From contig RECZ01000069.1 in NCBI GenBank assembly GCA_007693765.1, positions 1 to 47,588 of the forward strand: a stretch of DNA of 47,588 bases, written 5' to 3'. The DNA is from Phycisphaerales bacterium. GTDB taxonomy: Bacteria; Planctomycetota; Phycisphaerae; Phycisphaerales; UBA1924. Below are positions 1 through 47,588 of this stretch, one piece after another; positions within the stretch are counted from its first letter, which is position 1; every line of letters starts with the position of its first letter. The translations under genes and the position numbers were made by a program. The notes below the pieces were generated by a model that was given only the letters and a program-made list of their open reading frames with translations, was not told where the DNA came from and did not search any database.

Positions 1-1364
1 TTGCTGCGCCAGTCGTGGGGGTAGGAGTGCATGAACGTGTGGTCGTGGAACAGGTGCCCGCTGCCGCGCAGGCGCTCCGTCACGCTCTTGTTCGCGTCCC
101 ACACGCTCACGCCCCGCAGCCAATCGGGGGCGGTGTCGTCGTACGTGCCGTCCTCGCGCACGGGGCAGTAGATGGGCAGGCCCTCGCGCACGCCGGTCAT
201 GTAGTCCTCGGCGCCGTGCCCGGGCGCGGTGTGGACGAGGCCCGTGCCGTCCTCGAGCGTCACGTAGTCCGCCGCAACGACGCGGTGCAGGCGGGGCGTC
301 TCGGGGAGCTTGTCCTGCTCCTGCAGCGCCCGCCCGAGCGAAGCGCCGTCCACGAAGGGGTGCCGGTACCCCAGCCCGACGAGCCGCTCACCCGTCGTGG
401 TCGCGAGGATCTCCACGTCCTCCGCCTTCGCGCCCCTGGCGACCTTCTCCAGCAGTTCCTTCGCCAGCACCGTGAGCGCCCCGTCGATGCGCGCCAGCGC
501 ATACTCGAAGCGCGGATGCACCGCGATGGCGAGGTTCGCCGGGAGCGTCCAGGGCGTCGTCGTCCAGATCATGAACGAGGGGCGCGTCTCCGGGTGGTCG
601 GTCAGGCCGAAGGCCTCGAACACCGCGTCGGCGTCCGCCGCCTCGAAGTCCACATACACAGAAATATCCTCGCGGTCCTGATACTCCAGCTCCGCCTCCG
701 CCAGCGCCGTCTGGTTCGCGATCGACCAGTGCACCGCCTTGCGCTGCCGGTAGACGATCCCCTGCTCCACCATCGACGCGAACAACTCCAGCGTCGCGCC
801 CTCGTACGCCGGCGCCATCGTCATGTACGGGTCGTTGTACGCGGCCATCGTCAGCAGACGCTGCATCTGGCCCGCCTGCACCTTCACGAACTTCTCCGCG
901 TCCTTCTGGCACTCGCGCCGGATGGCCATGCGGCGTTGGTCGTCGGGCAGGGCGCTGATCTTCTCGATCTTGCCGCCCTTGACGAGCTCGCCCATGACCT
1001 TGTGCTCGATGGGCAGGCCGTGGCAGTCCCAGCCGGGGATGTAGGGGCAGTCCATGCCCATCATGCCGCGCGTGCGGACCACGAAGTCCTTGAGGCACTT
1101 GTTGAGCATGTGCCCGAGGTGGATGTCGCCGTTGGCGTAGGGGGGGCCGTCGTGGAAGACGAAGGGGGGAGCGCCCTTTCGGGCCTCGCGCAGGCGGGCG
1201 TAGACGCCGGCCTTTTCCCAGCGCTTCAGGCTGGCGGGCTCGTTCTGCACCAGGTTGGCCTTCATGGGGAAGGCCGTCTTGGGCAGGTTGAGGGTCTTCT
1301 TGTAGTCCGGGCCGGGCGATTGTTGGGCGCCGGCGCTCTCGGATGTCTGCGGGGTCTGGCTCAT
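1..1364 (-). CDS. ileS: Isoleucyl-tRNA synthetase (N-terminal part, cut by window start)
   Basis: Cytoplasmic class I aminoacyl-tRNA synthetase that charges tRNA-Ile. About 454 N-terminal residues are visible; the rest lies beyond base 1. The nucleotide-binding signature DGPPYANGDIHLGH is clear, with HLGH at residues 82-85. It is followed by the family motif PGWDCHGLPIE and an editing (CP1) region containing TTPWTLPANLAI and the DGTGLVHTAPGHG segment. These are typical of IleRS rather than ValRS or LeuRS. The KMSKS loop and anticodon-binding domain are outside the window. The chosen ATG (1362-1364) gives an ordinary N-terminal extension of about 70 residues before HIGH, and a weak GAAAG lies upstream. 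No T-box-like leader is visible in front of it. Confidence 0.96.
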   Translation of the reverse strand, partial: MSQTPQTSESAGAQQSPGPDYKKTLNLPKTAFPMKANLVQNEPASLKRWEKAGVYARLREARKGAPPFVFHDGPPYANGDIHLGHMLNKCLKDFVVRTRGMMGMDCPYIPGWDCHGLPIEHKVMGELVKGGKIEKISALPDDQRRMAIRRECQKDAEKFVKVQAGQMQRLLTMAAYNDPYMTMAPAYEGATLELFASMVEQGIVYRQRKAVHWSIANQTALAEAELEYQDREDISVYVDFEAADADAVFEAFGLTDHPETRPSFMIWTTTPWTLPANLAIAVHPRFEYALARIDGALTVLAKELLEKVARGAKAEDVEILATTTGERLVGLGYRHPFVDGASLGRALQEQDKLPETPRLHRVVAADYVTLEDGTGLVHTAPGHGAEDYMTGVREGLPIYCPVREDGTYDDTAPDWLRGVSVWDANKSVTERLRGSGHLFHDHTFMHSYPHDWRS

Positions 1365-1689
1365 GCGTCGCTTTCGTCGGACGGGCCCCGCGCGGGCGGA
1401 TCGCCCCGCGCCAGGCGCCGGTGGTTCGTGCGGATCGTATCGGGAAGGGCTCGGCGTGCCTCGACGCCGCGCCCCAACGCCCCGGGGCCCGCACCCGGAT
1501 GGGGGCGGGCGTCGCGTGCGCCCCGCCCTCGCGTCAGTTCAACGCGAGGCGGGGCGGCCGAATTCGCGCAGCGACGCGCGGTCGGGACCGGCGTCGGCGC
1601 GTGGACTGGTTCCGGGAGTTCCGGGGGCGCATGGGCAAAGAATAACCCGCCTTGGGGGCGGGTCAACGAATGTCGGGATGTCGGATCGC
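1365..1689. other. Gene-free stretch between ileS and the DUF2617-like gene
   Basis: These 325 bases hold the leader of ileS (minus strand) and the terminator of the upstream DUF2617-like gene at 1634-1663. Open frames here have non-coding codon use and match nothing I recognise. No clear promoter hexamers stand out. Confidence 0.6.
1634..1663 (-). terminator. Intrinsic terminator of the DUF2617-like gene
   Basis: On the minus strand a perfect 7-bp stem (ACCCGCC / GGCGGGT, positions 1657-1663 and 1645-1651, 5-base loop) is followed by the T-rich run TTATTCTTTG. It lies 27 bases past the stop at 1690. Confidence 0.7.
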
Positions 1690-2235
1690 TCAAACGTGCT
1701 CGAAGATCGTCTGCGAGCGGAGCACCAGCCCGCCGGCGGCGAGCAGGTGGTACGCCTGCGCGTGGATCTCGCGCTTGTGGCGCTGCACATCGAGGATCGA
1801 GGCGCACTTGCCGGCCTCGGGGTCCACCCACGTGTGCGCCGCGGCGTCGACCTCGCGGGCGAAGTCGAGCAGCTCCTTGTACGTAGCGCTGTACAGATTG
1901 TCGCTGAGCGTCTCGGTCTGCACCGTGGAGACGTACTTGATCCGCTCGCCGATCATCTGTTCGTGATCGCGTTCGCCGGCGCAGGGGAACGCGGCGCTGA
2001 TGCCGCGCTCGGGCAGGCCGGAGTCCTGCGAGGTGATCAACTCCGTGACGCAGCCGCCCTCGTGCTGGAAGCGCATCACGTGCCCGCCGGGGAGAACCCA
2101 CCCCTCGAACTCGTACTGGCCGTGCACAATCGTCAGACGGTTCCGGACCTTGAAGAGCTCCGGGTGCAGTGCGCGCTTGTACAGCACCAAGCGGTACGCC
2201 TGCAGAAGGCTGGTGACCTTTGCGGATGAGTTCAT
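1690..2235 (-). CDS. DUF2617 family protein
   Basis: A 181-residue soluble protein without signal peptide or membrane segment. The N-terminal half has RALHPELF, a short strand, then GGHVMRF followed by an acidic/threonine stretch and LPERG. The centre has ERIKYVSTVQTETLSDNLY. This order matches what I remember of the DUF2617 family (about 170 residues, known from actinobacteria and planctomycetes, function unknown). The start ATG is supported by AAGGA six bases upstream. It is divergent from the HEAT-repeat gene and has its own terminator at 1634-1663, so it is probably monocistronic. A GATAAT hexamer at 2326-2331 (minus strand) could be its -10. The family name is from memory; no function should be inferred. 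Confidence 0.75.
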   Translation of the reverse strand: MNSSAKVTSLLQAYRLVLYKRALHPELFKVRNRLTIVHGQYEFEGWVLPGGHVMRFQHEGGCVTELITSQDSGLPERGISAAFPCAGERDHEQMIGERIKYVSTVQTETLSDNLYSATYKELLDFAREVDAAAHTWVDPEAGKCASILDVQRHKREIHAQAYHLLAAGGLVLRSQTIFEHV

Positions 2236-2498
2236 GGCTCGTCCTTGAAGAAAGGGTCCAACGCGATCAATGCGTTGGTGGAGGGAGAGGGCCGGATCGT
2301 ATCCGCGATCCGGGAGTTGACAAGGATTATCTCGAAAAGAATGCGCTCTTTGCGGTAAAAAACACCGGAAAACACAGGCGATATTTGCGCCAGCCGCTGG
2401 CCGATCTCGCAAGTGCCCACGCTGGGGGCCTTTGCGCGGGGCCGCTCGATCCCCTGTTCTATGGAGCGGCGATTGCTCACCCGTTGCTCCTGATACGC
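2236..2498. promoter_or_regulatory. Divergent promoter region, DUF2617-like gene / HEAT gene
   Basis: 263 bases between divergent genes, with an AT-richer island at about 2315-2380 that stands out from the surrounding GC-rich DNA. The minus strand carries GATAAT (2326-2331) at a suitable distance from the start at 2235. The plus strand carries a perfect TTGACA (2317-2322), but no good -10 lies 16-18 bases further on. The hexamers are candidates only. Confidence 0.35.
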
Positions 2499-4460
2499 AT
2501 GCTGACGCGACTGGTTCACTCCGAGTTGGTGCGCAAACTCCCGCGCCGCAACAGGCTGGGCGCCCTGGGGGCGACGCTGCGCGTGTGCGGCCCCGACGAG
2601 GCCGACGCCATCCTGCAGTCCCTCCTCCATTCCGGGAAGAAAAGACCCTCACGCCTCGCGCTCGAGGCCGCCGCCCGCAACTGGAGCCGCCTGGCGACTG
2701 ACAGGCAGAAAGCCCTCCTGCAACGCGTCGATGACCTCCCCGGCCTCATCAACACCCTCGCCGGGGGGGAAGACCCCGAAGCACGTATTGCCGCGGCCGG
2801 GCTCATAACCCGCGGCGCAACAGCGCCATCGAAGGCGACCCGCACCCCGCCCGATGCGCTCGTGCAGCCGCTCGCCGCACTCCTCGCCGATCCGGACCAG
2901 AGCGTTCGCCACGCCGCCACCGACGCCGTGCTGGCGCTCGCCGCGGCCGCGAGCGACGAACCGAACAATAGCTATGTTCGGTATATGTTCGATTGTGCGA
3001 TCGCTCTTGGAGCGCAAGCGTTCCCCGAGCACCGACGCCGCGAAGTGATGGACCTCGTCATCGGCGTCATCGACGCCCCCGGCCCGCGCCTTCGCGCCTG
3101 GCTCGCCTCTCCCGATGAGCCCGGGCGGATGGCCCTCCGCGCCGCCCTGCGACGACGGCGCGGCCCGGACGCCTGCGCCCTCGCCGCACATTTACTGGCT
3201 GACCGCGATCTCGGTGGTGCGGCGATCGAAGTCCTCGGCGCCGTCTCCACCGATGATGAGCGCGAGGCCGCCCTCACCCGCCCGAGCCTCTTCGCGCACC
3301 CGCGCGCCCGCGCCAGGTTGGCCCGGGCCGCGGGCGCTACGGACCTGCTGGGCGACGAGCGCACCCCCGAGCGACTCTCCGACGCGGCCCGTGAGGGTTG
3401 GCTCGAACTGGTGCGCGTGCTGCCCATGGACGACCGCGCCCGGCTCAACCGCCTCGCGTCGCGCCTGGCCGACCCCGAGCCCCGCGTCCGCGCCAAGGCG
3501 GCGCGCATCTGCGCCGGTGCGCGCCCCTCAGAAGCCCGCGACGGCCTGCTGCGCGATTTCGCCTGCGCTGCCGAGGCCCCCGCCGCACGCCACGCCCTCG
3601 TCGCGCTGATCGCCGACCGCGACCCCGCCCGCGAGCCGGCGCTCCGCGATGCGCTGGGCACGCTCGAGCGCTCACCCCACGCATCGGTGCGCGCGTTGGC
3701 GTTCTTCTCGGGCGACACGCTCGACGCCGACCTGCGCCCAGAGCGCCGCCGAGCGCAACTGATCCGCGACCGCGACGCCTGCGTGCGCGACCTGCGGGTC
3801 CGCGTCCTGCACGACGGCGACGACGAAGCCAGGATCGAGAGCATCCTCATCGCGCGGCGTCTGGGCGTTGCGCACGAACTGGAGCTTGAACTCCTCGCCG
3901 CCGCGGGCTCGCCCTGCGTGCGCGTGTGCGCCGCCGCGGCCGGCGCGCTGCGCAGCGTGCCCACCGAGACCGCCCGCGCTGCGCTCGCCCGCCTCGCCTC
4001 GCACACGGACGACCGCGTCCGCGCCAACGCCGTCGACGCCCTCAGCGCCCGCGACGCAGCGGACCCGGCCGTCGCCGCGGCTCTCCGCGACGACGCGCCC
4101 CGCGTCGTCGCCGGCGCGATCGCCGGCCTGGCGCGCACGTTCGGCGCCCTCGAACCCGACGCCCGCCTCGCCCTCCGCGACCTGCTCGCCCACGACGACG
4201 AACGCGCCCGCCTCGCCGGCCTGTGGGCCGCGATGCGCGGCGGGGTCGCCGAAGCGGCCCCACTCGTCGCCCGGCGCATCCGTCTCGGCGTTTCCGACCA
4301 CGAGCGCCGACTCGCCGCCCGCTGCGCCCGTCATCTGCTGCTCCGGATGGAGCGGCACGCTCCGCCGGCGAACCGCGAGCAACACACCGACGCCGCAACG
4401 CCAGAGATCGTCGTCACGCCCCGCGTGGCGGAGCGACTGGGGAGAGGGCCGCGCGCATGA
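2499..4460 (+). CDS. HEAT-repeat protein
   Basis: A 653-residue protein built almost entirely of short alpha-helical repeats of the HEAT/PBS-lyase type. Repeat units are recognisable by their D-P-x-x-x-V-R-x-x-A cores, for example DPDQSVRHAATDAV, DPEPRVRAKAARI, SPCVRVCAAAAGAL, DDRVRANAVDAL and DERARLAGLW. Such scaffolds mediate protein-protein contact; no catalytic motif, signal peptide or membrane segment is visible, so it is probably a cytoplasmic adaptor. ATG 2499 is chosen because coding-like composition begins there; the frame extends further upstream but through AT-rich promoter-like DNA. Its stop overlaps the next gene's start (ATGA at 4457-4460), implying translational coupling with the small membrane protein, a plausible partner. 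Specific function unknown. Confidence 0.8.
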   Translation: MLTRLVHSELVRKLPRRNRLGALGATLRVCGPDEADAILQSLLHSGKKRPSRLALEAAARNWSRLATDRQKALLQRVDDLPGLINTLAGGEDPEARIAAAGLITRGATAPSKATRTPPDALVQPLAALLADPDQSVRHAATDAVLALAAAASDEPNNSYVRYMFDCAIALGAQAFPEHRRREVMDLVIGVIDAPGPRLRAWLASPDEPGRMALRAALRRRRGPDACALAAHLLADRDLGGAAIEVLGAVSTDDEREAALTRPSLFAHPRARARLARAAGATDLLGDERTPERLSDAAREGWLELVRVLPMDDRARLNRLASRLADPEPRVRAKAARICAGARPSEARDGLLRDFACAAEAPAARHALVALIADRDPAREPALRDALGTLERSPHASVRALAFFSGDTLDADLRPERRRAQLIRDRDACVRDLRVRVLHDGDDEARIESILIARRLGVAHELELELLAAAGSPCVRVCAAAAGALRSVPTETARAALARLASHTDDRVRANAVDALSARDAADPAVAAALRDDAPRVVAGAIAGLARTFGALEPDARLALRDLLAHDDERARLAGLWAAMRGGVAEAAPLVARRIRLGVSDHERRLAARCARHLLLRMERHAPPANREQHTDAATPEIVVTPRVAERLGRGPRA

Positions 4461-5029
4461 CGCCCGAAACCGCCATCGCGCTCGCCGCGCCCGCCGCCAT
4501 CGCGTTCGCGTCGGTGCTCGCGGCCGGGGGTTTGACGTGGCTGGCGTGGGGGCGGCGCCCGAAGCGCAGCCCCGAGGACCGTGCGTTCCGTACCCTGACG
4601 CGCAGGGCGGGGCTGCGCGAGGAAGAGATCGCGATCGTCGAGCGTCTGGCCCGCGCGCACCCGGAGGCGCACCCCGTGGCCCTGCTGCTCAGCGCGCACG
4701 CCTTCGATCTCGCCGCCCGCGCCGGCGCGAGACGCATCGACCCCCGCACCGCCGCCCGCGTGCGCGCCCTGCGCGAACGCCTGCACCCCGGCGCCCCCCC
4801 CGGAAATACCCCAGGAAGTTCCCCCGGCCGCGCCACTGGAGCCCCCGGAGCGGCACGCCCGCGCCCTGCGGCCGCGCCGCTGAGTAAGTCCGCCCGCGAT
4901 GCCCACGCCCGCATCGTCACCAGCGCCATCGTCGATGCTCTGCGCAAGAGCGCAAAGAAAACCCCGGCGGTCGCCGGGGCGGGTGGAAACGGTGCTGTCG
5001 CGGGCGGTGGCCCGGCGATTACGCGCTGA
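4457..5029 (+). CDS. Small single-pass membrane protein, unknown function
   Basis: A 190-residue protein whose first 31 residues form one hydrophobic segment followed by a positively charged WGRRPKR stop-transfer. A helical stretch (LTRRAGLREEEIAIVERLARAHP) comes next, then a Pro/Ala/Gly-rich tail. I do not recognise a family. ATGA overlap with the HEAT gene means the two are co-translated, so it may anchor the HEAT scaffold to the membrane (inference). The end is odd: the last 25 or so codons run through the minus-strand terminator of the isc operon (4954-4979) and overlap iscA by 11 bases. The low-complexity C-terminal tail may therefore have arisen by read-through after loss of an earlier stop. 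Confidence 0.65.
   Translation: MTPETAIALAAPAAIAFASVLAAGGLTWLAWGRRPKRSPEDRAFRTLTRRAGLREEEIAIVERLARAHPEAHPVALLLSAHAFDLAARAGARRIDPRTAARVRALRERLHPGAPPGNTPGSSPGRATGAPGAARPRPAAAPLSKSARDAHARIVTSAIVDALRKSAKKTPAVAGAGGNGAVAGGGPAITR
4954..4979 (-). terminator. Intrinsic terminator of the isc operon
   Basis: On the minus strand, CCCCGGC / GCCGGGG (arms 4973-4979 and 4962-4968, 4-base loop) is followed directly by TTTTCTTT (4954-4961). It lies 40 bases past the iscA stop and inside the 3' end of the opposing gene. Confidence 0.8.
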
Positions 5030-5351
5030 AGGACGAGCCGCAGCCGCAGGTGGTGGTGGCGTTGGGGTTGTTGAACACGAACCCGCGCCCCATGACCTCA
5101 TCCTTGAAGTCGATCGTCACGCCGTTGACGTAGAGGAACGACTTGGGGTCGCAGACCAGCTTCACGCCGTGCTGCTCGAACACCTCGTCGTGATCCTTCT
5201 GCGCCTCGGTGAGGTCGAGGATGTAGGAAAAGCCGGAGCAGCCGCCGCCCTTGACGCCCACGCGCAGGCGGATCTTCTCCGCGTCCAACTCCTGCTGCTT
5301 GATGATCGTGCTGATCTCGCGGGCGGCGGTCTCGGTGAGGGTGATGGCCAT
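5019..5351 (-). CDS. A-type iron-sulfur carrier protein (IscA/ErpA family)
   Basis: A 110-residue protein of standard length for A-type carriers, which receive Fe-S clusters from the IscU scaffold and pass them to apo-targets. The three ligand cysteines are present: Cys38 in GGGCSGF, and Cys102 and Cys104 in TTCGCGSSFSA at the C-terminus. The core segment FNNPNATTTCGCG is diagnostic. A fourth cysteine (Cys67) is not part of the family motif. It is the last gene of iscS-iscU-iscA on the minus strand, 253 bases after iscU, and ends before a strong terminator. IscA cannot be told from ErpA by sequence alone; the operon context favours IscA. Confidence 0.93.
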   Translation of the reverse strand: MAITLTETAAREISTIIKQQELDAEKIRLRVGVKGGGCSGFSYILDLTEAQKDHDEVFEQHGVKLVCDPKSFLYVNGVTIDFKDEVMGRGFVFNNPNATTTCGCGSSFSA

Positions 5352-5604
5352 CGGTCGTTCTCCATGAATCAGGCGCGTCCGTGCGGCGCCCGGGATGCGT
5401 CATCGGCGTACGGAAGGGGCCGTCTTCGCCCCGCTCGCCTCGGAAGGATACTACGCTTGCGCCCACCCCGTGGATCGCGCCGGCAGCGGCCCGAAAACCA
5501 CGCCCTGAGGCAAAGCGATCGAACGCTCTCAGGCGTGCCGGGGTGGTCGCCCGGGAGTCTGCCGGAAGGAGGGGTCCGGGTGTCCGGGGGAAACTTCCGG
5601 GGGG

Positions 5605-6033
5605 TTAGTGGTGGTGGGCGTGTTCTTCGGTGTGGATGCCGTTCTTTTCCTGGTAGTCGTGGATGGCCGCCTTGATGGCGTCCTCCGCGAGGACGGAGCA
5701 GTGGATCTTCACCGGCGGCAGGCTCAGTTCCTGCACGATCTCGGTGTTGCGGATCGCCATGCCCTCGTCGAGCGTCTTGCCCTTGAGCCACTCGGTGGCG
5801 AGGCTGGACGATGCGATCGCCGAGCCGCAGCCGAAGGTCTTGAACTTGGCGTCCTCGATCTTGCCCGTCTCGGGGTTGACCTTGATCTGGAGCTGCATCA
5901 CGTCGCCGCACTCGGGGGCGCCGACGACGCCGACGCCGATGTCCTTGCGGTCCTTGACCTCGGACGTCTTGCCGAAGTTGCCGACGTTGCGCGGGTTCTC
6001 GTAGTGATCGACGACTTTTTCGCTGTATGCCAT
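5605..6033 (-). CDS. iscU: Fe-S cluster assembly scaffold IscU
   Basis: A 142-residue scaffold on which IscS-derived sulfur and iron are assembled. The three cluster cysteines are Cys42 (APECGD, with Asp44), Cys69 (FGCGSAIASSS) and Cys112 (KIHCSVLAEDAIKAAI, with His111). The chaperone-recognition motif LPPVK precedes Cys112, which in characterised IscU proteins binds HscA; no hscA or hscB gene is present in the window. The C-terminus is His-rich (HAHHH). It sits between iscS and iscA on the same strand; the gap to iscS contains a heptamer tandem repeat. Confidence 0.96.
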   Translation of the reverse strand: MAYSEKVVDHYENPRNVGNFGKTSEVKDRKDIGVGVVGAPECGDVMQLQIKVNPETGKIEDAKFKTFGCGSAIASSSLATEWLKGKTLDEGMAIRNTEIVQELSLPPVKIHCSVLAEDAIKAAIHDYQEKNGIHTEEHAHHH

Positions 6034-6070
6034 GTGTCACCTCGTAGGTGGTTGGAGTCCAATTCCGAAC

Positions 6071-6126
6071 GCCTGATGCCTGATGCCTGATGCCTGATGC
6101 CTGATGCCTAGTGCCTAGTGCCTACT
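6071..6126. repeat. Heptamer tandem repeat between iscS and iscU
   Basis: Eight uninterrupted 7-base units: GCCTGAT five times (6071-6105), GCCTAGT twice (6106-6119) and GCCTACT once (6120-6126). The array fills the gap between the iscS stop (6133) and the iscU start (6033) and ends 38 bases before the iscU start codon. It is read on the minus strand as ATCAGGC units in the operon's mRNA. Such arrays change copy number by slippage. Confidence 0.95.
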
Positions 6127-6132
6127 CCCCCC

Positions 6133-7371
6133 TCAGTGCGACGCCCACTGGATCTTCGACACGTCGATCCCTTCCAGATGCATGTCGTAGAGGGGGCTCA
6201 TCTCGCGGAGCTTGGTCACGGCCTTCTTGACCTCCGCGATGGTGTAGTCCACCTGCTCCTCGGTCGTCCAGCGCCCCATCGAGAGGCGGAGCGAGGAGTG
6301 CGCGAGATCGTCGCCGATGCCGAGGCTCTTGAGCACGTAGCTCGGCTCCAGCGATGCGCTGGTGCACGCCGAGCCGGAGGAGCAGGCCACGTTCTTCACC
6401 GCCATCATCAGCCCCTCGCCCTCGACGAAGCCGAAGGAGATGTTCGTCATGTGCGGCAGCCGCTTCTCCGCGTGCCCGTTGACCTGCGAGACGTCGATCG
6501 CCGCGGTCAGCTCACGCTCCATCTTCAGCCGCAGTTTCAGCAGGCGATCGCGTTCGCTGTCCATTTCCGCCATGCACAGCTCCGCCGCCTTGCCCAGGCC
6601 CACGATGCCGGTGACGTTGAGCGTGCCCGAGCGGAAGCCGCGCTCCTGCCCGCCGCCCTCCTGCAGGGGGACGAGGCGGACGCGGGGCTTGCGCCGACGC
6701 ACGTACAGCGCGCCGACGCCCTTGGGGCCGTACATCTTATGCGCCGAGAGCGAGAGCAGGTCGATGCTGTCGCGCTCGACATCCGTGGGCATCTTGCCGA
6801 CCCACTGTGTCGCGTCGGTGTGGAAGATCACGTCGCGCGACTTGCACAGCGCGCCGATCTCGGGGATCTCATTGATCGTGCCGATCTCGTTGTTCGCCCA
6901 CATCAGCGTGACGAGGATGGTGTCCTCGCGCATGGCGTTCTTCACCATGTCCGCCGTGATGATCCCGTCCGGGCCCGGCTCGAGGAAGGTCGCGTCGAAG
7001 CCCTCGCGCATGAGGCGCTTCACCGGGTCCAGCACCGCCTTGTGCTCGTGCACCGCGGTGATGATGTGCCCGCGCCCGGTCTGGCCGGCGGGGTTCTTCT
7101 CGTACATCATCGCCGCGCCCTTTATGGCGAGGTTGTTCGATTCCGTCGCGCCGGAGGTGAAGATGATCTCCTTCTCCGAGGCGCCCAGCAGCGCCGCGAC
7201 GCTGGCGCGGGCCTTGTCGACCGCGTCCTCCGACGCCCACCCGAAGCGGTGGTTGCGGCTGCCGGGGTTGCCGTACTCCTCCGTGAAGTAGGGCAGCATC
7301 GCCTCCACGACGCGCGGGTCGCACGGCGTGGTGGCGGCGTGATCGAGGTACACCGGGAGTTTCATGGTCAT
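6133..7371 (-). CDS. iscS: Cysteine desulfurase IscS
   Basis: PLP enzyme of 412 residues that removes sulfur from L-cysteine for Fe-S assembly. The PLP lysine is Lys212 in SLSAHKMYGPKG, and the catalytic cysteine is Cys336 in the mobile loop CSSGSACTSASLEPSYV. The C-terminus (LREMSPLYDMHLEGIDVSKIQWASH) closely parallels the IscU-binding tail of enterobacterial IscS, so this is true group I IscS rather than NifS or SufS. Two start codons are possible: 7371 (MTMKLP) or 7365 (MKLP). It heads the operon iscS-iscU-iscA; no iscR, hscAB or fdx follows. A palindrome and a TATACT hexamer about 120-140 bases upstream probably form its regulated promoter. Confidence 0.96.
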   Translation of the reverse strand: MTMKLPVYLDHAATTPCDPRVVEAMLPYFTEEYGNPGSRNHRFGWASEDAVDKARASVAALLGASEKEIIFTSGATESNNLAIKGAAMMYEKNPAGQTGRGHIITAVHEHKAVLDPVKRLMREGFDATFLEPGPDGIITADMVKNAMREDTILVTLMWANNEIGTINEIPEIGALCKSRDVIFHTDATQWVGKMPTDVERDSIDLLSLSAHKMYGPKGVGALYVRRRKPRVRLVPLQEGGGQERGFRSGTLNVTGIVGLGKAAELCMAEMDSERDRLLKLRLKMERELTAAIDVSQVNGHAEKRLPHMTNISFGFVEGEGLMMAVKNVACSSGSACTSASLEPSYVLKSLGIGDDLAHSSLRLSMGRWTTEEQVDYTIAEVKKAVTKLREMSPLYDMHLEGIDVSKIQWASH

Positions 7372-7491
7372 GCCTGCGTGTGTCCTGCTGGCTCGGGGTT
7401 TTGCGTGGGTGGTGATGCGAAGTTGTTCGGGCGGCGGCGGTCGTCGGATTGCCCCCGTGGGCGGCCGCGCGGCGCTCGGAAAAACGCCGCC

Positions 7492-7513
7492 ACTTAGAAT
7501 CATTCCAAGTATA
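7492..7513 (-). promoter_or_regulatory. Candidate operator palindrome with overlapping -10, isc promoter
   Basis: ACTTAGAATCATTCCAAGT (7492-7510) is an inverted repeat with only one mismatched pair around its central base. It overlaps a minus-strand TATACT hexamer (7508-7513) that would start transcription at about 7501, some 130 bases before iscS. A dyad overlapping a -10 upstream of Fe-S genes is where an Rrf2-type (IscR-like) or Fur-type repressor would be expected. It does not match the E. coli IscR consensus well, and no good -35 is visible. Confidence 0.5.
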
Positions 7514-7568
7514 GCCCGCACGCCCGGGCGCCGCCATGCGTCCGGGCGGTCGACGCCGGCCGGCGCCG

Positions 7569-8321
7569 TCACTCCCGCATGAGCTTGAGTTCGTCGCGCA
7601 GGATGGCCGCCAGCTCGTAGTTTTCCTGCGAGATGGCCTGATCGAGCCGCTGGCGGAGCTCGTCCTTCTGGCTCACGGGCAGCTTGGGGGCGAGGGCCTC
7701 ACGCATGGCGTTGAGCAGGCGGGCCTCGTTGGAGGCGTCCACGCCCTCGGCCCGTCCGATCTCCGTGAAGTGGGCCCGGATCTGCTCCAGCCCGTCGTCG
7801 ATGGCCAGCATCGCGGCCTTCGCCTCGTTGGCGTCGAGGGCCTGCGAGGCCATGGCCCGGGCCCGCATCATGATGAGGTAGGGCCGGAACTGTTCGAGGA
7901 TGTTGCGGTCTTCCTCCCGCTCGGCGTGCTTGGCGCAGAAATCGAGCAGGCGGAGGTTCCGCGAGGTGTCGCGGATGACGCCCTCGTAGTCCTCCAGCAC
8001 CAGCAGGCTGATGTACCGGTGGTAGTACTGCACCGCCTCCTCGCGCAGCAGGCGGCAGTCTTCGGCGTCGAGGGAGAAGCCCTCCTCCGAGCCGTGCTCC
8101 TCGATGTGCCCGTCGAGGTTGGCCTCCTGGAGTTCGAGCAGGCTCTCGTGCCCCTCCGGGCGCAGGCCGTCCGGGCGACCCTCCGTCTCCATCTGCAGCA
8201 CGCCCAGGTCGATGCGCATCTGGATCTTGGGCTCGTCGTCCTCGCCGACGATGAGTCGCACGTTGAGTTGGCCCGGTTCGTAGGGCCAGTCTTTAAGCAC
8301 GTTGCTGATGTCCAGCGACAT
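7569..8321 (-). CDS. UVR (UvrB/UvrC) motif-containing protein
   Basis: A 250-residue soluble protein ending in a UVR motif (KDELRQRLDQAISQENYELAAILRDEL), the helical hairpin by which UvrB and UvrC pair and which also occurs in McsA-like adaptors. The N-terminal part has a conserved-looking strand region (LNVRLIVGEDDEPKIQMRIDLGVLQMETEGRPDG) typical of a planctomycete family I recognise only as 'UVR-domain protein'. The middle is helical and contains no zinc-binding CxxC pairs, so it is not a classical McsA. AAGGG lies five bases before the ATG. It is transcribed toward iscS, with about 200 bases between. Role unknown; protein-protein interaction is the safest reading. Confidence 0.8.
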   Translation of the reverse strand: MSLDISNVLKDWPYEPGQLNVRLIVGEDDEPKIQMRIDLGVLQMETEGRPDGLRPEGHESLLELQEANLDGHIEEHGSEEGFSLDAEDCRLLREEAVQYYHRYISLLVLEDYEGVIRDTSRNLRLLDFCAKHAEREEDRNILEQFRPYLIMMRARAMASQALDANEAKAAMLAIDDGLEQIRAHFTEIGRAEGVDASNEARLLNAMREALAPKLPVSQKDELRQRLDQAISQENYELAAILRDELKLMRE

Positions 8322-8731
8322 TCCATCCCTTCCGGCGATCCCATGGCGCCGGAAAGATCATACGCCCCGATCGCCCGCCCTGATCGCCGACGCCCGCGAC
8401 ACGCCGCCCGCACATCCGCCGAAAGCGCCCTCGGCGCTCGCCCCTCCGAGCGTCCGAAACGCCCCGGCCCGACCCCCCGCGGCCGCGCCCCAACCGCTCC
8501 ACGCGGCGCCCACTCCGTCCGTGTGCGCACTCAAGCGGCTCCCCGGGGTGGTCGATGGAACCGGCGACGTTCCGACGCGAATCGGACATCGACACCCCCG
8601 CGCCCGTACTCACTCCGGGCCGCGCATGCGTCCGAAAACACGGCGTCACACCCCGCCGCCCCGCACCCACGGCGGGCGCACGGAACGCACAGGAGGGCCT
8701 GCAACGGCCACGCAGCCGCGCACGCACAAGG
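8322..8731. other. Divergent intergenic region, UVR gene / sigma factor gene
   Basis: 410 bases between the UVR gene and the sigma factor gene. A TATGAT hexamer on the minus strand (8357-8362) is a fair -10 for the UVR gene, giving a leader of about 30 bases with a good ribosome binding site. No convincing promoter for the sigma factor is visible. An AGGAGG at about 8690 lies too far from the chosen ATG, so either a non-standard start about 35 bases upstream is used or this is coincidental. Confidence 0.4.
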
Positions 8732-9643
8732 ATGGCGAAGTCCGACATCCAATCCGACCTGCAGATCTACATGCGTGAGATCAACCGCTCCGAACTCCTC
8801 TCGGCCGAGGAGGAAAAAGAGCTGGGCTGGCGCATCATCAACGAGAGCTGCCCCGAGGCGCGCGACGCCCTTGTCCGCGCCAACCTGCGCCTCGTCGTAT
8901 CGATCGCCAAGAACTACAGCAACCGCGGCCTCTCCCTCACCGACCTCATCGAAGAGGGCAACGTCGGCCTCATCCGCGCCGTCGAGGGCTTCGACCCCGC
9001 CCAGGGCGCCCGCTTCAGCACCTACGCCTCGTGGTGGATCAAGCAGGCCATCAAGCGGGCGCTCATCAACGCCGTGCAGCCCATCCACGTGCCGGCCTAC
9101 ATGGTCGAGCTCATCGCCAAGTGGAAGCAGGCCTCGCGCCGCCTCGAGGACGAGCTGGGCCGCCCGCCCAACGCCACCGAACTGGCCGAGGAGATGAAGC
9201 TCCCCGTCAAGAAGGTGCGCATCATCAAACGCGCGGTGCGCGCCATGCGCGCGCCCTCTCGCGGCCCGGTGGACGCCGACGGCCAGCAGGTGAGCCTCAG
9301 CGAACTCGTCGCCGACACGCACAACGCCGGCCCCGAGGACGTCGTGCTCCTCGAAGACGAGATCAACACCATCCACCGCCTGCTCGGCGCCATCGACGAA
9401 CGCGAGGCCACCGTGCTGCGCCTCCGCTTCGGCCTCGACGGCCAGCAGCCGCTCACCCTCAAGCAGATCGGCGCCGAGATCGGCCTCACGCGCGAGCGCG
9501 TGCGGCAGATCGAGACCGAAGCGCTCCGCAAGCTCAACGCCCAGATCAGCGCCGACAAGCCCTTCGAGAACCTCCAAGAGCTCGGCGCCGCCGCCTCGCG
9601 GCGCAGCGGCTCCCGGCGAGGCGGGGCGCGACGCGCGGGCTGA
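8732..9643 (+). CDS. RNA polymerase sigma factor, sigma-70 family (RpoD/SigA-like)
   Basis: A 303-residue sigma factor with region 1.2 ([21 protein letters not shown]), the full region 2 including the -10 recognition/melting segment ([25 protein letters not shown]), region 3, and region 4 with the -35 HTH ([28 protein letters not shown]). Region 1.1 is absent, and the tail after region 4 is short and Arg/Gly-rich. Length and organisation match either a compact housekeeping sigma or a group 2 factor; sequence alone does not settle which. ATG 8732 is the first start that leaves region 1.2 intact; only AAGG directly abutting it resembles a ribosome binding site, so the start is not certain. Monocistronic, convergent with gcvT. 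Confidence 0.93.
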
Positions 9644-9694
9644 GCGAGAACACGCCGCAACACCGCCGCGGAGCGCGCCGACGTGCGGCGGCGG

Positions 9695-10819
9695 TCAGTC
9701 CTTCTTCGCCTTGTAGAACGGCAGCGCGCACGACTGCGCTGACAGTTTCGCGTCGCGGCCAGTGTCGATCTCGAACGCGCCGCCCGGCGCGGCCAGCGCC
9801 GCGTCCACGAACGCCATCGCGATGGGGCGGTCGAGCGTCGGGCTCATGCACGCGCTCGACACCTCGCCGACCTCCGCGCCGTCGTGCAGCACCTTCATGC
9901 CCTGCCGCGCCGTGCGCTTGCCGTCGAGCAGCAGGCCGACGACCTTGCGGGCCGGCCCGCCGTTGTCGCGCGTCTTCTTGAGCGCCTCCATCCCGATGAA
10001 CGCCTCGCCCTGCTCCTGCCCGTCCTTGTCGAGCGAGATGGCGAAATCCACGCCGCAGGACAGGGCGTCGATGTCCTCGCCCAACTCGTGCCCGTAGAGG
10101 GGCATGCCCGCCTCCATGCGGAGCGTGTCGCGGGCGCCGAGGCCGATGGGCTTGATCGGCGCATCGGGGGCGTTGGGGTCGATGTCCTTGAGCATGAGCT
10201 TCATCGCCATGCCGATGGCGCCCGAGGGCAGGATCGCCTCGATCCCGTCCTCGCCGGTGTAGCCCGTGCGGCTCACGGTCACCTTCATCACCAGCAGGTT
10301 CTTGACCGCGAAGCGGTACCGCTTGAGCGAAGGAATCTCCTTGCTGAACTTGCCGATGATCTCCATCACCCGCGGGCCCTGGATGGCCACCATCGCCGTC
10401 TGCAGCGTGCGGTCGTCGATGGTCAGCACCATGTCGTCCTTCTGCTCGGCGAAGTGCCCCATGAGCTTCTCGCGGTTGGAGGCGTTGACCACCAGCAGGA
10501 AGTCGTCGTCGTCCACGCGGTAGACGAGGATGTCGTCGCGCACGCCGCCACGCTCGTTGCACAACAGTGAGTACCGGCACTGGCCGGGCTGCATGTCGTT
10601 GATCCGGCGCGTGCAGATCCGCTCCAGGAACCGGCGCGCGTGCCGACCGTGGATGCGCACCCGCCCCATGTGCGAGACGTCGAAGATCCCGCCCGCCGTG
10701 CGCACCTGCTTGTGCTCCTCGTGCACCCCCCGGTACATGATGGGCATCTCCCAGCCGGCGAACTCGACCATCTTCGCGCCGGCGTCGAGGTGGAACTGAT
10801 GCAGGGGTGTTCGGTGCAC
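9695..10819 (-). CDS. gcvT: Aminomethyltransferase, glycine cleavage system T protein
   Basis: A 374-residue folate-dependent enzyme that takes the aminomethyl group from lipoylated H protein, releasing ammonia and forming methylene-tetrahydrofolate. Recognisable segments are TPLHQFHLDAGAKMVEFAGWEMPIMY at the start, FDVSHMGRVRIHG, the folate-site region SRTGYTGEDGIEAILP, and GLGARDTLRMEAGMPLYGHEL. The start is GTG (10817-10819), fixed by AAGGAG seven bases upstream. No gcvH, gcvP or lpd gene is in the window. It lies 114 bases after panC on the same strand and may share its transcript. Confidence 0.95.
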   Translation of the reverse strand: MHRTPLHQFHLDAGAKMVEFAGWEMPIMYRGVHEEHKQVRTAGGIFDVSHMGRVRIHGRHARRFLERICTRRINDMQPGQCRYSLLCNERGGVRDDILVYRVDDDDFLLVVNASNREKLMGHFAEQKDDMVLTIDDRTLQTAMVAIQGPRVMEIIGKFSKEIPSLKRYRFAVKNLLVMKVTVSRTGYTGEDGIEAILPSGAIGMAMKLMLKDIDPNAPDAPIKPIGLGARDTLRMEAGMPLYGHELGEDIDALSCGVDFAISLDKDGQEQGEAFIGMEALKKTRDNGGPARKVVGLLLDGKRTARQGMKVLHDGAEVGEVSSACMSPTLDRPIAMAFVDAALAAPGGAFEIDTGRDAKLSAQSCALPFYKAKKD

Positions 10820-10933
10820 GCGGGGGCTCCTTGGGGCGGTCGCCGCGGTTGTGACGCGGCGTCAATGGTGGGCGTGGAAGGGGGGCGCAACGCTAGCCGA
10901 TCAGATCAGCGCCCGCCAGCGTCGGCGACGGCG

Positions 10934-11806
10934 TCACGCCGGCCAGGGCGCGTTGTCGAGCAGACGCACGCTCCCCAGGTGCGCCGCCACCAGCGCTCGC
11001 ATCTGCCCGGCGCCGCCAGGCGCGGTCGTGGGGTCGACGGGCTCGAGCGTCGCCGCGTCGCGCACCACGGCGTAGTCGATCGTCATCCCCGCCGCACCCA
11101 GCGTCCGACGCATCGCCCGCTCCGCCTCGTGCACACTCGGTGCGCCGCACGCATCGCACAGCGCCCGCGCCACGCCCGCGGCCCGCGCCCGCTCATCGGG
11201 GGTCAGGAATCGGTTGCGGCTGCTCATCGCCAGCCCGTCGGGCTCGCGCACGGTGGGCGAGCCGATGATCTCGATCCCCGGCAGGTCGCGCGCGGTCATC
11301 GCCCGCACCACCTGCAGTTGTTGCCAGTCCTTCTCACCGAAGACCGCCGCCGCCGGCGACACCAGATCGAAGATCCGGCGCACGACCTGGCACACGCCCT
11401 CGAAGTGGCCGGGCCGGAACGCGTCCTCCAGCCCCCGGCCCAGCGCCTGCGCGGGCGGCGGGGGCGCGGGCACGGGCGCCGCGGCGGGGTAGACGACAGC
11501 GACCGGCGGCGCGAAGACCGCGTCCGCCCCCGCAGCGGCGCACAGCGCGCTGTCGGCGTCGAGCGTGCGCGGGTAGCGGGCGAAGTCCGCCGGGTTGTCG
11601 AACTGCGTGGGGTTGACGAAGAGGCTGACCACCACGCTGGTCCCGCGTTCATCCGCGAGCGCCCGCGCGTGGCGCACCAGCGCCGCGTGCCCCGCGTGCA
11701 GGCCGCCCATCGTGGGCGTCAGCACGCAGCCGCGCAGCTCGTGGAGTTGGTCGGCGTCGGTGAGGATGCGCATGGGTGGGGGGCTTGTCGTCGGCGCCGC
11801 GGCCAT
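10934..11806 (-). CDS. panC: Pantothenate synthetase (pantoate-beta-alanine ligase)
   Basis: A 290-residue enzyme (family usual about 280) that condenses pantoate and beta-alanine with ATP, the last step of pantothenate synthesis. The HIGH-type nucleotide signature is in TPTMGGLHAGHAAL, the pantoate-binding segment is FVNPTQFDNP, FGEKDWQQLQVVRAM is conserved, and the KMSKS equivalent is MSSRNRFL. A Pro/Ala-rich insert (PAAAPVPAPPPPAQ) follows VAVVYP and is longer than in most homologues. ATG 11806 is used; MRILTD at 11773 is an alternative start. It lies 16 bases after the ACT-domain gene, so probably the same operon. No panB or panD is nearby. Confidence 0.94.
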   Translation of the reverse strand: MAAAPTTSPPPMRILTDADQLHELRGCVLTPTMGGLHAGHAALVRHARALADERGTSVVVSLFVNPTQFDNPADFARYPRTLDADSALCAAAGADAVFAPPVAVVYPAAAPVPAPPPPAQALGRGLEDAFRPGHFEGVCQVVRRIFDLVSPAAAVFGEKDWQQLQVVRAMTARDLPGIEIIGSPTVREPDGLAMSSRNRFLTPDERARAAGVARALCDACGAPSVHEAERAMRRTLGAAGMTIDYAVVRDAATLEPVDPTTAPGGAGQMRALVAAHLGSVRLLDNAPWPA

Positions 11807-11822
11807 CGCGCTGCGCCCGCGC

Positions 11823-12314
11823 TCAGCGCTGGACGTCGGGGCAGGGGAGATCCGCCTCGCCGAGGAGCCGGAAGCCCTTCTTGCGGAGGATCTGCCCGGC
11901 GAGGGTCATGTCGTCCACCGAGAGCGCGATGGTGGGGGACCCGTTCGGACGCATCATGACCGGGTACGCGAAGTAGATGTTCAACTCCGCCCCGAGCAGA
12001 TAGAGGCACAGGCTGCTGAGCGTGTGCCCATGCGTCAGCTCGGCGACCACGAGGTCCGTCTCCGAGAAGGGCAGGTTCCGATCCTTGAGGATGTTCCGCG
12101 CCACCTTCGACGAGTTGGGCAGCAGCCGAACCACGGCGTGGTCCGACGCCTCGTGCACTGTGAGCGAGCAGATCTGGCAGCCCGGCGCGTGGTCGAAGGC
12201 CTCCACGAGTTCGAGCAGCTTGCCGACTTTGTTGTCGAGGAACACGCTGAACTGGCGCACGCTCGGCGTCGCGTAGCCCTGCCGCGTTTCCATTGGTGTG
12301 GAGGCTTGACTCAT
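11823..12314 (-). CDS. Tandem ACT-domain protein
   Basis: A 163-residue cytoplasmic protein that appears to contain two ACT domains. The first starts at VRQFSVFLDNKVGKLLELVEAF, the typical first strand and helix, and runs to VVRLLPNSSKVARNIL. The second runs from SSLCLYLLGAELNIYFAYPVM to DDMTLAGQILRKKGFRLL. ACT domains bind amino acids or similar small ligands and usually control a partner enzyme; no catalytic domain is attached here. Adjacent position to panC suggests, but does not show, a role in sensing amino-acid or coenzyme-A precursors. It is the first gene after a well-formed promoter at 12460-12497. An alternative start is METRQGY, seven residues in. Confidence 0.8.
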   Translation of the reverse strand: MSQASTPMETRQGYATPSVRQFSVFLDNKVGKLLELVEAFDHAPGCQICSLTVHEASDHAVVRLLPNSSKVARNILKDRNLPFSETDLVVAELTHGHTLSSLCLYLLGAELNIYFAYPVMMRPNGSPTIALSVDDMTLAGQILRKKGFRLLGEADLPCPDVQR

Positions 12315-12459
12315 GCCGTGCGTCCGATTCCTTCCAGACGGAGCGCCGAAGCAGCGCCCGCGACGGGCCCGCCGCCCACCGCTCGGCCCCCGATCCGGTA
12401 CGTGGCCGCCTTGCGCCGGGGACCGCTAAACAACATCGGCGCACCCTGCGCCAAGCGAT

Positions 12460-12497
12460 ATTGTACACGCCCACGGGGGTTCTACAAGACTTTTTTT
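12460..12497 (-). promoter_or_regulatory. Sigma-70 promoter with A-tract for ACT-panC
   Basis: On the minus strand an A7 tract (12491-12497) is followed by TTGTAG (-35, 12482-12487), a 16-base spacer and TACAAT (-10, 12460-12465). The A-tract sits where an UP element would bind the alpha subunits. Predicted start at about 12453, leader about 140 bases. It is the best complete promoter in the window. Confidence 0.6.
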
Positions 12498-12524
12498 CAG
12501 ACCGATGTTCGCCGTCCGACGCGG

Positions 12525-13424
12525 TCAGACCACGTCCACCGGCCCCGGATCGGGGCACAGCCCGGCCGCGGCCCCCGCGCCGAGCAGCGCCCGCACCGCC
12601 TCGGCGCCCCGCTCGCCCATGTCCACCGTGAGTTCGTTGACGTACATGCGCACGAACTCGTCCGCCTGAGCGTCCGTCACGCCCCGCGCAAACCCCATGG
12701 CGTAGGCGATGCCCCGCTCCCGCTGCGACATGGCGAACGCCACCGACGCGTGCAGCACGCCCGCGACGCCCCGCATGCTCCCGGCGCCGAAGCGGTCATC
12801 GAGGTCGCGCCGCACCGCGTTGAGGCCGAGGGGCAGGGGCAGACCCGTCTCGCCCTTCCACCACGCGCCGAGGTCGGCGATGAGCGCCAGCCCCTCGGCC
12901 GCGTACGTGAGCTGCCCCTCGTGGATCACCAGCCCCGCGTCGGCGCGCCCGGCCAACACCTCGTCGATGATGTCGTGGAAGGGCACGACCCGTGTGCGCA
13001 CGTTCGTGCCCACCATCAGGCGCAGCGCGAGGTACGCGGTCGTGCGCTCGCCGGGGATGGCGATGGTGACGTCGGGGCGCGTGAGCCAGCCGAGGTCGTG
13101 CGCTTCGTGGGCCACGATCCGTGGCCCGTAGCCGTCGCCCATGCTGGCGCCGCACGCGGTGACGGCGTAGCGGTCCTTCACGTGCGGGTAGGCGTGCGCG
13201 GAGATGGCGGTGGCGTCGATGTCCGCCCGCTCGATGGCGCGCCGGTTGAGCGCCTCGATGTCGTCGGTGAGGGCGCGGTAGCGGAACGCGCCGGTGTCGA
13301 TCGCTGGCGCGCGCGGTTCGTCGGCGTCGCCCGGGGCCGGGGCGTGCCCGAGGGGCCACCACATGAAGGCGTCGTCGGGGTCGGGCGAGTGGCCGATGGT
13401 GAGCACGGGGCGGTCGTCGGGCAT
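12525..13424 (-). CDS. mqnD: 1,4-dihydroxy-6-naphthoate synthase (futalosine menaquinone pathway)
   Basis: A 299-residue enzyme with the fold of periplasmic binding proteins that converts cyclic dehypoxanthine futalosine to 1,4-dihydroxy-6-naphthoate. MqnD hallmarks are visible: IGHSPDPDDAFMWWPL at the N-terminus, DIEALNRRAIERADIDATAISAHAYPHV, the CGASMGDGYGP loop, GLVIHEGQLTYA, and VRMYVNELTVDMGERG near the C-terminus. These separate it from MqnA. The start is uncertain among ATGs at 13436, 13433 and 13424; 13424 is preferred because a TATGAT hexamer lies seven bases before it, implying a leaderless mRNA. No other mqn gene is in the window. Confidence 0.9.
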   Translation of the reverse strand: MPDDRPVLTIGHSPDPDDAFMWWPLGHAPAPGDADEPRAPAIDTGAFRYRALTDDIEALNRRAIERADIDATAISAHAYPHVKDRYAVTACGASMGDGYGPRIVAHEAHDLGWLTRPDVTIAIPGERTTAYLALRLMVGTNVRTRVVPFHDIIDEVLAGRADAGLVIHEGQLTYAAEGLALIADLGAWWKGETGLPLPLGLNAVRRDLDDRFGAGSMRGVAGVLHASVAFAMSQRERGIAYAMGFARGVTDAQADEFVRMYVNELTVDMGERGAEAVRALLGAGAAAGLCPDPGPVDVV

Positions 13425-13431
13425 GGGGGCC

Positions 13432-13437
13432 ATCATA
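13432..13437 (-). promoter_or_regulatory. Candidate -10 for leaderless mqnD
   Basis: TATGAT on the minus strand, seven bases before ATG 13424. No ribosome binding site and no clear -35 are present. Confidence 0.4.
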
Positions 13438-13471
13438 GGTTCGTGCGCACCCGACACGTCGCATCCGCCCG

Positions 13472-13954
13472 TCACACCCGGCGCGACATCGCCCGCTGGA
13501 TGTCCCGCGCGGCGTCGCGTTTCTTGAGGTCTTCGCGCTTGTCGAACCGGCCCTTGCCCTGCGCCAGCCCGATGAGCAGCTTCGCCCGCCCGTTCTTGAA
13601 GTAGATCTTGAGCGGGATGATCGTCGTGCCCTTGCTCGACGAGTCCTTCGCCAGTTTGAGGATCTCGCGCTTGTGCGCCAGCAGCACCCGGGGGCGTGCG
13701 CTGGCGTGCGTGGCGCTGCCCGCCGCCGGCCCGTAGGCGTCGATCGTCACGCCGTGGAGCGTGAGGGCGACGGGCTCGGCCTCGGCGCGCACGTAGCCCT
13801 CGCCCAGCGAGACCTTGCCCTCGCGGACGCTCTTGACCTCCGGCCCGCGCAGCGCGATGCCCACCTCGAGCGTGTCGTGCACGAGATACTCGTGCCGCGC
13901 CCGCCGGTTGACGATCTCCGGTTCGTTGGTGGGCTTTTTCCCCTTCTTTGCCAT
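13472..13954 (-). CDS. smpB: SsrA-binding protein SmpB
   Basis: A 160-residue RNA-binding protein that delivers tmRNA to stalled ribosomes. Family segments are present in order: NRRARHEYLVHDTLEVGIALRGPEVKSVREGKVSL, YVRAEAE, the RPRVLLAHKREILKL block, and the basic C-terminal tail GKGRFDKREDLKKRDAARDIQRAM that acts in the decoding site. Length is normal. The internal ATG at 13954 is preferred over a longer frame because the family begins with a short basic MAKKGKK segment. No tmRNA gene is visible in this window. Confidence 0.96.
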   Translation of the reverse strand: MAKKGKKPTNEPEIVNRRARHEYLVHDTLEVGIALRGPEVKSVREGKVSLGEGYVRAEAEPVALTLHGVTIDAYGPAAGSATHASARPRVLLAHKREILKLAKDSSSKGTTIIPLKIYFKNGRAKLLIGLAQGKGRFDKREDLKKRDAARDIQRAMSRRV

Positions 13955-14021
13955 TGGGTGTTCGCCGATCGAAGCGGCAAGGCTACGCCCCGACCACCCC
14001 CGAGGCAACGTCCCGGCCCGA

Positions 14022-15071
14022 TCAGCCCGCGACGATCTCGTCCACCGGCGTCGCCGTCACCCCGTCGGCGCCGCACATCATGATGCGACGCTTCCCCGCC
14101 TGCTTCGCGGCGTAGAGCGCGTTGTCCGCGTGGGTGATCAACTCGTTCCCGTCCGCCGGCTTGCTCACGCTCACGCACGCCACGCCGATCGACATGCCGC
14201 AGCGGAGGTTGCCGTCCGCCAGGCGCGACGCGTGACGCTGGAACGCGCTCTGCAGCCGCGAGGCCAGCGCCACAGCCGTCGCGGCGGGCGTGCGGGGCAT
14301 CAGCACGACGAACTCGTCGCCGCCGAACCGCGCCGCGACGTCCGCCGTGCGGATCTCGGCGTTGATCACGCGGCCCGTCAGCTCCAGCAACTCGTCGCCG
14401 CGCTGGTGCCCGAGCGTGTCGTTGATCGATTTGAACCCGTCGAGGTCGATCATCATGCACGCGAGGTCGTCGTCGTAGCGCACGGCCTGGGCGTACATCT
14501 GCACGAGGCGCGACGTCAGATGGCGGCGGTTGGCGAGCCCGGTGAGCGGATCGGTCATCGCCATCATCTCGAGCTGCGAGACGGCCTCTTCGAGGTCGCG
14601 GTTCTTGCTCCGCAGCTCCGCGAGCGATTCCCGCAGCGCCTCGTGCAGGCGCGCGTTCTCCTTGAGCATCCGCGAGGCGGTCAGGTTCTTCTCCAGCACC
14701 AGCGGCAGCGTGGTGAGGTAATCGAGCGTCTTGACGATGTAATCCGCGGCGCCCTCACGGATCGCGTCCACCGCGTGGCGGGCCTCGGACTGCCCGGTGA
14801 CCATGATCACCGGCATATCGGGGCGGCGCGACCTGATCACCCGCAGCGCATCCATCCCCACGCCGTCGGGCAGGTGGTAGTCGCACAGGACGGCGTCGAA
14901 TAGCGACAGCTCCGACTTCTCGAGCTCCGCAAGCGACGCGACCCGCGACGAGCACACGGCCCCGAAGTGCTTCCGCAGTGTCTCGGCGGTGAGCATCGCG
15001 GTGTCGTCGTCGTCCTCGACGATCAGCACCCGCGGCGGCTGGTTCATGAAGTGGGTGGGGTCGTTGTCCAT
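14022..15071 (-). CDS. Response-regulator diguanylate cyclase (REC-GGDEF)
   Basis: A 349-residue cytoplasmic protein that should make c-di-GMP under phosphorylation control. The receiver domain spans about residues 13-125, with acidic pocket ED(DD) at 19-23 and phospho-acceptor Asp64 (CDYHLPDG). A coiled-coil linker follows (about 130-170, KENARLHEALRESLAELRSKNRDLEEAVSQLE), then a GGDEF domain (172 onward) with intact RFGGDEF at 249-254. The allosteric product-inhibition site RxxD is present (Arg241-Asp244), exactly five residues before GGDEF. It lies 130 bases after the histidine kinase gene on the same strand, so the two probably form a cognate pair. ATG 15071 is chosen; 15047 is an alternative. 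Confidence 0.93.
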   Translation of the reverse strand: MDNDPTHFMNQPPRVLIVEDDDDTAMLTAETLRKHFGAVCSSRVASLAELEKSELSLFDAVLCDYHLPDGVGMDALRVIRSRRPDMPVIMVTGQSEARHAVDAIREGAADYIVKTLDYLTTLPLVLEKNLTASRMLKENARLHEALRESLAELRSKNRDLEEAVSQLEMMAMTDPLTGLANRRHLTSRLVQMYAQAVRYDDDLACMMIDLDGFKSINDTLGHQRGDELLELTGRVINAEIRTADVAARFGGDEFVVLMPRTPAATAVALASRLQSAFQRHASRLADGNLRCGMSIGVACVSVSKPADGNELITHADNALYAAKQAGKRRIMMCGADGVTATPVDEIVAG

Positions 15072-15201
15072 GCGCTTCGCGTTCAGAAATAGCCCGTGGG
15101 CCGGGCGGGGCGTCCCGTGGCGGCTGATCCCCCTTTGTCCACTATCGACCCCGCGGCTCCCCGTCTTGGGTGTCCGCCGCAACCCGCGTTCCCGGACCCG
15201 C

Positions 15202-16785
15202 CTAGGCCGCCTGCGACGCCTCCTCGGTCGTCACCCGATCCGCGGGGATGCGCACAATGAACCGGCTCCCGCCGCCGGCGACACCCTCGAGGCTGATCGT
15301 CCCGCCCCAGCGCTCCACGACCGCTTTCACCGACGCCAGCCCGACGCCGACGCCGTGCGCCGCCCCGACCGAGGTCGAGGCGCGTCGGAAGATGTGGAAG
15401 ACGCTCTCGCGCTCGCGCTCGGGGATGCCCGGCCCGGTGTCGGAGATCACGAGTCGGGCGCCGCCGGCGTTGACCTCGCCGCTGATGTCGATCCGGCGCA
15501 CAGGGCGGTCGCCCATGTACTTCACGGCGTTGTCCACGAGGTTCTGCACCACGTGGCGGAGGCGGGCCCGCTCGACGCGCAGCGTGGGCAGCGGGTCGTG
15601 GGCTTCGAGCGTCACGCCGCGCTCGCCCATCTCATGCGCCAGCGCGCGAGCGACCTCGTCGACCACGTCGCGCACCGGCACGATGTCCGGGCACTCGGGC
15701 CGAGCGCCGATGCGGCTGAGCTCCAGCAGTTCGCTGAGCATGTTCTGCTCGAGGTGCGCGTTGGCCCGGATGCGTTCGATCTTCGTGCGGGCGTCCTCGC
15801 CGAGGTCGCCCCCGTCGTTCGCCAGCAGCATGTCGGCCATCCCCGAGATGTTCCGCAACGGGGCGCCGAGGTCGTGGCTCACGGAGCGCACGAACTCGTT
15901 CTTTTCGTGGATCTCCGCCCGCAGGAGCTGGTTCGTCCGCCCCAGCTCCGCCGTGCGCGCCCGCACCACGCTCTCGAGCTCGCGGTTGGCGCGCACCAGC
16001 GATTCGCGCGCATCGCTCAGTCCCGTCGCCATGCGGTTGAACGCCTTGGCCAGGGTGACGATCTCCATGGGCCCCCGCTCGTTGAGCCGCTCCGGGCGCT
16101 CGCCCGCCGCCAGTTGCGACGCCGCGTTCGCCATCCGGCGCAGCGGCCTGGTGAGCCGGCGGGCGGCGAGAAATACCAGCGGCGCGGCGCCCAGCGCCGC
16201 GATGAGCGAGGCCATCGCCGTGGCTCTGAGAAGGCCGGCGCGCACCAGCGCGTACGACGGGTCCATGTACGCGACGGTGACGTAGCCCAGGTGCCGCTTG
16301 GCGGCGTCAGGCGTGTCGTTCCACACCGGTGTCCGGTAGACGTACCCCTTGATGTCGCCGTCGGCGAGCAGCGGCTCGGGCGAGTTGAGCGCGCGCCGAT
16401 CCACAGGGGTCAGCCGCATCGATGCGTCGTGGGCCGCCCAGGATCGGCTGTCGCGAACGTGGCGTGAGATCGGCGCATCGGCGGTGTCGCTCACCACGAC
16501 GAACATGATCCGCGGGTCGCGCATCGTGTCGTCGACCCAGCGCTCGATCTCGGCCCGTTCCGCACCCACCATCCCCGGGCGCACGAGGTACGCCAGCCGC
16601 GCGCCCGCCGAAGCGGCGCTGTTTGCCTTTGCCTCCAGCAGACGCGCATCGACCACCCGCGCCGCGAGGATCGCGCACGCGCACACCGCGATGAGCATGA
16701 TGCCCATGACGCCCACCAGCGCCCGGGCCTCGAGCGACATGCCAACGCCCGGCGCCATTGCGTGCGCTCGTGCTCGCAGCCTCAT
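15202..16785 (-). CDS. Membrane sensor histidine kinase (HAMP-HisKA-HATPase)
   Basis: A 527-residue sensor kinase. Two membrane segments (about 22-45 and 186-208) enclose a periplasmic domain of about 140 residues. Then come HAMP (208-260), a coiled coil, HisKA with phospho-acceptor His304 (SVSHDLGAPLRNISGM) and an HATPase domain with N-box NLVDNAVKY, G1 box DTGPGI and G2 box HGVGVGLASVKAVVERWGG. All catalytic boxes are intact. ATG 16785 is chosen because GGAG lies upstream and it leaves a normal basic N-terminus; further in-frame extension is Pro/Ala-rich and looks non-coding. The REC-GGDEF gene follows, predicting output as c-di-GMP rather than direct transcription control. Confidence 0.92.
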   Translation of the reverse strand: MRLRARAHAMAPGVGMSLEARALVGVMGIMLIAVCACAILAARVVDARLLEAKANSAASAGARLAYLVRPGMVGAERAEIERWVDDTMRDPRIMFVVVSDTADAPISRHVRDSRSWAAHDASMRLTPVDRRALNSPEPLLADGDIKGYVYRTPVWNDTPDAAKRHLGYVTVAYMDPSYALVRAGLLRATAMASLIAALGAAPLVFLAARRLTRPLRRMANAASQLAAGERPERLNERGPMEIVTLAKAFNRMATGLSDARESLVRANRELESVVRARTAELGRTNQLLRAEIHEKNEFVRSVSHDLGAPLRNISGMADMLLANDGGDLGEDARTKIERIRANAHLEQNMLSELLELSRIGARPECPDIVPVRDVVDEVARALAHEMGERGVTLEAHDPLPTLRVERARLRHVVQNLVDNAVKYMGDRPVRRIDISGEVNAGGARLVISDTGPGIPERERESVFHIFRRASTSVGAAHGVGVGLASVKAVVERWGGTISLEGVAGGGSRFIVRIPADRVTTEEASQAA

Positions 16786-16931
16786 CAACACAGATATCTC
16801 TCCGATCGACGCCGCCGTGGCGCGTATCGGACCATCGGCCGGAAGGCTCGCCCGCTTGAGGGGGCCTCGGGCATTCACGCCAGTCGGTGCGGGACCGACC
16901 CACAGGTGCGGCGCATCCCACGACCGCGGCG

Positions 16932-18047
16932 TCAGCGGCGCGTCCGCTCCCGCCACGAGCGGTCGATGCTTGGGTCCGTCACGCTTATCCTCGCCGACTC
17001 GATCAACTGCCTCGCCAGAGCGCTCATCAATAACCGCTCCTGACGCATCCGGACGTCGCGCTCCAGCGCTTCGCGCACCGTGTCGATGGGCGGCACACCC
17101 CCTTCAGGGGCCCCGTCGCCCTCGCGCAGGAGGATCGCGAAGCCCTGCTCCAGCGCGATCGCCGGCGTGTACGTCCCCACCGGCGCCCTCGACAGCGCCG
17201 CCCGGAACGCCTGCGGGTACGCCGGGTCCGACGGGTTGACGGGCTCGATGATCCCGCCGCGCGCAGCGCTGGGGTCCGTCGAGAGGCGGGCCGCGACCTC
17301 TCCGAAGGCCTCGCCCGAGCGCAGGCGCGAGAGCGCCTCCATCGCCTGCTCCGTCGTGGCGGTGGTGATGATCCGCGCGGGGATCCGCGGCCCGTACCGG
17401 AGTTGGTGCGCCTGCTCGATCGTGGAATCCGTGATCTGAACGTCGTCGGCGACGAGCTTGCGCAGCATGGCGTTGCGGCGCATCAGCCCCGCGAACCGCG
17501 CATCGCCGAGGCCGCGCGTCCGCCGGATATCGCGCAGGATCGCGTCCCGCTCGGACTCGGTCACCGCCGCCTCGCCCAGCGTCTCGATCAGCAGCCGACG
17601 CTCGCGGGCGATGTCGGCGTTGTCCAGCGTCAGGCCGTAGCGCACGAACTCGCGTGTGAGCAGCCGTTCGAGCGCGATTTCTTCGAGCACGAGCCCGCCG
17701 GCGGCCTCCGTCAGCAGCGGGCGCAACTCCGACCACGTCACCGGGCTGCCGTCCACCAGCGCGACCACGTTGGCGCCCCCGGCGCCCCCGGACCCCCCGG
17801 AATCAGCGCCCGTTGACGAGGTGCGCACGCCGTCCACGTACCGCTCCGAGCGGTCCAGCCCGCGCGTCGCCGCGGCTCGGTCGCTCCCGTCCGCCCCCGA
17901 TCCCCCGGGAGTGCCCCCTGAAGCGCCCCCGGAACCAGCGCCCGAGGCGCATCCGCCAACGCAGAAGGCGATCGCCCCCGCACAAGCGCCGATGCGGGCG
18001 AACCTTGCGAGACGGCGTCCGAATCGAGTGTGTGCGTACCCTGTCAT
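16932..18047 (-). CDS. Parvulin-type peptidyl-prolyl isomerase lipoprotein
   Basis: A 371-residue exported foldase. The N-terminus has basic residues, a hydrophobic stretch and a lipobox (FCVGGCASG, lipidated Cys about residue 33), followed by a Gly/Ser-rich linker to about 90. The centre has a SurA/PrsA-like N-domain (VDGSPVTWSELRPLL and a long helical region). The parvulin domain begins near ARIITTATTEQAMEALSRLRSGEAFGEVAARLSTDPSAARGG and ends around GFAILLREGDG. It would catalyse proline isomerisation and chaperone envelope proteins from a lipid anchor. A TTGACA...TGAGAT promoter ends only six bases before the ATG, suggesting a leaderless message. It lies 146 bases upstream of the histidine kinase on the same strand. 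Confidence 0.88.
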   Translation of the reverse strand: MTGYAHTRFGRRLARFARIGACAGAIAFCVGGCASGAGSGGASGGTPGGSGADGSDRAAATRGLDRSERYVDGVRTSSTGADSGGSGGAGGANVVALVDGSPVTWSELRPLLTEAAGGLVLEEIALERLLTREFVRYGLTLDNADIARERRLLIETLGEAAVTESERDAILRDIRRTRGLGDARFAGLMRRNAMLRKLVADDVQITDSTIEQAHQLRYGPRIPARIITTATTEQAMEALSRLRSGEAFGEVAARLSTDPSAARGGIIEPVNPSDPAYPQAFRAALSRAPVGTYTPAIALEQGFAILLREGDGAPEGGVPPIDTVREALERDVRMRQERLLMSALARQLIESARISVTDPSIDRSWRERTRR

Positions 18048-18053
18048 GACCCG

Positions 18054-18082
18054 ATCTCACCGCGCGCACAGCGCCCTGTCAA
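18054..18082 (-). promoter_or_regulatory. Promoter of the parvulin lipoprotein gene
   Basis: On the minus strand, a perfect TTGACA (18077-18082), 17-base spacer and TGAGAT (18054-18059), then only six bases to ATG 18047. The spacing is ideal; the -10 is weak. Confidence 0.5.
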
Positions 18083-18106
18083 CGCAACCGACCATCAGGA
18101 CCGCAT

Positions 18107-19120
18107 TTGACGCACGAACACACACCCGACCGCGACCCCGCCGCCGCTCGCGCCTCCGCCGCGCCCTGTCCCTACTGCGGGCACGTCCAGACGCCCCGCG
18201 AGGCCTGCATCGCGTGCCGCGGCCTCTTCGAGCCGCTCTCCCGTCAGGCCACACAGAACTCTATGGGGCCATGGCGCGTGCGCGACGAGAGCCAGCCCTT
18301 CCTGCCCGGGTGCTCTTACGATGTCATCCGTGCGCTGGCGGCCAAGGGACGCATCACGAGCGAGACGGTCATCCGCGGCCCCACCACGCGCCAGTTCTGG
18401 GCCTTCGCCCGCGACATCCCCGGCGTTGCGCACCTCTTGGGCGAGTGCCACCAATGCCACGCCCCCGCCAAGGCCACCGATAGGGCGTGCGCGATCTGCC
18501 GTGCGGCGTTCGCGGCGCCCACCAACAGGCAGTCGCTCGGCCTCGCGGGCGTGGACCCCGTGCCCACGGATGCGCCGCCGCGCCCCGCAGCCGCACATGG
18601 CGGAGCATCCGCCCGCGCCACGCGACCAGCGCACCCGGGCGCCGCCCCCGCGCAGTCGCAGGCCCTGCCCTTCGCGCGAGATTTCGTCGTGCCCGCGCGT
18701 CGACCGGGCGTCGCCCTCAACGCCGCGATCTTGGTGTCGATCGTTCTGCTTTGCGGGGTGCTCATCGCATGGGGTGTCATCAACCTCCGGGGCGACAACA
18801 ACGCGGGCGGGCAGGCCGGCGGTGAGGCCGCGTCGACGCTGCGCGCCGATGCGCCTTCGCAGGCCGACGACGAACAACCCGCGGCCGCCGCGGAGGGCGA
18901 CCCGTCGCCGGCGGGCGCCGAGGCCGCGGCCGCCCGGCGGATCGCACAGGTGCTCGAAGACCTCGACGAATCCGACCTCGACGACGTCCGCGAGGCCGTG
19001 GAGACGCTCAGCGAGTTCCGAGCCACGCTGCCCCCCGACGCCGCCGTCCCGGGCTTGGACGCCGAGATCGAACGTCTGGAGCGACGCATCGACGAGCTGA
19101 CGCTCCGGAAGTTTTTGTGA
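18107..19120 (+). CDS. Membrane-anchored zinc-ribbon / GYF_2-like protein
   Basis: A 337-residue protein with an N-terminal zinc ribbon (Cys21/24 in CPYC and Cys34/37 in CIAC). A GYF_2-like region (about 53-111: GPWRVRDESQPFLPG ... ALAAKGRITSETVIRGPTTRQFWAF) follows, then a second Cys quartet (114/117 CHQC and 128/131 CAIC). After that come a Pro/Ala-rich linker, one membrane segment (203-226) and an acidic helical C-terminal tail with a coiled-coil-like end. Topology would put the ribbons in the cytoplasm. GYF_2 modules bind peptides, so a scaffold or adaptor role is likely; no enzyme motif is seen. The start is TTG 18107, supported by AGGA six bases upstream. Divergent from the parvulin gene. 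The 3' end shows no nearby terminator; the first strong one is at 19557. Confidence 0.75.
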   Translation: MTHEHTPDRDPAAARASAAPCPYCGHVQTPREACIACRGLFEPLSRQATQNSMGPWRVRDESQPFLPGCSYDVIRALAAKGRITSETVIRGPTTRQFWAFARDIPGVAHLLGECHQCHAPAKATDRACAICRAAFAAPTNRQSLGLAGVDPVPTDAPPRPAAAHGGASARATRPAHPGAAPAQSQALPFARDFVVPARRPGVALNAAILVSIVLLCGVLIAWGVINLRGDNNAGGQAGGEAASTLRADAPSQADDEQPAAAAEGDPSPAGAEAAAARRIAQVLEDLDESDLDDVREAVETLSEFRATLPPDAAVPGLDAEIERLERRIDELTLRKFL

Positions 19121-19392
19121 GCGGGGGAGGTCGGCCCCCCACCCCGAGCCCCCTCCGCCACGCGGCCTGATCCACGCGCAGTGCGCGCCGGCGGTCCCCG
19201 GCCGGCGTCCGAACAAAATAAGAACAAGATTTTTCGCGCCCGCCGCGGGCGTCGAACTATCCGTACGAGGCGATGCGGGATCCTCCCCGGCCCGATCAGG
19301 GGGGGCGTGGTCAGCCCCGCGGCGACCCTCGTCTGATGATCGCATTCTGTACGGGTAAAATTTCCACCCCTGTTTTCCTCGGGATTCCGGCG
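19121..19392. other. Gene-free stretch after the zinc-ribbon gene
   Basis: No coding sequence recognised. It contains a perfect 7-bp hairpin CGCCGGC / GCCGGCG (19186-19192 and 19201-19207), not followed by a T run, so it is not a convincing terminator, and a second short stem CGCCCG / CGGGCG just downstream. An AT-rich patch with TAAAAT (19355-19360) and a poor -35 (CTGATG, 17-base spacer) might be a weak plus-strand promoter. Confidence 0.4.
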
Positions 19393-19433
19393 GTAAGCGT
19401 TTCGTAAGCGCTTTATTTGCAGTATCTTATAGA
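19393..19433 (+). promoter_or_regulatory. Candidate activator-dependent promoter of the structured RNA
   Basis: Two identical heptamers GTAAGCG (19393-19399 and 19404-19410) are repeated with an 11-base period, the layout of OmpR/PhoB-family response-regulator boxes. Seventeen bases after the second repeat lies TATAGA (19428-19433) within TCTTATAGAT, a fair -10 with no -35, as expected for an activated promoter. Predicted start is near 19440. Confidence 0.4.
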
Positions 19434-19439
19434 TTTCGT

Positions 19440-19600
19440 TCCATCCCGCTCTATGTGCGTTGACGTCGCTGGCGGAGGGCATACCCTTCTCCGACCTCGC
19501 CGATACTCTTGGCGAGTCACAACCTCGCGCCACATCGCGGCCTCGCGCCGCGATTTCCGCCGGATGGAGATCGGAGCCTTCATCCGGCGGTTCTTTTTTT
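19440..19600 (+). ncRNA. Candidate structured small RNA with four hairpins
   Basis: About 160 bases, from a predicted start after TATAGA to a strong terminator. Four consecutive stem-loops can be drawn. SL1 is GGAGGG / CCCTTC (474-479 with 484-489 of 19,xxx; one GU pair; loop CATA). SL2 is CTCGCC / GGCGAG (19496-19501 and 19511-19516). SL3 is ATCGCGGC / GCCGCGAT (19534-19541 and 19547-19554), a perfect 8-bp stem. SL4 is a 10-bp terminator stem. The density of perfect stems and the independent promoter-like sequence argue for a real transcript. It is not tmRNA (no acceptor stem or CCA), nor SRP RNA, nor an evident 6S RNA. Short open frames across it show no recognisable product. A 3' UTR fragment of the zinc-ribbon gene is the alternative. 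Confidence 0.5.
19557..19600 (+). terminator. Strong intrinsic terminator, plus strand
   Basis: A perfect 10-bp stem CCGCCGGATG / CATCCGGCGG (19557-19566 and 19581-19590, 14-base loop) is followed immediately by TTCTTTTTTT (19591-19600). It lies 437 bases past the last plus-strand gene and does not work in the other orientation. Confidence 0.88.
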
Positions 19601-19660
19601 GTCCGTTTGCGCGCCGTGCGCCCTGTCGATTGCTGTCTGACAGGAAGCGCGAGCACGCGT

Positions 19661-22024
19661 TCACGGCGCTGCATCGTTGGTCGTGCGCTCGTCGTCGGGA
19701 GGCGCGTGCAAAGGGCGCGCCATTCTGATGATCGCCTCAACGATCAGCCACGACTCGAGCGCCAGCGTCGCGCTCGCGACGCCCACCAGCGTCCAGTTGC
19801 GTTGTGTGAGCCACGACGGGTTCTCAGCGTTCCCGATGAACCCCTGCCACGCCATCGCGCTCGCCGGCACGAGCAGCATGAACAGCGTCGGCCCCACCGT
19901 GAACCAACGCGCCCGCCCCGTCGCGCGCAGCCACGCGTAGAGCACGATGAACGCCAGCCCCGCCAGCAACTGGTTCGTGGCGCCGAAGAGCGGCCACAGG
20001 ATCAGTCCACCCTGGCCCGCGTTCGCCAACGACCACGCCTGCCCCTGCGCCGGCATGGCCGCGAGCATCGCCGCGCTCACGATCGCGAACAACGCCGCGC
20101 CCCACGCCGTCGAGAGCCACTTGAACGGGTTGAACACCGACGCGGCCCGTCGCTGCGCCGCCAGCGACGCTGCGCCTTCCACGGGCGGCGCGCCCGAGCC
20201 GCACTCGGGGCAGGTCATGCCCACGTGCAGCCCGCTCAGGTCGTACCCACACGCGATGCACGCCTGCTGCGGGGGCCGCGGCAGGAAGGTGCGCGACAGC
20301 TCCTGGATCACGTACCGCTGCAGGCGGCACGCGGTGTCCATCGTCGTGCCCGCGAACGAGGCCACCATCACGCCCATCAGCGCCACGCCCAGCGAGACGG
20401 GGATCCCGATCGCCGCCAGCAGGTTCGCCGCCCCGTCCACGAAAGCGCTGACCATCGAACGCAGGCCCCCGGCGGCGCTCCACGACCGGTAGCGGGCGTC
20501 GAAGGCGAGTTGGCCGCTGAGGAACGACTCGGCGCCCCGCTCGCCCCGCAGCAGCAGCGCGCCCTCGGGCAGCGCGATGCGCATCGGGCCGTCGCGCAGG
20601 GACGCCTCATCGAACGCGAGGAACGCGCCCGGCGCGTCCGTGTCGTCCGCCGTCGTGCGCTCGATCGAGGCCGATCGCGTCCGCAGCGCGCCGGGGTCGC
20701 GCATGGCGTCGTCGTCGGTGATGGGCTCGCTCGTGGCGTGGAGGCGCACCCGGTAGGAGCGCCCGTCGCGCAGCGGGATGACGCTCTCGAGTTCCTCCGT
20801 CAGGCGCGTCTGTCCGTCCGCCGCGACGCTCAAGGAACTGGTGCGCGTTTCGAGCGTGTGCCGCACGCCCAGCCCCAGCCCCGCGGCGCAGGCGAGGATC
20901 ACCAGCACCGCCAGCCACGCCTCGGTGAGCATCGACCCGAAGCCGATGGCTCTGGCGTCCGTCTCGCGTTCGATCTGCTTGGAAGTCGTGCCCGAGCCGA
21001 CGAGGCAGTGAAAACCCGACACGGCGCCGCAGGCGATGGTGATGAACAGGATCGGGATGAGCGGGGGGGCGCCCTCGGGCTGCCAGTTAACGACCGGCGC
21101 CACGATCTCCAGCGGCATGCGCGTCGGCGCATCGGCGATCGCGCCGGCGGCGTCGACGGCCGCGCCCGCGCCGTCCATCGCCACGCCCCCGAGCGTCGCC
21201 GCGCCGACCAGCCCCGCGAAGAGCAGGCCCAGCGTCGTGATGAGTTGCAGGGCGTTGATGTAGTCGCGGGGTTGCAGCAGCACCCACACCGGCAGCACGC
21301 TGGCGATGTAGGCGTAGAGCAGCAGCGCGACCGTCCACGCCCACAGCGGCTGGGCCGCGAGCAGGGCGTTGAAGTCGTGCAGGGGCGTGAGCGTAGGCCC
21401 GAAGTGGGCGTCGCCGAAGACCACGCTCAGGTACATCAGGACGAGGGCCACGACCGAGACCGGCCCGATCGACCCGCCCCGCCGGTGGATGAACAGCCCG
21501 ATGCCGATCGCAAGCGGTATCTGGAAGAGCACCGGGAAGATCGCCGCGGGGTACGCGCGCAGCACGCTCGCGATCACCAGCCCGAAGACCGCCAGCACGA
21601 TCCACAGCCCCATCACCAGCACGAACAGGAAGATCAGGCGCACGCGCGGCCCGAGCAGGTCGCCCGCGATGTCCCCGATCGTGCGCCCCTTGTTCCGCAG
21701 CGACACCACGATGGACCCGAGGTCGTGCACCGCCCCGATGAAGATCGCCCCCAGCAGCACCCACGCGATCGCGGGCGCCCAGCCCCACATCACCGCGATC
21801 GCCGGCCCGACGATCGGCCCCGTGCCCGCGATGGAGGTGAAGTGGTGCCCGAAGACGACGGAGCGCGCCGTGGGGCAGTAGTCCTTCCCGTCGCGCAGAG
21901 AAAAGGCCGGGGTTGGGGCGTCTTCTCGGAGCGTGAAGACGCGGTTGGCCAACCACCGGCCGTAGGTCGCGTATGCCAGGATGAGCGCGCCGCCGCAGAA
22001 GAGCGCGAGCAGCAAGGCTTCCAT
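19661..22024 (-). CDS. cstA: Carbon starvation protein A family transporter with internal zinc ribbon
   Basis: A 787-residue inner-membrane transporter (peptide/pyruvate uptake in characterised relatives) with many transmembrane helices. Family signatures: DYCPTARSVVFGHHFTSIAGTGPIVGPAIAVMWGW near the N-terminus, FIGAVHDLGSIVVSLRNKG, SGFHCLVGSGTTSKQIERETDARAIGFGSML, and LWPLFGATNQLLAGLAF near the C-terminus. It is longer than most CstA because of two insertions. One is a hydrophilic stretch of about 115 residues (about 390-505), probably extracytoplasmic. The other is a CX2C-X12-CX2C zinc ribbon (Cys589, 592, 605, 608; CIACGYDLSG...CPECGSG) in a loop between helices. The GYDLSG ribbon is a recurrent planctomycete module. 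ATG 22024 follows a weak GGAA. It is convergent with the structured RNA and divergent from the cyclase gene. Confidence 0.92.
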   Translation of the reverse strand: MEALLLALFCGGALILAYATYGRWLANRVFTLREDAPTPAFSLRDGKDYCPTARSVVFGHHFTSIAGTGPIVGPAIAVMWGWAPAIAWVLLGAIFIGAVHDLGSIVVSLRNKGRTIGDIAGDLLGPRVRLIFLFVLVMGLWIVLAVFGLVIASVLRAYPAAIFPVLFQIPLAIGIGLFIHRRGGSIGPVSVVALVLMYLSVVFGDAHFGPTLTPLHDFNALLAAQPLWAWTVALLLYAYIASVLPVWVLLQPRDYINALQLITTLGLLFAGLVGAATLGGVAMDGAGAAVDAAGAIADAPTRMPLEIVAPVVNWQPEGAPPLIPILFITIACGAVSGFHCLVGSGTTSKQIERETDARAIGFGSMLTEAWLAVLVILACAAGLGLGVRHTLETRTSSLSVAADGQTRLTEELESVIPLRDGRSYRVRLHATSEPITDDDAMRDPGALRTRSASIERTTADDTDAPGAFLAFDEASLRDGPMRIALPEGALLLRGERGAESFLSGQLAFDARYRSWSAAGGLRSMVSAFVDGAANLLAAIGIPVSLGVALMGVMVASFAGTTMDTACRLQRYVIQELSRTFLPRPPQQACIACGYDLSGLHVGMTCPECGSGAPPVEGAASLAAQRRAASVFNPFKWLSTAWGAALFAIVSAAMLAAMPAQGQAWSLANAGQGGLILWPLFGATNQLLAGLAFIVLYAWLRATGRARWFTVGPTLFMLLVPASAMAWQGFIGNAENPSWLTQRNWTLVGVASATLALESWLIVEAIIRMARPLHAPPDDERTTNDAAP

Positions 22025-22080
22025 CCATGCAATGATTCCATAGATCGGCGCAAAAGGGAAGCGCCGCCAGAAAGGAATTT

Positions 22081-22782
22081 ATGTCCAGCCCTCCAACGCC
22101 CGCACCCCGCCGCCGACTGATCGACCTCAGCCGCGTCATCGAACACGGCATGATCACCGACCCGCGCCTGCCCACCCCGGTGGTGCGCGACGTGTGGACA
22201 CGCGAGCAGTCCGCGAGCCGCTACGCGCCGGGCGTGTCCTTCCAGATCGCCTCCGTCGAGCTGGTGCAGAACACGGGGACGTACCTCGATGCGCCCTTCC
22301 ACCGGCACGAGGGCATGGAGGGCGTGTGGGACATCGGCCTCGAACGCCTCGCCGACCTCTCCGGCGTGTGCGTGGACGCGCGATCGCGGGTCGACGCGGG
22401 GGAGCGCGCGATGGGGCCGGAGACGTTCTCGGGCGTGGACGTGCGCGGCCGCGCGGTGCTGCTCTGCACCGGTTTCGACGCCCGCTGGGACGACGCGGCC
22501 TACCGCGACGGCTCCCACCCGCACCTGACCGAAGCGGGCGCGCGGGCGCTGGTCGAGGGCGGCGCAACGCTCTTCGGGATCGACGCGATCAACGCCGACG
22601 CCTTCGACGCGCTCGCCCGCCCGGCGCACAGCCTGCTGCTGGGCGCCGGCGCGCCGATCGTGGAGAACCTCGTCGGGCTCGACGCGTTGGTCGGCAGAGC
22701 GTTCCACTTCACCGCCGCCCCGGCCCGCATCAAAGGCCTCGGCTCCTTCCCCGTGCGAGCCTACGCGGCGATGGAGGACTGA
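22081..22782 (+). CDS. Cyclase-family metal hydrolase (kynurenine formamidase-like fold)
   Basis: A 233-residue cytoplasmic enzyme of the putative cyclase superfamily, which contains arylformamidases (KynB) and related metal-dependent hydrolases. The N-terminus LIDLSRVIEHGM and the metal-binding motif NTGTYLDAPFHRH are clear. Compared with the canonical HxGTHxDxPxH, the first two histidines are Asn and Tyr, while Asp and the last His remain. GARALVEGGATLFGIDAINAD and the C-terminal RIKGLGSFPVRAYA complete the fold. AAAGGA five bases before the ATG fixes the start. With two metal ligands replaced, substrate and even metal content cannot be assumed, so a specific name such as kynB is not justified. 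Confidence 0.85.
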   Translation: MSSPPTPAPRRRLIDLSRVIEHGMITDPRLPTPVVRDVWTREQSASRYAPGVSFQIASVELVQNTGTYLDAPFHRHEGMEGVWDIGLERLADLSGVCVDARSRVDAGERAMGPETFSGVDVRGRAVLLCTGFDARWDDAAYRDGSHPHLTEAGARALVEGGATLFGIDAINADAFDALARPAHSLLLGAGAPIVENLVGLDALVGRAFHFTAAPARIKGLGSFPVRAYAAMED

Positions 22783-22855
22783 GCGAACAAGTCTGGAGTG
22801 AAAGCAGGTCGGCGCGCGTGATCGTGCGGGTGCATGTGTGTTTCACAAGAGGCGC

Positions 22856-23013
22856 CCACCGTGCCACCGACTTCCAAAGGAAGTCGGTGTCTCCGGCCTT
22901 CTCCAGTCGTGGACATCCGGGGCAGCAAGAGCACCGACTTCGGGGCGAAGTCGGTGGCACGAAGAGGGGGACCGCGCCACCGTGCCACCGACTTCCAAAG
23001 GAAGTCGGTGTCT
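22856..23013. repeat. REP-like cluster of three 25-bp palindromes
   Basis: Two identical 37-base direct copies (22856-22892 and 22977-23013) each contain a perfect 11-bp stem, CACCGACTTCC / GGAAGTCGGTG, with loop AAA (stem-loop 22865-22889). Between them a third palindrome (22932-22956; CACCGACTTCG / CGAAGTCGGTG, loop GGG) lies in inverted orientation, together with its flanking GTGCC tail. The third copy differs at the innermost base pair by a compensatory change. The cluster fills the space between the cyclase gene (plus) and the NtrC-type regulator (minus), so the genes converge onto it. Confidence 0.92.
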
Positions 23014-23023
23014 TCGTACACGT

Positions 23024-24454
23024 TCACCGCAGGCCGTATTCCTTGAGTTTCCGGTACAGCGTGCGTTCGCCGATGCCCAGCAGTTTCGCGGTCTGTTCGC
23101 GGTTGCCGCCGGTGAGGCGGAGCGTCTCGCGGATGGCGCGTTTCTCGAGTTGTTCGAGGTTCGCCCCCGCGAGCGAGCCGCCGCTGGTCGTGGGTTCGTC
23201 GTCGTTGTCGGCGCTGGTGATCTCCGGCGGGATGTGCCGCACGTCCAGCGGGCTCTCGCCGGCGCTGGTCACCACCATGTTCTGCACCACGTTGAGCAGT
23301 TGCCGCACGTTGCCGGGCCAGGCGAACGCCGTGAGGCGCATCATCGCGGCGTCGCTCACATCGGGGGGCGGGGCGTCCTTGCGGAGTTCGTGCGCGTACT
23401 TCGCCACCGCGTGGCGCACGATCCGCGGGATGTCCTCCCGCCGGTCGCGCAGGGGGGGCACGTGCACGTGCGCGCCCTTGATGCGGAAGTACAGGTCCTG
23501 CCGGAACGACGCGTCCTGCGTCGCATTCTCGAGGTCCTTGTTCGTCGCGCTCACGAACCGCACGTCGACGCGCCGGGCCTCGTTGGCGCCCAGCCGCACG
23601 ACCTCGCCGCTCTCGAGCACGCGCAGGAGCTTGGCCTGCATGGGCAGGGGCATGTCGCCGATCTCGTCGAGGAAGATCGTGCCGCCGTTGGCGTACTCGA
23701 ACACGCCCTCGCGGTCCTTGTCCGCCCCGGTGAAGGCGCCCCGCACGTGCCCGAAGAGGGAGTCCTCCAGCAGCGATTCGCTCTGCCCGGCGCAGTTGAA
23801 GGCCACGAAGCGCTTGCCCGAGCGCGGGCTGTTGCGGTGGACCGCCTGCGCGATCAGTTCCTTGCCCACGCCGCTCTCGCCGGTGATGAGCACCGGCAGG
23901 TTCGAGGCCGCGACGGTGCGCACGGTCTGGATGATGCGGCGCATGGGCTCCGACCCGGCGATCAGGCCCTCGAAGCCCTCGTGCTGCACGAGGTCCTCGA
24001 GGCCCTCCGCCTGGTGGCGCAGCAGCACCGTCTCCGCGGCCCGGTTCACCAGCGCGCGGAAGACGGCGAGGTCCAGCGGTTTCTCGATGAAGTCGTACGC
24101 CCCGTGCTTGAACGCGGCCCGGGCGGTGGGCACGTCGCCGTGCGCCGTGACCATGATCGTCTCGGCCTCGGGCTGGAGCTCGCGCGCCCGCCGCAGGACG
24201 ACCATCCCCGCGTCGGCGCCCTCGTCGCCCACGCCCTCGTCGCCCGCGGAGGCGGGCATGCGCAGGTCGGTCACGATCACGTCGAACGCCCCGTGCGCCA
24301 GTTCCTCCAGCGCCGCGGCCACGCCGTGCACAACGGTGCACACGTGCCCCGGTTTGCGCAGGGCCTCGGCCATGACGTCGGCGTGCTCGGGCTCGTCTTC
24401 CACGATGAGGACCTGCGCCCGGGCGGCGGCGTCGCTGTTCGTTGTCACACTCAT
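23024..24454 (-). CDS. Sigma-54-dependent NtrC-family response regulator
   Basis: A 476-residue transcription activator. The receiver domain (about 14-135) has phospho-acceptor Asp63 (VTDLRMP), followed by an unusual Gly/Asp/Glu-rich insertion (about 69-83, AGDEGVGDEGADAG) in the loop after it, then MVTAHGD and DFIEKPLD. The AAA+ domain starts near 165, with Walker A GESGVGKE (192-199), the sigma-54 contact loop GAFTGA (239-244), Walker B TIFLDE and an arginine-finger region FRQDLYFRIKG. A Fis-type HTH closes the protein (KRAIRETLRLTGGNREQTAKLLGIGERTLYRKL). The start overlaps the ruvC stop (ATGA, 24451-24454), so the two are co-translated. No rpoN, partner kinase or target promoter is evident nearby. 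Confidence 0.94.
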   Translation of the reverse strand: MSVTTNSDAAARAQVLIVEDEPEHADVMAEALRKPGHVCTVVHGVAAALEELAHGAFDVIVTDLRMPASAGDEGVGDEGADAGMVVLRRARELQPEAETIMVTAHGDVPTARAAFKHGAYDFIEKPLDLAVFRALVNRAAETVLLRHQAEGLEDLVQHEGFEGLIAGSEPMRRIIQTVRTVAASNLPVLITGESGVGKELIAQAVHRNSPRSGKRFVAFNCAGQSESLLEDSLFGHVRGAFTGADKDREGVFEYANGGTIFLDEIGDMPLPMQAKLLRVLESGEVVRLGANEARRVDVRFVSATNKDLENATQDASFRQDLYFRIKGAHVHVPPLRDRREDIPRIVRHAVAKYAHELRKDAPPPDVSDAAMMRLTAFAWPGNVRQLLNVVQNMVVTSAGESPLDVRHIPPEITSADNDDEPTTSGGSLAGANLEQLEKRAIRETLRLTGGNREQTAKLLGIGERTLYRKLKEYGLR

Positions 24455-24981
24455 AGCGGGCCCAGTGTATGCGCGCCGGGGGATTCCACGCCCGCTCCCT
24501 CCCACGTCCGGGCCACGCACAGGGCGACGGCGATCGCGTCCGCCACGTCCGCCGGCTCTGGTCGCTCGCGCAGGTTGAGTTGGGCCCGCACCGCCTCCTG
24601 CATCTGATCCTTGCTCGCGTGCCCGAAGCCGGTGAGCGATTTCTTCACCCGCGTCGGCTTGAGTTCGATGATCCTCGCCCCCGTGCGCCGGATCGCCAGC
24701 AAGATCACCCCCCGCGCGTGCCCCATCGCGACGGCCGTGGTCGGGCGCTTGTAGTGGCTGAAGAGCGACTCGACCCCCGCGACGCCCGGGCGCAGCCGCG
24801 CCAGAACCTCGGTCAGGTCGGCGTCGAGTTCGACGAGCCGATCCGCGATCGTGCGCCCCGCGGGCAGCCGGAAGACGCCGGCCTCGACGAGCGTGGGAGA
24901 AACGTGCGGCTGATCCGGGTCGGCGTCCACACAGGCGTAGCCCGTGAAGCGGAGGCCGGGATCGACACCGAAGATGCGCAC
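24451..24981 (-). CDS. ruvC: Crossover junction endodeoxyribonuclease RuvC
   Basis: A 176-residue Holliday-junction resolvase. The catalytic acidic residues sit in MRIFGVDPGLRFTGYACVD (Asp7), GVESLFSH (Glu about 70) and EPADVADAIAVALC (the paired C-terminal aspartates). RGVILLAIRRTGARIIELKPTRVKKSLTGFGHASKDQMQ is the conserved DNA-binding core. The start is GTG (24979-24981). A TATCAT hexamer ends six bases before it with no ribosome binding site, suggesting a leaderless message. The gene is followed, with overlap, by the NtrC-type regulator rather than ruvA/ruvB; ruvB is found alone at 32191. Confidence 0.95.
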   Translation of the reverse strand: MRIFGVDPGLRFTGYACVDADPDQPHVSPTLVEAGVFRLPAGRTIADRLVELDADLTEVLARLRPGVAGVESLFSHYKRPTTAVAMGHARGVILLAIRRTGARIIELKPTRVKKSLTGFGHASKDQMQEAVRAQLNLRERPEPADVADAIAVALCVARTWEGAGVESPGAHTLGPL

Positions 24982-24987
24982 GCCGTG

Positions 24988-24993
24988 ATGATA
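24988..24993 (-). promoter_or_regulatory. Candidate -10 for leaderless ruvC
   Basis: TATCAT on the minus strand (five of six consensus bases), six bases before the GTG start. No clear -35. Confidence 0.4.
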
Positions 24994-25056
24994 AACCGTG
25001 CGGCCCCCCGGAGCATCGGATCACTCGTCACGCACCGGGTTCAGGGCGGGGCGGGA

Positions 25057-25815
25057 TCAGTAGCCCGGCTTGCCGCCGCGCTTATCCGTCTCGACGAGGC
25101 CGTCGCGCAGGCGCACGATGCGCTGGCAGCGGTTGGCGACGTTGTCGTCGTGCGTGACCATGATGATGGTCATGCCCCGCTCGTGCAGGCCGTCGAAGAG
25201 GTTCAGGATGGCGGCGCCCGTCGTGCTGTCGAGGTTGCCGGTGGGCTCGTCGGCCATGAGGACGACCGGCTCGGTCACCAGCGCCCTGGCGATCGCCGCC
25301 CGCTGCTGCTGCCCGCCGGAGAGCTCGCTGGGCCGGTGGCCGACGCGGTCGCCGAGGCCGACGAGATCAAGCTTCTCGAGCGAACGCGCCTGGCGCTCGG
25401 GCTTGGGCACCCCCTGGTAGAAGAGCGGCACCTCGACGTTCTCCTCGATCTTCAACTGGCTGATGAGGTTGAACGCCTGGAAGACGAAGCCGATCTTCTT
25501 GCCCCGGAAGGCGCTGAGGGTCTCGTCGTCCATCTGGGCGACGTTGCGCCCGTCGACGAAGTAATCGCCGGTGGTGGGGCGGTCGAGGCACCCCAGCACG
25601 TTCATGAGTGTGGACTTGCCCGACCCCGAGGCGCCCATGATGGCCACGTACTGCCCGCGGGGTATGGCCAGATCGACGCCGCGCAGGGCCTCGACGAGGA
25701 TGCTGCCGTCGGGCTTGTAGTAGCACTTGCGAACCAGCTTGAGCTCGGCCACTGGCGGCGAATCGGCCGCGGCGGCGTGCGGGGCGGTTGGCGATGGGGC
25801 GTCGATGGCTGTCAT
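25057..25815 (-). CDS. ABC transporter ATP-binding protein (MacB/LolD type)
   Basis: A 252-residue cytoplasmic ATPase of the MacB/LolD/FtsE group. Walker A is GASGSGKST, the Q-loop is VFQAFNLI, the signature is LSGGQQQRAAIARAL, Walker B is VVLMADEPTGNLD and the switch histidine is in MVTHDDN. The segment following Walker A (TLMNVLGCLDRPTTGDYFVDGRNV) is typical of lipoprotein-release or macrolide-export systems. A 20-residue Ala/Pro-rich N-terminal extension precedes the domain. No permease gene adjoins it (ruvC downstream, STAS gene upstream), so its membrane partner is encoded elsewhere. TACGAT lies six bases before the ATG. Confidence 0.92.
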   Translation of the reverse strand: MTAIDAPSPTAPHAAAADSPPVAELKLVRKCYYKPDGSILVEALRGVDLAIPRGQYVAIMGASGSGKSTLMNVLGCLDRPTTGDYFVDGRNVAQMDDETLSAFRGKKIGFVFQAFNLISQLKIEENVEVPLFYQGVPKPERQARSLEKLDLVGLGDRVGHRPSELSGGQQQRAAIARALVTEPVVLMADEPTGNLDSTTGAAILNLFDGLHERGMTIIMVTHDDNVANRCQRIVRLRDGLVETDKRGGKPGY

Positions 25816-25821
25816 TGTTCC

Positions 25822-25827
25822 ATCGTA
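25822..25827 (-). promoter_or_regulatory. Candidate -10 for leaderless ABC gene
   Basis: TACGAT on the minus strand, six bases before ATG 25815; no -35 and only a weak GGAA between hexamer and start. Confidence 0.3.
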
Positions 25828-25866
25828 CCCCCGCCGAGTCCCCGGGCTGCATCGCTCGGGGCTAAA

Positions 25867-26214
25867 TCAGGTGTCTTCGAGCTGGAGCGCGGCCAGCGCG
25901 CTGGCGGTGTCCGGCTGGAAGTGGAAGACCTTGTCGAGCCCGGTGACCAGCATGATCGACCAAACCGGGTCGGCGACGGAGCACACCCGCAGCTTCCGCT
26001 CGCACTCGCCCAGACGCTTTCGCAGGCGCAGCAACTGGGCGATGTTCGACGAGTTGAGGTACGTCACGCCGGAGAGGTTGAGCACGACGTGCGGCGCCTC
26101 TTCGGGCGCGGCCTCGGCGAGGCGCGTGTTGAGGTTCGTCAACTCCTCCGAGAGCGAGGGCTCGTCGGAGAGGTCGGCGATGACGATGTTGTCGGACCAA
26201 TCGGTAGCCATCAT
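25867..26214 (-). CDS. STAS-domain protein (anti-anti-sigma factor-like)
   Basis: A 115-residue single-domain protein. The STAS core is visible as PHVVLNLSGVTYLNSSNIAQLLRLRKRLGE, where the serine pair after LN occupies the phosphorylation site of SpoIIAA-type antagonists, followed by RKLRVCSVADPVWSIMLVTGLDKVFHF. Such proteins bind anti-sigma kinases when unphosphorylated and so free a sigma factor or another partner. No RsbW-type kinase or PP2C phosphatase gene is close by. GGAGG ten bases before the ATG supports the start at 26214; a second ATG follows directly at 26211. It is separated from gyrA upstream by about 90 bases on the same strand. Confidence 0.88.
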   Translation of the reverse strand: MMATDWSDNIVIADLSDEPSLSEELTNLNTRLAEAAPEEAPHVVLNLSGVTYLNSSNIAQLLRLRKRLGECERKLRVCSVADPVWSIMLVTGLDKVFHFQPDTASALAALQLEDT

Positions 26215-26303
26215 GGGCGTTGCGCCTCCCCTTTGCGTGCGTCGGCCGCGTGTGCGACAGACTACCACACGCGCACACCCGGCCCAAGAGCGGAGGCGCG
26301 GGA

Positions 26304-29069
<2,766 letters not shown>

Positions 29070-29163
29070 CGAGCGATCGGCTCCTGCGCCAAAGCGTCGT
29101 CAGAGGAGGGCCGGCCGGCGCCCGTGCTCGGGGGCCTCGCCGGGGACGGGGGGAGAGAACCGC

Positions 29164-29169
29164 ATTATA
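29164..29169 (-). promoter_or_regulatory. Candidate -10 for gyrA
   Basis: A perfect TATAAT on the minus strand that overlaps the TAA stop of the upstream membrane protein, about 95 bases before the gyrA start. No TTGACA-like box at 16-18 bases upstream. Confidence 0.4.
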
Positions 29170-30370
29170 GGTTGGAAGGGGGCCCCACGACGCTCCCGCC
29201 CGCCCTCGCCCGAGCGTGCCGCAATCCCCGTGCGACAAGGGGCGCCAGCAGCGCCACGAGCAGCCCCGGCGCCAGCCACGCCCACCGCTGTTCGATGAAC
29301 CCGAGCCAGAACATCGGCGCCGCGATGACCGTCACGCCCGCCGCGGCCCACCGTGTCGGGCCGTCCCAGACCCGCCCGCCCGCGCTCCACGCCCACACCA
29401 GCGCCGGCAGGAGCAGGCCGTACGCGCCCATGAAGCACTTGTACAGCGTCTCTCCCGGCGCGAACTCGCGTCCCGAGGCGCCGACGATCCCCGCCGCCAG
29501 CCCCAGCAGCACGCCCGCGAGCAGCGCCGTCCACGCGATCGACCCCGCCCCGACGAGCGTCGCTCGCTCGCGCACGCGCAGCTCGCGCAGGTGCGCACCG
29601 ACCGTGAACGCGCTCTGCATCGTGATGTGCACAACGACGTAGTAGCTCACGCCTCGCCCCAGCCACATGGGCGCGTAGAGCAGGGTGAAGGTGATCATTG
29701 CCAGAAAGAGCGCCCCGAAGCCGATGACGAACGCCGCCGTGCCCGTCGCGCCCGACTCCTCGCGCCGGGCGCGGAGGAACGTCAGGTCAAGGTAGGGGCA
29801 CAGCGCGAAACCGAAGACCATCACCGGCGCCAGCCACAGCAGGTCGCCCGGCGGCGACGCCCCCGACCACGCCGGCGCGTGCATGCTCTCGTGCGCCGTC
29901 ATCCACGTCAGCAGGGCGAGCACGACGGAGCCGCACCACACCATGGGCGCCGCCCGTCTCCACGCGCCCCAGCCGCCCTGCGATACGGCCCATCCCAGCG
30001 CGAACACGGCGATGCTCAACGCCGGCGTCGCCCACACGCCCAACACGGGCGCCAGCGCCCATCCGCCGAGCCACGTCAGAAAGAACGCGTGGAACGCCAG
30101 CGTGATCGCGCTGAAGAGCGTCGGCCCGCCCCCAAGCGCCGCGGCCCGACCCGCCGCGGCCCCCCGGCCCCGCAGCACCACGCCCATGGCCATCGCCCCC
30201 AGCACGTTGGGGACGGCGAACGCCACCCACCCCCACACGCCGAACTCCCGCACGAGGATCACCGGCAGGAACATCCCGATGACCCACGTCCACGAGCACG
30301 CGAGAAAGGCCCCGGCGCCCAGCGCCCGCGCCCAGCCGATGCGTGATGTGTCAGCGTGCGTCCCGCCCAC
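29165..30370 (-). CDS. Multi-pass membrane protein, unknown function
   Basis: A 401-residue integral membrane protein with about eleven hydrophobic segments. The first (about 15-45, CSWTWVIGMFLPVILVREFGVWGWVAFAVPNVLGAMAMG) and the following helices superficially recall sodium:solute symporter folds, but no family motif is certain. A periplasmic or cytoplasmic loop has MTAHESMHAPAWSGASPPGD, and a short charged loop LRARREES separates two halves. The start is GTG 30370, only three bases after the stop of the DUF4442 gene, so the two are probably co-transcribed. The TAA stop overlaps the probable gyrA -10. I cannot name a substrate. Confidence 0.75.
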   Translation of the reverse strand: MGGTHADTSRIGWARALGAGAFLACSWTWVIGMFLPVILVREFGVWGWVAFAVPNVLGAMAMGVVLRGRGAAAGRAAALGGGPTLFSAITLAFHAFFLTWLGGWALAPVLGVWATPALSIAVFALGWAVSQGGWGAWRRAAPMVWCGSVVLALLTWMTAHESMHAPAWSGASPPGDLLWLAPVMVFGFALCPYLDLTFLRARREESGATGTAAFVIGFGALFLAMITFTLLYAPMWLGRGVSYYVVVHITMQSAFTVGAHLRELRVRERATLVGAGSIAWTALLAGVLLGLAAGIVGASGREFAPGETLYKCFMGAYGLLLPALVWAWSAGGRVWDGPTRWAAAGVTVIAAPMFWLGFIEQRWAWLAPGLLVALLAPLVARGLRHARARAGGSVVGPPSNL

Positions 30371-30373
30371 GGT

Positions 30374-31066
30374 TTACGAGCGCTTTTTTTTGCGCCGCTT
30401 GCGCTGCGCCTCGACGTGCGTCTTCGGCGTCACGTGGAACGTCGCGTGGCAGACGCCGATGCGTCGCTCTTTCGAGCCCTTGCCCGGGTTGATCTGCTGC
30501 ACGACGTCGAGATCGACGTCGATGTTGAACTCGCCGCCCTCGGCGAGGAGGGCGTCGAGGTCTTCGCGCGGGCTCACCCGGTAGAGGGCGGGGCCGAAGC
30601 AGGGGCGCATGAACTTGTACGTGAGCTGCTTGCAGACCACGGTGTAGTCCCCGCCGCACACGCCCCAGATGTACATGCCCCCGGCGATCTCGCTGTTGGC
30701 CAGCAGGGCCGCGCCGGCCATCGCGTTGTACCAGTTGCGGTTGAACCGCCGGAAGGGCAGCACCGCCTGAAACGTGCGCGGGTCGATCTGCTTGAACCGG
30801 ATGCCCGACTTGAACGCGATCGGCAGCCACATGAATGAGCTGAGCCGACGCCACAGCCGGTTACCCATCACCATCCTGCGGCTGACGTACGCCTCGAAGC
30901 GGTCCATCCGCGAGCGGACGCGGGGCTTGGCCTTCACCAACGGCTTCGTCAACGGGATGGTGCAGATGATCTCGTCCGCCGGAGCGTCCGCCGCTCGCGC
31001 ACCGTCGGCGCCCTCCTGAGGGCGATCCAGCCCCGGCTCGGGAATGGTGGTGGTGACGCCGTCGGT
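30374..31066 (-). CDS. DUF4442 (hotdog-fold, thioesterase-like) protein
   Basis: About 230 residues. The core (SFMWLPIAFKSGIRFKQIDPRTFQAVLPFRRFNRNWYNAMAGAALLANSEIAGGMYI, then TVVCKQLTYKFMRPCFGPALYRV) matches the DUF4442 hotdog fold related to PaaI/YiiD thioesterases, in which acyl substrates bind between two subunits. The C-terminus is strongly basic (AQRKRRKKKRS). The start is uncertain: the frame is open to GTG 31186, but codon use there is non-coding and a TACACT hexamer (31123-31128) lies inside it. I therefore place the start at TTG 31066, with ATG 30907 as the minimal alternative. The gene is followed by a membrane protein three bases later. No substrate is implied by the sequence. Confidence 0.72.
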   Translation of the reverse strand, partial: TDGVTTTIPEPGLDRPQEGADGARAADAPADEIICTIPLTKPLVKAKPRVRSRMDRFEAYVSRRMVMGNRLWRRLSSFMWLPIAFKSGIRFKQIDPRTFQAVLPFRRFNRNWYNAMAGAALLANSEIAGGMYIWGVCGGDYTVVCKQLTYKFMRPCFGPALYRVSPREDLDALLAEGGEFNIDVDLDVVQQINPGKGSKERRIGVCHATFHVTPKTHVEAQRKRRKKKRS

Positions 31067-31122
31067 CAAGCCTTGGATCCGTGAAAGAAGTTGCGGCGTG
31101 CGGAATCGCGGACGCTGGGGGC

Positions 31123-31128
31123 AGTGTA
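31123..31128 (-). promoter_or_regulatory. Candidate -10 for the DUF4442 gene
   Basis: TACACT on the minus strand, about 57 bases before the TTG start at 31066 and within the DNA separating it from the metallo-hydrolase gene. Confidence 0.3.
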
Positions 31129-31188
31129 GCGGGGCGGGTGGGCCCGGGCGGGCCGGCTGAGGAGAACGCCTACGCCTCTCCCGCACGT

Positions 31189-32097
31189 TCAGCCCGCATC
31201 GTCGTCCGGCGTCAGCAGATACGCGCCGCGTTTGTCCGGGTCGCGTTCGACCCGCACCAGCGCGGGGCCGGGCTCATGGTCGATGGCGAGGGTCCACCCG
31301 TGCTCGGCCGCGGCGTCGAGCAGGCGTGTCCGCATCCGCATGCTGGTATATGCCTCGACGTCATAGGCCATGTTGTACGCGGCGCCTGCGTGGTTCGCCG
31401 TAGGCATCACATCGGGAGTGAACACCACGGTGCGCCCGGAGCCGTCACGGAACATCACCGCCTGCTGCCCCCACGTGTGCCCCGGCACGCGGAAGACGCC
31501 GATCCCCTCCAGCCCCGGCAGGGGGACGGGGGTCGGGTCGAACCCGGTGGCGTCGAGGTCCGCCGCGGGGTCGGGTGTGTCCACGAGCAGCACGCGCTCC
31601 TTGACGTCGGGCGTGAGGTGGTCGGGCAGGTACGTCTTGTGCATGGTCGAGCGATTGGCGAGGGCGTCCTCCCATTCCCGGCGCTGCGTGACGATGCGGG
31701 CGTTGGGGAACGCGATCACGGGACCCTCGCCCTCGCCCGTGCGGGGGCGGCGCGTGAGGGCGCCGGCGTGATCGAAGTGCAGGTGGGAGAGGATGACGGC
31801 GTCCACGCTCGACGCGTCGCACCCGGCCTCGTGCAGGGCGTCGAGGACGGTGCGGTTCTCCATGGCGTAGATGTCGCGCTCCTTGGCGCCGAACTTGTCG
31901 CCGATGCCCAACTCGACGACGACCGTCTTGCCGTTGCGCTCCAGCAGCAGGGCGTTGGTCTGGAGGGGGATGCGGTTGCGGTCGTCGGGCTCGACGAGGC
32001 GCGTCCAGACGACGCGGGGCACGACGCCGAACATCGAGCCGCCGTCGAGTCGGAAGGCGCCGCAGCGGAGAAGCCGCCAGTTCCAGGTGTCGCTCAT
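31189..32097 (-). CDS. Metallo-beta-lactamase fold hydrolase
   Basis: A 302-residue soluble enzyme with the two-metal site of the MBL superfamily: LSHLHFDHAG (HxHxDH), a second histidine in VFRVPGHTWGQQAVMF, Asp in VVFTPDVMPTANHA, and a final histidine in AIDHEPGP. The N-terminal segment (WRLLRCGAFRLDGGSMFGVVPRVVWTRLV) and the Gly/Asp pattern resemble the lactonase/AttM-like and uncharacterised MBL hydrolase branches rather than RNases or glyoxalases. No signal peptide is present. Substrate unknown. It is divergent from ruvB, with about 90 bases between, and convergent with nothing; the DUF4442 gene lies downstream on the same strand with its own probable promoter. Confidence 0.85.
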   Translation of the reverse strand: MSDTWNWRLLRCGAFRLDGGSMFGVVPRVVWTRLVEPDDRNRIPLQTNALLLERNGKTVVVELGIGDKFGAKERDIYAMENRTVLDALHEAGCDASSVDAVILSHLHFDHAGALTRRPRTGEGEGPVIAFPNARIVTQRREWEDALANRSTMHKTYLPDHLTPDVKERVLLVDTPDPAADLDATGFDPTPVPLPGLEGIGVFRVPGHTWGQQAVMFRDGSGRTVVFTPDVMPTANHAGAAYNMAYDVEAYTSMRMRTRLLDAAAEHGWTLAIDHEPGPALVRVERDPDKRGAYLLTPDDDAG

Positions 32098-32176
32098 GGT
32101 GCCTCGCAGTGTGGGATGACGGTGCGATGGGATCGCTTCCAGGCGCTTCCGGGGGGGGCACACTATCGCAAGCGGG

Positions 32177-32182
32177 TACACT
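32177..32182 (+). promoter_or_regulatory. Candidate -10 for ruvB
   Basis: TACACT eight bases before ATG 32191; no ribosome binding site lies between, consistent with a leaderless or near-leaderless transcript. Confidence 0.4.
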
Positions 32183-32190
32183 GCGGCCAG

Positions 32191-33255
32191 ATGGCCACCA
32201 GCCGCATCATCTCGGCCCAGTCGCAGTCGCCGGAGGAGGAGCGCCAGAACTGGTCGCTCCGCCCCACGCGCATCGAGGAGTACGTCGGCCAGCACGAACT
32301 GCTCGAACGCGTCCGCATCGCGGTGCAGGCGGCGAGGGAGCGCAAGGAGCCGATGGAGCACGTGCTCCTGCACGGCCCGCCCGGCCTCGGCAAGACGACC
32401 CTCGCCCACGTGATCGCCCACGAGATGGGCTCGCACGCGCACTGCGTCTCGGGGGCGGCGCTCACCCGCGCCAGCGACCTCGTGGGCACGCTCACCCGCA
32501 TGGGCGAGCGCGACGTGCTGTTCATCGACGAGATCCACCGCCTGCCCCCCGCGGTCGAAGAGTTCATCTACCCCGCGATGGAGGACTTCCGCATCGACGT
32601 GACGGTGGACGCGGGGATGCACGCGCGGACGGTATCGCTCACGCTCAAGCCCTTCACCCTCATCGGCGCCACGACGCGCGCGGGCATGCTCAGCGCGCCG
32701 CTGCGCAGCCGCTTCGGCATCAGCCACCACCTGCGCCACTACACGCCCGAGGAACTGGGGATCATCGTCCGGCGCAACTGCGCACTGCTGGGCATGACCG
32801 ACGCCGACGAGGATGCGCTCGACGCCATCGCCCACCGCAGCAGGGGCGCGCCGCGCATTGCCAACCGTCTGCTGCGGCGCGTGCGCGACTACGCCCAGGT
32901 CCGCGCCGAGGGGCGCGTCCGCGCCGGCGTCATCGATGAGGCGCTCGCGCTCGAGGGCGTGGACGACCTCGGCCTCGACGAGCTCGACCGGCGCTACTTG
33001 CGCACCATCGCCACCACGTACAAGGGCGGCCCCGTCGGCCTCGAGGCCGTCGCCGCCACGCTCAACGAGGACGCGGGCACGCTCGAAGACGTCGTCGAGC
33101 CGTACCTGCTGCAGATCGGCCTGCTGGCGCGCACGCGGCGCGGGCGCCAGCTCACGCACGAGGGGGCGCGCCGCCTCGGCGCACCCGCCCCGGCGGACCT
33201 CGCGCCGGAGTCGGACGCGGACGACGGGCTGCCCCTGCTCCGCGCGGAGCCCTGA
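32191..33255 (+). CDS. ruvB: Holliday junction branch migration ATPase RuvB
   Basis: A 354-residue AAA+ motor that drives branch migration with RuvA. It has the RuvB-specific N-terminus (SLRPTRIEEYVGQHELLERVRIAVQAA), Walker A HGPPGLGKTT, Walker B VLFIDEIHRL, the PAMEDFRIDV hairpin segment, sensor I IGATTRAGMLSAPLRSRFGI and the C-terminal winged helix (LDRRYLRTIATTYKGGPVGLEAVAATLNEDAGTLEDVVEPYLLQIG). The ATG chosen is 32191, eight bases after a TACACT hexamer; the frame upstream is open but opposite to the MBL gene and non-coding. ruvA is absent here; ruvC is 7 kb away on the other strand. A glycosyltransferase gene starts three bases after its stop. Confidence 0.96.
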   Translation: MATSRIISAQSQSPEEERQNWSLRPTRIEEYVGQHELLERVRIAVQAARERKEPMEHVLLHGPPGLGKTTLAHVIAHEMGSHAHCVSGAALTRASDLVGTLTRMGERDVLFIDEIHRLPPAVEEFIYPAMEDFRIDVTVDAGMHARTVSLTLKPFTLIGATTRAGMLSAPLRSRFGISHHLRHYTPEELGIIVRRNCALLGMTDADEDALDAIAHRSRGAPRIANRLLRRVRDYAQVRAEGRVRAGVIDEALALEGVDDLGLDELDRRYLRTIATTYKGGPVGLEAVAATLNEDAGTLEDVVEPYLLQIGLLARTRRGRQLTHEGARRLGAPAPADLAPESDADDGLPLLRAEP

Positions 33256-33258
33256 CCC

Positions 33259-34782
33259 ATGGCGTATCCGGACGCCGATCGGCGCGCCCTGCGAAACGTG
33301 CTCCTCGTCGTCGTGGCCATCTGGGTGGCGGTGTTCGCGCTCCGCCTCGCCGCGCCGAGCAACATGGTCGACAACGACCAGTTCCTCTCCGCGTCCTACG
33401 TCATCGACATCACAGAGAACGGCGCGTGGCTCGTGCAGCGCGATGCCGCCGGCGACATCGCCTCCAAGCCGCCGCTGCACCCGTGGCTCTGCGCGATCGC
33501 CGCGATCGTCACCGGCGGCGTCTCGGAGTTCTCGCTGCGCCTGCCCAGCGCTCTGGCGGTGCTGGGCGTCGCGGTGCTGATCGTGCTGGTGGGGCGCGCG
33601 CGGTTCGGGCTCATCCCGTCCGCGATCGGCGCGGCCGCGCTGCTGCTCTCGCCGATGGGGATCAAACAGGTCGCGCTCGTGCGCACCGACCCGCTCTTCG
33701 GGTTGCTCGTGTTCGGCACGGCGATCGGCGCGTTCCTCGCGTGGGAATCCGGGCGGGGGTGGATGCGCGTGTGGATCATCGCGGCCCTGTCCACGATCAC
33801 CAAGGGGCCGCTCGTCGTCGTGCTCGGCGCGCTGGGGCTGCTGGCGGCGTGGTGGGAGAAGCGCACCGGGCGCCCGCTGCCGGTGCGCGGCGGTCACATC
33901 GCGGGGGTGGCGGTCTTCGTGCTCATCGCCGGCGGCTGGTTCGCGCTGGCGTGGGCCGACGCCGGCAGGGCCTTCATCGACAAAGTCATCTTCGACGAAC
34001 TGCTCGGGCACGCCGTCACCAGCCCGCGCGGCGACTTCCCGGGAACGAAGATCTACCGCGCGCCGCTCTACCTCATGGCGCGATTCCTGCCCTGGAGCGT
34101 CTTCGCCGCGATCGCGGTGTGGCGGGTCTTCCGCGACCCCTCGCCGGACGACAGCGCCCGAAGGCTCGAGCGCTTCCTCACGTGCTACATGCTGGGCGGC
34201 ATGGTGCTCTTCGGGCTCGCCCCGCACATGCGCCCGGACATCATCTACCCGCTCATCCCCGCCGCGGCGATGCTGGCCGGGCGCGAGGTGGAGCGACTGG
34301 TGCACGCGCTTCGCCCACGCACGACCGCGGCGCTGGCCGTGCTCACGCTCGCCGGCGTGCTGGGCGGCGCGTACGCGTACTACCACCACCAGCAGCCGAA
34401 GCACCCCCGCATCGCCCGCTCGCTGGAGATGCGCACGCTCATCGACGACCTACGGGCACGCTTCGGGCCGCACGTTGGCGCCGATCCGGAGATCGTCTTC
34501 GTGGACGACACCCCCGGCATCCTTCAGCACTACCTGCGCGTCCGGCGCACGCGGGTGACCCACGAGCACGCCCTCACCCTTCTGGCCGAAGACCCGGATC
34601 GTCGACTCGTCGCCGTGGTGGACGCCGAATCACTCGCCACGCTCTGGACACTGCGCGGCGCCCCCGGGCGCATCGAGACGCTGCTGACGTGGCGCGCAGA
34701 GGACGGGGGGCAGATCCAGATCGCCCGACTCGTGCCCGCGACGGCTGAACACGACGCCCCTTCGCGTCACGACGCCGACTGA
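33259..34782 (+). CDS. GT39/ArnT-like membrane glycosyltransferase
   Basis: A 507-residue polytopic membrane protein with about ten hydrophobic helices in the N-terminal 390 residues and a soluble C-terminal domain (about 390-507). The first periplasmic loop has the paired acidic residues (MVDNDQFLSASYVIDI) and the later motif SKPPLHPWL. The helices FGLIPSAIGAAALLLSPMGIKQVALVRTDPLFGLLVF and ITKGPLV correspond to the dolichyl/polyprenyl-phosphate sugar transferase (PMT, ArnT) fold, which moves sugars from lipid carriers to proteins or lipid A. It starts three bases after the ruvB stop with no ribosome binding site, so it is likely translated from the ruvB message. The acceptor is unknown. Confidence 0.85.
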   Translation: MAYPDADRRALRNVLLVVVAIWVAVFALRLAAPSNMVDNDQFLSASYVIDITENGAWLVQRDAAGDIASKPPLHPWLCAIAAIVTGGVSEFSLRLPSALAVLGVAVLIVLVGRARFGLIPSAIGAAALLLSPMGIKQVALVRTDPLFGLLVFGTAIGAFLAWESGRGWMRVWIIAALSTITKGPLVVVLGALGLLAAWWEKRTGRPLPVRGGHIAGVAVFVLIAGGWFALAWADAGRAFIDKVIFDELLGHAVTSPRGDFPGTKIYRAPLYLMARFLPWSVFAAIAVWRVFRDPSPDDSARRLERFLTCYMLGGMVLFGLAPHMRPDIIYPLIPAAAMLAGREVERLVHALRPRTTAALAVLTLAGVLGGAYAYYHHQQPKHPRIARSLEMRTLIDDLRARFGPHVGADPEIVFVDDTPGILQHYLRVRRTRVTHEHALTLLAEDPDRRLVAVVDAESLATLWTLRGAPGRIETLLTWRAEDGGQIQIARLVPATAEHDAPSRHDAD

Positions 34783-34961
34783 GGCAAAGGCGTCGCGAGA
34801 ATCCGAGAAACGCCTCTGCGGGGCGATTTTCACCTATCGGCGGGCGCCCTCTATCACACACTTAGCGCATCATTTGCCTGTTGGCGCCACCTCACCGGCG
34901 CGCGACGTTAATCGTGCTCTACACGCCGCACGAGCGCCTTTGCGCCACGCGGGGGGAGTGT

Positions 34962-34986
34962 GGAACACATGCCTATCCAAGGCGTA
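34962..34986 (+). promoter_or_regulatory. ECF-sigma-type promoter of the CHASE2 kinase
   Basis: GGAAC (34962-34966), exactly 16 bases, then CGTA (34983-34986): the classic bipartite pattern of extracytoplasmic-function sigma promoters. The predicted start is about 34993, giving a leader of about 35 bases that carries the ribosome binding site used by the kinase gene. Confidence 0.5.
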
Positions 34987-35015
34987 TGCTCAGGTGCATC
35001 GGGTCTGCTCGTGAC

Positions 35016-35021
35016 GGGAGG
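35016..35021 (+). promoter_or_regulatory. Ribosome binding site that sets the GTG start of the kinase
   Basis: GGGAGG, six bases before GTG 35028. The frame is open upstream to 34881, but that region contains the promoter, so this site decides the start. Confidence 0.7.
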
Positions 35022-35027
35022 TGGGCG

Positions 35028-37307
35028 GTGCATCACTACAGCGGGGAAGACGAAACCAGGCCTGACCCTCCTCCCTCTGGCGAGCCCTCCTCCGCGCGCC
35101 CGGACGCGCTCACCGACGCCGACCGCCCCATCGACATCCCCGACTACGACCTGCTCGCCCCGATCGGGAGCGGCGGGTTCGGCGTCGTGTGGCTCGCGCG
35201 CAACCGGCACGTGCGCAATTTCACGGCGATCAAGGTGCTCAGCCCCTACGAGGACATCGAGCTCGCGTCGATCAAGCTCATCCAGAACGCCGTCTCGAAC
35301 CACCCGAACCTCACCCCGCTCGAGCACGTCGGTCGCGCAGACGGCCGGCTCTACATCGTCATGCCCCTCGCGGACAACGCCCACAGCGTCAACCCGCTGA
35401 TCGACCCGGGCGCTTACCGGCCCATGACGCTGGCCAGTTTCGTGCCCCGGCTCGGGCGACTCGACGCCGCGGAGGCCGCGGCCATCGGGGCGGAGATCGC
35501 CGAGGGCCTCGCCCACATGCACGCGCAGGGCGTGGCGCACGGGGACGTGAAGCCGCAGAACGTGCTGCGCTTCAAGGGAACGTGGGCCCTGGGCGATTAC
35601 AGCCTCGCGTCGTTCGCCGAGGCGCAGGTGGCCAAGGGCGGCACCCCGGGGTACACCCCGACCGACAACCGCTCGCGCATCCACGCCGACCTGCGCATGC
35701 TGGGCGTCACGCTGCTCGCGCTCATCGGGCGTGCGCCCGGCGATGTGGACCGCCTGCTCGACGGCACGCTGCCCGGCGTGCGCGCAGAGGATGCGCCCCT
35801 CATGGCGGTGATCCGTCGGCTCTGCGCGCAGACGTCGCCCGGCGAGCGCCTCTCCGCCGCCGACGCCGCGGCGTCGCTGCGCTCCCTCGTCGGCGGCGAC
35901 GGCGTTCTCGGGTGGCTGCGCGAATGGGTGCGGCGCAACGGCGCCGACGCGGCGCGGGTGGCGGCCGTCGCGCTGATCTCGACGGCGCTGGGGCTCGCGC
36001 TGGTGCGTCCGCTGGCCTTCGAGAACACGCCGCTGAACAACTGGTACTGGCAATGGGCCCGTTCGCTCGGGTCGCCGGCGATCGCGGGCGGGACGCACCG
36101 GATCGACAACGTCCGCGTGATCTCCATGCACGACGGCACCCCCCTCGATGCGCTGGCGCAGGAGGCGGGGTTGGAGGGCGTCTCCAGCGCCGACCTGCGC
36201 AGCCTCCGTCGGCTGCACGCCGAGTTCTGCCGCCGACTCGCCGACGCCGCGCCCCGAGCGGTGGTGTGGGACATCATCTTCCGCGCCGAATCGGAGTTCG
36301 ACGAAGACCTCGCCGCGGGGCTCGTGACCCTGATGGAGCGCGGCGTGGGGGTCGTCGTGACGTCGTACGGCTGGCCCGACCCCAGCGCCAGCGCCCCGCC
36401 GCTCTCGCCGCGCATCTGGGAGACCGGCGCCCGCTGGGGCTCGAACCATGTTTTCATCGACACTCGTAGTCGTGCGGTCTGGGCCCCGATGGTCGTGCAG
36501 CGTGATCGCGCATCGGGCATGCCCTCGGTCATCCTCGCGGCCCACGCCGCCGCAGTCCGCCCCGACGCGTGGACCGAGGTCTCGATCGACGCCGGGGCCA
36601 CAGAGGCGGTGCTCCGATACTGGCGCCCGGTGCCCCGGCGCCCGGAGCAGCGCGAGATCATCGGCGAAGAGCGCATCGCGCTGACGCGCGTGGGGGAGTT
36701 CAAGCGCGAGCCCGCTACTGGGCTGGACCCCGGCCTCCGCGACGGCGACCTGCTCGGCCAGCGACTGATCGATGTCGCCCCCGACAGCGCCCTCGCCGAC
36801 GCGACCATTTCGTACGAAGACGCCTTCCGCGCCTCGCCCGACGGGCTGCGCTCCATGGTGCGCGACCGCATCGTGATCATCGGAGACTTCCGGACCCTCG
36901 CGGGCGACATCGTCGACCTCGGCGACCGCGGGCTCGTGCCCGGGCCGCACGTGCTCGCATCGGGGGTCGAGTCCGTCGCGTCGCAGGCCGCGATGCGTGT
37001 GGCGTCTTTTCCGCTGACGGTTGCGCTGGCGCTGGCGGGCGCCGCCGTCACCGCCGGCGCGACGGTGCGCGTTCGCACGGCGCGCGCGGCGGCTGTGCGG
37101 TTCGGCGCCCCGATCGTCGTGGCGACGGCTCTCACCTGCGTCGCCATGCTCGGAGGCGCGCTCTGGTACAGCCGCGCCGATACTTTCCTGACACCGTTCC
37201 CCATCGTCATCGCGGTCGTGTTGGCCGCGATGATCACACTCCTCCTCGTCGCACACGGCCGGCGCTCCGGCGCCGGGCTGGCGGCCACTCAGGGAGCTCA
37301 TGCATGA
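35028..37307 (+). CDS. Membrane Ser/Thr protein kinase with periplasmic CHASE2 sensor
   Basis: A 759-residue signalling protein. The kinase domain (about 41-288) has P-loop GSGGFGVVW (47-55) and ATP lysine Lys69 (TAIKV). Its catalytic loop is HGDVKPQN (Asp173; HRD altered to HGD), and DFG is replaced by DYS (Asp190), so both catalytic aspartates remain. A membrane helix (308-328) leads to a CHASE2 domain (about 350-660; VWDIIFRAESEFDEDLAAGLVTLM and RDRIVIIGDFRTLAGDIVDL are typical). Three C-terminal membrane helices close the protein. A periplasmic stimulus would thus control a cytoplasmic kinase. The GTG start is fixed by GGGAGG. An ECF-like promoter lies upstream, and the stop overlaps the next gene (ATGA). 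Confidence 0.9.
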   Translation: MHHYSGEDETRPDPPPSGEPSSARPDALTDADRPIDIPDYDLLAPIGSGGFGVVWLARNRHVRNFTAIKVLSPYEDIELASIKLIQNAVSNHPNLTPLEHVGRADGRLYIVMPLADNAHSVNPLIDPGAYRPMTLASFVPRLGRLDAAEAAAIGAEIAEGLAHMHAQGVAHGDVKPQNVLRFKGTWALGDYSLASFAEAQVAKGGTPGYTPTDNRSRIHADLRMLGVTLLALIGRAPGDVDRLLDGTLPGVRAEDAPLMAVIRRLCAQTSPGERLSAADAAASLRSLVGGDGVLGWLREWVRRNGADAARVAAVALISTALGLALVRPLAFENTPLNNWYWQWARSLGSPAIAGGTHRIDNVRVISMHDGTPLDALAQEAGLEGVSSADLRSLRRLHAEFCRRLADAAPRAVVWDIIFRAESEFDEDLAAGLVTLMERGVGVVVTSYGWPDPSASAPPLSPRIWETGARWGSNHVFIDTRSRAVWAPMVVQRDRASGMPSVILAAHAAAVRPDAWTEVSIDAGATEAVLRYWRPVPRRPEQREIIGEERIALTRVGEFKREPATGLDPGLRDGDLLGQRLIDVAPDSALADATISYEDAFRASPDGLRSMVRDRIVIIGDFRTLAGDIVDLGDRGLVPGPHVLASGVESVASQAAMRVASFPLTVALALAGAAVTAGATVRVRTARAAAVRFGAPIVVATALTCVAMLGGALWYSRADTFLTPFPIVIAVVLAAMITLLLVAHGRRSGAGLAATQGAHA

Positions 37308-38017
37308 ACCGTATCCGTCCAGCAGCGTGCTTCGTCACCCTCGCCATCGTCGCGGCCGCGGCGACGAGCAACGTGAAGGTCACGTTTTCACAGCCGCCTA
37401 GCGTGAACACCATCACCGTCGAATCACCCGTGAAGATCGAAGGCCTCAAGGCCGATGTGCTCACGCGCCAGCAGGACGTCTCGCTGCGGGCGATGCCGGC
37501 GGGGAGCGGCGGGAGTGTCAGCATTGTCGAGGATGACAGCCAAGCGACGATAAACGGCGAGGTGGCGCTGCTGATGGAAAGCCAGTTCGCCGGGGCCGGT
37601 GGGCCGACGTCGACGACCGAGCGTGTGGCCGCGTTCCCGTGGTGGGTGATCAACGTAGAGAACGTTCAGATCGGCGCAGACGGCACGCGGGTGTTCGTGC
37701 GGGCAACTGAAGAACGACACAGCGGCGGCGTTCGGCACACGCTCTTCGTGATGCTGCACGAGGGCGGCGACGCAAGCGTGTTGATCGGTTTCGGCGGCGG
37801 CACACAGAAAGAGCGCACGCTGGTGCTAGACCAGAAAACACACCAACACCACTTCTTCGAAATCGTCTTCGACGTGAGCGGCAAGGTGCGGACACTGGTG
37901 AGCGTGAATGGGAAGGCCGTGCCGGCCGACGCCAAGCCGATCCACTTCGACATGCTGGGTGATGCTGAACGAAAGCAGATCACCGAGCAGGTGCGCCGAC
38001 TCGAGCAGCTTTCTTGA
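37304..38017 (+). CDS. Secreted protein coupled to the CHASE2 kinase, unknown function
   Basis: A 237-residue protein with a signal peptide (basic NRIRP, hydrophobic core, probable cleavage around residue 20 after AAAA) and a beta-rich mature part with no cysteines in a metal or disulfide pattern. I recognise no family. Segments such as PPSVNTITVESPVKIEG and FFEIVFDVSGKVRTLVSVNGK suggest a beta-sandwich. Its ATG overlaps the kinase stop (ATGA), and AGGGAG lies just upstream, so it is produced in step with the kinase. This makes it a candidate ligand, chaperone or substrate of the CHASE2 sensor (inference). Base composition is slightly less GC-rich than its neighbours. Confidence 0.7.
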   Translation: MNRIRPAACFVTLAIVAAAATSNVKVTFSQPPSVNTITVESPVKIEGLKADVLTRQQDVSLRAMPAGSGGSVSIVEDDSQATINGEVALLMESQFAGAGGPTSTTERVAAFPWWVINVENVQIGADGTRVFVRATEERHSGGVRHTLFVMLHEGGDASVLIGFGGGTQKERTLVLDQKTHQHHFFEIVFDVSGKVRTLVSVNGKAVPADAKPIHFDMLGDAERKQITEQVRRLEQLS

Positions 38018-38027
38018 GACGGTCAGA

Positions 38028-40157
38028 TCACCGCGCAGGCAGCAGTTCCGCCAGCCCCGGCACGTCCGCGGCGCCGCTGGGGACGGTCATCGTCGATTCC
38101 GCGACCTCCTCGCTCGAGATCGGCTCGTGCCGCCCGCCGAGGTGCTCGCTCAGGAAGGCGTCCGTCACGGCGTAGAACGAGAGGCGGTTCTCAGGACGCG
38201 CGAAGCCGTGGCCCTCGTCGGGGTAGAGCACGTACGTCACCGGGATGCCGCGCGACGTCATGGCCTCGACGATCTGGTCGGATTCGGACTGCTTCACGCG
38301 CGGGTCGTTGGCGCCCTGGGCGATGAGCAGCGGGCGTTGGATGTTGTCCACGTGCGTCAGCGGCGAGCGCTCCTTGAGGAACGCGCGCCCCTCGGGCGTG
38401 GTGTGGTCGCCCACGCGGTCCTTGAACATGCGCACCGCGGGCGCCCAGTAGGGGGGGATGGTCTCGAGCAGCGTGATGATGTTGGAGGGGCCGACGATGT
38501 CCACGCCGCAGGCGAAGACCTCGGGCGTGAACGTGAGGCCGACGAGCGTCGCGTACCCGCCGTACGAGCCGCCCATGATGGCGACGCGGTCGCGGTCGGC
38601 GAAGCCCTCGCCGATCGCCCACTCGACGGCGTCGATGAGGTCGTCGTGCATGGCGCCGGCCCACTCGCGGTTGCCGGCGTTGATGAAGTCCTTGCCGAAC
38701 CCGGTGGAGCCGCGGAAGTTGACGCTGAGTACGGCGTAGCCGCGGTTGGCCAGCATCTGGTGCGTGGGGTTGAAGCCCCACGAGTCGCGCGCCCACGGCC
38801 CGCCGTGCACCAGCAGCACGAGCGGCAGCCGCGGCTCGGGGCGGGCCGTGCGCCCCGGTTCGCGCCCCGGCGGGAGCGTGAGGTACGAGACAAGGTCGAG
38901 GCCGTCGCGCGAGCGGATGACCACGGGACGCATCGGCGAGAAGGTGTAGCCGTCCAGGTCCGTGCGTGCGGCGAAGAGGAACGACGCCTCGCGCGCTGTG
39001 CGGTCCCAGTGGTAGTAGCGCGTCGGGCCGGTGTCGTGGCTGAACTGGACGATCCAGTGATCGTCGGCGAGCGTGCGGCTGACGACGCTCAGGCGCCCGG
39101 GGTCCAGCGCCTCGAGGCGGCGGAAGTCCTCCGTGACCGACATGTCCAGCAGGCGCCACTCGGGCATGGTGTAGTTGAACATCACGCCCTGCGGCTTGCC
39201 GGTGACGGGGTGGGTGAGCACGCCGGCGACGTCGGAGCGGTCATCGGCGGCGATCACGCGCCGGTTGTCGTTTTCGAGGTTGATCGAAACCAGCGCCGCC
39301 GTGTTGCGCCCGCGGCTGTCGATCATGTACAGAATCATGCCCGAGTCGTCGAAGCCGACGGGGCTGGTGGTGAGCGTGTCCTCCATGGGGGCGGAGAGGT
39401 ACTCCGTCCAGCCCGACTCGCTCTCGGGGTCGGCGCGCAGCACGCTGGCGCTGCCGTCGTCGGTGTTCATCACGGAGACGAACCGAACCTCGTACTCGTT
39501 GTCGGTCACGAAACCCTGCACCATGCCGCGCCCGATCACGCCGGGGTTCTCCTGCAGCAGCCGCATCTCGCCGGTGGCGATGTCGACGATGTGCAGGTCG
39601 TGGAACTGGGGCGCCCGGTTGTTGAGCCCGACGAGGATCTCGCCGGGGCGCTTGTGGCTGACGCCCTGGATCTGCGCGGCGACGCCGTCGAACGGCGTGA
39701 GGTCGCGCGTCTCGCCGTCGCTGATGCGCGTCGCGTAGACGCGCCAGTTCTCGTCGCCGCCCTTGTCCTGCAGGTACAGCACGTGCTCGTTGGTGTGCGA
39801 CCAGAAGTAGATGCGCACGCCGCGGTTGTTGTCGCGGGTGATGGGCCGGGCCGCGGCGACGTCGCCGATCGGCGCCACCCAGACGTTCATCACCCCGTCG
39901 ACCGGCGCCAGGTAACTCAGCCAGCGACCGTCCGGGCTGATCCGCGGCGCGATGCGCTCCGGGTTGCCGAAGAGCACGGCCCGGGGCACGAGCGGCACGT
40001 CGGCCAGCGTGAGGGGCGCCGTGCTTTGGGCGCGGTCGCGCTCCACCAGGCCGTCCTGGGTCCTGGGGGCGACCTCCTGCGCCGCGGCGCCCGCGCCCAG
40101 TCCGAGCGTGAGCATGGCGAGAAGGCTTGTCGTAGCGCGGAGGAAGTGGTGTGTCAT
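38028..40157 (-). CDS. S9-family prolyl oligopeptidase-like peptidase, secreted
   Basis: A 709-residue exported serine peptidase. A signal peptide (SLLAMLTLGLGAGAAAQE) is followed by a beta-propeller region with repeated strands such as RISPDGRWLSYLAPVDG and IYFWSHTNEHVLYLQDKGG, and a C-terminal alpha/beta hydrolase domain. Catalytic residues: Ser531 in IMGGSYGGYAT, Asp618 in GANDPRV and His650 in DEGHGFARPENR, all with family-typical neighbours. It would cleave oligopeptides after proline or with dipeptidyl specificity in the periplasm. ATG 40157 is chosen because it begins the signal peptide; the longer frame is Arg/Pro-rich and non-coding. It converges with the kinase-secreted protein unit; greA lies upstream. 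Confidence 0.92.
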   Translation of the reverse strand: MTHHFLRATTSLLAMLTLGLGAGAAAQEVAPRTQDGLVERDRAQSTAPLTLADVPLVPRAVLFGNPERIAPRISPDGRWLSYLAPVDGVMNVWVAPIGDVAAARPITRDNNRGVRIYFWSHTNEHVLYLQDKGGDENWRVYATRISDGETRDLTPFDGVAAQIQGVSHKRPGEILVGLNNRAPQFHDLHIVDIATGEMRLLQENPGVIGRGMVQGFVTDNEYEVRFVSVMNTDDGSASVLRADPESESGWTEYLSAPMEDTLTTSPVGFDDSGMILYMIDSRGRNTAALVSINLENDNRRVIAADDRSDVAGVLTHPVTGKPQGVMFNYTMPEWRLLDMSVTEDFRRLEALDPGRLSVVSRTLADDHWIVQFSHDTGPTRYYHWDRTAREASFLFAARTDLDGYTFSPMRPVVIRSRDGLDLVSYLTLPPGREPGRTARPEPRLPLVLLVHGGPWARDSWGFNPTHQMLANRGYAVLSVNFRGSTGFGKDFINAGNREWAGAMHDDLIDAVEWAIGEGFADRDRVAIMGGSYGGYATLVGLTFTPEVFACGVDIVGPSNIITLLETIPPYWAPAVRMFKDRVGDHTTPEGRAFLKERSPLTHVDNIQRPLLIAQGANDPRVKQSESDQIVEAMTSRGIPVTYVLYPDEGHGFARPENRLSFYAVTDAFLSEHLGGRHEPISSEEVAESTMTVPSGAADVPGLAELLPAR

Positions 40158-40314
40158 CCCGTGTGTTTCCCGTTCGGAGTTCTTTGTTGTGCGGCGGGCG
40201 TGGCGGTTCGACCCGCGGCCGGCCCCGCGCCGTGCGCGAGGCGAAGGTTCTACCTGTTGGACGCCCGCGGGGCTGCAGCCGACCGGCGGTGCGCATGCCC
40301 CCGGAGCGGGCGGG

Positions 40315-40779
40315 TCAGAGGATCTCAACGACTTCGAAGCGCTTCACGCCGCGCGGCGCATCGACGCGCACGGTCTCGCCCACGCGGGCCTTGAGCAGCG
40401 ATTCGCCCATGGGGCTGCTGACGGTGACCTCGACGTGCTCGGCCATCAGGTCGCCGGTGGCCTCGCCCACGAGCTTGAACAGGTCCTCCTCGCCCGTCTC
40501 GGTGTCGCGGAGGCGCACCGTGGCGCCGAGGAAAATCATGTCGCTGGGCGTGGCGCCCTCCTCGACGACCTTGGCGTTGGAGAGGCGCTGCTCGAGGCGC
40601 TTGATCTCGGCCTCCTCCATCGCCTGATCCTCGCGGGCGGCGTGGTAGTCGCCGTTTTCCTTCAGGTCGCCCAGCGCCCGGGCCTCGGCGATCCGCAGCG
40701 AGATCTCGGGACGGCGGGCGATCAACTCGTCGAGTCTGGACTTGATCTGGTCACGCTCGGCGGGGGTCATGAATTCCAT
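40315..40779 (-). CDS. greA: Transcription elongation factor GreA/GreB family
   Basis: A 154-residue factor that inserts its coiled coil into RNA polymerase to stimulate cleavage of backtracked RNA. The N-terminal coiled coil is RDQIKSRLDELIARRPEISLRIAEARALGDLKENGDYHAAREDQAMEEAEIKRLEQRL. Its tip keeps the acidic D-L-K-E that places magnesium. The C-terminal FKBP-like domain follows (DMIFLGATVRLRDTETGEEDLFKLVG ... SSPMGESLLKARVGETVRV). Length matches GreA. ATG 40779 is used, with 40770 as an alternative. A terminator (40821-40848) stands just upstream, so greA must have its own promoter overlapping it or depend on read-through. Confidence 0.92.
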   Translation of the reverse strand: MEFMTPAERDQIKSRLDELIARRPEISLRIAEARALGDLKENGDYHAAREDQAMEEAEIKRLEQRLSNAKVVEEGATPSDMIFLGATVRLRDTETGEEDLFKLVGEATGDLMAEHVEVTVSSPMGESLLKARVGETVRVDAPRGVKRFEVVEIL

Positions 40780-40820
40780 GGCGGTGGCTCGTTGGGTCGT
40801 CGTGTGGAGTTCGTAGTTCA

Positions 40821-40848
40821 CAAAGCAAAACCGCGACCTGGGCCGCGG
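40821..40848 (-). terminator. Intrinsic terminator between the mur/fts-like operon and greA
   Basis: On the minus strand CCGCGGC / GTCGCGG (arms 40842-40848 and 40831-40837, loop CCAG, one GU pair) is followed by TTTTGCTTTG (40821-40830). It closes the transcript that ends with the membrane protein at 40876. Confidence 0.7.
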
Positions 40849-40875
40849 CTGCGATTCCGTCGTCGGGGTATGGCG

Positions 40876-41724
40876 TTAATTGTAGCCGCCGCGAGCCGGG
40901 CCCGCGACGGCGCGGGGCGCCGGGCACGCCGCCCACACCCACAGCGGCACGCTGGCCCCCAGCACGATGGCCGCGGCGAGCCACGTCCCCGGCGGCGGCG
41001 CGGGCGCCGTGTTCCCCGCGGGAGACGTCAGCACGTACACCGCGCTCAGCGGGGAGGCGAGCAGCGCCCCGCGAACCTCCGGGGCGCCCGCGAGTTGCGA
41101 CAGCGTCCAGAACGCCGGCCCGCCCAGCGCGATCGCCGCACAGACGATCATCCACAGCGTGCGCGGCTCCGTCCACGGCGTGCGCGTGGCGACGCCGATC
41201 ACGCCGCCGAGCAGCAGCGTCCAGCACGCCAGCGTTGCGCTGACCCACGCCGTCACCGTCCAGCCCCACCCGGCGATGAACGTGGTGGGCCACAGCACCG
41301 CCTGCATGGGCAGGAGGATCACGAACACGTCGATCAACGCCGCCAGCGCCGGCCTGCGCGGCGAGGCCTGGCTCAGCCGCACCATCGGCCACAGCAGCAC
41401 CAACCCCGTGGCGACCAGCACCATCAGCACGCGCGAGGGCGTGCGCACGTGCGCGGCGTCGAGGCCGCGCGGCATGCGGTCGACAAGCACCGTCAGCAGC
41501 GCCGCGCTCATGAGAAACATCGTCCAGAAGAGCGCAAAGACGCGCGGCTCGCCGCGGCGGTGCGCCCACCGGTCGGCGGCGCTCGCCGCGCCCTTGCTGC
41601 GCTCTTCCAGCGGGTTGATGCGCTCCGGGCCGCCGCCTTCAACAACCGCGCGCTCGGCGTCGGGTTCGGGCGGTAGGGGTTCGCCGGCGGAATCGCCGGG
41701 AGGAACGTGGGCTGGGAGGGTCAC
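40876..41724 (-). CDS. Polytopic membrane protein downstream of ftsQ-like gene
   Basis: A 282-residue protein with an acidic, Pro-rich N-terminal tail of about 60 residues (cytoplasmic) and about seven hydrophobic segments, including ALFWTMFLMSAALLTVLV, VLMVLVATGLVLLWPMV and IDVFVILLPMQAVLWPTTFIAGWGWTVTAWVSA. No family is recognised; there is no similarity to FtsW or MraY motifs. The start is GTG 41724, overlapping the ftsQ-like stop (GTGA, 41721-41724), so it is translationally coupled to that gene. It occupies the place where ftsA normally follows ftsQ in dcw clusters, and a terminator follows it. A division- or wall-related role is only inferred from position. Confidence 0.75.
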   Translation of the reverse strand: MTLPAHVPPGDSAGEPLPPEPDAERAVVEGGGPERINPLEERSKGAASAADRWAHRRGEPRVFALFWTMFLMSAALLTVLVDRMPRGLDAAHVRTPSRVLMVLVATGLVLLWPMVRLSQASPRRPALAALIDVFVILLPMQAVLWPTTFIAGWGWTVTAWVSATLACWTLLLGGVIGVATRTPWTEPRTLWMIVCAAIALGGPAFWTLSQLAGAPEVRGALLASPLSAVYVLTSPAGNTAPAPPPGTWLAAAIVLGASVPLWVWAACPAPRAVAGPARGGYN

Positions 41725-42656
41725 CGAGCGCGCTCGTCGACGTATACGAGTGCGCCGTGGATCTCGACGCGCCGGGCGCCGGCGTCGATGCGTCCCGTGG
41801 CGCCGTTGGCGAGGTGGGCGAGGCGTTCGAGCTTCTGCACGGTGGTCTGTTCGCCGGGCGTCACGGCGCCGGGGGCGGCGCCCCAGACGACGCGCGAGCC
41901 GCGGTCCGTCACGATCGAGAGTCGCCCGTTCCGCCGGTGCTCGGTGACGTCGACGCCCGCGACCTGCTCCCACACCCGCGAGCCCGCGAAGTGATGGCGC
42001 AGCGTGGCCATCAGCGAGAGCGCCGCCTGCACATCGCCGCCGATCCATTCCTCACCGAACGCGAAGGAGCGGCCGTCGCGGGTGGGGGGGCCGAACTCGG
42101 CGCCCATGACGACGCGGTGCGCGGGGCCGGCGCCGCCGACGGGGTAGTCGATCGGCAGCAGCTCGCCGCGCCCGGACACCATGTAGTCGCGTTCACGATG
42201 GCGCACCACCGCGGCCGGCGTGCGCCACTCACCCTCGATTTCGACGACGTTGTCGCGCCCACGCCGGACGGTGGGGGGGTGTACGAACCAGCCTGTTCTG
42301 TGCAACGCCTCGCGGGTGCGCTCGAGCGAGGCCTGATCGAACAGGTTGTCCGAGGCGTTGGCGTGAACGATCTGCGTGAGTTGCCGCTGCGAACTCGCGG
42401 GCAGCCACGTGCCCTCGAAGGGCCCGCCCAGCGCCGGCCAGGCGATGCGCGGCACGGCCGGGGCCTCCTGCCCCGCCATCACCCGCGACTTGAGCGGGCC
42501 GACGCCCAGCGACCAACCGATGAAGATCGCCAGCACCAGCGCCACGAACGCGAAGTTGCCCGCGCGGTGCGCAAGCCGCGACCACTGGATCGGCTCGCGC
42601 GTGCGCTTCGGCTTCGAGCGGGACCGCGACGACGACTTGTTCTTTGTGCGTGCCAC
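41721..42656 (-). CDS. FtsQ/DivIB-like single-pass membrane protein
   Basis: A 311-residue protein with a very basic cytoplasmic tail (about 1-30, TKNKSSSRSRSKPKRTREP), one membrane helix (about 33-52, GNFAFVALVLAIFIGWSLGVG) and a large periplasmic domain. That topology, the size, and position directly after murC-murB-ddl are those of FtsQ/DivIB, which links early and late divisome parts. Sequence similarity is weak: a POTRA-like pattern may be ASLERTREALHRTGWFVHPPTVRRGRDNVVEIEGEWR, where 'L..T.W' and 'R......IE' are reminiscent. The call therefore rests mainly on topology and gene order. The start is GTG 42656, 13 bases after ddl. The next gene overlaps it. Confidence 0.65.
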   Translation of the reverse strand: MARTKNKSSSRSRSKPKRTREPIQWSRLAHRAGNFAFVALVLAIFIGWSLGVGPLKSRVMAGQEAPAVPRIAWPALGGPFEGTWLPASSQRQLTQIVHANASDNLFDQASLERTREALHRTGWFVHPPTVRRGRDNVVEIEGEWRTPAAVVRHRERDYMVSGRGELLPIDYPVGGAGPAHRVVMGAEFGPPTRDGRSFAFGEEWIGGDVQAALSLMATLRHHFAGSRVWEQVAGVDVTEHRRNGRLSIVTDRGSRVVWGAAPGAVTPGEQTTVQKLERLAHLANGATGRIDAGARRVEIHGALVYVDERAR

Positions 42657-42669
42657 GTGTGGTTTGATC

Positions 42670-43611
42670 CTACGCGTTGCGGCCCAGCGCCGCACGCACG
42701 ATGGCGGCGCAGAGGACAGACATCTCCAGCCCCGCCGCCCGCGCCGCCATGGGCACGAGGGAGTGGTCGGTGAAGCCGGGCATGGTGTTGATCTCGAGCA
42801 GCGAGGGCGGACCGCCCGCCTCGGGGACGATGAAATCCGCGCGGGCCACGTGGCGGACGCCCAGCGCCTGTGCGAGTCGGAGGGAGGCGTCGCGGGCCGC
42901 GTCCGCCGCGCCCGGGGGCAGCGGGGGGTCCACGATGTAGCGGGTGTCGTTGCGCACGTACTTGGCCTCGTAGTCGTACAGCCCGTCCTGCGCCGCGATC
43001 TCGATGATCGGCAGCGCCGACCACGCGCCCTCGCGCTGCAGCAGGCCCACCGTGATCTCGCGCCCGGGGAGGAACGATTCGACCATGCACGGGCGCCCGG
43101 CGCCGGAGGACTCTTCGCGGGCGTGGCGCCACGCGCCCTCGTCCTTGCAGACGTGCAGGCCGATGGTCGAGCCCTCGAAGACCGGCTTGAGCACCACCGG
43201 CAGGGCCAGCGGGCAGGCGTGGTCGCGCGGGTTGAAGGCGCACGCCTCGCCCGTCGCGATCCCGAGCCGCGCCGCGACGAGTTTCGTCGCCATTTTGTCC
43301 ATCGCGCGTCGCGCCGCCCGGGGCCTCGACCCGACGTACGGGCGCCCGTCGCGCTCCAGCACGTCCTGCAGCGGCCCGCCCTCGCCGAAGGGGCCGTGCA
43401 GCAGGGGCCACACCACATCGGCGGGGATCGCGCGCAGGGCGCCGGCCATGTCGTCGAGGGGACGCTGGGCGAACTCCGGCGCGAGCGTCTCCTCGCGGAC
43501 CTCGAACTCGTTGGCGTCGCGGAGCGCCTGCGCCACCGCCGCGCCGCCGCGCAGGCTGACCTCGCGCTCCGCGTCGGGGCCGCCGCTCAAGACCAGCACG
43601 CGCAGGGGCAT
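42670..43611 (-). CDS. ddl: D-alanine-D-alanine ligase
   Basis: A 313-residue ATP-grasp enzyme that makes the D-Ala-D-Ala dipeptide for peptidoglycan. It has VLVLSGGPDAEREVSLRGGAAVAQAL (the first D-Ala site glutamate), WPLLHGPFGEGGPLQDVLERDGRPYVGS, VVLKPVFEGSTIGLHV and PIIEI. The magnesium-binding end ARADFIVPEAGGPPSLLEINTMPGFTDHSLVP is also present. Its start overlaps the murB stop by one base (TGATG at 43609-43613). It lies third in murC-murB-ddl-ftsQ-like. The residue following the YEAKY segment in the omega loop is as in ordinary Ddl, so D-Ala-D-Lac activity is not suggested. Confidence 0.95.
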   Translation of the reverse strand: MPLRVLVLSGGPDAEREVSLRGGAAVAQALRDANEFEVREETLAPEFAQRPLDDMAGALRAIPADVVWPLLHGPFGEGGPLQDVLERDGRPYVGSRPRAARRAMDKMATKLVAARLGIATGEACAFNPRDHACPLALPVVLKPVFEGSTIGLHVCKDEGAWRHAREESSGAGRPCMVESFLPGREITVGLLQREGAWSALPIIEIAAQDGLYDYEAKYVRNDTRYIVDPPLPPGAADAARDASLRLAQALGVRHVARADFIVPEAGGPPSLLEINTMPGFTDHSLVPMAARAAGLEMSVLCAAIVRAALGRNA

Positions 43612-44546
43612 CACGGCTTCGCCTCTGCGAGGGGGTCGTCGCCCGGTTGGTCGGCGCGACGCCAGATCGCGACCTCGGGCTCGAGGGTCACCCCGGCGTG
43701 ATCGAGCACCCGCGCGCGCACGCGGCGCATCAGCGCGACGACGTCGCGCGCCGTGCAGGCGCCGGGTGCGGTGTCCACCACGATGAAGTTCGCGTGCACA
43801 TCGCTCACCCGCGCCCCGCCCACGCGCTCGCCCTTGCACCCGGCCCTGTCGATGAGCATCCCGGCGCTGACGCGCTCGCCCGTGGGCAGCGTGGGGTTCT
43901 TGAACGCGCACCCGGCGCTGCGCTCGCCCATCGGCTGCGAGCCCTTCTTGTACGACATGACCTCCTTCATGCGCGACCGCAACGCCGCGGCGTCTTCGGC
44001 AGGGGTCAGACGCAGGTCCGCCTCGACCACGATCAGGTCGCGCAGCCCGGAGGACCGGTAGCCGAAGGGGATCTCGTCGCGCGTGCGCACGATCTCCTCA
44101 CCGTCGAGCGTCAGCGCGCGCACGCGTTCGACGGCCTGCGCGATCTCCCCGAACGCGCCCCCGGCGTTCATGACGATGGCCCCTCCGAGGCTCGCGGGCA
44201 CGCCCGCCAGCCCTTCCAGCCCGGACAGCCCATCGCGCACCGTGTCCACGATCAGACGCGGCAGGTTCGCGCCGGCGCCGACGCGCAGGAGCCCGGGGTC
44301 GTTCGGGTCGGGGCGTTCGACCCGGCGCAGGTTCTCGAGGGAGACGACCAGCCCGTCCACGCCGTCGTCGTCCACGAGCATGTTGGCGCCGTCGCCCAGC
44401 ACGCGCACGCGGTCGAACCGGCGCAGCAGGGCCCGCAGTTCTTCGACGCTCCTGGGCCTCGCCAGCGCGTCAGCGCGCCCGCCCACGCCGAACCACGTGG
44501 GGATCGGGGCGTCGGTCTCGATGGCGGGGTCGTGCGCGACGGACAT
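43611..44546 (-). CDS. murB: UDP-N-acetylenolpyruvoylglucosamine reductase
   Basis: A 311-residue FAD enzyme that reduces UDP-GlcNAc-enolpyruvate to UDP-MurNAc. Motifs: WFGVGGRADALARP (FAD-binding N-terminus), LGDGANMLVDDDGVDGLVV, GLEGLAGVPASLGGAIVMNAGGAFGEIA, the substrate arginine in PFGYRSSGL, SAGCAFKNP, and LEPEVAIW with the catalytic glutamate. The proton-donor position, serine in E. coli MurB, is cysteine here (AGCAFKNP), a substitution known in type II MurB. ATG 44546 is chosen; the open frame continues into the murC end but begins no recognisable domain. One-base overlap with ddl. Confidence 0.94.
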   Translation of the reverse strand: MSVAHDPAIETDAPIPTWFGVGGRADALARPRSVEELRALLRRFDRVRVLGDGANMLVDDDGVDGLVVSLENLRRVERPDPNDPGLLRVGAGANLPRLIVDTVRDGLSGLEGLAGVPASLGGAIVMNAGGAFGEIAQAVERVRALTLDGEEIVRTRDEIPFGYRSSGLRDLIVVEADLRLTPAEDAAALRSRMKEVMSYKKGSQPMGERSAGCAFKNPTLPTGERVSAGMLIDRAGCKGERVGGARVSDVHANFIVVDTAPGACTARDVVALMRRVRARVLDHAGVTLEPEVAIWRRADQPGDDPLAEAKP

Positions 44547-44590
44547 TTCCGGTTCAGGCCCTCTCTCGGCGCGCGCAGGGCGCGCGGCGT

Positions 44591-46087
44591 TCACGCCCCG
44601 GCGCGCAGGTAGCCGTGCGCGACCTGCCACACCGGCCCGGCGCCCATGACGACCAGCATGTCGCCCGGGCGGCAGATGATCTCGAGTTGTTCAATAATCG
44701 CCTCGAAGGGGTACAGGTGCATCGCCTGCACGCCCCGCGTGCGCAGCCGGTCCACGAGGTCCGCAGCGCTGACGCGCGTCTTCTCCGCCTCCGAGTCGCG
44801 CACGAAATAGATGTGCGGCACGACCACCACGTCCGCCTGCGAGAACGCCTGGGCGAACTCCTCGAGGAAGAACCGCGTGCGGCTGTGCTGGTGGGGCTGG
44901 AACACGCACACCAGGCGCCCGCCCCGGTCGTGCGGGCGCTCGAAGTCCCGCAGCGCCCGCAGGGTCGCGTCGATCTCGGTGGGGTGGTGCCCGTAGTCGT
45001 CGTACACCCGCACGCCCTTGCGCTCGCCCACGAACTGCACGCGCCGGTCCACGCCGCGGAAGTCGCTCAGGGCGTCGGACACGCGCTGCGCGTCGGCGCC
45101 GAGCGTCAGGGCGAGCGCGGCGGCGAAGGCGGAGTTCGTCGCCATGTGCTCGCCGGGCAGGTGCATCGTCCACGACGCGGCCTCGTCGCGCCCCCGCGCC
45201 AGCGTGACGCGGCGCGTGGCCTGGTCGTATTCCACAACCCAGTCGGCGCCGGGCGAGTAGCCGATCGTCTCCACGTCGCACAGCGCGCCCGCCGCGACCT
45301 CGCGCCGGTGGGCGCCGTCGTGCCCGATGAGCAGCCGCCCGCCGTCGCGCGACTCGGGCAGAAGCTCCGCGAACTCCCGGAACGCCTGCACGACGGCGTC
45401 GAGCGATCCGTAGACATCGAGGTGATCCGCCTCGACCGCGCTGATGGAGGCGACGGTCGGGCGCAGGTTGTGGAACGAGCGGTTGAACTCGCACGCCTCC
45501 GCCACCAGCACGCCCGGCTTGCCCGTCAGCGTGCCTTCGGGGATGCGCTCCGACCCCAGCCGGAACCCCGTGGGCGTGCGCCCATCTGCGCTGAGCTGGG
45601 CGCACGTCGCGCCCACGATCACCGTCGGGTCCAGGCCCGCCCCCGTCAGAGCGACGCCCAGCATCGCGGCGGTGGTCGATTTGCCGTGCGTGCCGGCGAT
45701 GGCCACGCCCGTGCGCCCGAGCATGCACCGCCCCAGCGCCTCGGCGTAGGTGTAGACGGGCAGGCCGCGCTCGACGGCGCGGACCAACTGCGGGTTGTCG
45801 GGCTTGATCGCGGCGGAGGCGATGACGAGGTCGCACGCGTCGGGCAGCCGCCCGGAGGTCTGGTCGTGGTCGATGGCGACGCCCTCGCTCGTCAGCGCCC
45901 GCGTGACGTCGGAGGGGGTGACGTCCGACCCGGAGACGTCGGCGCCGCGGCCCTTGAGCATGCGCGCCAGGCCCGACATCCCGCACCCGCCGGCGCCGAT
46001 GAGATAGCAACGCTTGGCGCGCACCTCGAAGGTCTCATCCATGGGGGCGCGGTCGCGGGCGTGCGCATCGGTCGGGGCGTCGAGCAT
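44591..46087 (-). CDS. murC: UDP-N-acetylmuramate-L-alanine ligase
   Basis: A 498-residue Mur ligase that adds L-Ala to UDP-MurNAc. It has the Rossmann-like CYLIGAGGCGMSGLARML, the ATP loop GTHGKSTTAAMLG, LVAEACEFNRSFHNLRPTVASISAVEADHLDVYGS, RVQFVGERKGVRVYDDYGHHPTEIDATLRAL and FQPHQHSRTRFFLEEFAQAF. ATG 46087 is used; MDETFEV at 46042 is an alternative start, as the first 16 residues are not conserved. It heads the minus-strand run murC-murB-ddl-ftsQ-like-membrane protein and is divergent from the Nudix gene. A weak TACGCT hexamer lies six bases before the start. Confidence 0.95.
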   Translation of the reverse strand: MLDAPTDAHARDRAPMDETFEVRAKRCYLIGAGGCGMSGLARMLKGRGADVSGSDVTPSDVTRALTSEGVAIDHDQTSGRLPDACDLVIASAAIKPDNPQLVRAVERGLPVYTYAEALGRCMLGRTGVAIAGTHGKSTTAAMLGVALTGAGLDPTVIVGATCAQLSADGRTPTGFRLGSERIPEGTLTGKPGVLVAEACEFNRSFHNLRPTVASISAVEADHLDVYGSLDAVVQAFREFAELLPESRDGGRLLIGHDGAHRREVAAGALCDVETIGYSPGADWVVEYDQATRRVTLARGRDEAASWTMHLPGEHMATNSAFAAALALTLGADAQRVSDALSDFRGVDRRVQFVGERKGVRVYDDYGHHPTEIDATLRALRDFERPHDRGGRLVCVFQPHQHSRTRFFLEEFAQAFSQADVVVVPHIYFVRDSEAEKTRVSAADLVDRLRTRGVQAMHLYPFEAIIEQLEIICRPGDMLVVMGAGPVWQVAHGYLRAGA

Positions 46088-46183
46088 AGATACAGCGTAA
46101 TCGGCGACCCCCCGCCGGTCGCGGGAGATTTCGGATTGTTCGGCGCGTCGCCCGCCGCCGCTCCCGGCTAAGGTGTGCGACCG

Positions 46184-46681
46184 ATGGACGCCCAACCCCT
46201 CCCGTACAAGGTGGCCGTGCTCTGCGACCTGCGCGACGAACGCGGGCGCATCCTCCTCCTGCGCCGCAACAAGGCCCCCAACCAGGGCCTGTGCTCGCCC
46301 ATCGGCGGCAAGCTCGAGATGGCGCACGGCGAGAGCCCGGCCCAGTGCGCCCGGCGCGAGATCATGGAGGAGGCGGGCATCGACGTGCCCATCGAGCGGC
46401 TCCGGCTTGGCGGGATGATCTCCGAGCGCGGGTTCGAGGGGCAGGGGCACTGGCTGATCTTCTGGTACCGGGTGGTCGGCCCGGTGCGCGTGGAGGCCAA
46501 GAGCATCCGCGAGGGCGACCTTGAATGGTGGGCCCCGGAGGAGATCGACGCGCTGCCGCTCCCCGAGACCGACCGCAAGGTCATCTGGCCGCTGGCGCGG
46601 AAGCACGCCGAGGGCTTCTTCTCGATCCACATCGACTGCGACGGGCCCGAGATCACTTGGAGCGTCGAACAGGCCGATTGA
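46184..46681 (+). CDS. Nudix hydrolase
   Basis: A 165-residue hydrolase of nucleoside-diphosphate-linked substrates. The Nudix box is GKLEMAHGESPAQCARREIMEEAGID: the E-x7-REUxEExGU part is exact, but the loop between the first glycine and the glutamate is two residues longer than the standard G-x5-E. The N-terminal strand YKVAVLCDLRDERGRILLLRRNKAP and the later GHWLIFWYRVVGPV and DLEWWAPEEIDAL are typical of the 8-oxo-dGTP-diphosphatase-like branch. Substrate cannot be read from the sequence. ATG 46184 is preferred (AAGG ten bases upstream) over GTG 46175. Divergent from murC. Confidence 0.9.
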   Translation: MDAQPLPYKVAVLCDLRDERGRILLLRRNKAPNQGLCSPIGGKLEMAHGESPAQCARREIMEEAGIDVPIERLRLGGMISERGFEGQGHWLIFWYRVVGPVRVEAKSIREGDLEWWAPEEIDALPLPETDRKVIWPLARKHAEGFFSIHIDCDGPEITWSVEQAD

Positions 46682-46695
46682 GGCCGGACGCGTTC

Positions 46696-46701
46696 TATAC
46701 T
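46696..46701 (+). promoter_or_regulatory. Candidate -10 for the nfeD-like gene
   Basis: TATACT seven bases before ATG 46709, with no ribosome binding site between; no -35 at the expected distance. Confidence 0.4.
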
Positions 46702-46708
46702 GCCCCAT

Positions 46709-47588
46709 ATGGCCCGCTTGAACACGCACAGGATGCGAACCCCCAGAGCCACCATCGCCGCCTCACGCACCGGCACGGGCGCCTTTGCGCTCGCGCGTCG
46801 CCTCACGCGTCTCGCGGCCCTGTTCGCCGCGCTGCTGGGCATCGTGGGCGCCTCGGCGCAGGAGCAGGCCCCGGCGGGGCAGTCGCGGTCGATCCCCGCG
46901 GCCCGGCAGGCCGATCACGTCGCCGTCATCACCATCAACGGGCCGATCGATCACATCACCGTCTACAGCATCCAGCGCCGCCTCCGTGCGGCCGAGGCGA
47001 TGGGGGTGGACGCCGTCGTCTTCGAGCTCAACACCCCCGGTGGCGCCGTGGGCGCGACGCTCGAGATCTGCAACATCATCAAGAACTCGCCGATCTCCAA
47101 CACCGTCGCGTGGATCAACACCGACGCGTATTCGGCGGGCACGTTCATCGCCCTCGCCTGCCGCGAGATCGTGACCGCCCAGTACGCCACGATGGGCGAC
47201 GCCGCCCCGGTGATGGGCATCCCCGGCGTTGGCATGATGTCCATGCCGGAGACCGAGCGCCAGAAGCAGCTCGCGCCGCTGATGAGCGAGATCGTCGACT
47301 CCGCCCGCCGCCGCGGCTACGACGAGATGCTGGTGCAGGGGTTCATCACCCTCGGGGTGGAGTTGTGGCTCGTCGAGAACTCCGAAACGGGCGAGCGCGT
47401 GTTCATCACCGAGCCCGAGTTCCGCATGCTCTTCGAGGGCGACCCGCCGCGCACAGCCCCGCGCATGGCCGCGGCGCCCTCCGCGACGCCCGCGCCGGCG
47501 CCCGAGATGCGCCGGGCCCCGCCCCCCCGCGAGGCGTCGCCCGCGGACGGCTCCGGCGACCGGCGCGCCTACGCCCCCGCCGCGCCGG
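46709..47588 (+). CDS. ClpP-class membrane serine protease, NfeD/S49-like (cut by window end)
   Basis: The first 293 residues of a secreted or membrane-bound protease. A signal peptide (about 25-50, LTRLAALFAALLGIVGASAQE) precedes a ClpP/crotonase-fold domain: VAVITINGPIDHITVYSIQRRLRAAEAMGVDAVVFELNTPGGAVGATLEICNII, then the nucleophile region DAYSAGTFIALACREI (Ser in YSAGT) and MGDAAPVMG. This is the pattern of NfeD1b/SppA-like proteases that cut single-pass membrane proteins. The end visible here is a Pro/Ala-rich linker; membrane and OB-fold parts, if any, lie outside. Two starts are possible, ATG 46709 and 46733; the first is favoured by a TATACT seven bases before it. Confidence 0.85.
   Translation, partial: MARLNTHRMRTPRATIAASRTGTGAFALARRLTRLAALFAALLGIVGASAQEQAPAGQSRSIPAARQADHVAVITINGPIDHITVYSIQRRLRAAEAMGVDAVVFELNTPGGAVGATLEICNIIKNSPISNTVAWINTDAYSAGTFIALACREIVTAQYATMGDAAPVMGIPGVGMMSMPETERQKQLAPLMSEIVDSARRRGYDEMLVQGFITLGVELWLVENSETGERVFITEPEFRMLFEGDPPRTAPRMAAAPSATPAPAPEMRRAPPPREASPADGSGDRRAYAPAAP

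Follow-up and report, generated by a model that had tools for sequence, protein, structure and literature searches.

The stretch of DNA that we analysed (the window; 47,588 nucleotides of one contig from a Phycisphaerales genome of 2.9 Mb) contains a predicted small RNA gene on the plus strand, situated between a plus-strand gene and a convergent gene of the CstA family. The upstream gene (18107–19120) encodes a zinc-ribbon, probably membrane, protein that has no match in Pfam or NCBIfam; it is syntenic in several relatives and genera, and it ends at 19120, more than 370 bases 5′ of the predicted RNA. The CstA-family transporter gene (PF02554, E = 2.5e-121) occupies 19661–22024 on the minus strand with its 3′ end at 19661, and the same gene adjoins the RNA in part of the relatives. 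No tRNA gene was found in the window. We predict an RNA of about 105 bases (66–132 in relatives), extending from 19494 to 19600 with a start uncertain by ±2 bases.

The segment 19494–19600 folds at −51.1 kcal/mol (z = −4.92), as none of 200 shuffled sequences did, and R1, a covariance model that counts the window sequence among its own 13 members, matches 19514–19605 at E = 1.2e-17. The 5′ hairpin (19496–19516) is variable among relatives and missing in the shortest of them. It is followed by a second hairpin (AUCGCGGC/GCCGCGAU; 19534–19554), which forms the first covarying helix, by a terminator hairpin of 13 pairs that also covaries among relatives (19557–19590) and by a T tract (19591–19600). 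The terminator hairpin exposes the loop AUCGGAGC at 19570–19577, with UCGGAGC as its core. A preliminary description of this DNA had proposed a structured small RNA ending at a terminator of its own, and the three hairpins and the T tract are indeed present. It had counted four stem-loops, of which the first (GGAGGGCATACCCTTCTCC) drops out: the 74 bases before the RNA (19420–19493), which include it, show chance-level folding (z = −0.30), and it overlaps the real −10 region. The window copy is somewhat divergent. In relatives the second hairpin mostly ends in ...GCCGUGGCR, an ending that is lost in the window genome, and GCCGUGGC is missing from the second hairpin of the window copy. Among 94 RNAs, 19 contain CAGAC, where shuffling predicts about 6; it typically lies immediately 5′ of the second hairpin and is a possible further contact site. 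GCGC lies within 10 bases after the T tract of the RNA (about 19600–19615 in the window) at 31 of 95 loci; of 303 other T tracts at these loci, 11 have it.

A BLAST search of 163 genomes of the same family returned one convincing partial match (genome G050), which shares the second hairpin, the terminator and the loop; similarity in the family was otherwise weak, the short matches there being mostly unrelated coding sequence, and plain DNA similarity to plasmids was not detected. Because G050 shared these elements, we searched with a pattern made of the terminator loop GATCGGAGCC and a following T tract, which located one terminator hairpin built in the same way in each of 13 genomes, that of the window among them. 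When aligned, the 13 loci have the order palindrome, about 25 bp, TTGAC, 16 bp, TANGCT, variable 5′ part, hairpin ending in ...GCCGUGGCACGCCG and terminator with the loop AUCGGAGC. The model R1, built from the last two hairpins of these 13 members, identified 19 bona fide copies in the 163 family genomes and 129 copies in 400 genomes of the order (E of 1e-3 or better); a second model, R2, identified 86 copies in 248 genomes of the class. Nearly every match is a single copy per genome. In about two thirds of the order and class genomes no copy was detected; incomplete assemblies or divergence may explain some of these absences. In a sample of 246 genomes from the phylum, matches were confined to the same order, plus one weak match at 6e-4. 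The phylum sample is a good negative control: the family is essentially confined to the class Phycisphaerae, with essentially none outside. A stem-loop pattern, searched over 84,980 species genomes, gave 17 matches, 14 of them in Phycisphaerales, Phycisphaerae or relatives; the remaining three (Duganella, Actinomycetota and Rokubacteria) have no T tract and were judged to be chance. Weak covariance matches in the family (for example, L070–L076) lack the loop, are ordinary GC-rich terminators and were left out of the counts.

The comparison among relatives shows a conserved, structured RNA family whose stems are held by compensatory changes, the check that the preliminary description had named for its stems. 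Across 72 aligned members from the order, 94.7% of cells are paired and 19 of the 21 pairs have changed on both sides, with a covariation score of 0.540 (0.196 ± 0.010 for column shuffles; at most 0.116 with the partner slid). A further 24 members, most of which belong to other families of the class, give a similar picture (93.3% paired, 12 of 21 pairs changed on both sides, score of 0.440 versus 0.175). The loop core UCGGAGC is found in all 72 order members, even where the closing pairs differ, while the stem varies freely. GGAGC is kept in 12 of the 24 further members and CCGUGGC, which is present in 41 of the 72 order members, in 23 of these 24 mostly more distant sequences; the two motifs therefore differ in depth. 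Outside the order the loop is altered in several families (f8, f15, f19, f21 and f22). The models were built from loop-bearing sequences, so that the invariance of the loop within the order is partly ascertained; R2 also retrieves class members with quite different loops, however, and the invariance at the level of the order is therefore more than an artefact alone.

Directly upstream we predict a sigma-70-type promoter, recognized by its conservation in 95 relatives, with the −35 element TTGACG at 19460–19465 and the −10 element TACCCT at 19482–19487 (spacer of 16). TTGAC is kept at this position in most of 96 relatives, and the −10 element takes the form TANNNT in relatives, with spacers of 16–18; the best candidate promoter before the RNA carries TTGAC and TA...T at nearly all of the 96 loci. 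A generic consensus promoter scan found no promoter here, and the −10 element of the window copy is weak. The predicted start, at about 19494, is 7 bases past the −10 element. The upstream-controlled promoter of the preliminary description survives as a conserved promoter with a control site upstream, but it had been misplaced, the true promoter lying about 50 bp further down. The relatives move the start away from its earlier position near 19440, and TATAGA, once taken as the −10 element, is an arm of a palindrome that relatives conserve.

This palindrome (TAAGCGCTTTATTTGCAGTATCTTA) spans 25 bp at 19405–19429, has the class consensus TAAST-N15-ASTTA and is centred about 77 bp before the predicted start. 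The motif TAAST...ASTTA emerged from an unsupervised search (Gibbs sampling) of the 120 bp before the −35 element at 96 loci, and its distance to the −35 element clusters at 24–27 and 33–36 bp, one helical turn apart. A matrix derived from the family only, which is palindromic about its centre (correlation of 0.82), placed the motif 23–28 or 33–37 bp before the −35 element at 63 of 77 loci from other families, where 9.3 were expected; the related sequences are not independent, and the corresponding P value is indicative only. In the window, the arms are TATAGA (19428–19433) and the second of two GTAAGCG copies (19393–19399 and 19404–19410). All of these had been reported previously and are present, but the first GTAAGCG copy, on the plus strand 11 bp upstream of the second, occurs only in the window genome, is unaligned in relatives and is not kept there. 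Only the inverted repeat is conserved, which removes the proposed OmpR/PhoB layout of direct repeats with an 11-base period. The palindrome motif offers a handle for finding the regulator. Palindromes that fit TAASTNNNTNNNNNNNANNNASTTAYR are also numerous in two class members, with about 15 copies in G448 and about 13 copies in G489; the reversed control gave none. Several of those in G448 (L248, L249, L250, L252 and L254) lie at the 3′ ends of tRNAs beside tyrosine-recombinase genes, and some palindromes of this type sit in terminator hairpins.

A divergent gene for a MutT-like Nudix protein precedes the RNA at 51 of the 96 loci. Close copies of this gene (E below 1e-24) are present in 15 family genomes, in 14 of which the RNA lies alongside, the 15th copy being at a contig end; five RNA-bearing family genomes, including that of the window, have no MutT gene beside the RNA. 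Within the family, this gene and the RNA are almost strictly inherited together. In several genomes the MutT start codon abuts the palindrome, and one palindrome may serve both genes. The palindrome is still kept at 38 loci without a MutT neighbour and therefore belongs to the RNA gene, whatever its other roles.

We consider it probable that the locus encodes a stand-alone, activator-controlled, Hfq-independent small RNA that acts in trans and uses its terminator loop as a base-pairing contact. A dimeric DNA-binding regulator, seated on the 25-bp palindrome about 77 or 86 bp before the start, would switch the RNA on; transcription would proceed from the RNA's own sigma-70-type promoter and end at its own intrinsic terminator. 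The RNA would act in trans, most likely without Hfq, and would offer its 8-base terminator loop to target RNAs for base pairing; in most relatives, the second hairpin may help to make contact through its GCCGUGGCR strand. We infer that the RNA is made in the cell, that its regulator is an activator and not a repressor, and that the loop works by base pairing. Hfq is absent from 24 of 24 genomes in which the positive controls were detected, and CsrA is present in 31 of 31, whether or not they bear the RNA. The start of the MutT gene, the only nearby target candidate examined, has no excess of the loop complement. A bolder version seems to us unlikely: a class-wide, Hfq-independent master RNA with a dedicated regulator, a parallel to the Gac/Csr system that evolved independently, in which the invariant GGAG loop would control CsrA or the translation of many mRNAs.

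The main rival to base pairing, although a doubtful one, is that the RNA is a decoy for CsrA: the GGA of the loop would bind CsrA and a GacA/UvrY-like regulator would act through half-sites resembling TGTAAG and CTTACA, making an independent circuit of the Csr/Rsm type. It takes this rank because such half-sites occur together with the loop GGA, which every order member and some additional families carry. Every genome inspected has CsrA. The half-sites resemble TGTAAGN6CTTACA, the UvrY/GacA box from which csrB and csrC are driven (PMC4682653), although they are about 11 bp, or one helical turn, farther apart. However, 71 of 94 RNAs have a single unpaired GGA, whereas csrB and csrC have many sites, and the 5′ parts of the RNAs have no excess of GGA (45 versus 41.7 expected). 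The conserved loop, at 7 bases, is longer than CsrA requires, and it does not have the A that the CsrA consensus places two bases before GGA. In f8 and other families there is no GGA, and CsrA is equally common in genomes without the RNA; moreover, FliW has been proposed as the control on CsrA in Planctomycetes (PMC4682653). Given these points against a decoy, we prefer loop base pairing, as in the LhrC RNAs.

The genes that follow the RNA vary by lineage and include a convergent CstA gene, PagL, a sugar kinase, an ACP phosphodiesterase and pyrK–pyrD (names from Pfam, except for the sugar kinase and PyrK, which were identified by inspecting the sequence). Some families have a gene in the same direction, for PagL, ACP phosphodiesterase or PyrK, that starts 60–300 bases downstream, as would be expected if the RNA were a cis-acting leader or attenuator, or a long 3′ untranslated region belonging to the upstream gene, and worked through its terminator. 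We regard this as very unlikely. The next gene is convergent in the window and at other CstA-type loci, and the RNA remains constant while the downstream genes change; these differences between lineages argue against a leader. In addition, a conserved promoter lies directly 5′ of the RNA, and more than 370 bases separate the RNA from the end of the upstream gene. In families elsewhere in the class, pyrK–pyrD follows the RNA by about 100–300 bases, in the same direction (L194–L211).

It is also highly improbable that the palindrome and hairpins form a site at the DNA level, for protein binding or recombination beside MutT, with the RNA incidental. Similar palindromes are enriched in two low-GC members of the class, in one of them beside integrase genes at tRNA ends; against this, compensatory stem changes with a constant T tract and loop point to selection at the level of RNA, and the order of promoter, RNA and terminator is preserved. 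That the transcript is a short mRNA for a small protein is hardly credible, as closed open reading frames inside the RNA are few (a short one in 13 of 94 members), none is common to the family and the RNAs, down to 66 bases long, are mostly hairpin.

A scan of the whole window and of 13 relatives against Rfam 15 at the gathering threshold gave no match except a tRNA in the flank of one relative, in agreement with the preliminary description, which had recognized no known RNA class. A permissive scan of 19100–19720 returned chance-level matches only, among them RsmY on the minus strand (E = 0.66). In the literature on planctomycete small RNAs we did not find this RNA family described, nor any small RNA established for Phycisphaerae. 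Surveys based on Rfam list only 8 families of small RNAs across the PVC group (PMC9029176). Rhodopirellula-1 is among published candidate RNAs and is listed there without an Rfam accession (PMC2864571). Like our RNA, these candidates and the PVC RNAs in Rfam are bioinformatic RNAs that touch Planctomycetes. The comparison covered the RNAs that have an Rfam family, and none of these matches ours at the gathering threshold. The RNA represents a family not described before within an established kind, the small regulatory RNAs, of which very few are known from this group. Together, the strong covariation, the fixed loop, the control site and the absence of Hfq offer an immediate and testable route into post-transcriptional regulation in this deep, little-studied class.

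Several known systems share parts of this arrangement. NrtR-type Nudix regulators likewise have a Nudix gene, which here is divergent from the RNA, but the neighbour at our loci resembles MutT and has no Pfam DNA-binding domain. CsrB/CsrC and RsmY/RsmZ, the Rfam models of which gave no match above threshold, resemble our RNA in the GGA of an apical loop, in a palindromic upstream site with TGTAAG/CTTACA-like halves and in the presence of CsrA in the genome; they differ in having many GGA motifs rather than one, in the spacing of the half-sites (6 bases, versus about 17 here) and in the distance from control site to start (about 180 bp in csrB, versus about 77–86 bp here). The LhrC family of Listeria, to which we found no sequence relation, is similar in design: the response regulator LisR switches on these small RNAs, and the terminator loop is among their contacts (PMC5880928). 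Our RNA would be similar in standing alone and, as we propose, in being activated by a regulator and making contact through its terminator loop. The LhrC loops, by contrast, are CU-rich, bind ribosome-binding sites and come in five copies per genome, whereas the RNA described here carries a GGAG-bearing loop and is present in one copy per genome.
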